Part shown: piece after piece, positions 1-39,337 of the stretch
How positions within the stretch are numbered: the first letter of the stretch is position 1
Layout of the letters: each line of letters begins with the position of its first letter
Source of the DNA: Planctomycetota bacterium
Lineage (GTDB): Bacteria > Planctomycetota > B129-G9 > JAJDCN01
Direction: 5' to 3'
Length of the DNA: 39,337 nucleotides
Assembly: GCA_029260815.1 (NCBI GenBank)
Contig: JAJDCN010000144.1
Span: forward strand, 1 to 39,337
Translations under genes and position numbers: made by a program
Notes under the pieces: model-generated
Databases searched by the model: none
Seen by the model: the letters and a program-made list of their open reading frames with translations, nothing else
Told to the model about the DNA's origin: nothing

Positions 1-2
1 TG

Positions 3-17
3 CCCCCCCCCCCCCCC
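3..17. repeat. Homopolymer C tract of 15
   Basis: Fifteen consecutive C residues lie two bases from the window start. This could be a real phase-variable or slippage-prone tract. It could also be an assembly or contig-edge artefact, and position alone cannot separate the two. A comparable 11-G run lies at 23233-23243. Confidence 0.6.
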
Positions 18-76
18 GGATTTTACCGGCCGTTATAAGAGGATCTGGCTAGCACACGGAAAAGGTGTTCGGACCC

Positions 77-134
77 GATTCTTTCCAACCGCCGCGAGCG
101 CTTTGGCAGAGGAGGACGCGTGGCTCAGAATGAC
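77..134 (-). repeat. Degenerate copy of dispersed palindromic repeat
   Basis: Read on the minus strand, this segment starts with GTCATTCTGAGC and ends with GAAAGAATC. Those are the two ends of a widespread dispersed element that usually reads GTCATTCTGAGCGAAGCGAAGAATC, but here about 30 extra bases lie between them. A second, better copy is at 23294-23384. Assignment rests on pattern memory of this element in many bacterial genomes; no protein is supported here. Confidence 0.4.
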
Positions 135-142
135 AAAACAAT

Positions 143-178
143 GAGGTGCCTTGGACATGGCTTCGGTTTTGGCACCTC
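143..178. repeat. 8-bp inverted repeat in leader region
   Basis: GAGGTGCC (143-150) and GGCACCTC (171-178) are perfect inverted arms around a 20-base loop. No T-tract follows, so it is not a clear terminator. The rest of 1-288 shows no credible gene. Confidence 0.4.
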
Positions 179-288
179 GAAAAGCCAAGATCAGCGAGCT
201 TTCCGCGAACCAAACCGGTGTCGCAACCGCAACGCGACTTCGCGGGCAATAGAAGCGGAACCTCTCCGTCCGCTATGACCGTTTTTCC

Positions 289-316
289 TTGACTGTACGG
301 CGGGCGGTGATACCAT
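289..316 (+). promoter_or_regulatory. Probable sigma-70 promoter for aroA-glyQ-glyS
   Basis: TTGACT (289-294) and TACCAT (311-316) are separated by 16 bases. A transcript would start near 323, before the ribosome binding site at 339-343. This favours the TTG at 349 as the aroA start, because the more upstream TTG at 289 is itself part of the -35 box. Confidence 0.45.
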
Positions 317-348
317 TTTGGGTTTGGATTCTGATTCTGGAGGCTTAC

Positions 349-1620
349 TTGGCAAACCGGTCAAAAACGGCCCGCATGGTCAATGGCGTAGTCCGCATCC
401 ACGGCTCCAAAAGCATCACCCATCGGGCACTGATGATGGGCGCCATGGCCGAGGGCGTCACCCACGTACGCAACGCCCTGTTCTGCGACGACACCTTTGT
501 GACGGCTGACGCGTTGCGAACCCTGGGCTTCCAGGTGGACGTATCCCGGGCGGCGGGTGAATTCATCATCAAGGGCCTGGGCGGCGCACTCCCCGGAGGC
601 CACGAGACGTTGGACCTGGACAACTGCGGCACGGCGCTACGGTTTCTGTGCGCCTTTCTGTGCGCCGGAGGCGGAAACTTCGTGGTCGATGGAAACGAAC
701 GGATGCGCAAGCGCCCAATCAAGGGACTGGTCCAGGCTCTGATCGCCCTGGGGCCGGATATCGAATACCAGGGCGATGAGGGCTGCCCACCGGTAAAGAT
801 TGCCTCCGACGGCATCAAGGGCGGCCACGTGGTGCTGGACTCCTCCCAGAGCAGCCAATATCTCTCGTCCGTTCTGCTCAGCGCGCCCTACGCGGCACGG
901 GACGTGAAGGTGGACATCGATTACGTACTGGTCAGCCGCCCCTACGTGGATCTGACAATCTCCATGATGCGCGAGTTCGGCGTGATCGTCCGACGCCGCG
1001 GCTACGAACAGTTCGTCGTCCGCTGCCGCCAAACCTACCAGGGCGCCGACTACCGCGTCGAGGGCGATATGACCGCTGCCTGCTACCTGTTCGCCGCCGC
1101 GGCGATCACCGGCGGACACGTCCGCGTGGAGGGCATCAACCCCTACGGCGAACAGGGCGACGTCAAGTTCCTGGACATCCTCGAAGAAATGGGCTGCTCG
1201 GTCAAAGCCGAGGCCCGCGCCGTGGAGGTGACCGGTGGACCGCTCAAAGGCGTGCACGTGGACATGGGCGACATGCCCGACGTGATCCCCACCCTGGCGG
1301 TGGTGGCGGCCATGGCCGACGGACCGACGCGCATGACCCACACCCGGCGCCTGCAAATCAAGGAAATTAACCGCGCCCGCGCGCTGGTGGAAGAGATGAA
1401 TAAGGTCGGCATCGCCGTCACCGAAGAAGACGACACGCTGACCGTGCAACCGGGACCGATCGAGGCCGCACAGTTGGACGCGCACGGTGACCACCGCATG
1501 GCCATGAGCCTCGGACTGTTGGGCCTGGTCAATGACGAGGTCGAGCTGAACGGGCGCGACGCGGTGACCAAGAGCTTCCCGGGCTTTTTCGAGATCCTGG
1601 AGGAAATTACCCATTCATGA
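349..1620 (+). CDS. aroA: 3-phosphoshikimate 1-carboxyvinyltransferase (EPSP synthase)
   Basis: This cytoplasmic enzyme joins shikimate-3-phosphate and phosphoenolpyruvate, the sixth step of the shikimate pathway to aromatic amino acids. Family motifs are clear: KSITHRAL near the start, the PEP-loop [35 protein letters not shown] and a closing KSFPGFFE. I start it at TTG 349, giving 423 aa (E. coli enzyme 427), because GGAGG at 339-343 sits five bases upstream. A 443-aa version from 289 would add a hydrophobic, non-homologous tail and overlap the promoter. The loop residue equivalent to Pro101 of the E. coli enzyme is Phe; I draw no glyphosate conclusion from that. Its stop overlaps glyQ by four bases, so the genes are probably co-transcribed and translationally coupled. 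Confidence 0.96.
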
Positions 1621-2471
1621 CCTTTCAGGACATCATCCTGCGACTGCAAAAGTTCTGGTCCGATTACGGCTGCGTGATCGTTCAGCCCTACGACATCGAG
1701 GTCGGTGCCGGAACCTTTAACCCCGCCACCTTCCTGCGCGTCTTGGGACCCGAGCCGTGGAAAGCGGCCTACGTGGAACCCTCGCGCCGCCCGACTGACG
1801 GCCGCTACGGAGCCAATCCAAACCGCCTGCAACATTTCTATCAATTCCAGGTCGCCATTAAGCCGGCACCGGTCCACGCCCAGCAGGTCTATCTGGACTC
1901 CATTGCGGCTTTGGGCATCGACCTGGTCGCGCACGATGTGCGCTTTATCGAAGACGACTGGGAGTCTCCCACCCTGGGGGCCACGGGCCTGGGTTGGGAG
2001 GTGCAGCTCGACGGAATGGAAATCAGCCAGTTCACTTACTTCCAGCAATTCGGCGGAGTCGACCTGATGCCGATCACGCTGGAATTGACCTACGGGCTGG
2101 AGCGCCTGGCGATGTTCTCCCAGGGCGTCGCGTCGGTTTTTGACATCGAATGGACCCAGGGTGTACCCTACGGCGCGTATCATCATGAAACAGAAGTGCA
2201 GTTCTCCAAGTACAACTTCGAAGTTGCCGACACGGACATGCTGTTTCAACTGTTCGACCAATACGAAGCCGAGTCCAAGCGCCTGATCGAGATGGACCTG
2301 CCCCGTCCGGGCTACGACTACCTGCTCAAGTGCTCCCACGCATTCAACCTGCTGGACGCGCGGGAGGCCATCAGCGTCTCCCAGCGGGCCCGCTATATTG
2401 GCCGCGTGCGCGCCCTGGCGCGGGCCGTCGCCAAGACCCACCTGAAACTCCAAGAGGCCACCGATGCCTGA
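1617..2471 (+). CDS. glyQ: Glycyl-tRNA synthetase alpha subunit
   Basis: This is the catalytic subunit of the tetrameric (alpha2beta2) bacterial glycyl-tRNA synthetase, which activates glycine for transfer to tRNA-Gly. The 284-aa product is near the family length of about 300. It carries the hallmark N-terminal stretch [13 protein letters not shown], the segment [19 protein letters not shown], the [10 protein letters not shown]-like motif 2 ([15 protein letters not shown]) and the [18 protein letters not shown] region. Its ATG overlaps the aroA stop as ATGA, and its stop overlaps the glyS start by eight bases. Coupling with glyS is expected for equal subunit output; the aroA partner is less usual. 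No T-box leader is visible upstream. Confidence 0.97.
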
Positions 2472-4617
2472 TCTGCTGTTGGAAATCGGCGCCGAGGAGA
2501 TCCCCGCGGGCTACATCCCCCCGGCCCTGGAAGCGCTGGCGGTCGGCATGGATCAACTGCTGACCGGAGCGCGCATCGGATACGATGGCGTCGAGAGCCT
2601 GCGCGTGCTGGCCACGCCGCGACGGCTGACCTTGTTTGCCTCCGGCCTGATCGCAGCGCAGGAACCGATCACGGTGGAAGTTTCAGGACCCTCCAAGAAA
2701 GTCGCCTACGACGACCAAGGCAAGCCGGCCAAGCCCCTCATCGGCTTTTGTCGCTCCCAGGACGTGGCGTTGGACGCGGTGCGGATCAAGCAGACGCCCA
2801 AAGGGGACTATTGCGTGGTCGACAAGGCCGATCCCGGGCGCAAAACCGTCGAGGTCCTGGCCGAACAACTGCCCGGGTTGATCACGGGTCTGCCCTTTCC
2901 CAAGTCCATGTATTGGACCGAGCGGGCGCTGACCTTCGCCCGGCCGATCCGCAACCTGGTGGCCCTGTTGGGCGAGAAGTTTGTCCCATTCGAGATCGGT
3001 GGCGTGGCCGCAGGCCGCGAGACGGAAGGACATCCGTTTCTTGCGCCCGGCCGGATCGAGCTGAAGGATGCGGACCTGGAGACGTACAAGAAGAAGCTGG
3101 AAAAGGCGTACGTGCTGGTCGATCTGGAAGCGCGACGAGACCAACTGCAGCAGAAGATCGAGAAGCTCCTGAGCAAACACGGCAAGGGCGAAGTAGACAA
3201 CGATCTGCTGGACCAGGTCACGCTGCTGGTGGAGTGGCCCGGCGTGCTGGAAGGGGAGTTCGACAAAGCGTTTCTCGATCTTCCCGAAGAGATCCTGATC
3301 GAGTCCATGCGCTACCACCAGCGCTTCTTCCCGGTGCGCGACGCGGGGGACAAACTGGTTAACCGATTCGTCGCCGTCCACAACCGGACGGACAAACAAG
3401 CCAAAGCGATCCGCGGCGGGTGCGAGCGAGTACTCACCGCCCGGTTGGACGACGCTCGATTCTTCTGGGACCACGACCGGAAGGTTCCCTTGGAGGAGTT
3501 CGCCGGCCGGCTGAGCGGAATCGAATACCTCCAAGGGCTCGGTTCCGTGGCGGACAAGTCCATACGTTTGGCAACCTTGTGCCAAACGTTCAGTCGCCAC
3601 GTCCCGGCGCCGGGCTACAAGGGCGACGCGGAGAAGCATGCAACCGAGGCAGGCGGACTGTGCAAAGCGGACCTGCTGACCGAGATGGTCGGCGAATTCC
3701 CCAGGCTTCAGGGCATCATGGGCGGCTTCTACGCGCTGGAACAAAAGAAAAACCCGGAGGTGGTGCTGGCCATCGCCGAACATTACCTGCCGCGCAATCC
3801 GACCGATGCCCTGCCCAAAACGAAACTGGGCGTCGCGCTGTCTCTGGCGGACAAGTTCGATCACCTGGCCGGCTGCTTCGCGCTCAGCCTGAAACCGACC
3901 GGCTCCTCCGACCCGTTTGCTCTGCGTCGCGCAGCGATGGGAATTTTGCGTATCTTTCGCGCGCAACAGTTGGACATCGGCCTGGGGCAATGGGCGGTAG
4001 AGGCACTGGAGCAGATCCGTGGGCAGGTCGACTTCGATCTCGAAGCGGTGCGTTCCGCGGTCGTCGGGTTTGTCCTGGACCGGCTCGAGGAACAATACAT
4101 CCGCGACGGCGGGGACCGGGATCTGTTCGCGGCGTGCCGATTCAACCGCTCGGACAATCCGACAGACCTGGAGACTCGGATCACGGCGCTCAAAGAAGTG
4201 ACCGGGAAACCGAATTGGCCGTCGTTGCAGGAGTTGGCGGAGCGGACCTTCAACATCGCCAAGCCGATCGTACACGAAGAGCCCAGTTCGGTGGACGAGA
4301 GCCTGTTGGAAGTGGACGAAGAGCGCGCCGTGTGGAGAACATACAGGGAATGCCACGAATCCGTACAAAAGCTGTTCGACGAACAACGCTACGCCGAGGC
4401 TGCCGAGGCTTACGAAGCCGCTCTGGCCGAGCCAGTCCATTGGTTCTTCGACAAGGTCTTCGTTAACGTGGAGGACGAGCGGGTTCGCGCCAACCGCGTG
4501 TCAATCCTCAAGCACGTCAACCTGTTGTTCACGCGCAACTTTGCCAACCTGGCCGCCCTCCACGTACCGGAAGAGCTCAAACCACAGAGAGGGCGGAAAG
4601 GCTCCGCTCCTGGGTGA
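2464..4617 (+). CDS. glyS: Glycyl-tRNA synthetase beta subunit
   Basis: This is the 717-aa tRNA-recognising subunit that pairs with GlyQ. The N-terminus [19 protein letters not shown] matches the family closely. Further markers are TPRRL, the [11 protein letters not shown] segment, [12 protein letters not shown] and [13 protein letters not shown]. The C-terminus has a DALR-type anticodon-binding stretch ([18 protein letters not shown]). The length is slightly above the usual 690-700 aa, mainly through an extra charged tail. It starts inside the end of glyQ, consistent with translational coupling. About 150 bases without a gene follow before the next gene; they hold only a weak imperfect hairpin near 4700-4724 and no convincing terminator. 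Confidence 0.96.
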
Positions 4618-4769
4618 TGCGAAGCAGCCGTTGCAGTAGGCAATCATTTTCTCCCGCGGTGAGCTCGTTGATTTCGGCCTTTCGAGCACAAAAATGTAGC
4701 TTAGGGTTTTAGCCCTGAACTAAGAGAACAATCTTAAAATCTTTTTGACCGCCCAACCGGTATTGCCAG

Positions 4770-6821
4770 ATGGACGAACACACGCTACGCGTTCTTGAAT
4801 TCGACAAAGTCCGTACAATGCTTCTGCGCTTCTGCGGATCGAGCTTGGGACGCGGGGAGGTGGAGCGCCTGGGGCCCGACAAAGACCCGGACCAAATCAA
4901 AATGTGTCTGGAAGAAACCACCCAGATGCGGCGCCTCCTGACCGAAACCGAGCGATTGCCTTTTGCCGGTCTGCGCGACATCACCGGGCCGCTGGAACAA
5001 ATCCACCGCCAGGGCCGTCCACCAGAGCCCGAGGTCTTCCGGGACATCTATGGCGTCCTGGTCGTCGCGCGAGACTTTATCCGCCTGTTCGGCGCGCTGG
5101 CCGCGGAGACCTATCCCCGCCTCCGAACGCTCGGCGAACAGTTGTACGACCTACACGGCCTGTACGACCTGATCGATCTGTACATCGACGCCCGCAATGT
5201 GATCCGCACCGAAAGCAGCGAACGCCTCAGCAGCATCCGACGCGCCATCGAGCAGTGCGAGGTCCGTATCCGCCAACGGGTCGAGCGCTACCTGCAAAAC
5301 AAGACGGTCCGCAAGGCACTCATGGAACCGCGGTTCGCGTTGCGCGACGGCCGGTGCGTTCTGCCGGTCCGACTGGAGCACAAGGGCTCCGTCCAGGGCA
5401 TCCTGCACGACACCTCCCACTCCGGCTCCACTGTCTACATCGAACCCACCGAGTTGGTGCAACTGGGCAACGAACTGAGCGAGCGGATGGCGGAGGAAGA
5501 AAAGGAAGAAACGCGCCTCCTGTGGGAACTGACCCTGCAAGTGCGCGACGAAGAGACACAGATCCATCACAATCTGGAGATTCTTGCACGCATCGAGTTG
5601 ACCTGGGCCAAGGCCTGTATGGCCGACACCTACGACATGGTCGCCCCACAGATGACCGACGACCGTGCACTGTCGATCACACAAGGCTGCCACCCGCTGC
5701 TGTTGGACATGGACGGGCCAGCGGTCCCCCTGAGCCTCCGCGTGGGAGAGGACTTCGATACCTTGGTGGTCACCGGCCCGAACACCGGCGGTAAGACCGT
5801 CGCGGTCAAGACCACTGGCCTGATCGCCCTAATGGCCCATTGCGGCATGCACGTGCCGGCCGCAACGCCAACCGTGATCCCCTACCTGTCCGGCATCTGG
5901 GCGGACATCGGCGACGAACAGAGCATCGAACAGTCTCTCTCCACCTTTTCCGCCCACGTCTCGCGGATCATCGCGATCCTGAAACACGCCGACGCGAAGT
6001 CGCTGGTCCTCATGGACGAGTTCGGCTCCGGCACCGACCCGGCAGAGGGCGCAGCCCTGGCCGAAGCGATCCTGGACAAGCTGGCCGAGCGAAGCGCGGC
6101 GGTAATCGTTACCACCCATATCGGCGACTTAAAAAGCTACGCCTACTCGCGCGCGCGCGCGGAAAACGCTTCCATGGAATTCGACGTCGCGTCCTTGAAG
6201 CCGACCTATCGACTGTCCATCGGACAGCCCGGTGCGAGCAACGCCATCACGATCGCTGCACGGTTGGGCATCGATTCGGAGGTCACCGGCGTCGCGCGGA
6301 CCCTCCTGGAACGGGATGTGAGCGAGGCCACCGACTTGATCCACCAAATGCAGGAATCCCGATCGGCCATCGAGAACGATCGAGAGGCCACCGCGAAAGC
6401 GCGCAAAGAGATCACAAAGCTCAAAAAAGAACAGGAGCGGCTCGTGCGGGAGGTGCGCACGAAAGAAAAAATGCTCTCCGATGAAGCCGAACGAATGATC
6501 GACGAGATCTTCAACAGCGCAATCGACAGCATCGCGGCTCCGCTGAATCAGCTTAAGGCCGGCCCCGCAGCCGTGGCGGACCAGGCTCAGCGATTGGAGA
6601 CGAAGCTGCGGGAGCAATTCGATCACACGCCCCTGGCCCGGCGGCGACAGGAATTAATCTCCGGACTGCACAAGAATGATTACGTCTACGTCCCGCGATT
6701 CGGCAAGGCATTGCGCGTCACGCGGGTGGACAAGAAGCGCCGCCGGCTGCATCTGACGGCCGACAACCTTCCGGTGGAGGTAGACTTCGACGACGTCTCC
6801 GCTGTTCCACCCGGACAATAA
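4770..6821 (+). CDS. mutS2: MutS2-family ATPase lacking the Smr domain
   Basis: This 683-aa homologue belongs to MutS2, a family linked to suppression of recombination and, in some bacteria, rescue of collided ribosomes. The N-terminus (TLRVLEFDKVRTML) and core are typical. Walker A GPNTGGKT is at residues 336-343, and Walker B LVLMDE followed by FGSGTDP is at about 412-424. A charged coiled-coil lies around 520-590, then a short KOW-like beta segment. MutS2 proteins are usually about 780 aa and end in an Smr nuclease domain. Here the protein stops directly after the KOW-like part, and no Smr sequence follows in any frame before the next gene at 6876. The ATPase should work, but the nuclease function must be absent or supplied by another protein. 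No strong ribosome binding site precedes the ATG. Confidence 0.92.
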   Translation: MDEHTLRVLEFDKVRTMLLRFCGSSLGRGEVERLGPDKDPDQIKMCLEETTQMRRLLTETERLPFAGLRDITGPLEQIHRQGRPPEPEVFRDIYGVLVVARDFIRLFGALAAETYPRLRTLGEQLYDLHGLYDLIDLYIDARNVIRTESSERLSSIRRAIEQCEVRIRQRVERYLQNKTVRKALMEPRFALRDGRCVLPVRLEHKGSVQGILHDTSHSGSTVYIEPTELVQLGNELSERMAEEEKEETRLLWELTLQVRDEETQIHHNLEILARIELTWAKACMADTYDMVAPQMTDDRALSITQGCHPLLLDMDGPAVPLSLRVGEDFDTLVVTGPNTGGKTVAVKTTGLIALMAHCGMHVPAATPTVIPYLSGIWADIGDEQSIEQSLSTFSAHVSRIIAILKHADAKSLVLMDEFGSGTDPAEGAALAEAILDKLAERSAAVIVTTHIGDLKSYAYSRARAENASMEFDVASLKPTYRLSIGQPGASNAITIAARLGIDSEVTGVARTLLERDVSEATDLIHQMQESRSAIENDREATAKARKEITKLKKEQERLVREVRTKEKMLSDEAERMIDEIFNSAIDSIAAPLNQLKAGPAAVADQAQRLETKLREQFDHTPLARRRQELISGLHKNDYVYVPRFGKALRVTRVDKKRRRLHLTADNLPVEVDFDDVSAVPPGQ

Positions 6822-6875
6822 ACGATTGGAAGACGCACGCCCAATGCGCTAGCATGTGGCACAAAAGGAGGCAGG

Positions 6876-8048
6876 ATGGGGCCAAAACGAGTTTTGGTGG
6901 TCTCCACTGCGGTCGGAGGCGGACACAAGGCGGCCGCGCGGGCGGTGGAGCAGGCGATCGCCGAGCGATACCCGGACGTGGCGGTGCGCAACATCGACGT
7001 GCTGGACTACGCCAGCCGACCCGTCGCGCACACCTACGCCTGGGCGTATCACTTTACCGCGGGCAAGGCGCCGATCGTCTGGGCCATGGTGTACGGCGGC
7101 ACCGACAAGCCGCTGGTATCCGGTGTCAACCAGGAAAACAAGCCACCGTTCTACACGATCTTTGATCCGTGGATCTACCGAAAATTCTTTCGTGAAATCG
7201 ACCGATTCAAACCGGACCAGATCGTCTGCACCCATTTCCTACCCGCCGACATCCTGCGCTATTACAAGAACAAAGATCGCCTCCGGGCCGGCGTCTCGGT
7301 AATCGTCACGGACTTCGGCCCCATGCACAGCTTCTGGTGCTCGCCCACGGCGGACCGATTCTTCGTCGCCACGGAGGAAGCGCGGCACCAACTGACCCAT
7401 GCGGGGATCCCGCCCGAGCGCGCGATCGTCTCGGGCATCCCGATCGCTCCGGTCTTTGCCACGGAACCGACGACCGATGCGATAGCCGCCGCGCGCGAAT
7501 GGCTGGGGCTCAAGGACAAGCGGCCCACAATCACGATCATGATCGGCGGCTGGCGTACCGGCGGGGTTGGACAGATGGCCGAGGCCCTGCTGGAGATCGA
7601 CAAGCCACTGAACGTCGTGTTCCTGGTCGGGCGCGACGCGGCGGTGGAGGCGCAGATGAAGGCACGCACCTGGCCGGACCGGCTGAACGTTACAGTCCAA
7701 GGCTTCACCGACCGGATGCACGATGTCATGCGCGTGACTGACCTGATGGTGACCAAGCCCGGCGGCCTGACCACCGCCGAGTGTCTCGCCAGTGAGACGG
7801 CCATGGCGGTGCTCTTCCCCGTGCCGGGGCAGGAAGATCGCAACAGCGACTGGTTGTTGGAACACGGCGCAGCCATCAAAGCCCAAAGCCTGACCGCTCT
7901 GAGCTACAAACTGGGCGATCTGCTCCAAGACCACCGACACCTCACAAAGCTTAAAGAAGCCGCCCGCGCCCAGGGCCGCCCGGACGCAGCCTACCGCGTG
8001 GCCGACGCCGTCTGCGACCCTCAAGCCGAAGCGACACCCGCGCCATGA
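6876..8048 (+). CDS. GT28-family glycosyltransferase (processive diacylglycerol glycosyltransferase-like)
   Basis: This 390-aa protein resembles MGDG synthase/UgtP enzymes, which transfer sugar from a nucleotide donor to diacylglycerol at the inner face of the cytoplasmic membrane. The N-terminal half has the family signature VVSTAVGGGHKAAARAV (about residues 7-23) and the CTHFLPADIL region. The C-terminal half has the GT28 donor-site elements IMIGGWRTGGVGQM and VTKPGGLTTAEC followed by PVPGQEDRNS. A strong AAAGGAGG lies just before the ATG. The stop overlaps the rhomboid start by four bases (ATGA), so the two may form a small membrane-related operon. The sugar donor and acceptor cannot be read from sequence. 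Confidence 0.88.
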   Translation: MGPKRVLVVSTAVGGGHKAAARAVEQAIAERYPDVAVRNIDVLDYASRPVAHTYAWAYHFTAGKAPIVWAMVYGGTDKPLVSGVNQENKPPFYTIFDPWIYRKFFREIDRFKPDQIVCTHFLPADILRYYKNKDRLRAGVSVIVTDFGPMHSFWCSPTADRFFVATEEARHQLTHAGIPPERAIVSGIPIAPVFATEPTTDAIAAAREWLGLKDKRPTITIMIGGWRTGGVGQMAEALLEIDKPLNVVFLVGRDAAVEAQMKARTWPDRLNVTVQGFTDRMHDVMRVTDLMVTKPGGLTTAECLASETAMAVLFPVPGQEDRNSDWLLEHGAAIKAQSLTALSYKLGDLLQDHRHLTKLKEAARAQGRPDAAYRVADAVCDPQAEATPAP

Positions 8049-9127
8049 TGATCATCCCCCTGCGCGCTGACAACCCCATGGAGCGCTATCCAATCGCCAA
8101 CTGGGTCATCATTGGTTTGAACGTTTTGATTTTCTTCGCCACGGTCAACGAGATCAATACCCCGCGGTGGTATGGTCCTGACCCGCTCGTGGACTACATT
8201 TTGAGCCCCCAACACATCACCCTCATGTCACTTGTAAGCTACGCATTTCTGCACGCAGACATCCTGCATCTTGCGGGCAATATGCTTTTTCTCTTCGTCT
8301 TCGGCAGCAACATCAACGCCCGGATGGGACACTTCCAATTCTCGGTGTGTTACCTCCTCCTCGGGATGTTCTCCGGTTTGATCCACTGCGCAGCGGACAG
8401 TCATTCCGTGATCGGCGCTTCCGGAGCCGTCTGCGGAATTACTGCCATGTTCGTCATCTGGTATCCCAAGTACCGTGTTCAGATGTGGTGGATGCTCTTT
8501 CTTTTCCGGACAGGCACCTTTTGGATGGCATCCATATGGGTCGTGTTGGCCTGGTTAATCCTCGACCTGTTGGGAGCCCTGGGCAGTTCTGGCGATGTTG
8601 CCTATATCGGACACCTGGGCGGCTATCTGGGTGGATTCCTGGCTGCGACGGGCGCTCTGTTTACAAGATTGGTCGAGCGCGATGGCGAAGATATTTTTAC
8701 TGGGCGCACTGCGCCGACTCTCACCCGACCAGAGTTTCGTTCATCAAAGAAGACGATTTCCCACGAAGATCCGATTCGTTTTGCCCTAACCACACACGAC
8801 GCCGCGGCCTTGCGGAAAGCCTATCGAAATTATCTGAAGAACCAATCCGTGCCACTAAGCGAGTTGGAACTGGAAAAAAAAGCTCTAAAACGAACGCTCG
8901 CTGCGCAGGATCACACACTGGGGCTGGCAGGACTGGAACGCCTGATCCATGGATACCCTCATGCGCCGGAGATGCCCGGCTGGCTGTTCAACGCTGCGAT
9001 GATCCACGCTCAGGGAAAAAACAAAACCAAGGCCGTTAACTTACTGGAGCAAATTGTACGTGACTTCCCCACATGGTCCAACCTGGATCAGGCGCAGAGC
9101 GCGCTCGCCAAGTTACGGGGAGCCTGA
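8045..9127 (+). CDS. Rhomboid-family intramembrane serine protease with C-terminal helical domain
   Basis: Rhomboids cut transmembrane substrates inside the lipid bilayer using a Ser-His dyad. The catalytic GASGAVCG motif places Ser at residue 126, and the paired His is at 190 in YIGHLGGYLGG. The supporting HLAGN motif (75-79) is present. About six membrane segments occupy residues 15-210. Residues 230-360 form a soluble, helical, TPR-like tail (WLFNAAMIHAQGKNKTKAV and surrounding), seen in some bacterial rhomboids and probably used for substrate or partner binding. It is translationally coupled to the GT28 gene. Its last 15 bases overlap the convergent glycosyltransferase gene. Substrates are unknown. 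Confidence 0.92.
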   Translation: MMIIPLRADNPMERYPIANWVIIGLNVLIFFATVNEINTPRWYGPDPLVDYILSPQHITLMSLVSYAFLHADILHLAGNMLFLFVFGSNINARMGHFQFSVCYLLLGMFSGLIHCAADSHSVIGASGAVCGITAMFVIWYPKYRVQMWWMLFLFRTGTFWMASIWVVLAWLILDLLGALGSSGDVAYIGHLGGYLGGFLAATGALFTRLVERDGEDIFTGRTAPTLTRPEFRSSKKTISHEDPIRFALTTHDAAALRKAYRNYLKNQSVPLSELELEKKALKRTLAAQDHTLGLAGLERLIHGYPHAPEMPGWLFNAAMIHAQGKNKTKAVNLLEQIVRDFPTWSNLDQAQSALAKLRGA

Positions 9128-10489
9128 GCTGCGAACCAGTTCTTCGTAGAGGGCTTGGATCGCGTCGGCGTCCTCTTCGATCGTCTTGACCGATTGCACG
9201 CTGGCGGCCAGACGCGCCAGCAGGCCTGGGTTGTCCACGACCTGACGCATTTTTTCCGCTAGATCTGCCGCATCGCCCGGCTCAAACAACAAACCGTTCT
9301 CGCCGTCGGAAATCAGCTCGGCCATTCCACCCAGTCTCGATGTAATAACCGGCACTTGGGCCATGAACGCCTCTTGAATCGACAGCGGTTGGTTCTCGAA
9401 CCACACGGAGGGTACCACCAACACGTCCAGGTTCGAAAAAACTTCTGCGACGGCTTCCGGCTCATACGCATCCTTGAACACTACGGCACAGCCTTGCGCC
9501 ATAGACTGCAGCTTTTTGGCGTAGGCCGGATACATGGAAAGCGATCCGTATACGGTCAGGCCCGTCCCAGGCCGGTCGAGCTGACCAAAGGCCTCGATCA
9601 GCACGTCCGCGCCCTTCAACGGGGCCAGCGTACCAATGAAGCCGAAACGGATGCCCTCACCCCGGGTCCGCTCCACCGAGGCAAAGCGGCTGTGGTCAAA
9701 GCCGTAGCCCGAGACCTGCGCGCTCCCCGGGTCGATCCCGAACTGGACGACCTGATCTCGCATGAAGACCGACGGACAAAGAAACCGATCCACCAACCGC
9801 AGCTTTTCCAGCATCCGCTCATTGCGCTGGCGCACCGCATCGGCGAGAGACATGTCATTCACCAGCGCCGGTGGCGGGCCCGATTCGCGCGCGAACTTTC
9901 GGCGCAGCCAGGCCGCCGGGTGCGCCCAGTTCATCCCGCTCATCCAGCGGAACGACAGGAACATCTGGTAGGCGAATTGGGTCGCCTTGCCCGGGATCGT
10001 GGGGGCCGTCGCCAGACACCGGGCGCAGGTCTCGGGCACGACCTCGGGACACAGCACGCCGTCGGGGCGCAACCGCTTGCCGCCCTGTTCGCAACTGAAC
10101 CAAAAATCGTGCAGTGTGTGAACGACGGGCGTGTGCGTCTCTTTGATGATGGAGAGCAGGTTGATCGAGTGATACATCAGACTATGGACGTGAACCACGT
10201 CCGGCTCGAAGGCTGAATAAATCTTTCGAAACGCCTCATCCACCTTCGGATTGTCGTAGGTTTCTTCAAATCGATCATGACAATGGTTGTTGATCATCTC
10301 CACCACGTGGAGGCCGTCGTACTCTCGCTCGGTCATCGCATAAGGCGTATAGCCCGGGTGGTGTTCGGTGCAGAAGATCGCAAGCTGGTGGCCACGCGCC
10401 TGAAGTTGTTTGCTCAGAGCATGGGCGTAGATCTCCGCACCCGCGGCGTGACGGGGAAGAAAGTCGTGGACGATCTGAAGGATTTTCAT
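9113..10489 (-). CDS. GT4-family glycosyltransferase
   Basis: This 458-aa GT-B-fold retaining glycosyltransferase probably adds one sugar to the exported polysaccharide built by this cluster. The N-terminus ILQIVHDFLPRHAAGAEIYA is the typical acceptor-domain start with its Gly-rich loop. The C-terminal donor domain shows RFGFIGTLAPLKG, then VVPSVWFENQPLSIQEAF, which carries the E-x7-E donor-binding motif, then the GLLFEPGD segment. A small cysteine cluster (CPEVVPETCARC) lies near residues 145-160, as in some relatives. The ATG overlaps the upstream gene's stop as ATGA. It is the last gene of the minus-strand operon and converges on the rhomboid gene without a visible terminator. Confidence 0.9.
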   Translation of the reverse strand: MKILQIVHDFLPRHAAGAEIYAHALSKQLQARGHQLAIFCTEHHPGYTPYAMTEREYDGLHVVEMINNHCHDRFEETYDNPKVDEAFRKIYSAFEPDVVHVHSLMYHSINLLSIIKETHTPVVHTLHDFWFSCEQGGKRLRPDGVLCPEVVPETCARCLATAPTIPGKATQFAYQMFLSFRWMSGMNWAHPAAWLRRKFARESGPPPALVNDMSLADAVRQRNERMLEKLRLVDRFLCPSVFMRDQVVQFGIDPGSAQVSGYGFDHSRFASVERTRGEGIRFGFIGTLAPLKGADVLIEAFGQLDRPGTGLTVYGSLSMYPAYAKKLQSMAQGCAVVFKDAYEPEAVAEVFSNLDVLVVPSVWFENQPLSIQEAFMAQVPVITSRLGGMAELISDGENGLLFEPGDAADLAEKMRQVVDNPGLLARLAASVQSVKTIEEDADAIQALYEELVRSSGSP

Positions 10490-11877
10490 TTGAATCCAAA
10501 CCGTCGCGTGATGCGGTGGAGCTTGGCCGCAAGCCGCCAGGTGCGCGAGTCCTGCATCCGGGCCAGCTTCTCCCGGTAGTGCGACACCTTCCGCTCCATC
10601 TCCTTAAGCACCGCTACGCCCAGGCCGCCGACGGCGCGAGACACGCCGCGGTCCGGCGCGGAGGTTGGTTGCGCGGCCCAGGCCAAGAGCGGGCCGGTGG
10701 TTGCCGCAAAGGAAAACTGATCACGGACCCATCGGCGGGCGTGCTCGGCCAGTCTCTTTCGGTGCTCTGGATCGGCCGCCAACATAGCGATCTGTTCGGC
10801 CAGGGCCGCTACATCGCCCTGCGGGAAGGTGGCAACCGCTTCGGCTTCCATCGCACCGTCGGTGAGTTCGCAACCGTTTGTCGTCAATGTCGCCAGGCCG
10901 GCGGCCCACCACCCCAACAGTCGCGTGCGGCTGCCCAGCTCTGTTTCGTAGCAGGCCCGGTCGATGTTGATTCCCAAGTCCGCTTCCAACACGTAATTGG
11001 CGACGTCAGACTGCGGGACCCAGCCCATCAAGTGGAAGCGGTCAGCGTATTTCGAATCCGCGGTCAGTGTCTGGAACTTCTTGTAGGCGTCCTCCGCGAA
11101 GTCGGGCAAGCCGCCGCCGGTGGAAACGAAGTGGATCGAGGCGTCCGCCGCCATGGCCCGCTCGAGCGCGGCGAACAGTGTCTCCACGTCGGTCCAGGTG
11201 TTGAAGCCGCCGCTCCAAAGGATCACGAAGTCCTTGGCACCGCACAACACGCCGCGGATCACGTTCCGGGTGTGGGCCGGTTCGCCGTCGTGGGCGTCGG
11301 GTAGGACGTGAACAAACTCATAACCGACCGTCTCTTTGACCAATCGCCCGTGTGCGGCAAGCTGGCCGATCAACGCGTAGCGCTGGCGGGCCGACTGCGC
11401 GGAGAACACGTCGCCACGGGCCAGGATCGGGGCCAGATTGGTCGCATACAGCGTCAGGGCCGCGTTGTCGTCGTTGGCGACGGCCAGCATCTGGGCCTCA
11501 GCCATGAGGTCACCGTTCTGGTCGATCCACAGGGGCGCGTCGGTGTCCAGTTGCGCCGCGTAATAGGACGGAAGAAACGAAGCGGCTGTGACAACAGCGT
11601 CCGGCGCGAAGTCGTCATGAATCTTCTGTAACGTCTCGATCTGTTGGAACGCCTCTAAGGGGAGCGCGTGGAGTACCATGCCGTTCTCTTGTCGTACACC
11701 CGTGGGAGCCGCGCCGGCCGGATAGGATCCGACATCGGTCAGGCACACGGCCGTCACTTCGTGTCCAGCGGCGACCAACGGTTTGGCGAACTGCCAGGTT
11801 CGTTTGCCGTGGGCGTCCAGACGGATGCCGTTTTCATAGGGCAGCGGGGCCGCGCCCAAAAGCAAGATCTTACTCAC
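10486..11877 (-). CDS. GT-B glycosyltransferase (GT4-like)
   Basis: This is a 463-aa cytoplasmic glycosyltransferase. I place the start at GTG 11877 because a GGAGG lies eight bases upstream and the GTGA overlap with the preceding gene's stop fits the pattern of this operon. The longer frame reaching 12015 adds 46 residues that lie inside the upstream gene. After the start comes SKILLLGAAPLPYENG. The donor domain includes ILWSGGFNTWTDVETLFAAL and FHLMGWVPQSDVANYVLEAD. The product ends in a basic amphipathic tail of the form DSRTWRLAAKLH followed by TRRFGF. A very similar tail ends the GT2 protein encoded at 12755-14035. Confidence 0.87.
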   Translation of the reverse strand: MSKILLLGAAPLPYENGIRLDAHGKRTWQFAKPLVAAGHEVTAVCLTDVGSYPAGAAPTGVRQENGMVLHALPLEAFQQIETLQKIHDDFAPDAVVTAASFLPSYYAAQLDTDAPLWIDQNGDLMAEAQMLAVANDDNAALTLYATNLAPILARGDVFSAQSARQRYALIGQLAAHGRLVKETVGYEFVHVLPDAHDGEPAHTRNVIRGVLCGAKDFVILWSGGFNTWTDVETLFAALERAMAADASIHFVSTGGGLPDFAEDAYKKFQTLTADSKYADRFHLMGWVPQSDVANYVLEADLGINIDRACYETELGSRTRLLGWWAAGLATLTTNGCELTDGAMEAEAVATFPQGDVAALAEQIAMLAADPEHRKRLAEHARRWVRDQFSFAATTGPLLAWAAQPTSAPDRGVSRAVGGLGVAVLKEMERKVSHYREKLARMQDSRTWRLAAKLHRITRRFGFK

Positions 11878-12758
11878 ACCACCTTCCTCCGTTTCGAGGC
11901 CAGGATCGCGGGCAATCGGATCGCATTGGTCGCATAGGCCCGGAGCAGTTGCTTTCGAAACCCGGCGGCCCGGCCGCCCAGGAAGTAGTTTGCCTCCGCA
12001 CGCGGGTAGCGCCACAACAGGTCGATCAAGGGTGCGTGTTTGATGACGTACCGGACACGGCTCGTATGGTAGCGACGCTGGTAACGCGGCGTCTCCCGGC
12101 CCGTGTCGTTGGCTTCGTCATGACGCATCACTGCCTTGTGGGTGGAGCAGACCCGGTAGTTCTGTGTTCGGATCCGTGCGCACAGATCGGCGTCTTCGAA
12201 GTACATGGGAGAAAATCCTTCGTCAAACCCGTTCAGGCGCAGGACCAACTCCCGCCAGTATAACACGCCCGCGCCACAGGCGTAAGGCACATCGAACGGC
12301 TCGTCGGGCGGATCAGGCCGAACGAAGTGCTCTGTGAGCCCCAGCTCGTCGATCGTGCCCCCGTCGTGGCGAACGCAACCTTCTGCATCGGTCATGCGGC
12401 AGCCGAGGATCCCAATGGTCGGATCGGCCTGCAGCGTGGTGACCAATGCACCCAGCCAGTCTTCGGCAACAACGGTGTCCACGTTGAGCAGCGCGATCAT
12501 CTCACTCCGGGCGGCTCGCATGCCAGTGTTGACCGCTCGTGCAAAGCCGCCGTTGCGCCGGCGGCGGATGACTCGGACGTTGGGAAAAGTCTTCTCCAAA
12601 TGCTCGGGCGTGCCGTCGGTGGAGGCGTCGTCCACTGCAATGATTTCGTCAGGTGGGTGCGTCGAACGCCCCAAGGCGCTGAAACAAGTGTCCACAAAGC
12701 GCAGCGAATTGTAACACGGAACGATCACCGAAACCGCCGCGTCCTGGAGGCTGCTCAT
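11874..12758 (-). CDS. GT2-family glycosyltransferase (rhamnosyltransferase-like)
   Basis: This 294-aa GT-A-fold inverting glycosyltransferase shows the family opening VSVIVPCYNSLRFVDTC, the nucleotide-sugar site IIAVDDASTDGTPE, a DxD-like LNVDT, the acceptor-loop CGAGVLYWRE and FEDADLCARI. I use the ATG at 12758, which overlaps the upstream stop as ATGA. The 17 extra residues available from 12809 fall inside the neighbouring gene and lack homology. The protein resembles rhamnosyl- and other O-antigen transferases, but the sugar cannot be assigned. A GGAGG lies 11 bases before the ATG, a long spacing that makes translational coupling more likely to matter. Confidence 0.9.
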   Translation of the reverse strand: MSSLQDAAVSVIVPCYNSLRFVDTCFSALGRSTHPPDEIIAVDDASTDGTPEHLEKTFPNVRVIRRRRNGGFARAVNTGMRAARSEMIALLNVDTVVAEDWLGALVTTLQADPTIGILGCRMTDAEGCVRHDGGTIDELGLTEHFVRPDPPDEPFDVPYACGAGVLYWRELVLRLNGFDEGFSPMYFEDADLCARIRTQNYRVCSTHKAVMRHDEANDTGRETPRYQRRYHTSRVRYVIKHAPLIDLLWRYPRAEANYFLGGRAAGFRKQLLRAYATNAIRLPAILASKRRKVV

Positions 12759-14035
12759 CGGAAGCCGAGCCTCCGGGTCAGGCTGTGAAGCTTGGAGAGC
12801 CAGCGCCAACTTCGGGAATTCTGGAGGGCCTTAAGTTCAAGCTGGCTGCGCTGCAGGGCGCTGGAGAGCTTGGCGATCCGCATATCCAAAAGCCCCACGT
12901 ATTGAAGGACCTCCGCGTCCAGGGCGCTCGGCTCCAGCAGATTGGCGATGTTGAAGTGCTCCAGCAATTGCAACAGGGTCACCCCGCGATTGGTCTCCAC
13001 GCGGTAGCTCCCGTAGTCCAGGTCGACGTGGAACTTCTCAAAAATTTCCGCGTCGGAGACGGTGCGTCGGCTTTGAATCCTCTGACGCTTCGGCATCATC
13101 TTGCTCAGCAGCGACAGAAACCCGTGGAGCCCAGCGAGATTGGCCATGGTCATGACCAACTCCGCGCGATCCGTCTCGTTGTCGGCGGCGAGCTTTTGCT
13201 CGAACACCTGCAACGATTGCTCGTCGTAGCCCTCAACCCCCATGTGCACCATGACTCGGTTCATGGTCAGCAGCAGCAGACTCGGCAGGGCCTTTTGCAG
13301 CGTGTCCTGCTCGTAGTTTTTGACCATCGCCAGCATGGGGTTTCGGATCGAGACGGATTTCTGGAACAAGGTTGGCGTCTGATGCGTTGTGCCGCCCTCG
13401 TAGTGACGGATGGTCGCCTTAGGAACTGCGACGATCTTATGCCCAAGTACGTTCAGGCGCCAGCCCAGGTCCACGTCTTCTTGATACATATAGAAGTCTT
13501 CGTCGTAGCCACCGACCTCCAGGAACAGTTCCCGCGGCATCAGAGTCCCGCAGCCGCAGGCAAAGCGCGTTTCGAACGGCACGTCGGAGTCCGGCGGCGC
13601 TTCGACGTTTAGACCGGTTCCAAAGAAGTTGATCCGGCCACCACAGTAGACCGTCTTCTGGCCGTCCCAACTCAGATTGTGTGCCGCGGCACACGCGGCA
13701 CCCGACTGGCAGGCGTCCATCATGGGGCCCAGCAAGTCCGGCGACGAGATCGTGTCGTTGTTGATCGTCAGGATGTATTCGCTGTCCACCTGTTCGACGG
13801 CGCGATTGTTGCCCGCGGCGAAACCGAGATTCTTGTCAAAGGCGAGGATCTTCACGTGGGGAAATGTCTTCTGTACGAAATCCACGGAGCCATCGGTCGA
13901 CGCGTTGTCCGCCAGGATAATTTGCGCGCGCTCCGCGGGGTAGTCCAGGGCCGACAGAGACTCGATGCAATCCTTGAGCCACCGCAGTCCGTTATAGTTG
14001 AGGATCAGTATGCTGACCGTCGGCGTCTGATTCAT
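12755..14035 (-). CDS. GT2-family glycosyltransferase with long C-terminal extension
   Basis: This 426-aa glycosyltransferase has its catalytic GT-A domain in residues 1-250: TVSILILNYNGLRWLKDC, LADNASTDGS, the DxD-like TINNDT, CGCGTLMPRE and YQEDVDLGWRL. The remaining ~170 residues are a helical extension ending in a basic motif NSRSWRWLSKLH then TRRLGF. That motif recurs at the end of the GT encoded at 10486-11877. The start at 14035 follows the ATGA overlap with the upstream ATPase gene. A longer frame runs to 14401 but its extra 122 residues are antisense-type low-complexity Arg/Gly sequence inside wzt. The tail could bind membrane or a shared assembly partner. Confidence 0.89.
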   Translation of the reverse strand: MNQTPTVSILILNYNGLRWLKDCIESLSALDYPAERAQIILADNASTDGSVDFVQKTFPHVKILAFDKNLGFAAGNNRAVEQVDSEYILTINNDTISSPDLLGPMMDACQSGAACAAAHNLSWDGQKTVYCGGRINFFGTGLNVEAPPDSDVPFETRFACGCGTLMPRELFLEVGGYDEDFYMYQEDVDLGWRLNVLGHKIVAVPKATIRHYEGGTTHQTPTLFQKSVSIRNPMLAMVKNYEQDTLQKALPSLLLLTMNRVMVHMGVEGYDEQSLQVFEQKLAADNETDRAELVMTMANLAGLHGFLSLLSKMMPKRQRIQSRRTVSDAEIFEKFHVDLDYGSYRVETNRGVTLLQLLEHFNIANLLEPSALDAEVLQYVGLLDMRIAKLSSALQRSQLELKALQNSRSWRWLSKLHSLTRRLGFR

Positions 14036-15231
14036 GGGGACGCCTCGAAACGAAATGCATGCTCCAGCCTGCAGATGCCGAAGTCTTCGCGCGCGTTGCG
14101 CACCTTGAAGCTGTAGAGCCGGTAGTGGGCGTCGTAGGGTCGGATACCGCTCGCGTCCTGGATCTCCGCAGTGACCTCGTAGGAGCCGGACAGCAGGTCG
14201 AGTCGCGGGATCGACAGCACCGCGATGCCCGGCCCCGCGATGCGCTCCGGACTGACACCGTCGGTCCGCGAGGAACAGGAGCCCACTTCCACATCGTCGT
14301 TGCGGAACAGAGTGACCAGGAACGTAGGCCGTTCCACATGGATCCGGGTGTCGTATTTGATTTCGATCGCCATGGAATCGCCGGAGGCAAACGTGGAGCA
14401 TTCGGCGCCCGCAGCGTCGAGGATGCGAACTCCTTCGATCCAGACCTCGCGGCTACCGGTGCGCATCCGGACGTTCTCCGCCTGGATCGCTTCGCGACTG
14501 TCGGCGACGCGGACGGTGTCAATATATTCATCCACCACGTGAGCGCTCGGGCCGAAGTCCACCGGCCGCCCCTGGTCGAGCCACAGGACCCGGTCACACA
14601 AATATTTGACCGGCTTCATGTCATGGGAGACGATCACGATAGTGGTCCCGCCGTCTTTGAGTTCGCGGATGCGGCGCAGACATTTGTCTTGGAAGTGTTG
14701 ATCGCCCACGGTGAGTACTTCGTCGATCAGGATGATGTCCGGCTCCACCATAATCGCCACGGAGAAGCCGAGCCGCACGTACATGCCCGTGGAGTAGGTC
14801 CGCACCGGGTGGTCAATCACGTCGACCAGTTCGGAGAACTCCAGGATCTTCGCGAATTTCTCCGCTTCTTCTTCCTTGCTCATGCCCAGTAGGGCGCACT
14901 TGATGGCGATATTGTCCCGACCGGTGAAGTCCGGGTGAAACCCCGCGGCCAATTCCATCAATGCGGAGACTCGGCCGTGGACTTCGATGGAGCCGGTGGT
15001 CGGTTCTGTGATGCGGGCCATCAGGCGCAGCAGCGTGCTTTTACCCGCGCCGTTGGCGCCGATCAACCCAAGCGTCTCGCCCTCCTGCAGCTCGAAGGAC
15101 AAATCCGTGAGCGCCCGGGTGGGCGTGTGGCGCACCGCCCGGCCGAAGGTCAACCACTCCACCAGCATCGCGCCCGGCGAAGGGTAGATCTTGTAGGACT
15201 TACTGATCTTGTCTGCTTTGATCGCCAGCAA
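14032..15231 (-). CDS. wzt: ABC transporter ATPase for polysaccharide export with C-terminal carbohydrate-binding domain (Wzt type)
   Basis: This 399-aa protein powers export of lipid-linked polysaccharide across the inner membrane. Walker A GANGAGKST is at 58-66, the signature is YSTGM (146-150), Walker B is IILIDE (166-171), and the switch His is in IVSHD. The characteristic insertion STGMYVRLGFSVAI marks the O-antigen/teichoic-acid exporter class. Residues 260-399 form a beta-rich domain like that of E. coli O9a Wzt, which reads the finished chain end. No kinase or methyltransferase that would cap a chain is seen nearby. The start is TTG 15231, with GAGGG seven bases upstream and only 11 bases between it and the permease stop. 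Confidence 0.93.
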   Translation of the reverse strand: MLAIKADKISKSYKIYPSPGAMLVEWLTFGRAVRHTPTRALTDLSFELQEGETLGLIGANGAGKSTLLRLMARITEPTTGSIEVHGRVSALMELAAGFHPDFTGRDNIAIKCALLGMSKEEEAEKFAKILEFSELVDVIDHPVRTYSTGMYVRLGFSVAIMVEPDIILIDEVLTVGDQHFQDKCLRRIRELKDGGTTIVIVSHDMKPVKYLCDRVLWLDQGRPVDFGPSAHVVDEYIDTVRVADSREAIQAENVRMRTGSREVWIEGVRILDAAGAECSTFASGDSMAIEIKYDTRIHVERPTFLVTLFRNDDVEVGSCSSRTDGVSPERIAGPGIAVLSIPRLDLLSGSYEVTAEIQDASGIRPYDAHYRLYSFKVRNAREDFGICRLEHAFRFEASP

Positions 15232-15242
15232 CCCAGTGCCCT

Positions 15243-16037
15243 CTAAAGAAAATCCGCAATCGCTTTTTCGTTCCGCCGAAACACCGCCCAGCCGCCGACA
15301 AACACCACCACCGCAAAGCCACAGAAGATTGCTACCGAGCCGGCTGCCGGCAATTCGCCGCGCAACAGGATCGCCCGGTAGATCTCCATCAGATGGGCCA
15401 TCGGGTTGATCCCCAGCAGGGTTCGTAGCCCGGCAGGCACTTTTTCCAACGGGTAGAGGATCGGCGTACCGAAAAACCAGGCCATCATCAACAAACCCAT
15501 GAACTGATAGACATCGCGAAAGTAGGCGTTGCCGCAGGCGGCGATCCAGCCGACCCCCAGAGTAAAGAGCAGTTGCACAGCCAACACAAGGGGCAGCAGC
15601 AGTACGGTTAAATGCAGCGGCGGATCGAACAGGACAATGGCCCCGAGAAGGAGCGCGAAGCCGACCAACTCGCTGATTAATTCCGACACGGACAAGTAGA
15701 CGGGTACGATGTTGACCGGAAAGGCGACTTTCTTAATCAGGTTCGCGTTTTCCACCAGAGAACCGGTCGAGCGCATCACGCCCCGCTGAAATGCGTGCCA
15801 CGGCAGCAGGCCACAGAATAAGAACAAGGCATAGTAACTGGTGCCGGTCTCTGCGGCCACCTCGATGTGAAACACCATGGAGAAAACAAACGTGTAGACC
15901 GCCAGCATGAACAGCGGCTGAAAGACCGTCCAGACCCAGCCCATGATGGACCCGACATACTTCGCCCGCAGGTCCAGGCGCACGAAGCAGGCCAAGAGCC
16001 GCCGATAATCGCAACCGGTTTCTTTCGCCGTGGCCAT
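15243..16037 (-). CDS. wzm: ABC-2 type polysaccharide export permease (Wzm type)
   Basis: This 264-aa inner-membrane protein has six predicted membrane segments and is the channel partner of the ATPase encoded just downstream. Family markers are the N-terminal amphipathic part RRLLACFVRLDLRAKYVGS, the LGWVWTVFQPLFM-like first helix (MGWVWTVFQPLFMLAVYTF), YALFLFCGLLPWHAF, then ENANLIKKVAFP and a terminal GWAVFRRNEKAIADFL. The gene opens the chained transporter-glycosyltransferase operon. It lies 37 bases below a terminator-like hairpin that separates it from the dehydratase gene. Its own promoter is therefore either inside the preceding gene or replaced by read-through. Confidence 0.93.
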   Translation of the reverse strand: MATAKETGCDYRRLLACFVRLDLRAKYVGSIMGWVWTVFQPLFMLAVYTFVFSMVFHIEVAAETGTSYYALFLFCGLLPWHAFQRGVMRSTGSLVENANLIKKVAFPVNIVPVYLSVSELISELVGFALLLGAIVLFDPPLHLTVLLLPLVLAVQLLFTLGVGWIAACGNAYFRDVYQFMGLLMMAWFFGTPILYPLEKVPAGLRTLLGINPMAHLMEIYRAILLRGELPAAGSVAIFCGFAVVVFVGGWAVFRRNEKAIADFL

Positions 16038-16074
16038 CGGTCAGACCCACCGTCTTCCGCGGACGCTGCGATGC

Positions 16075-16113
16075 AAAAAAGAAACGGCCCAAAGAGGTTT
16101 CCCCCCCGGGCCG
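16075..16113 (-). terminator. Rho-independent terminator-like hairpin between dehydratase and exporter genes
   Basis: Reading the minus strand, CGGCCC (16113-16108) pairs with GGGCCG (16090-16085) across a 17-base loop. It is followed by TTTC and six Ts. Stem GC content and T-tract fit intrinsic termination. Because it lies upstream of wzm in the same direction, it may attenuate rather than end transcription of the cluster. Confidence 0.6.
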
Positions 16114-16141
16114 AACTGTTCGGATCTGGTGCGGTTCTTCA

Positions 16142-17164
16142 TTACGAGTAGATAATCTTTCCGTCCTTTACTGCAATGGCCACCGACCGCATCCATTTGA
16201 GTTTTTCCCACCAGAGGGGGTTGTCTTTGTACCACTCGATCGTCCGGCGCAGGCCGGCCTCGAACGGGGTCGACGCCTTCCAGCCCAACAGCCGCTCCGC
16301 CTTGTCGGTGGAGGAAATATGGCGGTGGACCTGGCCAAGCCGGTCTTCGGTAAACGACAGCAGTTCCTTCGGTTTGTCCATGATCTCGACCACCATCTTG
16401 GCGATGTCGAGCACGGAGATGTCCCGGCCCGAACCGATGTTGATGACCTCGCCTTTGACCTTGGCCGGATCGGTGTGGATCAACTTGTCCAACGCCGAAC
16501 AATGGTCTTCTACAAAGAGCCAATCGCGCAGGGCCGAGCCGTCGCCATGGATGGTCAGTGGCTCGTCGAGCAGGGCGGAGGTGATGAAGCGCGGTACGAC
16601 TTTTTCCAGATGCTGGTTCGGTCCGTAGTTGTTGAACGGACGAATAATGACCGCCGGCATGTCGTAGGTGGCGTAGTAGCTGTAGACCAGTCGGTCCGCG
16701 CCGGCCTTGGCCGAGGCGTAGGGGCTCATGGGCTTAAGCGGATGGTCCTCGGTCATCGGCGCGGTCTCGGCGGTGCCGTAGGTCTCAGAGGTGGAGATAT
16801 GAACGAACATCTGGATGTGGTCGCTCTTGGAGATGGCATTGGCCAGGCATTGGGTGCCCAGCACGTCGGTCTCGAAGAAGTGCCGGTTGCCGTAGATCGA
16901 GCGGGCCACGTGGGTCTCCGCTGCGAAGTGGACAATCACGTCGGAACGGCTCACCAGTTCGCCGACGATCTCGCTCTGGTTGATGTTCGCCTGCCAGAAT
17001 TCGAACCGACCCGACTCCTTGACCTCGGCGGGGAAGTTATCCAAGTTGCCCGCATAGGTCAAGGCATCCATCACACAGATCCGATAGTCCGGGTGCGTGC
17101 GAAAGATGTGTTTGACGAAATTGCTTCCGATAAAACCCGCCCCACCCGTTACAAGCAGTCGCAT
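16142..17164 (-). CDS. NAD-dependent sugar-nucleotide 4,6-dehydratase (RmlB-like SDR)
   Basis: This 340-aa extended short-chain dehydrogenase has the Rossmann motif TGGAGFIG (6-13), the catalytic YASAK (Y149, K153), FNNYGPNQHLEKVVPRFI and IHGDGSALRDWLFVEDH, all strongly like dTDP-glucose 4,6-dehydratase RmlB. However, the active-site loop reads STSETYG (124-130), whereas RmlB has STDEVYG. The usual catalytic Asp is Ser126, as in GDP-mannose and some UDP-GlcNAc dehydratases, while Glu127 is kept. The substrate is thus uncertain: dTDP-glucose, GDP-mannose or a UDP-sugar. It probably supplies a deoxysugar to the adjacent polysaccharide cluster. A GAGG lies just before the ATG. Confidence 0.85.
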   Translation of the reverse strand: MRLLVTGGAGFIGSNFVKHIFRTHPDYRICVMDALTYAGNLDNFPAEVKESGRFEFWQANINQSEIVGELVSRSDVIVHFAAETHVARSIYGNRHFFETDVLGTQCLANAISKSDHIQMFVHISTSETYGTAETAPMTEDHPLKPMSPYASAKAGADRLVYSYYATYDMPAVIIRPFNNYGPNQHLEKVVPRFITSALLDEPLTIHGDGSALRDWLFVEDHCSALDKLIHTDPAKVKGEVINIGSGRDISVLDIAKMVVEIMDKPKELLSFTEDRLGQVHRHISSTDKAERLLGWKASTPFEAGLRRTIEWYKDNPLWWEKLKWMRSVAIAVKDGKIIYS

Positions 17165-17194
17165 AGAACCTCTCTTCTCGCTGCAGACCTACGA

Positions 17195-17223
17195 TTGACA
17201 GCCCATTCCAAGCGTAGTAGAAT
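17195..17223 (+). promoter_or_regulatory. Sigma-70 promoter for GNAT-RDD genes
   Basis: TTGACA (17195-17200), a 17-base spacer and TAGAAT (17218-17223) form a strong match, one base off consensus. The transcript would carry a leader of about 70 bases, in which 17267-17289 can fold as CCACC-T-CCTA / TAGG-C-GGTGG. Confidence 0.75.
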
Positions 17224-17247
17224 ACCATTTTCGTGATGCAACGTCAA
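17219..17247 (-). promoter_or_regulatory. Divergent promoter for the 4,6-dehydratase sharing the same -10 site
   Basis: On the minus strand, TTGACG (17247-17242), 17 bases and TATTCT (17224-17219) are found. Its -10 lies on the same seven base pairs as the plus-strand -10, so only one polymerase could occupy the site at a time. Confidence 0.5.
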
Positions 17248-17302
17248 GAGAAATCAAGCCTTAGAGCCACCTCCTACTGTAGGCGGTGGTCGGAAAACTG
17301 CC

Positions 17303-17803
17303 ATGGAAATCACGATCCGAGCCGTCGCCGCGAATGAGTTTCTCTCGCTGCACAAGCTCAATTCTCGCTGGATGGGCATCGCGCTCAACGAGCAGGCCGA
17401 TGCGATTCTTGCCCTCCAGTTTCGCGTGCTGGTGGAGAATTTTCGGGACTCCTGTTTCGTGACCGAGGTCGAAGGCAAGGTGATCGGGCTGCTTATCGGC
17501 TTTGCGGCCCAGGCTGATGAGGAGACATGCTACATCCACGCCCTGGCCATCGCGCCCGAATACCGCCGCTGCGGTATTGGCCGGATGCTGGTCAACACTT
17601 TCTGCAACAACATGGTCCGCCGCGGACGCAAATCCGTTTCCCTCGTCACCTGGCCGGAGAACCCCGGCTCCCGATCCTTCTACGACGCAGCCGGCTTCCG
17701 CCCCGTCGTATCGGGCAAACCGATCCGAATCCACGGGATCGAAGCCAGCCGCGACTACTACGGCAAAGGCCGCCACATGGTCGTTTACACAAAGAAGCTC
17801 TGA
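17303..17803 (+). CDS. GNAT-family N-acetyltransferase
   Basis: This is a 166-aa protein of the GCN5-related acetyltransferase fold, which moves an acetyl group from acetyl-CoA to an amine. The beta-4/alpha-3 acetyl-CoA site is clear: CYIHALAIAPEYRRCGIGRM, with the R-x-x-G-x-G/A pyrophosphate loop near residues 90-95. The later NPGSRSFYDAAGFRPV is the typical FY-x-x-GF motif. The N-terminus follows the usual TIRAVAANEF pattern. Substrate unknown. The ATG has no good ribosome binding site. The RDD gene starts two bases after its stop, so the two are likely co-transcribed from the promoter at 17195. Confidence 0.88.
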   Translation: MEITIRAVAANEFLSLHKLNSRWMGIALNEQADAILALQFRVLVENFRDSCFVTEVEGKVIGLLIGFAAQADEETCYIHALAIAPEYRRCGIGRMLVNTFCNNMVRRGRKSVSLVTWPENPGSRSFYDAAGFRPVVSGKPIRIHGIEASRDYYGKGRHMVVYTKKL

Positions 17804-17805
17804 CC

Positions 17806-18399
17806 ATGTGCGATAAAGAAAAGTCTTACCTGACGCCAGACATGCGATACGGCGGATTCTTCCCGAGATTCTGGGCATTAATAATTGATGGTCTCTTGTT
17901 CTATCCATTGAATTTCCTTTTTGATTGGGCGATAGAACAATCCCGGCTGTCTTGGACCCTTCTCGTGTTGCCAAACGGACTCTTACTTACAAGTTACACG
18001 ATCATCTTTCACCGATACTGGGGCCGGACAATCGGCAAGATGATTGCCGGCGTCCGGGTCGTTCAGACCAATGGCCGCGCGCTGTTGTGGAAGCACGCCG
18101 TGCTTCGAGATTCCGTGTCCATTCTGTTCACGCTGCTCTGGAGCATGAGCGTCTGGATCATTCTCTTCGACATGCCCGACGAACAATACCTGGCACCCGA
18201 GGAAGGAAGGAGGGTAGAGAGCGTTCTGAAAGAGCAGTCGACTTTAACCACACTGTGGGGTTGTGGTGGACTTATCTGGGGCATTGCCGAACTTGTCACA
18301 TTGCTTACGAATGACAAGCGAAGAGCGGTACACGACTTCATCGCGGGAACGGTGGTCATTCGGAAACGAAAAGAAAAGACACCTGCGGAGAACACATGA
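17806..18399 (+). CDS. RDD-family membrane protein
   Basis: This is a 197-aa inner-membrane protein. RDD proteins are named for conserved Arg and Asp residues: here R in FPRFWALIIDG (with the D of the same segment) and the D of AVHDFIAGTVV. The middle motif GRTIGKMIAGVRVV is also diagnostic. Three to four membrane segments are visible, and the C-terminus is basic (RKRKEKT). Members have been linked to ion/osmolyte transport in a few bacteria, but function is generally unknown. I start at ATG 17806, two bases after the GNAT stop; the same frame is open further upstream only as an antisense-like extension over the GNAT gene. The composition is slightly more AT-rich than its neighbours. Confidence 0.85.
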   Translation: MCDKEKSYLTPDMRYGGFFPRFWALIIDGLLFYPLNFLFDWAIEQSRLSWTLLVLPNGLLLTSYTIIFHRYWGRTIGKMIAGVRVVQTNGRALLWKHAVLRDSVSILFTLLWSMSVWIILFDMPDEQYLAPEEGRRVESVLKEQSTLTTLWGCGGLIWGIAELVTLLTNDKRRAVHDFIAGTVVIRKRKEKTPAENT

Positions 18400-18406
18400 T
18401 AGGCGG

Positions 18407-20092
18407 TTACGGGTTGCCGGGTAACAGGCGCCGCTCGACCAATTCCTGGCTGAGGATTTCGGCCATCTTCTTGCGCCCGACCTCGGTAAAATGGCACTCG
18501 TCGCCAAACAGATCGGCGTACCGGTTTGCAAAGATCTCCTGGGTGTCAATCAGTAGCACCTTCCGATCCCTGGCAAACTTTCGCAGAGCATCGTTGTAAT
18601 CGGGGACCCGGCGGCGCCAGGTCCGATCTCCGGCCAAGTCCGCTTCAGAAAGTTTATGCGGCCGGGTCAGAAGGATCGCTGTTGCCTTGTGGTCGCGGGC
18701 AATCCGGACAAACTGCTCCAGGTTGTTCAGGTAGTCCTCCGAAGACACTCGCGCGGTATCCTCACCCGTTCGTGATGCTGGATCGCTCCGGAAGTTCAGG
18801 AACCAATTCCTGAGCACCAGGTACGCCTTGAATTGCAGCAGCGTCCGTTCGACGCCCACGACCCAGGAGGACGGAGCCCGGTAGTCCTTGTCCGGCCGCC
18901 CGTACGCGTCGACGCAGTCGTTCCACCCAAAGGCGATGAATACGACGTCCGGGGTGTAGGTCTCGACCTCTTGATCGAAACGCAACAACCCCTGGTGGGA
19001 CGAGTAGCCCACCACACCCGCATTCAGCACCTCGTATTGGGTTGGGTCCTTCGCACTGCTCAATACCTTTTGCAACTGCTCCGGCCAACTGTCTGTCTCA
19101 ACGCCATCGGTGTTCGAGTCGCCGTAGCACAGGATGCGCCAAGTACCCGACGGCTTGGGGATTTTCACCACGGGCCCTTTGAACCGCTGCGCCGTGTAAG
19201 GCTCTCGGTCCACGGGCCGCCATAGCAAAACCGGGTCCGGCTCCCGATACGTATCGCCCATAATGTGTGCACGGCGCCAGTCGGCGATTCCCTCCAAGCG
19301 GGCGGTCTGCAATGGCGTAAAGGCCGTTACCAGACCAGCGCGGACCAAACTTCTCGCGATCCATTCAGAGCCACCGACGACCACTACGAACGACAGGGCC
19401 ACGACTACGGCCCCCCGAGAAAGCGGTCGGACACGCGCAAGCCCGAGCCTTCGCTGCGGTCCCGATCGTCGTGTCTGCAGGAGCATCCAACTCGTTTCGG
19501 CGATCAACAACCCGGCGAGCATCCACACGGCGAATAGCTCGTAGAACGGCACAACCAGGCCGCACAGGCAGACCAGAACCAAATTGCGGTAGAAGCTAAT
19601 CCCCTTGGCTTGCAAGGAGAGAGCATCGAAAAGGAAAAAGGGCCGGATGACCAGTGCGTAGAGAACGGCGCACACAAGGACACCTTGGCGCGGTGACAAT
19701 GCCGAATCTTCGGCCCAAACGCTATAGGGGGAATTGAACGTGAGTTGACCGCTTCGATACAGAACCCGGACGATCCATTCCAGCGACCCGACGAGGAGAA
19801 TGATCCCGATGAACAGCCGGACGATTGGCCCGGAATGCAACGCCCAAATCCTTTCGCGCAAAGATGAGACCATCAAAGCAAAGACCGCTTGGACTGCCAA
19901 AACCACGGCCAGAGAAATGACGCTCGATCGTGGAAAAAAAGGCATCGCGAAGGCGCACAGACAAAAGTAGGTCAGGTTGCGAAGAAAGCATGCCCGGCGA
20001 AGGCTCTTGGGGCGGACCAAAAGCAAAGGCTGAACGACAAGCCCAAAACAAACAGAGATAGACAAAACCACGTCATACGGGCTGAGCTTCAT
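18407..20092 (-). CDS. Membrane-anchored SGNH/GDSL hydrolase with duplicated membrane half
   Basis: This 561-aa protein has eight or so membrane segments in residues 1-250 and an SGNH hydrolase in 310-561. The catalytic blocks are visible: YGDSNTDG (Ser326), NAGVVGYSS (Gly), FGWND (Asn391) and DECHF (Asp531, His534). Such enzymes remove or transfer acyl/acetyl groups, often on exported glycans. With the neighbouring surface-sugar cluster, an extracytoplasmic O-acyl esterase is a reasonable inference. The membrane part is an internal duplication of about 130 residues: RNLTYFCLCAFAMPFF and RNLVLVCLCGLVVPFY correspond, as do EWIVRVLYRSG and EWIARSLVRAG. The gene is transcribed divergently from the dipeptidase gene. 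Confidence 0.86.
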   Translation of the reverse strand: MKLSPYDVVLSISVCFGLVVQPLLLVRPKSLRRACFLRNLTYFCLCAFAMPFFPRSSVISLAVVLAVQAVFALMVSSLRERIWALHSGPIVRLFIGIILLVGSLEWIVRVLYRSGQLTFNSPYSVWAEDSALSPRQGVLVCAVLYALVIRPFFLFDALSLQAKGISFYRNLVLVCLCGLVVPFYELFAVWMLAGLLIAETSWMLLQTRRSGPQRRLGLARVRPLSRGAVVVALSFVVVVGGSEWIARSLVRAGLVTAFTPLQTARLEGIADWRRAHIMGDTYREPDPVLLWRPVDREPYTAQRFKGPVVKIPKPSGTWRILCYGDSNTDGVETDSWPEQLQKVLSSAKDPTQYEVLNAGVVGYSSHQGLLRFDQEVETYTPDVVFIAFGWNDCVDAYGRPDKDYRAPSSWVVGVERTLLQFKAYLVLRNWFLNFRSDPASRTGEDTARVSSEDYLNNLEQFVRIARDHKATAILLTRPHKLSEADLAGDRTWRRRVPDYNDALRKFARDRKVLLIDTQEIFANRYADLFGDECHFTEVGRKKMAEILSQELVERRLLPGNP

Positions 20093-20114
20093 GTTCTATC
20101 GGTCCGTGGAGGAT

Positions 20115-20143
20115 TTGACAACGCCGTGGGTACTGTTTAGTAT
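20115..20143 (+). promoter_or_regulatory. Promoter for dipeptidase-argS
   Basis: A perfect TTGACA (20115-20120), 17-base spacer and TAGTAT (20138-20143), which has four of six consensus bases. The leader would be about 60 bases. Confidence 0.55.
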
Positions 20144-20147
20144 AGCA
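20139..20147 (-). promoter_or_regulatory. Extended -10 promoter for the SGNH gene, overlapping the opposite -10
   Basis: The minus strand reads TGC followed by TATACT (20144-20139), an extended -10 element with no good -35 box. It covers almost the same bases as the plus-strand TAGTAT. Confidence 0.45.
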
Positions 20148-20209
20148 CGCTTCGGCTTACCCAGGCGAAACGTTTTTCCTAGTGCAAGCAATGGAGTGTC
20201 GTCATCGAC

Positions 20210-21199
20210 ATGGTGAACAACACAGCGTACAAGAAAATCCATAACGACGGGTTTCTGTTCGATTCCCATGTGGATACGGTCGGGGCCATGCTCTATCGCC
20301 GCGAGGGGAATCGGTGGGCCCCGCCCAAGGGCCGGCGGCTGCAGATCGATCTGCCCCGGCTGCGACAGGGGAATTTCGGTGGACTGTTCTTCGCCGCCTT
20401 CGTGCCGCCGGACGATCCGCAGCCGACCGGGCGGGCAATGTCGATCCTGGCGCTAACGAAAAAATTCGCCGCCGAGCATCCGGACGACCTGGCGCTTGTC
20501 ACCTGTGGACGCGAACTGACCGCCGCACGCCGAACGGGCAAGATCGCCGTCATGCATTCGCTGGAAAACGGCGGCTATGCCATTGACGGGAACCTGGACC
20601 TGATCGATACCTTTTACGCTCTGGGCGTGCGCTGCTTCGGGATCGTCTGGAACGGATCCAACGCCCTGGCCACGGGCATCGGCGGAAAGCCCACCCGCTC
20701 AGGCCTGACGCGGTTGGGCAAACAGGCGATCCGTCTGCTCAACGCCCGCGGCGTGATTCTCGACATCTCGCACATCAACGAGACAGGCTTCCGCGACGTG
20801 ATGAGTCGCATACAAGCACCGGTGATCGCCAGCCATTCCAATGTCCACGCCCTGTGCCCCGTGCCGCGGAACTTGAAAGACGATCAGATCAAAGCGATCG
20901 CTACATGCGGCGGCGTGATCGGCGTTAACATCTACACCGGATTTCTGACACAAGAAAAGATTTCGACTATCGCCCATGTAGCGGATCATATAGAATACAT
21001 CGTTGCGCTCGTCGGGATCGACCATGTGGGGATCGGAACCGACTTCGATGGGATCGATCGACTGCCGGAGGGCCTGGAACACGCGGGCAAGATGCCGGCC
21101 CTCACGCGAGAGCTTGTGGACCGCGGATTCCGCAAGAGCGACATCCGCAAGATCCTGGGGCAAAACCACCTGCGCATCCTCCGCGAAGTGATTGGATAG
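20210..21199 (+). CDS. Membrane-dipeptidase family (peptidase M19) zinc hydrolase
   Basis: This 329-aa TIM-barrel metallopeptidase resembles renal dipeptidase. The binuclear zinc ligands are visible: H20 and D22 in FDSHVDT, E119 in HSLENGG, H188 in DISHIN and H209 in IASHSN. The substrate-pocket Asp lies in GIGTDFDGI. Family members cleave dipeptides, often with a D-residue at the C-side. No signal peptide is seen, so it is probably cytoplasmic. The ATG at 20210 has only a weak ribosome binding site. The end of the gene lies against or overlaps the start of argS, suggesting one transcript. Peptidoglycan-peptide or general dipeptide recycling are both possible. Confidence 0.93.
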   Translation: MVNNTAYKKIHNDGFLFDSHVDTVGAMLYRREGNRWAPPKGRRLQIDLPRLRQGNFGGLFFAAFVPPDDPQPTGRAMSILALTKKFAAEHPDDLALVTCGRELTAARRTGKIAVMHSLENGGYAIDGNLDLIDTFYALGVRCFGIVWNGSNALATGIGGKPTRSGLTRLGKQAIRLLNARGVILDISHINETGFRDVMSRIQAPVIASHSNVHALCPVPRNLKDDQIKAIATCGGVIGVNIYTGFLTQEKISTIAHVADHIEYIVALVGIDHVGIGTDFDGIDRLPEGLEHAGKMPALTRELVDRGFRKSDIRKILGQNHLRILREVIG

Positions 21200-22901
21200 A
21201 AGCTTGGACACATTCATCAAAGAAATCGCCGAACTACTTGGCACCACGCTGCAGATGCGCGGTGCGGACATCGCGTCGTTGATCGAGCGACCGCAGAAGG
21301 CCAATCAGGGCGACTATGCCCTGCCTTGTTTCTTCCTGGGCAAAGAGCAGGGGCGCAACCCGGTGGAGATCGCCCGGGAACTGGCGGACCAACTGGCGCC
21401 CGCCGGAAGCATCGAGAAAATCGCCGCCGCGGGGCCCTACCTGAACTTTTTCGTTAACCGGATCGCCTTCGTCGGTCGCGCGATTGGGGCGGTGATAAAG
21501 ACAGGCGCGACCTACGGCCATTCTACAGTCGGCGCGGGCCAGACGTTGGTGCTGGACTACTCCTCTCCGAATATCGCCAAACCCTTCGGGATCGGACATT
21601 TGCGCTCCACGGTGATCGGCCATGCGATCAAAAAGCTCCACGACGCGCTGGGCTACAAGACGATCGGCATCAACCACCTGGGCGATTGGGGCACCCAGTT
21701 CGGCTCCATGATCGTGGCGTACAAAAAATGGAGCGACAAGCCGGCGGAGGAACTGACGGTTTCCGAGCTGGTGGCGTTGTACGTAAAGTTCCATGCGGAG
21801 TCGGAGGCGGACCCCGCGCTCCAAGACGCGGCTCGTGCGGCGTTCAAGAAATTGGAAGAGGGCGACCCGGAACACGTGGCGTTATGGGAGCGGTTCAAGG
21901 CCGACAGCCTCAAGGAATTTGACCGGATCTACGACATGCTCGGGGTTCACATCGACGTGGCCTCCGGCGAGAGCTTCTTCAACGACAAGATGGGCGGCAC
22001 GATCAAGCGGCTTAAGGCCGCCGGGTTGGCGACCGAGTCGGAAGGCGCGCTGATCGTCGACCTGGAGGGCCACGGGATGCCGCCGTGCCTGCTGCTGAAA
22101 TCCGACGGAGCAACGCTGTACGCCACGCGGGACCTGGCGGCGGCGGAGTATCGTTACCAAACCTACAAGTTCGACCGGATGGTTTACGTCCATGGACAGG
22201 AGCAGAAGCTTCACTTCAAACAGGTCTTCAAGGTGCTGGAATTGCTCGACCGGGAATGGGCCCACGGCTTGGTCCATGCCGAGTTCGGCCACTACCGATT
22301 CAAGGATGCCAAGATGTCTACCCGCAAGGGCAAGACAATCCTCTTGGAAGAGGTGCTCAACAAAGCGATCGAGTTGGCGGAAAAGATCGTCACCGAAAAA
22401 AATCCCGATCTCGAAGACAAAACGAACGTCTGTCGCGCCGTGGGTATCGGGGCGATCATTTTCGCCGACCTGTCCAACCGCCGCAAGCGCGACGTGGAGT
22501 TCGATTGGGACCGCATCCTTTCCTTCGAAGGCGAGACCGGGCCGTACCTGCAATACGCCCACGTGCGCGTTTGCAGCATCGAGCGCAAATGGGGCAAGCC
22601 GATCGGACCGGACACAAACCTGGAGCTGCTCACCGAAGAGGCGGAGTTTCAATTGGCCAAGAAGCTGGCCGACTTCCCCCCCACCATTCGCCGCGCCGCC
22701 GAACAATACGAGCCATCCCTGGTTAGCACCTATCTGTTGGAAGTGGCTCGCGAGTTCAGCAGTTACTACGAAGCCCATCGGGTTCTTAATGAAGCCGCCC
22801 CTGACCTCACCGCCGCGCGGCTGACCCTCGTTGCCGCCGTCCGCCAGACGTTGGCCAACGGCCTGCGCCTGCTGGGCATCGAGCCCCTGTCGGAGATGTA
22901 G
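21192..22901 (+). CDS. argS: Arginyl-tRNA synthetase
   Basis: This 569-aa class I aminoacyl-tRNA synthetase charges tRNA-Arg. Recognised elements are KANQGDYALPCFFLG in the N-terminal Add1 domain, the ATP motif SSPNIAKPFGIGHLRST (HIGH-equivalent FGIGH at 132-136), the KMSK equivalent KMSTRKG (from residue 374), and a DALR-type helical anticodon domain ending in GLRLLGIEPLSEM. The first His of HIGH is Gly, a variation tolerated in some ArgS lineages. Start choice is uncertain: TTG 21192 overlaps the dipeptidase stop by eight bases, while TTG 21204 would give a 565-aa protein. Neither has a clear ribosome binding site, and no ATG is available close by. Confidence 0.95.
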   Translation: MDRSLDTFIKEIAELLGTTLQMRGADIASLIERPQKANQGDYALPCFFLGKEQGRNPVEIARELADQLAPAGSIEKIAAAGPYLNFFVNRIAFVGRAIGAVIKTGATYGHSTVGAGQTLVLDYSSPNIAKPFGIGHLRSTVIGHAIKKLHDALGYKTIGINHLGDWGTQFGSMIVAYKKWSDKPAEELTVSELVALYVKFHAESEADPALQDAARAAFKKLEEGDPEHVALWERFKADSLKEFDRIYDMLGVHIDVASGESFFNDKMGGTIKRLKAAGLATESEGALIVDLEGHGMPPCLLLKSDGATLYATRDLAAAEYRYQTYKFDRMVYVHGQEQKLHFKQVFKVLELLDREWAHGLVHAEFGHYRFKDAKMSTRKGKTILLEEVLNKAIELAEKIVTEKNPDLEDKTNVCRAVGIGAIIFADLSNRRKRDVEFDWDRILSFEGETGPYLQYAHVRVCSIERKWGKPIGPDTNLELLTEEAEFQLAKKLADFPPTIRRAAEQYEPSLVSTYLLEVAREFSSYYEAHRVLNEAAPDLTAARLTLVAAVRQTLANGLRLLGIEPLSEM

Positions 22902-22911
22902 GCAACCCCGA

Positions 22912-22935
22912 AGTGAGCCACGGGCGTGGCTCACT
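22912..22935 (+). terminator. Strong hairpin after argS (terminator-like, no T-tract)
   Basis: AGTGAGCCAC and GTGGCTCACT form a perfect 10-bp stem around the loop GGGC, starting 10 bases after the argS stop. A second short hairpin (GGGGC/GCCCC) follows. With no T-run it may act with Rho, stabilise mRNA, or be a small repeat element. Confidence 0.45.
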
Positions 22936-23002
22936 CAGGGGGCGGCAGAGCCCCGCAATGCCATCATTCATCAACAGGGGCCAAACCTCTTCATTAGCGA
23001 GC

Positions 23003-23038
23003 TAGATCCCTCACTACGTTCAGGATGACGGAAAGAAG
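23003..23038 (+). repeat. Half copy of dispersed palindromic repeat
   Basis: This segment starts TAGATCCCTCACTACG and continues TTCAGGATGACGGAAAGAAG. It matches 23349-23384 except for a few substitutions and one indel, giving a direct repeat about 346 bp apart. Confidence 0.7.
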
Positions 23039-23071
23039 GCGCGGGCTGGCGGAGAAGAGCCCGGGCCGAGC

Positions 23072-23101
23072 GGCAGGGTCGGGAAGGGTCGGCAAAAAGG
23101 G
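23072..23101 (+). repeat. Array A: GGTCGGCA-type units
   Basis: Units GGCAGGGTC, GGGAAGGGTC and GGCAAAAAGGG repeat with a 9-10-base period. The block is an imperfect inverted match to 23170-23205, so a transcript could form a stem of about 30 bp with a loop of about 70 bases. Confidence 0.6.
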
Positions 23102-23175
23102 CATATCCGCATACTTCTTATCTTTTTTGGCCAGGGAAAGGGAATGAGGGTCTAAAAAGATGTTGAATGGCCCCG

Positions 23176-23205
23176 ATTTGCCGACCCTGCCGACCCTTGC
23201 CGACA
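23176..23205 (-). repeat. Array B: TGCCGACCC units
   Basis: TTTGCCGACCC, TGCCGACCC and TTGCCGACA follow one another with a 9-10-base period. This is the inverted partner of array A. Confidence 0.6.
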
Positions 23206-23212
23206 CTATCAA

Positions 23213-23230
23213 CTTTACATTCTTTACATT
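23213..23230 (+). repeat. Array C: CTTTACATT twice
   Basis: Two perfect tandem 9-mers CTTTACATT lie directly before an 11-G homopolymer. The period matches the other arrays in this interval but the sequence differs. Confidence 0.65.
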
Positions 23231-23293
23231 CCGGGGGGGGGGGCGGGGTGTTGCTGTCGTCGATGACAACCGCCGGGACCCCACTGCCATTTT

Positions 23294-23384
23294 CGTCATT
23301 CTGAGCAAAGCGACGAATCTGGTCTGTAGGCGGAAAAGAGTTGCAAAGTAGATCTTCACTGCGTTCAGGATGATGGAAAGAAAG
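23294..23384. repeat. Dispersed palindromic repeat (MITE-like), about 91 bp
   Basis: The left end, CGTCATTCTGAGCAAAGCGA then CGAATCT (23294-23320), is an imperfect inverted repeat of the right end (23349-23375, TAGATCTTCACTGCGTTCAG then GATGATG). The sequence matches a repeat that I recognise in many bacterial genomes and that is usually mis-annotated as short hypothetical ORFs. No transposase is nearby. Confidence 0.65.
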
Positions 23385-23412
23385 ACTTGCCGGATGGCCC
23401 AGCTACGCTCCT

Positions 23413-23442
23413 ATGACAGCATATGACGGCAATGACGGTAAA
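23413..23442 (-). repeat. Array D: three inverted TTRCYGTCAT units
   Basis: ATGACAGCAT, ATGACGGCA and ATGACGGTAA are consecutive. On the minus strand they read as the same motif as arrays E and F. Bases 23422-23443 can pair with 23520-23541 with 19 Watson-Crick pairs, two G-U pairs and one mismatch. Confidence 0.7.
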
Positions 23443-23519
23443 TCCGGGGCTTCTCAACATTTCTCACAACCTCTAGAGCGGCACGATAGAGCATCTTGCC
23501 TTTTATAAAAGAGTGGAGA

Positions 23520-23540
23520 ATTTACTGTCATTACTGTCAT
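23520..23540 (+). repeat. Array E: two TTACTGTCA units
   Basis: TTTACTGTCA and TTACTGTCAT are tandem copies with a 9-base period and are partner to array D. Confidence 0.7.
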
Positions 23541-23579
23541 ACCCCATCAATAAGTGCAGGCGGCACATCCGGTTAGATT

Positions 23580-23628
23580 ATGACGGTAAACGGAATTGTT
23601 ACCGTCATTTGCTGTCATTTACTGTCAA
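23580..23628 (+). repeat. Array F: one inverted and three tandem 10-mers
   Basis: ATGACGGTAA (23580-23589) is the perfect inverse of TTACCGTCAT (23599-23608) over a nine-base spacer. The second arm continues as TTGCTGTCAT and TTACTGTCAA with exact 10-base period. Ten-base phasing on one helix face looks like a protein-binding iteron. Confidence 0.7.
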
Positions 23629-23718
23629 GGGCGCCGCGTTTTGGAGGTCGATGCCTCTTCTTGCCATGAGCCGCCCCTGATCGAGTCGATTATCCCCTGC
23701 AGCAGCTCCCAAGATCCA

Positions 23719-23747
23719 TTGACAAGGACCGGCCCATCACGAACAAT
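23719..23747 (+). promoter_or_regulatory. Promoter for the small membrane protein gene
   Basis: Perfect TTGACA (23719-23724), 17-base spacer, AACAAT (23742-23747, four of six). GAGGTG precedes the ATG at 23786. Confidence 0.5.
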
Positions 23748-23785
23748 AGCCCCATAAACGGGAACTCTATTGAGGTGATCGAACC

Positions 23786-24250
23786 ATGGATATACAGGCA
23801 ATCTTCGGACTGCAGTTTCTCTTAAGTCTCATCGTATGGGGCTTCATCGCAAAATGGTTGTTCGCGCCGTGGCTGGAAAAGAAGCCGACCCACGAAGCGC
23901 TTTTCTGGCTGGGCCTGCCCCATGTCTTTCGCCACGTTGGAATGGTATTCCTCGTTCCCGGCGTGGTGGACCATTCCTTACCTGAAGGGTTCGCCAATGC
24001 TGCCGCCTACGGCGACTTGATCACCGGTGTGCTGGCCCTGCTGGCCCTCATCGCTCTACGGGCGGGCTGGTCCGCAGCGGTGGGCATGGTCTGGACCTTC
24101 AACATTGTCGGCTCGGTGGACCTGCTCAATGCCCTCCGGCACGTGAATGTAGCACCGGACCTCGGGGCGGCCTGGTACATACCGACCATTCTTGTACCCT
24201 TGCTCTTGGTCACCCATTTCATGATCTTCGCCCGACTCCTTCGGCGATAA
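23786..24250 (+). CDS. Small multi-pass membrane protein of unknown function
   Basis: This 154-aa, very hydrophobic protein has about four membrane helices: 6-27, 44-62, 78-105 and 126-150. A His-containing segment PHVFRHVGMVFLVPGVVDHS lies between helices one and two, and another His sits in the third loop (NALRHVNVAP). I do not recognise the family. It has its own promoter and a good ribosome binding site (GAGGTG). It lies immediately after the repeat-rich interval and converges on nagA, with a 32-base overlap at the 3' ends. The conserved-looking His residues near membrane surfaces could suggest metal or small-ligand handling, but that is speculation. Confidence 0.7.
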   Translation: MDIQAIFGLQFLLSLIVWGFIAKWLFAPWLEKKPTHEALFWLGLPHVFRHVGMVFLVPGVVDHSLPEGFANAAAYGDLITGVLALLALIALRAGWSAAVGMVWTFNIVGSVDLLNALRHVNVAPDLGAAWYIPTILVPLLLVTHFMIFARLLRR

Positions 24251-25382
24251 GGGTCTGCCGGACTTGCAGGTCCGGGCCCAGGATGACGAGGTCGGCGTCC
24301 AGGCCATCGGCGAGAGACCCCTTGCGATCATCAAGACCCAGGGCTCGGGCGGGATTGGTGGCGGCCATCAACGCCGCTTCGCCGAGGGTTAAGCCCACGT
24401 CATTCACCAAGTTGCGAACGCCCTGGTCCATGGTCAGCGTGCTGCCGGCCAGCGCGCCGGTCGCGGTGCGGCAGATGCCGTCGGCGACGGTGACGGTGTG
24501 ACCACCCAAAGTGTAGGTGCCGTCCGGCCCGCCGGTGGCAGAGGTCGCGTCGGTGACCAGGATGCAGCCGGCGGCGGATTTCGCGCGAATGAACAGGCGC
24601 AGGACTTCGGTGTGAACGTGGACGAGGTCGCAGATCAATTCGCACAACACGTCCGTGCGCCCCGCCGCGATGGTGGGAATCCCCGGCTCCCGGTGATGGA
24701 TGCCGCGCATGGCGTTGAAGGTGTGGGTCACGTGCGTCATCCCCGCCTCCACGGCCGTTACGAATTCTGTGGTACTTGCAGCCGTGTGCCCCGCGGACGG
24801 GCGGACGCCCAGCTCTCGCAGTCTTCGGATCACGTCGGTGGCGCCGGGAAGTTCCGGGGCGAGGGTCATGAGTTTGAACAGATCGCCCAAGATCGCCGCG
24901 GACTGCTCGACCAGTTCCACCCGTGGGGCCAGGAGGTGCTCGGCCGGTTGCGCGCCCGTGAAGTCGGGCGAAAGAAAGGGACCTTCCAAATGGGCACCGA
25001 CCACGCGGGCTTCCTTCAGCGTCGCATCGGCCGTTTGTTGGCGACTCGCCTGCGCGATGCCTTCGGCGGCGGCAAGGATCTGTTCGATCGGCGCCGTCAG
25101 GGTGGTCGGGACGAAGGCGGTGACCCCATGATGGACCTTAAAGCGCGCGATGGTTCGGACCGCGTCGGCACCTTCCATCACGTCGACCTGGTCGGCCCCA
25201 TGAACGTGCACGTCGATGAACCCTGGGAGCAGGTGACAACCCGCCGCGTCGATCAGCCGGGCGCCAGTGGGAATCTTCACCGCGGGCCCGACCGCTTCGA
25301 TCCGCCCGTCACGCACGAGCAAGGTTCCTGAAAACGAGGTCTCTTTTGTATACACCGTGGCGCCGGTTACTGCCGTAATCAT
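24219..25382 (-). CDS. nagA: N-acetylglucosamine-6-phosphate deacetylase
   Basis: This 387-aa amidohydrolase removes the acetyl group from GlcNAc-6-phosphate, feeding amino-sugar catabolism and cell-wall recycling. The fold markers are LLPGFIDVHVHG (metal HxH region), HLEGPF (metal-binding Glu), the GHTAAS and THTFNAM His motifs, HVH in DLVHVHTEV and the catalytic Asp in LVTDATSA. The C-terminal NPARALGLDDRKGSLADGLD is standard. An AGGAG lies six bases before the ATG. No nagB or transport gene is in the window, so it stands alone here. Its promoter region is shared with the divergent lipoprotein gene. Confidence 0.95.
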   Translation of the reverse strand: MITAVTGATVYTKETSFSGTLLVRDGRIEAVGPAVKIPTGARLIDAAGCHLLPGFIDVHVHGADQVDVMEGADAVRTIARFKVHHGVTAFVPTTLTAPIEQILAAAEGIAQASRQQTADATLKEARVVGAHLEGPFLSPDFTGAQPAEHLLAPRVELVEQSAAILGDLFKLMTLAPELPGATDVIRRLRELGVRPSAGHTAASTTEFVTAVEAGMTHVTHTFNAMRGIHHREPGIPTIAAGRTDVLCELICDLVHVHTEVLRLFIRAKSAAGCILVTDATSATGGPDGTYTLGGHTVTVADGICRTATGALAGSTLTMDQGVRNLVNDVGLTLGEAALMAATNPARALGLDDRKGSLADGLDADLVILGPDLQVRQTLIAEGVGRRS

Positions 25383-25415
25383 TCGATGCTCCTCGCAGTC
25401 GGAATCGATCTACCG

Positions 25416-25444
25416 ACTCTAGCCTTTTGCCGGATGGGTTTCAA
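25416..25444 (-). promoter_or_regulatory. Promoter for nagA
   Basis: On the minus strand, TTGAAA (25444-25439), 17-base spacer, TAGAGT (25421-25416). Each hexamer has four or five consensus bases. Confidence 0.45.
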
Positions 25445-25462
25445 GAGCCGGGCTGTTTGTCG

Positions 25463-25490
25463 TTGACTGTCGAGACCGGATCGCTACAAT
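25463..25490 (+). promoter_or_regulatory. Promoter for the HEAT-like lipoprotein gene
   Basis: TTGACT (25463-25468), 16-base spacer, TACAAT (25485-25490). The two hexamers are each one base from consensus. Confidence 0.6.
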
Positions 25491-25527
25491 CAGGCTTGGT
25501 TTTCATCGGCAATCAGGAGCAGACACC

Positions 25528-26127
25528 GTGGGATTCAGCCCCCGCTTTTCAAACAAGATCTTCTCTATCTTCTTCGCTCTCGCACTGCTGGCATGGGCCG
25601 GCTGCGGTCCCTCGGAGGCGGAGCGCCTGGCGCAGGTGGAGGAAGACCTGATGGACGAGCGAGACAGTGTCTGCCTCCACGCGATCGATCAAGTCGCCCG
25701 GATGGAGGAGCCCTCGGAGACCTTGCTGAAGGTCGTCCAGGGAATCTATCTGAGGCCGTCCAAGGCGTTCCTCCGCACGGAGGCCCTGAAGGTCGTGGTG
25801 CGCCACGATGTGGTGGGCCCGAAAGTCGTCAAGCACTTAATCTCGGACGTGCTCGATGATGACGAGTACTTGCAGCGCGCGGCTTTCGATGCGATAAAGT
25901 CGCTCAGCAAACATCGAGCGGAGTTCCTGGGCGATCTGCGCACGTATCTCCTCCACGGGGGCCCCAACCAACGTCCCCGTGCCGCCCATTTGTTGGCGGC
26001 TTTTGCCCCCGCGGAGCCGGAAACGCGCAAAGCGTTAGAGAGCGCACTCGAAACGGAATGGATCGACGTGAACCGCAAGCAGATCCATCGTTCGCTTGCG
26101 AAACTGCCGGGCCGAAAGGAAGATTGA
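25528..26127 (+). CDS. Probable lipoprotein with HEAT-like helical repeats
   Basis: This 199-aa product starts at GTG 25528 with AGGAG upstream. An N-terminal basic-hydrophobic signal ends in LAWAGC (Cys26), a plausible though non-ideal lipobox because Trp occupies the -3 position. The mature part is all-helical with repeating ALKVVVRHDVVGPKVVKHL, AAFDAIKSLSKHRAEFLGDL and RAAHLLAAFAPAEPETRKAL units, reminiscent of HEAT/armadillo repeats used for protein-protein contact. A role as a membrane-tethered scaffold is inferred only from fold. Its stop codon is inside the -35 box of the tRNA-Ala promoter. Confidence 0.75.
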   Translation: MGFSPRFSNKIFSIFFALALLAWAGCGPSEAERLAQVEEDLMDERDSVCLHAIDQVARMEEPSETLLKVVQGIYLRPSKAFLRTEALKVVVRHDVVGPKVVKHLISDVLDDDEYLQRAAFDAIKSLSKHRAEFLGDLRTYLLHGGPNQRPRAAHLLAAFAPAEPETRKALESALETEWIDVNRKQIHRSLAKLPGRKED

Positions 26128-26152
26128 CACCTCTCTATCCTCCCCGTATAAT
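26124..26152 (+). promoter_or_regulatory. Perfect consensus sigma-70 promoter for tRNA-Ala
   Basis: TTGACA (26124-26129), a 17-base spacer and TATAAT (26147-26152), with no deviation from consensus. The TGA of the -35 box is the stop codon of the upstream lipoprotein gene. Such strength suits a stable RNA; the nfeD gene downstream may share it, as no terminator follows the tRNA. Confidence 0.9.
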
Positions 26153-26195
26153 CAAACTTTCATGTTACGGTCGTAAAAGATTCCGTACCGGCAAC

Positions 26196-26271
<76 letters not shown>

Positions 26272-26364
26272 CTGCGCACGAAAAAACGGGCCGAAGGCGA
26301 AGGCTTGCGAAAGACCCGTCTCTCGCAGCAGCTTCCAAACTCAGATTTCAATGTAAAGAATCTT

Positions 26365-28587
26365 ATGCGTAAAATTATCGGTATCGCCCTAATCCTGTCT
26401 GCTCTGGCACTGACCGTGTGGGACTCCGTCGCATTCTCCCGCGATCCCAAACCCGTTGCACCTCCAGGTTTGCAGCAGACGCCGGCCCAAGCCGCGCCCA
26501 TCCCCATCATCCGGCTCACCGGCGAGGTGGACTTCTTCATGGTCCAAAAGGCCACCCGCCTTCTGCGGCAAGCCGCCAAAGCAGCCCCGCCCTTTGTGGT
26601 CCTGGATCTGGACGTGACCGGCGGGCAACTCGAACCGACCCTGAAGATCCTGGCAGAGCTCAAGAACCTGCCAAAAGAAAGCCCCCCAATCGCCTTTGTG
26701 AACCATCAAGCGACCGGCTACGGCCTGTTGATTGCCCTGACCTGCCAGCGGATCCTGGCCACCGACCAGGCGGTGCTTGGGCGTTGTCCGCCCTTGGCGT
26801 ACGATGCCAAAGCGACCAAGAGTGAAAACAGCGGGTTCCGCCTGTTCCTGATGGAGAAGCTTGAGGTTCTGTGTAAAAAAGGCGGTTACGATCCCGAACT
26901 GGCCAAGGCGATGGTCGACCGATCCATGGTGGTCCTTCGGAAGGAAGGTGGGCTGGAAGTGCAGCCGACGCGCCAGGAAGAGCCGAATGCGCGGCACACT
27001 CCTGTGGTGGCTGCCAAGCCGCCCGCAAACGATCCAGGAGTCGTAGCGGACCAAGAGACGCTCCTGGAACTCACCGGAGAACAGATCCAAGGCGCCGGAT
27101 TTACGGGTCCATTGCTTAAAGATCGCGGCGATGTCGCCCAAGCGCTCGGACAGCCGGAAAGCAAACTGATCACGTTGTCCCACAATATTTTGGGCCGAGC
27201 CGGCGCCAACCAAAAGGTCGCGGTCATCGACGTAGAAGGAACGGTCGATTACGGCTTGGCCAAATATGTGGAGCGTGCGCTCGTCCGTGCAAAAGATCAA
27301 GGCGCGACTGCGATTATCTTCCGGATGAGCACCTGGGGCGGCTCCGTCGGGGCTGGCCTGGACATTCAAAAGGACATGCTTGAGACAGATGCGGTCACGC
27401 TCTCCTACGTGGAAGACAAAGCGATCTCCGCCGGAGCCCTGACCGGACTGGCCAGCGATCATATCATCATGCGCATGAGTTCAACCCTGGGAGACTGCGA
27501 GCCGATCTACCAAACCTCGGAGGGGATTCAAACGGCGCCCGAGAAAATTCAAACCGTTCTGCGCGAACGATTCCGAACCAATGCCCAGAATCGCGAAGGT
27601 CAAGGAGTCAAATTTCCGGTGCTCTTGGCAGAAGCAATGGTGACCAAGGAGATGCAGGTTCATCGGATCCTAACGCCCACCGGCATTCACTACAAAACCA
27701 CCGAGGAGCTGGAAAAAGAATCTAAAGAGTCTGTGGTGATTTACGACGACACCATTCTAACGGAAAAGGGCAAGCTGCCCACCTTTAACGCCACCGAGGC
27801 CTATCGGCTGGGATTCGCCACCTATGTGGCCAAAGACTTCGACGACTTTCTGGCCCGCTACGAGATCCCGCAAGCCAACGTCACGCACATCGAGATCACC
27901 TGGTCGGAGGAAATGGTCCGGTTCCTCAATTCGCCGACGATCACCGGGATTCTGTTCATGGTCGGGTTGGTGGCCTTGTGGACTGAGTTCAAAGTCCCCG
28001 GATTCGGTCTGCCGGGGATCGTCGGGCTGTTGTGCTTTGCGGTCCTGTTTACCAGCAAGTACATGGTGGACCTGGCCGACGCGATCGAGATCGTCCTGTT
28101 CGTCATTGGGGTAATCTTGCTGACATTGGAGATCTTTGTGATTCCCGGATTCGGTATCGCAGGGGTCTCCGGATTGTTGCTCATCGTGGCGTCCTTGATT
28201 CTGTCCATGCAGTCCTTTGTAATTCCCACGGAGCAGTGGCAGGTCTTTGAGCTGAAAGCCAACGCCTTGGTTCTAGCGATTAGTTTTCTGTGCGCTCTGG
28301 TCCTCTTCCTGATCCTGATTCGATTCCTGCCGAAGACGCCCATTTTCAACCAACTGGTCCTGGCCACAGCGCAAACTTCCGAGGGCGGGTTTACCGCGGC
28401 CGTCGCCGAAGAAGTCTCCCTTGTAGGTCGCGTCGGTGTGGTCATTACATCCCTGCGCCCTGCCGGCAAAGCGGAATTTGACGGCAAGCCCTTTACGGTC
28501 ACGGCAGAGGGCGACTTCATCGAAAAGGGAACCCAGGTCAAAGTGATCAAGACCGAAGGCAACCGGATATTGGTAACGAGGGCATAG
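26365..28587 (+). CDS. nfeD: Long NfeD protein with two ClpP/SppA-like domains
   Basis: This 740-aa membrane protease-like partner of SPFH proteins has an N-terminal signal/anchor (4-20) and two crotonase-fold domains. The first (about 45-190) has NHQATGYGLLIA with Thr-Gly where the nucleophile Ser-Gly should be, so it is probably inactive. The second (about 283-435) has KAISAGALTGLA with nucleophile Ser355 and a well-placed Lys394. Then come five to six membrane segments (about 515-640) and an NfeD OB-fold (from GRVGVVITSLRP). Typical long NfeD proteins have one protease domain. The start is ATG 26365; the open frame to 26227 begins inside the tRNA gene. It heads nfeD-nfeD-floA, a membrane-microdomain operon. 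Confidence 0.9.
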   Translation: MRKIIGIALILSALALTVWDSVAFSRDPKPVAPPGLQQTPAQAAPIPIIRLTGEVDFFMVQKATRLLRQAAKAAPPFVVLDLDVTGGQLEPTLKILAELKNLPKESPPIAFVNHQATGYGLLIALTCQRILATDQAVLGRCPPLAYDAKATKSENSGFRLFLMEKLEVLCKKGGYDPELAKAMVDRSMVVLRKEGGLEVQPTRQEEPNARHTPVVAAKPPANDPGVVADQETLLELTGEQIQGAGFTGPLLKDRGDVAQALGQPESKLITLSHNILGRAGANQKVAVIDVEGTVDYGLAKYVERALVRAKDQGATAIIFRMSTWGGSVGAGLDIQKDMLETDAVTLSYVEDKAISAGALTGLASDHIIMRMSSTLGDCEPIYQTSEGIQTAPEKIQTVLRERFRTNAQNREGQGVKFPVLLAEAMVTKEMQVHRILTPTGIHYKTTEELEKESKESVVIYDDTILTEKGKLPTFNATEAYRLGFATYVAKDFDDFLARYEIPQANVTHIEITWSEEMVRFLNSPTITGILFMVGLVALWTEFKVPGFGLPGIVGLLCFAVLFTSKYMVDLADAIEIVLFVIGVILLTLEIFVIPGFGIAGVSGLLLIVASLILSMQSFVIPTEQWQVFELKANALVLAISFLCALVLFLILIRFLPKTPIFNQLVLATAQTSEGGFTAAVAEEVSLVGRVGVVITSLRPAGKAEFDGKPFTVTAEGDFIEKGTQVKVIKTEGNRILVTRA

Positions 28588-28588
28588 G

Positions 28589-29080
28589 ATGGGAATCGGA
28601 ACGATTATTGCGGTCTTTGCCTTCGGCTTGGCGCTGGTCTTGTGCGAGGTCTTTGTTCCCGGCGGGCTCATCGGAGCCGTGGGCATGGTCCTGATCGGAA
28701 CCAGTATTTACTTCAGCTTCGACGGCGGTTGGCCGATCCTGGGCGCGGTGTTGTCGGCCTTGACGGTCATCGCGGTCCCGGTCGTGATTATCAAAGGCCT
28801 GTCGCGCCTGTCGCTGAAAACCGCGCAAACCAAAGCGGGCGGCTTTTCCTCCAGCGAGGAGAACATCGAAGGCCTGCTCGGCAAACACGGGGTGACCCTG
28901 AGCGCCCTGCGGCCGACAGGCATGGCCCGGATCGACGATCGAAAACTCAGTGTTGTAACCCGCGGTGAAATGTTATACGCTCATACAAAGATTGAGGTCG
29001 TGGAAGTCGAAGGCAACCGTGTCGTCGTCCGCGCGGTACAAAGCCGAAAACCACTCGCCTCTGACACTTCAGACAAATGA
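28589..29080 (+). CDS. Short NfeD-type membrane protein
   Basis: This 163-aa protein has two N-terminal membrane segments ([21 protein letters not shown] and a second near 45-70) and a C-terminal OB-fold ([20 protein letters not shown] onward). It corresponds to the membrane and OB part of NfeD without the protease domain. It starts one base after the stop of the long NfeD gene, so coupling is likely. Short NfeD proteins are thought to bind and tune SPFH/flotillin oligomers; the neighbouring FloA gene fits that view. The product ends in a hydrophilic ASDTSDK tail. Confidence 0.88.
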
Positions 29081-29108
29081 AGAAAACACGGAACAAGGAG
29101 TAAGTTTC

Positions 29109-30161
29109 ATGAATCCTCTGGCCATCCCAACCAGGCCCGTAGTACTGGCAGCGTCGCTTGACCCTGCCGCGATCGTCATCGGGATCGCAGTTCTTCTGGC
29201 CATCGTCGTCTTCTTTATCATCATAAATTTCGGCGCTTTGTGGCTGCGAGCCTTCGCCTCGGGCGCCCGCATCAGCTTTTTCCAGCTGGTCGCCATGCGG
29301 TTACGGAAGGTCAACCCCAGTGTCATCATCAACGCGAAGATTATGGCGGTCAAGTCGGGCATCGACATTTCCGCGAATCAGTTGGAAGCGCACTACCTGG
29401 CCCGTGGCAACGTACCCAACGTCATTCGAGCCCTTATCGCTGCCAGCCGCGCCGACATCCATCTTGATTTTGCGCGGGCCGCGGCGATCGACCTGGCCGG
29501 CCGCGATGTGCTCGACGCGGTGCAAACATCGGTCAACCCGAAAGTCATCGACTGCCCCGACCCGGGCAAAGGCAAGACGCTCATCGCCGCAGTGGCCATG
29601 GACGGCATCGAGGTCAAAGTTCGAGCTCGGGTAACCGTGCGGGCCAATCTCGACCGTCTGGTCGGCGGCGCCACCGAAGAGACGATCATCGCCCGTGTGG
29701 GCGAGGGCATCGTCACGACCATCGGCTCGTCCCAGACCCACAAGAAGGTATTGGAGAACCCCGACAGCATCTCGCGGGTCGTGTTGGAGAAGGGATTGGA
29801 CGCGGGCACTGCGTTTGAAATCCTCTCCATCGACATCGCCGACGTGGACGTGGGCAACAACATCGGAGCGCGCCTCCAGGCCGACCAGGCCGAAGCAGAC
29901 AAGCGGGTCGCCCAGGCCAAGGCCGAAGAGCGCCGGGCGATGGCCGTGGCCCGGGAGCAGGAGATGCAAGCCATGGTTCGGGAGAACCGCGCCAAGGTCG
30001 TACTGGCCGAGGCGGAGATCCCCCTGGCGATTTCCGAGTCCTTCCGTTCGGGCAACCTGGGCATCATGGATTACTACCGCCTGCGCAATATCCAGGCGGA
30101 TACCAGTATGCGCGACTCAATTTCCAAGTCCGACGGCGGCCGTCCGGAAACGGCCGACTAG
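29109..30161 (+). CDS. floA: Flotillin-like protein FloA (SPFH domain)
   Basis: This 350-aa membrane scaffold protein is expected to form microdomains and organise membrane complexes. After a short N-terminus comes one hydrophobic hairpin (17-45, [20 protein letters not shown]), then the UPF0365/FloA signature [20 protein letters not shown]-type repeats ([20 protein letters not shown]), SPFH residues [21 protein letters not shown] and a C-terminal coiled coil of EA/AEA repeats ([20 protein letters not shown]). ATG 29109 is preceded by AAGGAG eight bases away. The adjacent NfeD genes are the classical flotillin partners. Confidence 0.95.
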
Positions 30162-30182
30162 CCGGCCGAAGTAAACGACATC

Positions 30183-30209
30183 GCCCGGGGCGGACCGGCC
30201 GCCCCGGGC
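30183..30209. repeat. 11-bp GC-rich hairpin between floA and the 213-aa gene
   Basis: GCCCGGGGCGG (30183-30193) and CCGCCCCGGGC (30199-30209) are perfect arms around ACCGG. No T-tract follows. It may reduce downstream expression or protect the floA mRNA end, leaving the next gene partly uncoupled. Confidence 0.6.
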
Positions 30210-30237
30210 TGACTCTCCCACGTGAAGGAGCCAACCG

Positions 30238-30879
30238 GTGGATGACCTTCCGTTCGTTATATTCCTAATCCTGGCTGCGATCTTCTCGCTGATTAAAAAG
30301 ATCACCGAGAAAAGGGACAAGAAACAGCAAGACCAGAAGCGTCAACAACCCGAGGGGCGCCAGACAGGCCCGCAAAAAGCTGCCTCGCCTTGGGAGGAAA
30401 TCCGGAAGTATCTGGAAAATCTTGACGCTCCGCCGAAGCCCCAAGCGCCACCAGTTACCCCCGCGCCGGTCCGGCCGCAGCAACCTCGGCCGGTGGACCG
30501 ACAGCCGGCCTGCCCAGAAGAACCCCAACCGGTGGAGCAGGAGATCCCTGAGCCCGTTCACCGGTCGCTCTCTACCGTCGAGGGCCGCCACCTCACCACC
30601 CGGGTGGAGCAAGAGGTTGCTCAGTTCAGCCAAACGACCCGATCGGGCATGCACCGAGAACTAGAGCACGAGGTCGAGATCTCTGCGCTGGCGCGGGAGA
30701 TGGCGGATCGAGAGGGAAAACCCTCAAGCGCGGAGGTCGAAAAGCAGGCGCCCACGGCGATGCAAGGCCGCCTGCACAAGAGGCTTCGGGGACACTCTCT
30801 CAAAGAAGCGATCGTCCTAACGGAAATTCTCGGCGAACCGCTGGCCCTGCGACGGGAAAAAACTTTCCAAGGCGAGTGA
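30238..30879 (+). CDS. Membrane-anchored proline-rich protein of the FloA/NfeD cluster
   Basis: This 213-aa product has a single N-terminal membrane helix (4-19) followed by a basic stretch (KKITEKRDKK). Then comes a Pro/Gln-rich linker (80-110), a charged helical region and a C-terminal module RGHSLKEAIVLTEILGEPLALR. That closing motif is one I recall from small proteins beside NfeD/FloA genes in other bacterial phyla; no function is known. The GTG start has AAGGAG before it. It probably acts as a cytoplasmic-facing membrane accessory of the microdomain proteins, an inference from position alone. Predicted topology is N-out or reentrant with a cytosolic tail, given the positive charges after the helix. 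Confidence 0.75.
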   Translation: MDDLPFVIFLILAAIFSLIKKITEKRDKKQQDQKRQQPEGRQTGPQKAASPWEEIRKYLENLDAPPKPQAPPVTPAPVRPQQPRPVDRQPACPEEPQPVEQEIPEPVHRSLSTVEGRHLTTRVEQEVAQFSQTTRSGMHRELEHEVEISALAREMADREGKPSSAEVEKQAPTAMQGRLHKRLRGHSLKEAIVLTEILGEPLALRREKTFQGE

Positions 30880-30932
30880 CAAACCGGCTCGGTTTTGGTA
30901 ATCTCACGAATCCGACTTGCAGTACTTTTATT

Positions 30933-31019
30933 GCCAGAGTGGCGGAATCGGCAGACGCGCCGGACTCAAAATCCGGTCCTAGCAATAGGGTGTGGGTTCA
31001 AGTCCCACCTCTGGCACCA
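30933..31019 (+). tRNA. tRNA-Leu(CAA): tRNA-Leu (CAA)
   Basis: This 87-nt class II tRNA has a long variable arm. The acceptor is GCCAGAG/CTCTGGC; the anticodon stem is CCGGA/TCCGG around loop CTCAAAA, giving anticodon CAA. The variable arm CCTAGCAATAGGG, T-arm GTGGG/CCCAC and encoded CCA are all present. It reads TTG leucine codons. Confidence 0.97.
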
Positions 31020-31042
31020 CCGGACCCAGTCCGGTTTTTCTA
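31019..31042 (+). terminator. Intrinsic terminator of tRNA-Leu
   Basis: ACCGGAC (31019-31025), loop CCA and GTCCGGT form a seven-bp stem that runs directly into five Ts. The stem begins at the last base of the encoded CCA. Confidence 0.85.
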
Positions 31043-31090
31043 CCGCGATGTGCGGCATCGGATTACACCCGTACCCTATGCCGCGGCGAG

Positions 31091-31116
31091 CTCTTCGATT
31101 TCGGCAACTCGAAGAG
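31091..31116. repeat. 8-bp inverted repeat in the leader of the 123-aa gene
   Basis: CTCTTCGA (31091-31098) and TCGAAGAG (31109-31116) are perfect arms around a ten-base loop, about 70 bases before the ATG at 31187. Could be an operator or leader hairpin. Confidence 0.45.
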
Positions 31117-31186
31117 AGGCCCGAAAGGTGAGGTTCAAATATCAAGGCCGAGCATGATCCTACATAAGCAGGCGCATTGAGGAAGT

Positions 31187-31558
31187 ATGAGTAACAAGGG
31201 GAAGTCCGAACCGTTTGATGTTAGCAAGGCGATCGTTTTGTTCCGGCAGGTGGTCAATCTGGAGGCAGCGCTCAAAGCGCTTCCGCCCAGCCAAACGGAG
31301 AAGTTTTACGACCAAACCACTACCGCTTACTGGGGCCTACGACAAAACGTCCTGGACCTGCTGTGCCAGCACGAAGAATTGTGCGAATTGGTTTCCATCG
31401 CGCCGCACGATTCAAACGCAACAGAACCGGTGATTCAAGGACCCGCACTGTTCACCGGACTGGCAATCCTTAAGGGCGCGCTGGAGAGCGTCGTCCTGAG
31501 CCAGGGGACCGAGCACGAGCAACGGATTGTCGGGTTCACGCCGCCGACCGGAGAATAA
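31187..31558 (+). CDS. Conserved-looking small protein of unknown function
   Basis: This 123-aa soluble protein has no signal or membrane segment. Predicted helices cover SKAIVLFRQVVNLEAALKAL and LRQNVLDLLCQHEELCEL, with two Cys residues in the second. I recognise no family. A GAGGAA ribosome binding site lies just before the ATG, and base composition is like its neighbours, so it is probably real. Its stop is directly followed by the ATG of the HDAC-like lipoprotein gene (TAA-ATG), so the two are co-translated. A functional link with that enzyme is the best guess. Confidence 0.6.
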   Translation: MSNKGKSEPFDVSKAIVLFRQVVNLEAALKALPPSQTEKFYDQTTTAYWGLRQNVLDLLCQHEELCELVSIAPHDSNATEPVIQGPALFTGLAILKGALESVVLSQGTEHEQRIVGFTPPTGE

Positions 31559-32605
31559 ATGCGGTTTGCCCGAGGCGCAGTCTGCCTTGCTCTCATTCTT
31601 CTGGCCAGCTGCACCCAAACAGGCTTCTCTCCCGACACGGCGCGGACCACTCTGGTCTATTCGCCAAAGCATGAAATCGCTCAAGTCGTTCCAGCGGGAT
31701 TCCTCACTTCCTATGACATCCACAAGGGATTGAAAATCTATAAAACGTTGATGGCGTCCAGCGGGCTTGGCCCAGACGACTTCATCGAGCCCGCGCCGAT
31801 TACCGACGAGCAATTGCTCTTGGCCCACACAGCTGATTACGTAAAGACAACCAGGACCACGGGCAACTTGGCGCGTTTCTTCGAGTATGTACCTACGGGC
31901 TTGGAGCGATTGAGTCCGGCCATTGCCCAACCGCTGATCGTGGACCCGCTGCGCCGAGCCACCGGTGGAACGCTCTATGCGTGTCGCGCCGCCCTCACCG
32001 GCGGCCTGGCGATCAATTTGGGTGGCGGCTATCATCATGCCCAAGCCGACCGGGGGCGAGGCTTCTGCATGTTCGCCGACACCGCCGTCGCGATCAAAGC
32101 CCTCCAGACCGAAGGGAGCATCCGGCGCGTGCTGATCGTCGACCTGGACCTGCACCAGGGCAACAGCAACGCGGAGATCTTTGCCGGAGACGATACAGTC
32201 TTTACCTTTTCGGTCCACGGCAGGGGCCTATACCCTTTTTGGAAGGCCACCAGTGATTTGGACGTCACATTCGAGCGAGGCATCAGCGACGATGATTATC
32301 TGAAGATCGTCCGTCACCACCTTCCCGGATTGATCGAACGCACGAACCCCGACCTGATCGTTTATATCGCCGGGGTCGATCTCCATCGAGACGACGACCA
32401 TCAGTTCACCCAAGTCACCGACGCTGGCATCCTCGCGCGGGACCTGTACGTGGTACAAACCGCGCTGGCCCAGAACCGTCCGGTCGCTATGGTCCTTGCC
32501 GGCGGCTATAGCCGGACCAGTTGGCGGTTGCACCTTGCCTCCATCTTGGAGCTTCTGGAACGTTATCCGCTTATAGACGGCAAAATCTCACTCATCACAA
32601 AGTGA
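31559..32605 (+). CDS. Histone-deacetylase-family zinc enzyme with lipoprotein signal peptide
   Basis: This 348-aa protein of the arginase/HDAC fold (class IV-like) would hydrolyse acyl-amine or related amide bonds. Active-site residues are intact: tandem His159-His160 in GGGYHHAQADRG, zinc ligands Asp197 and His199 in DLDLHQGN, third ligand Asp274 in GVDLHRDD, and the catalytic Tyr317 in AGGYS. Unusually, residues 1-18 form a signal peptide with a good lipobox (LLASC, Cys18). It should be exported and lipid-anchored, whereas bacterial HDAC relatives are normally cytosolic. The ATG follows the 123-aa gene directly; CGGAG lies seven bases upstream. Its natural substrate is unknown: polyamine, N-acyl sugar or protein lysine are possible. 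Confidence 0.88.
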   Translation: MRFARGAVCLALILLASCTQTGFSPDTARTTLVYSPKHEIAQVVPAGFLTSYDIHKGLKIYKTLMASSGLGPDDFIEPAPITDEQLLLAHTADYVKTTRTTGNLARFFEYVPTGLERLSPAIAQPLIVDPLRRATGGTLYACRAALTGGLAINLGGGYHHAQADRGRGFCMFADTAVAIKALQTEGSIRRVLIVDLDLHQGNSNAEIFAGDDTVFTFSVHGRGLYPFWKATSDLDVTFERGISDDDYLKIVRHHLPGLIERTNPDLIVYIAGVDLHRDDDHQFTQVTDAGILARDLYVVQTALAQNRPVAMVLAGGYSRTSWRLHLASILELLERYPLIDGKISLITK

Positions 32606-32636
32606 CGCAGCGAATAGGAATTTCTTTATACCGCGC

Positions 32637-32659
32637 CGCACAAAGATGTGTGATTTTTT
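32637..32659 (+). terminator. Probable intrinsic terminator after the HDAC-like gene
   Basis: CGCACA (32637-32642), loop AAGA and TGTGTG (32647-32652) form six pairs including one G-U, followed by A and six Ts. Confidence 0.5.
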
Positions 32660-32724
32660 CATGTCGGGTCGCGTTTGATGAGATTTCGCCCCAACAAAAT
32701 AACAGCTTTAATAAGAAATTATAA

Positions 32725-32752
32725 TTGACATGGTTATTTTTCTCCCTATAAT
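32725..32752 (+). promoter_or_regulatory. Consensus promoter for the sulfatase-fold gene
   Basis: TTGACA (32725-32730), a 16-base spacer and TATAAT (32747-32752), both hexamers perfect. A likely transcription start is near 32759. The surrounding 150 bases are markedly AT-rich. Confidence 0.85.
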
Positions 32753-32774
32753 CTTGCAAATGACTGCAAGATTA
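32749..32774. promoter_or_regulatory. 10-bp perfect inverted repeat overlying the -10 box (operator-like)
   Basis: TAATCTTGCA (32749-32758) and TGCAAGATTA (32765-32774) are perfect arms around AATGAC. The left arm lies on the -10 hexamer and the right arm ends on the first base of the AGGAGG. Because transcription probably starts after the left arm, this fits a repressor site better than an RNA hairpin. Confidence 0.75.
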
Positions 32775-32786
32775 GGAGGCTTTCAG

Positions 32787-34595
32787 ATGTTTGGTTCTTT
32801 CGTCCATGCAAGCTCGACTTCTCGCACGTGTTTCCGGCGGTTCGCACTTCTTTTCCTGGGATTGGCACTTCTACCGACGGTTCAATGCTCCAAGGGCGAG
32901 CAACAAGCGGATCAACCGATCCTGATTCTAATTTCTCTCGATACGGTTCGAGCCAGCGCCCTGTCCTGTTATGGAAACGAGCGGCTGACGACACCAAACC
33001 TGGACCAACTCTCGAAGGAAGGCGCACGGTTTACGACAGCCTATTCCAACATCGGCTACACACCCAGTTCACACGCCTCGATGTTTTCGGGTCTTTATCC
33101 CAACCGGCACAGCGTCGACACGGCCAACAAGTTCTTTGAAGACGTCCCGCTCCTTGCGGAAATCCTGCAAACAAACGGATTCTTGACCGCCGCTGCGGTC
33201 GTTTCGCCGCCTATGCAGGCGGAATACGGATTGGGTCGCGGGTTCGACGAGTATCACACCAATGTCACGCCAAATGCCCGGCTCGAGGTAATCCAACGGA
33301 CAATTCAAGAGGGCGTGGCGCAAAAACGCGGCTCCTTCGTGTTCCTGCACTATATGGATGCCCACTACAATAACACTCCGACCCTTTATCGCGCCCCTCC
33401 GCCCTTTCGCGATCAATTTAGCAAATCACTCGACGGAGCGCTGGTCTGGAAAAGCACTCAGAAAAATTATGCCCGTGCAATCCAACGGCGATCCATGATT
33501 GGCGACTCGTGGTCACCGAGAGAGAACGAATATCTCCGCGCGCGGTACGAAGAATGTGTGGCTTATTTGGACTTCGAGGTTGGTCGCGTGATCGAAGCCT
33601 TGAAGGATATGGGCATTTATGAGCGGGCGACATTGGTCGTAACTTCCGATCATGGAGAGTGCATTGGTAGGCATCAACGATATGGACACAGCTCTGTGTG
33701 GGAAGATGTCACTCGCGTGCCATTGATCATCAAACCACCCCAAAAAAAGCAGACAAGCCCCTTGGAAGTCGAGGGAATCGCGGAGCTCGTCGACTTGTTT
33801 CCCACGCTGCTCGACGCGGGTCAGGTTATTTATCCGATGGAGGGACTGGACGGCAAGAGCCTCTGGCCCTGCGCACAAGGCCAAGTCGCCGTTGCCCCGA
33901 AAAACATGGCATTCGGCAATATCTACCTCCATCAGGCGTTCCTGCGCAGAGGGCGATACAAGCTCGTACGAACCGCGATACCCATGGACGGACAGCCCGG
34001 TTTGGACCGGTTGTTCGACTTGGAAACCGATCCACACGAAAATACCGACTTGTTGTCGAAGCAACCGGTGGTAGCTCTTGAATTGCAAACCCTTCTCGAT
34101 CTGCAGTTGGTTCGCTCGAACCGCCCGTTGATGCTGATGATTACCGGTGACGCGACGATGCATTCATACAAGGTCACCCTCACAACCGAAGGACGGTTTC
34201 GAATCGAGAATCTGATACAGAACTCCTACGCCTTCGATTTTGCCGTTATTGAAGACAAGCGCCTGGTCATCGAAGACGAAATGGATTTTATCGGCCGATG
34301 GTTCCTTTTCGATTCGATGCCGGTTTCCGCACGGGTCACGGTCCATGTTGAGGTTGATGGCGTCCCCATGCCGTCGAGAAACATTTACTGCGGCAACAAA
34401 CTGGCAACTCAAGACGGAGAATTCACATTTAAGTGTGACGATCCAACGCTGGCGGGTCCTCTGCCGCGGGGGTTCCGCCAGAACCTTACCAAAGAGCCCG
34501 GGCTGATCATACTTCGAACCACGACCGCGCCCTCCAAGCGATACGCTATCCAGCCGGATGCGCGCGAGAAGATGAAAAACCTGGGCTATCTCTGA
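32787..34595 (+). CDS. Sulfatase / alkaline-phosphatase-superfamily hydrolase, exported
   Basis: This 602-aa protein starts at ATG 32787, seven bases after AGGAGG. An in-frame ATG at 32730 overlaps the promoter and is not used. An N-terminal hydrophobic signal (about 18-33) suggests export; the following VQC is a weak lipobox. Fold motifs are LISLDTVRASALSCYG (metal Asp52), GYTPSSHASMFSGLYP (nucleophile region, Thr92) and VVTSDHGECIGRHQRYGH (metal DH). The usual Cys/Ser-x-Pro-x-Arg sulfatase signature is absent; Thr occupies the nucleophile place, so formylglycine chemistry is unlikely. Phosphodiesterase- or phosphoglycan-type activity is therefore as likely as sulfatase. A C-terminal beta-rich domain lies in about 430-600. 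It ends 39 bases before a convergent gene. Confidence 0.86.
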   Translation: MFGSFVHASSTSRTCFRRFALLFLGLALLPTVQCSKGEQQADQPILILISLDTVRASALSCYGNERLTTPNLDQLSKEGARFTTAYSNIGYTPSSHASMFSGLYPNRHSVDTANKFFEDVPLLAEILQTNGFLTAAAVVSPPMQAEYGLGRGFDEYHTNVTPNARLEVIQRTIQEGVAQKRGSFVFLHYMDAHYNNTPTLYRAPPPFRDQFSKSLDGALVWKSTQKNYARAIQRRSMIGDSWSPRENEYLRARYEECVAYLDFEVGRVIEALKDMGIYERATLVVTSDHGECIGRHQRYGHSSVWEDVTRVPLIIKPPQKKQTSPLEVEGIAELVDLFPTLLDAGQVIYPMEGLDGKSLWPCAQGQVAVAPKNMAFGNIYLHQAFLRRGRYKLVRTAIPMDGQPGLDRLFDLETDPHENTDLLSKQPVVALELQTLLDLQLVRSNRPLMLMITGDATMHSYKVTLTTEGRFRIENLIQNSYAFDFAVIEDKRLVIEDEMDFIGRWFLFDSMPVSARVTVHVEVDGVPMPSRNIYCGNKLATQDGEFTFKCDDPTLAGPLPRGFRQNLTKEPGLIILRTTTAPSKRYAIQPDAREKMKNLGYL

Positions 34596-34634
34596 GACGG
34601 CGGCGAGGCCCGCGTCGCTCGGTTTCTCGATCGA

Positions 34635-35165
34635 TTATTCGCCGCGAGCCAGGTGAACTTCCTGCCCCTCTGTAACATCTCGAAACAGGTTCGGATCGCA
34701 GTCGACGCGGCCCAGGACGTTGACCGGCCCGAACGGATGAGTGCCGAAGAAGATGCAAAAGCAATCTCCTTCCGGCCAGTAGGCGATGGTACCGGGTTCC
34801 ACCTCGGTTTGCGCGTTTTCCGGCGGGCAGGTCATCGGAATCTCGAAGTAAAGATCCTCTTCGCCCCATAGCTTTGCATAGCCTTTCAACGGCAGCTTAA
34901 GCCACAGTTGCACTGCGGTTTCACTGGTGTTGAGCGAAGCGGTGGTTTCGATCTGCCCCACCGTGATCTGCATCACGTGCGGTTTCTCTCCGATCGGCGG
35001 ATCTTCCTCCCGGTCGTCCAGGAGTTCTTCGTAGTCAATCGGCTCTTCGATGCGGTGCTTCTTGCCCGTGTCGATCATGTAGCCCGGCGGGGGCATGAGA
35101 CTCCGCTTTCGGGGCATCGGCCGGTCCTGATCCGGATCCTTTGATTTTGTCTTCTCCCGTTTCAT
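34635..35165 (-). CDS. Cyclophilin-like (TM1367-type) domain protein with basic N-terminal extension
   Basis: This 176-aa product has residues 63-176 matching the cyclophilin-like fold of TM1367: MQITVGQIETTASLN, WGEEDLYFEIPM (positions 100-111), IAYWPEGDCFCIFFG (127-141) and GPVNVLGRV. The first 62 residues are highly charged, with a basic start (MKREKTKSKD) and an acidic stretch, and are probably disordered. Function of this family is unresolved; it lacks clear peptidyl-prolyl isomerase catalytic residues. The ATG overlaps the stop of the NifU-like gene (ATGA), placing it at the end of an ndk-desulfurase-scaffold operon. A link to iron-sulfur or sulfur handling is an inference from that position. 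Confidence 0.8.
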   Translation of the reverse strand: MKREKTKSKDPDQDRPMPRKRSLMPPPGYMIDTGKKHRIEEPIDYEELLDDREEDPPIGEKPHVMQITVGQIETTASLNTSETAVQLWLKLPLKGYAKLWGEEDLYFEIPMTCPPENAQTEVEPGTIAYWPEGDCFCIFFGTHPFGPVNVLGRVDCDPNLFRDVTEGQEVHLARGE

Positions 35166-35533
35166 GGCAACCTCTCACTCTGAAATTGATGGATCACCGC
35201 ACGCAGGGCATCGACCGCCAAATCCGTCGCGTGCTGTTTGTTTCGCGGAAGCCCACCCAAGGCCCGATCCACGACTCGGGTTTCGATCCGCACGGCCTCG
35301 GCAACCGGCAGGTCGATCAACATTTCACTGAGCACACTGCCCGCCGCGACGGCTGCCGGACAGCCGCGGGTCTTGACGCCCACGTCACAGAAAACGCCAT
35401 CGACGACGTTCACGAAAATTTTCATGATATCCCCGCACACCGGATTGTCCGCTTCGGCCACGGCCGTGGCGCCGGGAATCTCCTTGACGTTGCGCGGGTT
35501 GGCGAAATGATTTTTGACGATGTCGCTATACAT
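35162..35533 (-). CDS. IscU/NifU-type iron-sulfur cluster scaffold, third Cys replaced
   Basis: This 123-aa protein matches the scaffold on which a [2Fe-2S] cluster is built from desulfurase sulfur. The first two ligand Cys are present: Cys33 in DNPVCGD (with Asp35) and Cys58 in TRGCPAAVAAGSVL. The third, usually in a KxHC-type motif, is missing: the sequence reads KQHATDLAVDAL with Ala102 after His101. The N-terminus YSDIVKNHFANPRNV is typical. It lies 18 bases downstream of the cysteine desulfurase gene, its natural partner. Two Cys plus His/Asp might still hold a cluster, or the protein may transfer sulfur differently; alternative scaffold folds are less likely. Confidence 0.9.
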   Translation of the reverse strand: MYSDIVKNHFANPRNVKEIPGATAVAEADNPVCGDIMKIFVNVVDGVFCDVGVKTRGCPAAVAAGSVLSEMLIDLPVAEAVRIETRVVDRALGGLPRNKQHATDLAVDALRAVIHQFQSERLP

Positions 35534-35551
35534 ACGGCCTCGTCGATTCGA

Positions 35552-36709
35552 TTATAGTGCGCGCGGGCTCATTGCCCGCAACCGGTTGACTTCCTCCGGC
35601 AGGACCTCCAAGACCGCATCGATTTGCTCTTCGGTCGTGGAACGCCCCAAGGTAAATCGAACGCTGGCCAGGGCCTGTTCATCGGACAATCCGATCGCTT
35701 TGAGAACATGAGACGGTTCCAGCGATACGGTGGAACAGGCCGAACCCGTCGAGACGCAAATTCCGGCCAGATCCAGCCCCAGCACCAGAGCCTCGCCCTG
35801 GGTGTTTTCAAATGTAAAGTGTACATTGGAAGGCAGACGCCGCTCGGTGGAGCCATTGAGGGTGGCGCCTGGGATCCGTTCCAGGATCCCATCGATCAGT
35901 CTTCGAGATAAAGCGGTCAGTTGTTGAGTCTCGGTCTCTAGCAATCGGGTGCTGACTTCAAGGGCTTTGGCCAGTCCGATGATTCCCGGAACGTTGTGGG
36001 TTCCACTGCGCAGCTCCCTCTCTTGACCCCCGCCATGAAGGAGCGGGCCGAGTCGGATACCGGATCGTGCGTACAGGAAGCCTGTCCCTTTGGGCCCGTA
36101 CAGCTTGTGACCGGAGGCAGACAGCAGGTCGCAGCGCAATTGTTGTACATCGATTGGAAGATGGGCGACGGTTTGGACGGCGTCCACATGGAAGGCGGCC
36201 TCCGAATCGGTCAAGACCGAGCCGACCTCTTCGATCGGTTCGATCGTACCAATTTCGTTGTTGGCGTGCATCAGTGTCACGAGGATCGTGTCCGACCGGA
36301 GGGCTCTGCGCACCTCGGCCGGATCGACGACGCCATCGTGGGCAACGGGCAGGATCGTCAACTCGAAGCCGCGCTCCGCCAGCCACAGGCAAGTCTCTCG
36401 CACGGCGGAGTGCTCAATCGCCGAAGTAAGGATATGACCGCGAACCCGTTCCAGGGCAATCCCCTTGAGGGCCCAATTGATCGACTCAGTCCCGCCGGCG
36501 GTGAAATAAACCTCTTGAGGACGCTGGGCGCCGATGGCATGCGCAATGGTCTGGCGGGCACCCTCTACGGCTTCGTCGGCGCGAACACCGTGGGCGTAGA
36601 GGGTCGTGGGGTTGCCGAAATCCTGTGCGAACCACGGATCCATGGCCTTGCGCACGGCTGGATCGACAGGGGTCGTGGCGGCATGATCCAGGTAGATGAT
36701 CGGGTCCAT
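35552..36709 (-). CDS. iscS: Cysteine desulfurase (IscS/NifS family)
   Basis: This 385-aa PLP enzyme removes sulfur from cysteine for iron-sulfur clusters and thio-modified tRNA. Family hallmarks are YLDHAATTPVD at the start, FTAGGTESINWALKG, the PLP Lys202 in SASGHKLYGPKG, the substrate-binding His100 in AIEHSAVRET and the catalytic loop Cys325 in STGSACSTVSLEPSHVL. The loop and length resemble the group I NifS/IscS enzymes. The ATG lacks an obvious ribosome binding site. The gene follows ndk after 63 bases and precedes the scaffold gene, so one polycistronic message is likely. Confidence 0.95.
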   Translation of the reverse strand: MDPIIYLDHAATTPVDPAVRKAMDPWFAQDFGNPTTLYAHGVRADEAVEGARQTIAHAIGAQRPQEVYFTAGGTESINWALKGIALERVRGHILTSAIEHSAVRETCLWLAERGFELTILPVAHDGVVDPAEVRRALRSDTILVTLMHANNEIGTIEPIEEVGSVLTDSEAAFHVDAVQTVAHLPIDVQQLRCDLLSASGHKLYGPKGTGFLYARSGIRLGPLLHGGGQERELRSGTHNVPGIIGLAKALEVSTRLLETETQQLTALSRRLIDGILERIPGATLNGSTERRLPSNVHFTFENTQGEALVLGLDLAGICVSTGSACSTVSLEPSHVLKAIGLSDEQALASVRFTLGRSTTEEQIDAVLEVLPEEVNRLRAMSPRAL

Positions 36710-36772
36710 TGGGGTTTGCTCGCGCCTTGGGTGGCGGAGTTTATCCTTCTATTTTGTGCGGTCCTCGCCGGT

Positions 36773-37228
36773 TCAGTCGCCGTCAGCGTTCCACCGGTGA
36801 TCGTCGAGGGTGTATTCGACCAGGTCCTCGTCTTTAAAGTATAGCGGGATCTCGAATGCTGCAGTCTCGGGCGAGTCGGAGCCGTGGACCAGGTTGAAGG
36901 TCTTCGTGCAACTGAAATCACCTCGAATCGTTCCGGGCTCCGCGTCCATACCAAAAGTCGTGCCCATCAGTTTGCGACAGATATCGATCGCTTCGGGGCC
37001 TTCGATGACCATGACCACCACCGGCCCGCTGGTCATGAATTTCAGCAAGCCGGGATAAAACGGCTTGCCTTTGTGTTCGGCGTAGTGCCGCTCTCCAAGC
37101 TCCTGGCTGATCTGCATCAGCCGCATACCCGCGACTTTCAAGCCTTTGTTTTCAAACCGAGAGACGATCTGTCCGACCAGCCGTCGCTGCACGGCGTCGG
37201 GTTTCAGGATAATCAGCGTTCGTTCCAT
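36773..37228 (-). CDS. ndk: Nucleoside diphosphate kinase
   Basis: This 151-aa enzyme transfers the gamma phosphate from ATP to other nucleoside diphosphates through a phospho-histidine. The catalytic His115 is in FNLVHGSDSPETA. Also present are TLIILKPDAVQR, the KPFYPGLLKFMTSGPV region and GTIRGDFS. A C-terminal acidic tail (DEDLVEYTLDDHRWNADGD) makes it slightly longer than the 143-aa E. coli protein. AAGGAG sits three bases before the ATG. It is the first gene of the ndk-iscS-scaffold-cyclophilin-like set and has its own strong promoter at 37272-37300. Confidence 0.97.
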   Translation of the reverse strand: MERTLIILKPDAVQRRLVGQIVSRFENKGLKVAGMRLMQISQELGERHYAEHKGKPFYPGLLKFMTSGPVVVMVIEGPEAIDICRKLMGTTFGMDAEPGTIRGDFSCTKTFNLVHGSDSPETAAFEIPLYFKDEDLVEYTLDDHRWNADGD

Positions 37229-37271
37229 GCTCTCCTTGCTCGTTCGTATACAGTTTCATAAAGTTCCCTCG

Positions 37272-37300
37272 ATTATCCCAATTGGGTCGTGAATTGTCAA
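37272..37300 (-). promoter_or_regulatory. Strong promoter for ndk operon
   Basis: On the minus strand, TTGACA (37300-37295), 17-base spacer, GATAAT (37277-37272). Only one base departs from consensus. The leader would be about 37 bases. Confidence 0.75.
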
Positions 37301-37349
37301 CGTGAGATTCGCAGCCTGGGCCTACACAGGCCTTCAGAACGCTTCTGGG

Positions 37350-37378
37350 GGTGCCGATATACCCAAACAGGTGCCGAT
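37350..37378. repeat. Direct repeat upstream of the globin gene
   Basis: GGTGCCGAT occurs at 37350-37358 and 37370-37378, exactly 20 bases apart, that is two helical turns. The copies continue ATAT and TTTG. A regulator could bind both faces together. A TATGAT at 37384 has no matching -35 box. Confidence 0.5.
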
Positions 37379-37404
37379 TTGCTTATGATTAAGGAACAAG
37401 ACGC

Positions 37405-37833
37405 ATGAATCAACCGAAAGACGACAACACCAGCGATTTGGTCCAAAGCCATTTCGCATCCCTGGCGCACAAGGCGGACGAAGTCCTCGTCCGGTTCTAC
37501 GACCTGTTGTTCACCAATCATCCCGAGGTCAAACCGCTGTTCGCCAACACCGATATGGATCAGCAACGGGGCCATCTGAAAGCGGCGCTCATCCTGGCCA
37601 TGGACAACCTGAAAAATCCGGACGCCCTGGAGCCGGTTTTGCGCGACATGGGACGGCGACACGTGGATTACGGCGTCCAGCCCGAGCATTACGCCATGGT
37701 CGGCGAGTCACTGATCACCGCCCTGCGCGAAGCGTCCGGCAACGATTGGAACCCAGAGTTGGAGCAGGGCTGGTCCGCCGTTTTGCAACAAGTCGCCACG
37801 ACCATGATTGCCGGAACCGAACAGGAGGGCTGA
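37405..37833 (+). CDS. Single-domain haemoglobin (flavohaemoglobin N-terminal type)
   Basis: This 142-aa globin binds haem and most likely oxygen or nitric oxide. The proximal His86 is in RRHVDYGVQPEHYAMVGESL, the family motif, and the distal-side Gln pair lies in MDQQRGHLKAAL. The usual FAD/NAD reductase domain of flavohaemoglobin is not attached, so a separate reductase is needed, as in Vitreoscilla haemoglobin. AAGGAA precedes the ATG. Upstream lie two 9-bp direct repeats 20 bases apart. The gene converges on the cardiolipin synthase gene with nine bases between the stops. Confidence 0.93.
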   Translation: MNQPKDDNTSDLVQSHFASLAHKADEVLVRFYDLLFTNHPEVKPLFANTDMDQQRGHLKAALILAMDNLKNPDALEPVLRDMGRRHVDYGVQPEHYAMVGESLITALREASGNDWNPELEQGWSAVLQQVATTMIAGTEQEG

Positions 37834-37842
37834 GACCCTCTC

Positions 37843-39267
37843 TTACAGCAACGGGCTAAAAAGCTTGGCCACGTCTTGAATGATCACTTGCGTTGTCGAC
37901 CGCTGGACCCATCGGTCGAGGGTCAAGCGCTCGGAGCGCTCCTTGTACCCTTCGTGTCGCACACGCAGAGCCTCGGTCACTTGCTCCCCATAGAGAAGCA
38001 GGTTGATCTCGAAGTTCAAGGCAAACGACCGGATGTCGAAATTACTGGAACCGATCAGGGCAATATGATTGTCGATCCGCATCGTTTTGGCATGCAACAG
38101 GCCGTCGGTAAACAGGTATAGGTTGACGCCCGCCTGGAGGAGACCTTCATAGTAGGCGCGGCCCGCGGCACCGACCAGCACATGGTCCGACCGACGTGGG
38201 ACAATCAAGTCTACATCCACCCCACGCAATACGGCCACTTGCATCGCCTGGAGAAACGGCTCATCCGGAATGAAGTACGGCGTCGTCATGGAGACCTGCT
38301 TCTGCGCGGTGTGCAGGGCCGCGACCACGAGCCGCTGGAAATTGGCCGTCGGGTAGTTCGGCCCGCTGGGCAGAACCTGCGCGGCGACGGAACCGGTCTC
38401 CTGCGGCTCGGGAAAAAAGGCGGGACCATTGAGCCATTCGTCGGTCTCAAAATACCAATCGCCCGTGAAGACCGCCTGAAGCTCCAGCACGACCGGGCCG
38501 GTCAATCGGACCATCAGTTCCCGCCAGATCAGATCTTTGCGTCCATAGTCGGCATTGACGATGTTTTGCGAGCCGGAATAGGCGATACGCCCGTCGATGA
38601 CGGCCAGCTTGCGATGGTTGCGCAGATCCAAGCGCGCGACCCGTCGACGAAAGAGCCCCACGGGCAGCGCGGCCTGCACCTCGATGCCTTGTTCGATCAT
38701 TCCAGGTCGAAGTGTTTTCAACATGGATGCGGACCCCACCCCGTCCACCAGCACGCGACAGGTCACGCCGCGCTGCACCGCCCGGGCCAGTGTGTCAGCC
38801 ACACATTGCCCGCTCTCGTCATCCGCGTAGACATAGAACAGCAGATGGACGTGGTGTTGTGCCGCGTCGATATCGGCGATGAGCTGGTCAATCACTTCGT
38901 GGGTTTGGGCGACAAAATGTACTTCGTTGCCCCCGAGAATCGGCATCCCGCTGAGGCTCTGGGCCAAGGCCACGGTGACCGACGAGCTGGGGCTGAGGCG
39001 CGGATGGGCGATATGGGGATGGTCCACAAATCGTTCGCCCAGGGCTTTTAACTCGGTCAACAGACGGGCATGCTTCTTGATCCGGCGGCCGTGCAAATAG
39101 TTTTCGCCGACCAACAGGTACAAGACCAAACCGACCCAAGGGAGAAAGAAGATCACCAGCAGCCAGGCCATTGCCGCGGCCGGATGACGCCGGCGCGTCA
39201 CCACCGCGACCATCACCAGACGAATCACCCACTCGCTGATGTAATACAGCAAGGTCCAGGAGATCAT
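37843..39267 (-). CDS. cls: Cardiolipin synthase-type phospholipase D-superfamily enzyme
   Basis: This 474-aa membrane enzyme condenses two phosphatidylglycerols into cardiolipin. Two N-terminal membrane helices (5-23 and 31-53) precede two HKD motifs: H218-K220-D225 in LRNHRKLAVIDGR and H392-K394-D399 in LHAKTMRIDNH. Typical flanking segments are YFIPDEPFLQAM, FYVYADDESGQ and SSNFDIRSFALNFEI. The length and topology fit ClsA-like enzymes. It may work with the GT28 lipid glycosyltransferase in membrane lipid composition, though they are far apart. The 70 bases upstream to the window end show no second gene. Confidence 0.93.
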   Translation of the reverse strand: MISWTLLYYISEWVIRLVMVAVVTRRRHPAAAMAWLLVIFFLPWVGLVLYLLVGENYLHGRRIKKHARLLTELKALGERFVDHPHIAHPRLSPSSSVTVALAQSLSGMPILGGNEVHFVAQTHEVIDQLIADIDAAQHHVHLLFYVYADDESGQCVADTLARAVQRGVTCRVLVDGVGSASMLKTLRPGMIEQGIEVQAALPVGLFRRRVARLDLRNHRKLAVIDGRIAYSGSQNIVNADYGRKDLIWRELMVRLTGPVVLELQAVFTGDWYFETDEWLNGPAFFPEPQETGSVAAQVLPSGPNYPTANFQRLVVAALHTAQKQVSMTTPYFIPDEPFLQAMQVAVLRGVDVDLIVPRRSDHVLVGAAGRAYYEGLLQAGVNLYLFTDGLLHAKTMRIDNHIALIGSSNFDIRSFALNFEINLLLYGEQVTEALRVRHEGYKERSERLTLDRWVQRSTTQVIIQDVAKLFSPLL

Positions 39268-39337
39268 CGTGCTGTCTGCTGCATCGCCATGTACCTTTTT
39301 GAGTTCGCTTTGTAGCCGTTTTTGGTTACGTAAAACC

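Follow-up and report, generated by a model that had tools for sequence, protein, structure and literature searches.

The window analysed here, a stretch of 39,337 nucleotides from a Planctomycetota bacterium, contains a spacer bounded upstream by a gene that we take to be argS (ORF 21192-22901) and downstream by a 154-aa ORF (23786-24250) for which no Pfam or NCBIfam match was found. Two arrays of short repeats lie in this spacer, namely a cluster of TGACRGYA units (23413-23628), to which the initial annotation had drawn attention, and a second, related array of KGTCGGCA units (23071-23205); no initiator gene adjoins the TGACRGYA array. The spacer also holds dispersed repeats, which include a repeat with a GTGAGCCACG palindrome (22898-22990), matched at 24 other places in a similarity search of the genome, a CTGAGC half-palindrome on the opposite side of the second array (22997-23036), and a degenerate CTGAGC palindrome (23292-23383), matched at 27 other places. 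The first of these spans ~93 bases, with genome copies up to 97% identical, and the CTGAGC family is of the GTCATTCTGAGC...GAATCT type; the 59 genome places matched by the spacer query comprised 27 for the main CTGAGC part and 4 for the CTGAGC half. Literature searches of open-licence papers gave no useful match to the CTGAGC repeat letters or the peptide read from this repeat, and nothing useful for the TGACRGYA motif letters.

The nine-unit, both-orientation cluster described in the initial annotation was borne out by motif counts. With up to one mismatch, the window has 19 copies of TTRCYGTCAT where 5.75 would be expected; none of 100 shuffles reached 19, and nine of the 19 matches (seven exact, two with one mismatch) fall in 23413-23628. 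Read as the 8-mer TGACRGYA, all nine units are exact and make up nine of the ten exact copies in the window, and such a span held at most three units in 200 first-order Markov resamples. The units start at 23414, 23424 and 23433 (+ strand), 23523 and 23532 (- strand), 23581 (+ strand), and 23600, 23610 and 23620 (- strand), forming groups of 3, 2, 1 and 3 whose orientation alternates by group, the units of a group starting every 9-10 bases; they differ solely at position 5 (A/G) and position 7 (C/T). Motif matching places group D, with three units of period 9-10, at 23413-23442 on the + strand, group E, with two TGACAGTA units of period 9, at 23522-23540 on the - strand, a lone TGACGGTA unit at 23580-23589 on the + strand, and group F, with three units of period 10, at 23599-23628 on the - strand. 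The lone unit supplies one arm of a perfect 10-bp inverted pair (ATGACGGTAA/TTACCGTCAT), and this pair, like the pairing of groups D and E with two G-U and one C-A, could be read directly in the sequence as had been claimed. The spacer between D and E (23443-23521), with an A+T content of 54% compared with 41% for the window, is a possible candidate for an unwinding region.

Within its own genome and phylum the array is rare. The pair pattern TGACRGYAN{0,3}TGACRGYA, counted across the genome as the initial annotation had proposed, occurs five times, all in this array, against one occurrence of a reversed control pattern, and a similarity search of the genome with the spacer sequence gave no second copy of the array. 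A TGACRGYA triple was present in only one other among 392 genomes of the phylum, the nearest of which were relatives at class level, and TGACRGYA was not found as a simple recurrent motif through the genome or phylum. In an iteron survey of a 284-kb sample of the genome that included the window, scored as copies of one 9-mer per 240 bases, the TGACRGYA cluster scored 6 and the KGTCGGCA array 5; three clusters, all single-strand, scored higher and seven others scored 5, all ten counted irrespective of coding.

The second array could be traced to a primase gene. A three-unit GTCGGCA pattern was found in 1 of 246 phylum genomes, this being the genome of the window, at three places: the window itself and contigs C87 and C108. 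The C108 array adjoins the 3' end of a gene for a 756-aa DNA primase matching phrog_239 (E 2.9e-25) and phrog_6088 (E 6.7e-24) in PHROGs and giving no Pfam match; the protein has a weak DnaG-like match at its N-terminus and a GxxGSAKT sequence that we take to be a Walker A motif, and only its Toprim part was matched in a PDB profile search. It shares 49-51% identity over nearly full length with two Eisenbacteria primases whose genes have TGACRGCA arrays at their 3' ends, and 33% over 610 columns with a Planctomycetales primase, and no relatives were found in IMG/VR. Its own sites are TGTCGGCA, not TGACRGYA. The two window arrays therefore match two specificities, TGTCGGCA/GGTCGGCA and TGACRGYA, that are used in the same primase family. 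In the window, motif matches and alignment delimit a left arm (GGTCGGGA, GGTCGGCA; 23071-23094, + strand), a core of 83 bases with 57% A+T (23095-23177), a right arm (GGTCGGCA, GGTCGGCA, TGTCGGCA; 23178-23205, - strand), a CTTTACATT direct repeat also present in C87 and C108 (23206-23232, + strand), and a stretch with 39/57 identities to the 3' end of the C108 primase gene and 47/57 to C87 (23233-23289, - strand), and CTGAGC copies flank this origin segment in all three places. The second window array duplicates DNA that flanks a primase gene of this genome on its 3' side. The core between the arms is 95-99% identical in pairwise comparison (window-C87 81/84, window-C108 80/84, C87-C108 83/84), and the flanks are far looser, with 18/45, 25/68 and 24/68 identities just left of the arms; four of the five window units show the same T-to-G step relative to C87 and C108. 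These comparisons suggest constraint on the core together with a shift in specificity, although recent copying with remodelled flanks would in part look alike. The copies form a decay series: C108 has primase and origin, C83 has a diverged origin and a C-terminal primase fragment (28/30 and 11/11 residues), and C87 and the window have the origin without a primase gene, the stretch aligning to the primase 3' end being retained. Elsewhere in this genome, the sole DUF5906 protein, encoded on contig C58, has no array near it and was rejected as initiator on these grounds, and VapE is absent.

Arrays of TGACRGYA units also occur in other bacteria. At least 118 stretches were found when GTDB species genomes were scanned for three units. 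Among the matches listed (136 array matches), 96 had a 9-base period and 79 lay in stop-free frames of at least 200 codons; these are coding repeats unrelated to the array, and other stretches among the matches listed are intergenic and in both orientations. In a hand-picked set whose neighbour genes were read with Pfam and PHROGs, phrog_6088 primases lay beside the arrays in Eisenbacteria and Planctomycetales, other replication neighbours were DUF5906 (just below cut-off) in Opitutales, AAA_25 in Coriobacteriaceae and VapE in Prevotellaceae, and integrases were found beside arrays in Planctomycetales, Ruminococcus and Clostridia. Both-orientation arrays at the 3' end of a primase/helicase gene were seen in Eisenbacteria, Planctomycetales (with the integrase adjoining), Opitutales, Coriobacteriaceae and Prevotellaceae. 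The neighbours were not replication genes by Pfam and PHROGs at L059, L077, L090, L096, L133 and L186, and had no match in either at L109, L124 and L128. One Eisenbacteria MAG (G048) has two primase loci (L196 and L197, on C15 and C182); these share 74% identity over 4 kb, and in both the seven array units sit equally far from the stop codon. A shared group order between the window and Eisenbacteria arrays was considered and dropped because the signs disagree. At primase loci elsewhere, too, the units vary at positions 5 and 7. The reading of the cluster as a DNA-binding array in the initial annotation thus appears right in kind, judging from the recurrence of motif and layout beside replication primase/helicase genes, and the maintained RNA stem that it had proposed is not needed, the unit differences being confined to positions 5 and 7 here as at those loci.

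Arrays without an adjoining gene were encountered in two Prevotellaceae genomes. The six arrays of G040 all span exactly 93 bases, counted from the first unit to the last, and one of these arrays lies ~150 bases after a VapE gene; the array spacers average 42% identity as printed, a figure lowered by two of the six being reversed. G042 also has six arrays, one of them adjoining a VapE gene on its 5' side. Gene-less copies are therefore not peculiar to the window. The G042 loci (L190-L195) show outer and inner TGACAG arrays, and in several copies TTTGCCCGTAGCAAAC hairpins are repeated in the interval between these arrays.

Arrays of this kind are also carried by phages and plasmids. IMG/VR contained 40 stretches with three TGACRGYA units, 11 of them in both orientations, and six of these 11 clusters (with near-duplicates, L238 and L243, among them) lie 3' of VapE, D5_N, RepB_primase or DUF5906 genes; no replication gene was identified beside the other five. 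DUF5906 genes have GGTCGGCA arrays on their 3' side in L254, L255 and L257, and L249 has such an array beside a DUF5906 gene. For a motif-blind sample, 50,697 phage records were searched with three primase/VapE proteins, giving relatives in 384, 28 and 364 records, from which 14 phage loci were hand-picked for diversity. In eight of the 14 a single 8-mer was present 10-13 times, with copies on each strand, in the 350 bp after the gene, a count equalled by no other tested window of the same locus. The motif differs by phage group (CAGACAG, CCCTGCACA, GGGGTGACC, ACCAACC, GTTGGGT and GGAACAT), and TGACRGYA itself was used by none of the 14. The remaining six had no array right after the gene: in one it was displaced behind the next gene, and in five, which look lytic by gene content, none was seen. 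The pattern was weaker among eight plasmid or phage relatives of the C108 primase, of which two had clear arrays, one phage tied with the background and five had none. In the two with clear arrays, both Streptomyces plasmids, a dense both-strand array lies a few hundred bases beyond the primase gene; in these (L404 and L405), 13-14 TGCGTCCC units on both strands follow a primase-helicase gene and likely form the plasmid origin. The rule suggested by these loci is that short iterons in both orientations right after a D5/VapE/DUF5906-type gene mark a likely origin in many temperate phages.

It is proposed, with a probability of about 0.72, that the TGACRGYA cluster is an origin-type iteron array orphaned from a primase-helicase initiator of phage or mobile-element type. 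Its motif, layout and neighbours and the homologous loci elsewhere point to an origin, to which the primase would bind and which would be, or have been, active as such. The array may have arrived together with a relative of the C108 primase that has since been lost, and descent from a lost element is its most likely history. In the proposed mechanism, a self-loading primase-helicase initiator would bind, through its C-terminal part, to short sites that are spaced by about a helical turn and arranged around an A+T-richer stretch in groups whose orientation alternates, and this binding would open the DNA and start replication of the element; the window array would have been orphaned, in otherwise ordinary chromosomal DNA, between argS and a small gene, beside a second orphan array of related specificity. 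Several observations count against this proposal: the array has no adjoining initiator gene and no second TGACRGYA copy in the genome; the C108 primase has TGTCGGCA sites, the C58 DUF5906 protein has no array and VapE is absent; and arrays are lacking right after the gene at 6 of 14 phage loci, none of the 14 using TGACRGYA itself, and in 5 of 8 C108 primase relatives, as are replication genes beside 5 of 11 phage clusters.

REP and REPIN sequences are dispersed small palindromic intergenic repeats. The likeness to REP/REPIN systems with a RAYT transposase lies in these traits, whereas RAYT (PF01797) is missing from 9 of 13 genomes tested, the genome of the window included; with no RAYT match in this genome (G000, 89.4% complete), a RAYT/REP origin was rejected. 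A closer parallel contradicts the statement in the initial annotation that no known feature type explains the cluster. The helicases SaPI Rep and SCCmec Cch2 have short-iteron origins directly downstream of their genes, and in SaPI Rep the C-terminal domain recognises the iterons next to its own gene (PMC7581432). The likeness to these origins lies in the short iterons, a putative target of the C-terminal domain of a primase/helicase initiator; the window array has multiple repeats about one turn apart, both orientations and an A+T-richer spacer, but does not lie directly downstream of such a gene, a position occupied by the C108 copy of the second array and by TGACRGYA arrays elsewhere. Unlike the SaPI/SCCmec origins, the window has no initiator gene, a different sequence and two adjoining specificities, and binding here is predicted. 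The origin of the phage satellite PLE (NCR3) is similar in that iterons of a noncoding region are needed for replication of the element, and differs in its initiator, which belongs to another family, RepA_N (PMC7145576).

At present the orphan array may be a relic, a decoy (initiator trap) or a mini-replicon serving as a template in trans. That the host retains orphan origins because they titrate initiators of phages or satellites that invade it is a tentative alternative, and an unlikely one. It would accord with the intact state of all nine TGACRGYA units, with the 95-99% core identity of the neighbouring orphan origin amid looser flanks, with the common T-to-G step in four of its five units, and with the fixed 93-base span of the six Prevotellaceae arrays at a mean spacer identity of 42% as printed (lowered by the two reversed spacers). 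A precedent is the PER (phage-encoded resistance) element of Streptococcus phage Sfi21, an origin-like noncoding phage piece in a host that is reported to act as such a decoy, yet its effect depends on copy number (PMC6356513), and the window array is a single copy. No phage infecting this lineage is known to carry a TGACRGYA iteron, and the intact units may only reflect recent arrival. A broader and equally speculative proposal is that bacterial chromosomes harbour orphan primase-type origins as a class of their own, detached from the initiator gene and retained with their iterons intact, their geometry fixed and their specificity shifted because they act in trans, either trapping the initiators of incoming replicons or serving primase-only elements as minimal, non-autonomous replicons. 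The component parts of the finding are already known; no description of gene-less origins with two or more specificities dispersed over one chromosome came up in open-licence papers, and the same literature offered nothing relevant on phage-origin decoys on chromosomes.

An operator array, by which a chromosomal regulator would control the 154-aa gene at 23786 or argS, is improbable: the array does precede the 154-aa gene, and promoter prediction gave a sigma-70-like candidate at 23719-23747, but the array ends ~90 bases before this promoter, its motif recurs at primase loci of other phyla, and it is single in its genome, with a triple in only one other of the 392 phylum genomes. Chance local duplication of a functionless short word is very hard to credit; short tandem duplications are common and most other TGACRGYA triples among the matches listed are coding repeats of 9-base period, but against it stand nine units that are exact, lie in both orientations and differ by transitions at just two positions, and the presence of the same 8-mer at primase loci in several phyla. 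Least probable is an RNA hairpin or RNA-acting regulator, since the fold of the 241-nt region, although better than shuffles (z -5.35), is what any both-orientation site set would give, same-strand direct repeats cannot pair mutually, the layout varies between loci with the 8-mer kept, and Rfam gave no family at gathering score, its two matches up to E 1 being far below it.

With the orphan-origin reading, what was an unexplained repeat can be put to the test as an origin that lacks its initiator. A single genome with an intact C108 locus, a decayed C83 locus and gene-less C87 and window copies, the units of the window copy having changed in step, offers a natural series for studying drift in initiator-iteron specificity and a possible host role of gene-less origins. 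As a minor observation, the C58 contig (L284/L286) carries a recombinase-like ORF and very large ORFs beside its DUF5906 protein, and looks like a mobile or defence island.

What the first reader, a model, noticed from the sequence alone, without database searches (positions are those of the whole stretch)
31559..32605. Histone-deacetylase homologue predicted to be an exported lipoprotein
All zinc and catalytic residues of the HDAC fold are present (His159-His160, Asp197, His199, Asp274, Tyr317), yet the protein begins with a signal peptide ending in the lipobox LLASC. Bacterial HDAC relatives act on cytosolic acetoin, polyamine or lysine substrates; one on the periplasmic or outer-membrane face would need another substrate, perhaps an acylated amino sugar or peptide. 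It is coupled to an unknown 123-aa gene and lies just upstream of a sulfatase-fold gene that also encodes a secreted enzyme.
Basis: partly seen in the sequence, partly recalled or inferred. Interest (0 to 1): 0.68.

Follow-up and report, generated by a model that had tools for sequence, protein, structure and literature searches.

The report
Membrane-anchored HDAC11-like enzyme outside the cytoplasm
This planctomycete gene encodes an enzyme of the histone-deacetylase (HDAC11) type that carries an export-and-anchor signal, and distant relatives in three bacterial phyla carry one too, so this chemistry, known so far from inside cells, very probably also works on the outer side of bacterial membranes.

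Summary
ORF 31559-32605 is an intact HDAC-fold protein with all zinc and catalytic residues. The only possible start codon gives a lipoprotein signal peptide (Cys18, LLASC) ahead of a complete domain.

On its own, such a lipobox has about a 2% chance. The relatives make it convincing. A scan of named genomes put Calditrichota and Planctomycetota proteins on top, with a Verrucomicrobiota one lower; 18 of 198 genomes of one planctomycete class also carry the type. In 24 of 24 exported-type proteins the domain follows a hydrophobic signal and a Cys; ten have a strict lipobox. The closest cytosolic relatives start directly at the domain.

By signature residues, tree and predicted fold, the family belongs with class IV (HDAC11 clade B) fatty-acyl-lysine deacylases. 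The two nearest solved structures hold C12 and C10 fatty acids. One exported relative is fused to a lipase-like domain among lipid genes; three others lie near PBP4-type peptidases.

Most likely it removes fatty-acyl groups from amines on the outer face of the membrane (export likely, substrate inferred). The sulfatase link is weak: a terminator-like hairpin and a perfect promoter separate the genes. The 123-aa partner is an orphan. I found no report of exported bacterial HDACs in the papers searched.

The parts
31559..32605 (+). HDAC-fold gene, 348 aa, predicted exported lipoprotein of the class IV (HDAC11) type
   Evidence: PF00850 2e-54; AlphaFold model pLDDT 91; nearest folds 9gz5 and 9gky
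31559..31609 (+). signal peptide, residues 1-17 (MRFARGAVCLALILLAS)
   Evidence: only possible start; hydrophobic 7-16; PS51257-type rule met
31598..31612 (+). lipobox LLASC, lipidation Cys18
   Evidence: sequence; a Cys follows the hydrophobic segment in all members of the exported clade
31646..32563 (+). HDAC catalytic domain, about residues 30-335
   Evidence: homologue alignments
31883..31885 (+). Glu109, equivalent of HDAC11 clade B Glu94 (substrate backbone contact in L2)
   Evidence: 23 of 23 exported members have Glu; 12 of 142 others; meaning from PMC13325672
31946..31948 (+). Pro130, equivalent of human HDAC11 Pro113 (foot-pocket end; Arg in clade A)
   Evidence: PMC13325672
32030..32038 (+). 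Tyr158 foot-pocket gatekeeper and catalytic His159-His160
32147..32155 (+). zinc ligands Asp197 and His199
   Evidence: invariant in 45 sequences
32378..32380 (+). zinc ligand Asp274
32507..32509 (+). catalytic Tyr317 (GGY)
31550..31553 (+). Shine-Dalgarno-like GGAG for the HDAC gene, inside the end of the upstream ORF (stop TAA abuts ATG)
   Evidence: sequence
31187..31558 (+). 123-aa orphan ORF, predicted small helical bundle, no signal peptide seen, probably co-transcribed with the HDAC gene
   Evidence: codon-position GC; AGGA 3 nt before its ATG; model pLDDT 77; no homologues
32637..32652 (+). terminator-like hairpin followed by ATTTTTTC, closing the two-gene unit
32725..32752 (+). TTGACA-N16-TATAAT promoter-like site of the downstream gene (12 of 12 matches)
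32787..34595 (+). sulfatase-fold gene (start ATG32787 with AGGAGG), separate unit, itself with an N-terminal hydrophobic segment and Cys
   Evidence: PF00884 5e-37; sequence

Best explanation
The gene encodes a zinc-dependent amidohydrolase of the class IV (HDAC11, clade B) type. It is exported by the Sec pathway and anchored to the outer side of the inner membrane, or to the outer membrane, through lipidated Cys18. It belongs to an exported branch of HDACs, undescribed as far as I could find, present in Planctomycetota, Calditrichota and Verrucomicrobiota. The zinc and Tyr317 polarise the amide carbonyl, His159/His160 activate water, and the acyl group is released into a foot pocket behind Tyr158. 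The most likely substrate is a medium- or long-chain fatty acyl amide on an amine at the membrane surface: an N-epsilon-acyl-lysine of an envelope protein, or an N-acylated amino lipid or lipopeptide. Shown by computation: the domain, catalytic residues, predicted signal peptide, similarity to the exported group and HDAC11-type signatures. Inferred: actual lipidation, the membrane face, the fatty-acyl preference and the substrate.
For: Signal peptide and Cys in all 24 exported-type members against none in the closest cytosolic relatives. Four exported members are the top named hits (E 2e-76 to 5e-61; the next is 5e-58; the Verrucomicrobia member ranks lower at 1e-55) although the scan's patterns did not use the signal. 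18 of 198 genomes of one planctomycete class carry the type besides the query genome. Holding all exported members, window included, as one clade gives a tree 0.36 log units better than the free search (AU p 0.61). Clade B signatures: Glu94 in 23/23, Pro/Ala/Ser and never Arg at the foot-pocket position in 23/23, aromatic gatekeeper in 22/23 (signatures from PMC13325672). Nearest solved folds are L. interrogans HDAC11 with dodecenoic acid and V. cholerae HdaH with decanoic acid. All clade B enzymes assayed are deacylases, most preferring C10-C18 (PMC13325672). L086: exported HDAC fused to a pancreatic-lipase-like domain, next to an AMP-binding enzyme, a GDSL lipase and a CDP-alcohol phosphatidyltransferase.
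Against: The lipid context rests on one genome; neighbours are otherwise not conserved. Only 10 of 24 members fit the strict lipobox rule, so some may be signal-anchored instead. The window protein is a long branch (1.2-1.3 changes per column), its join to the exported clade is not significantly supported, and its L1 loop (TSYD for HPFD, two residues shorter) and pocket lining (His38, Gly57) differ from the rest, so its acyl preference may differ. Clade B enzymes near the base prefer short acyl chains (PMC13325672). No experiment.
Confidence: 0.58

Rival explanations
1. Exported peptidoglycan or glycan amidase: the enzyme hydrolyses an amide in the cell wall, such as an N-acetyl group or the N-epsilon-linked D-Ala-DAP/Lys cross-link, rather than a fatty acyl amide.
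For: Three relatives lie beside or near an S13 (PBP4-type) D-Ala-D-Ala carboxypeptidase; in L245 the two genes overlap by 4 bp. The amide in a DAP cross-link resembles an N-epsilon-acyl-lysine. Clade B enzymes near the base accept short acyl chains.
Against: Only 3 of about 20 neighbourhoods; a PpiC foldase and lipid genes occur in others. The narrow tunnel of HDACs fits an extended aliphatic amine better than a sugar N-acetyl (general knowledge). No such neighbour was seen near the window gene.
Confidence: 0.17
2. The N-terminal segment is an uncleaved anchor and the domain faces the cytoplasm, or the start is a coincidental lipobox; the enzyme is an ordinary cytosolic lysine deacylase.
For: A lipobox alone has about a 2% chance; 14 of 24 members miss the strict rule, and many have positive charges after the hydrophobic segment.
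Against: The same architecture recurs in 24 proteins across three phyla that are only about 40% identical to the window protein, with a Cys shortly after the segment. In two genomes the next gene, a PpiC foldase, carries nearly the same signal peptide. The window's N-terminus has its charges before the segment (MRFAR) and few after it.
Confidence: 0.12
3. Extracytoplasmic deacetylase of small N-acyl molecules taken up or released by the cell (polyamines, N-acyl amino acids, quorum signals), serving scavenging.
For: Bacterial cluster 4 HDACs deacetylate polyamines (PMC11532494). The altered L1 and pocket of the window protein could fit another substrate.
Against: The polyamine enzymes are a different cluster of bacterial deacylases (PMC11532494), whereas this family has the class IV signatures, including the Glu tied to peptidic substrates.
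Confidence: 0.13

Closest known systems
Class IV HDAC / HDAC11 clade B, e.g. Leptospira interrogans HDAC11 (PDB 9gz5, 9rjd) and human HDAC11
   Same: Fold (TM 0.86 normalised by target), zinc and catalytic residues, Glu94 as in human HDAC11, aromatic gatekeeper, no Arg at the foot-pocket end
   Different: Known members are described as cytosolic, nuclear or organellar (PMC13325672); this one has a lipoprotein signal. Its L1 reads TSYD where HDAC11 has HPFD (L. interrogans reads HVFP).
Vibrio cholerae HdaH (cluster 5b; PDB 9gkv, 9gky), a de-decanoylase
   Same: Second nearest fold; same GGYHH gatekeeper motif; fatty acid held in the foot pocket
   Different: Arg at the foot-pocket end position; no export signal is described in PMC11532494
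HDAC11 clade A, e.g. Chlamydomonas HDAC11-1 (PDB 9rje)
   Same: Best single-sequence PDB hit; same fold and catalysis
   Different: The window lacks the Arg, Thr and Gly signatures of clade A and falls on the other side of a 100-supported branch
Legionella LphD/Smh1 (cluster 3 HDACs secreted into host cells)
   Same: An HDAC acting outside the producing cytoplasm
   Different: Reported to leave by a type IV secretion system and to act on host histones (PMC11532494); another cluster, no Sec or lipoprotein signal described

Membership tests
HDAC superfamily (PF00850) | Pfam match above the curated cut-off | tested here: met
   185 bits against 27.9
HDAC superfamily (PF00850) | Zn ligands Asp-His-Asp, His-His pair, Tyr | tested here: met
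   D197, H199, D274, H159, H160, Y317
HDAC superfamily (PF00850) | Arginase/deacetylase fold | tested here: met
   model pLDDT 91; TM up to 0.88 to HDAC structures
HDAC11 clade B (class IV) | Glu at human position 94 | tested here: met
   Glu109; 23 of 23 exported members
HDAC11 clade B (class IV) | Aromatic foot-pocket gatekeeper (Phe/Tyr at human 141) | tested here: met
   Tyr158
HDAC11 clade B (class IV) | No Arg at human position 113 (foot-pocket end) | tested here: met
   Pro130
HDAC11 clade B (class IV) | HPFD motif in loop L1 (consensus) | tested here: not met
   TSYD in the window; most exported relatives have HPFD or HSFD. The assayed clade B enzyme of L. interrogans also lacks it (HVFP), so it is a consensus and not a strict mark; the window is called a relative of clade B, not a strict member.
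HDAC11 clade B (class IV) | Tree position with clade B enzymes | tested here: inconclusive
   In one 100-supported branch with cytosolic HPFD relatives, away from 9rje clade A; human HDAC11 not included, and 9gz5 (partial) falls in the HVFP group
HDAC11 clade B (class IV) | Fatty-acyl-lysine deacylase activity | not testable with these tools
   needs enzyme
HDAC11 clade A | Thr/Ser gatekeeper, Gly at 94, Arg at foot-pocket end | tested here: not met
   Tyr, Glu, Pro
Bacterial lipoproteins | Charged n-region, hydrophobic h-region, lipobox [LVI][ASTVI][GAS]C near residues 15-35 | tested here: met
   LASC, Cys18
Bacterial lipoproteins | Cys retained among orthologues | tested here: met
   a Cys after the hydrophobic segment in 24 of 24 exported members, strict lipobox in 10
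Bacterial lipoproteins | Lgt/LspA processing and lipid attachment | not testable with these tools
   needs labelling or mass spectrometry
Acetylpolyamine amidohydrolases (cluster 4) | Long L2 polyamine-specificity loop and dimer | not tested
   no model of a dimer was made

The most novel reading that the evidence does not exclude
HDAC chemistry has an extracytoplasmic branch: a lipoprotein clade of HDAC11-type enzymes in Planctomycetota, Calditrichota and Verrucomicrobiota removes fatty acyl groups from amines in the cell envelope. This would imply that reversible N-acylation of envelope proteins or amino lipids exists outside the cytoplasm.
Probability: 0.38. Interest if true: 0.8.

Novelty: new variant of a known kind. 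Interest (0 to 1): 0.62.

Why it matters
Apart from enzymes injected into host cells, bacterial HDAC relatives are described as cytosolic, and the natural substrates of class IV enzymes in bacteria are unknown. A conserved, membrane-anchored, exported clade narrows the substrate search to the cell envelope and makes the question testable with one purified domain. If it removes fatty acyl groups there, acylation in the envelope would be a reversible modification.

Tried and rejected
A first genome-contig scan with the single protein found nothing; the alignment-based scan was needed. Own order and class searches were too small: the order holds only this genome, the class four. An operon or function link to the sulfatase was rejected (promoter-like site and hairpin; no sulfatase noticed beside relatives). 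A conserved neighbourhood was not found: UvrC lies divergently upstream in 6 related genomes, an S13 peptidase near 3, PpiC next to 2. The 123-aa partner: no convincing homologue in 392 phylum genomes (best E 0.009, with a stop), none in 31 genomes of another class or in PLSDB plasmids, no Pfam match and no meaningful PDB sequence match. Its single-sequence model resembles the mycobacterial proteasome activator Bpa (TM 0.61/0.67) but E is 0.38, and no Pup ligase was found in the genome, so this is not pursued. Chance as the sole source of the lipobox was rejected because of the clade. Viral contigs: three hits (best E 2e-41), not followed further. The file of the whole genome was not available. 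No paper on exported, secreted or lipoprotein bacterial HDACs was found.

Full report
What is in the sequence. ORF 31559-32605 (+) encodes 348 aa matching Hist_deacetyl PF00850 with E = 2e-54. The start is unambiguous: no ATG, GTG or TTG lies between codon 1 and the domain, the next ATG is codon 65, and ATG31559 abuts the TAA of the upstream ORF with GGAG five bases before it. Residues 1-18 (MRFARGAVCLALILLASC) satisfy the PS51257-type lipoprotein rule with Cys18. The rule alone is met by 1.6% of shuffles and 2.0% of ATG ORFs in the held DNA, so taken alone it is suggestive, not conclusive.

Test against relatives. It is the only HDAC found in its genome, an 89%-complete assembly. In 392 genomes of the phylum, 245 have some HDAC match, but the closest ones examined start directly at the domain. 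A scan of named genomes with a homologue alignment returned five exported-type proteins among its 80 loci: Calditrichaceae (L085), Planctomycetota (L086), Planctomycetales (L087) and Phycisphaerae (L088) on top with E from 2e-76 to 5e-61, and Verrucomicrobia (L102) lower at 1e-55. The remaining hits begin at 5e-58. All five have an N-terminal signal peptide; four have a lipobox (LITAC, IFGC, AAGC, LQGC), the fifth a Sec type I signal. The signal was not part of the conserved patterns used for the scan, so this is independent evidence.

Extent of the clade. Searching with the exported alignment (A2) showed that the window lies in the same phylum as L087, since the same genomes come back. In the class of L087, 18 of 198 genomes besides the query genome carry the type; the 17 other than G393 (L086) were fetched. 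One further verrucomicrobial genome has it. In 24 of 24 exported-type proteins a hydrophobic segment is followed by a Cys before the domain, and 10 fit the strict lipobox rule (the script misplaced L235, which was read by hand). Many share a linker C-x-P-x-SFRAVK-x-PR-x-G before the domain and a C-terminal ...YTK; the window keeps only the Cys and ends ...ITK. In L238/L239 the next gene, a PpiC-type foldase, carries nearly the same signal peptide.

Which HDAC. In a tree of 63 proteins, exported and cytosolic HPFD-type relatives form one 100-supported branch apart from clade A and the HVFP group. In a careful tree, holding all exported members together, window included, gives a slightly better likelihood than the free search (AU p = 0.61). 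One exported clade is therefore compatible with the data, but the window's join is not significantly supported and it is a long branch. Signature residues published for HDAC11 (PMC13325672) were counted. Exported: Glu94 equivalent 23/23, no Arg at the foot-pocket end 23/23, aromatic gatekeeper 22/23. Other relatives: Arg at the foot-pocket end 105/142, Thr gatekeeper 92/142. So the exported clade is of the clade B type. The window departs in L1 (TSYD instead of HPFD, two residues shorter), and His38 and Gly57 stand where relatives mostly have Tyr. The AlphaFold model (pLDDT 91) is closest to L. interrogans HDAC11 with cis-5-dodecenoic acid and V. cholerae HdaH with decanoic acid.

How it probably works. 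The standard HDAC mechanism should apply (established for the superfamily, not tested here). The protein would sit on the outer side of a membrane by its lipidated Cys18, with an acyl tunnel and foot pocket of the fatty-acyl type. All clade B enzymes assayed are deacylases, most preferring C10-C18, with short-chain preference near the base (PMC13325672). The strongest context clue is L086: an exported HDAC fused to a pancreatic-lipase-like domain (PF00151 3.7e-6, just under the curated cut-off; PDB 2pvs 7e-7), with an AMP-binding enzyme, a GDSL lipase and a CDP-alcohol phosphatidyltransferase on the same strand. Against it, three relatives lie near S13 D-Ala-D-Ala carboxypeptidases, which keeps a peptidoglycan substrate alive. 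The substrate is inference.

Surroundings in the window. The HDAC gene follows a 123-aa orphan ORF with normal codon-position GC, no convincing homologue and a predicted helical fold. A tRNA-Leu with a terminator-like hairpin lies upstream. A hairpin with T-run closes the unit at 32637-32652. The sulfatase-fold gene then starts from its own perfect promoter-like site, with ATG32787 as the sensible start, since the first ATG of that frame lies between the -35 and -10 elements.

Known or new. The survey of bacterial classical deacylases (PMC11532494) does not contain the words signal peptide, signal sequence, periplasm or lipoprotein. The class IV study reports targeting signals in eukaryotic members (PMC13325672). 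Literature searches for exported or lipoprotein HDACs returned nothing relevant. Only open-access papers could be searched. I rate it a new variant of a known kind.

Noticed in passing
L086:1805-3814: HDAC domain fused to a pancreatic-lipase-like domain behind a Sec signal peptide, inside a same-strand run of lipid genes (AMP-binding ligase, GDSL lipase, CDP-alcohol phosphatidyltransferase).
   Followed up: partly
31187-31558: 123-aa orphan ORF whose single-sequence model resembles the mycobacterial proteasome activator Bpa (5iet, TM 0.61/0.67, E 0.38); no Pup ligase found in the genome.
   Followed up: partly
32787-34595: Sulfatase-fold protein with YTPSSHAS where FGly sulfatases have C-x-P-S-R, so probably a Thr-nucleophile phosphodiesterase or transferase type; its signal ends LLPTVQC, a near-lipobox.
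   Followed up: no
32725-32752: Perfect TTGACA-N16-TATAAT promoter-like site (12 of 12 matches) in a planctomycete.
   Followed up: no
L238, L239: HDAC gene followed by a PpiC-type foldase gene with nearly the same N-terminal signal peptide, as if the signal had been duplicated in tandem.
   Followed up: partly
L244, L245, L236: Exported HDAC next to or within 1.6 kb of an S13 D-Ala-D-Ala carboxypeptidase gene; in L245 the genes overlap by 4 bp.
   Followed up: partly
L102:625-1722 and L247:2-1081: Exported relatives in which the first catalytic His is replaced (GGYLH, GGFQH), possibly inactive or altered enzymes.
   Followed up: no
L097:2938-3876 (upstream part of the ORF): A separate clade B HDAC of an unclassified bacterium has a long N-terminal extension with one hydrophobic segment, possibly a signal anchor.
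   Followed up: no
26227-30161: NfeD-like membrane protease genes (by eye) followed by a flotillin FloA gene (PF12127) upstream of the HDAC region.
   Followed up: no
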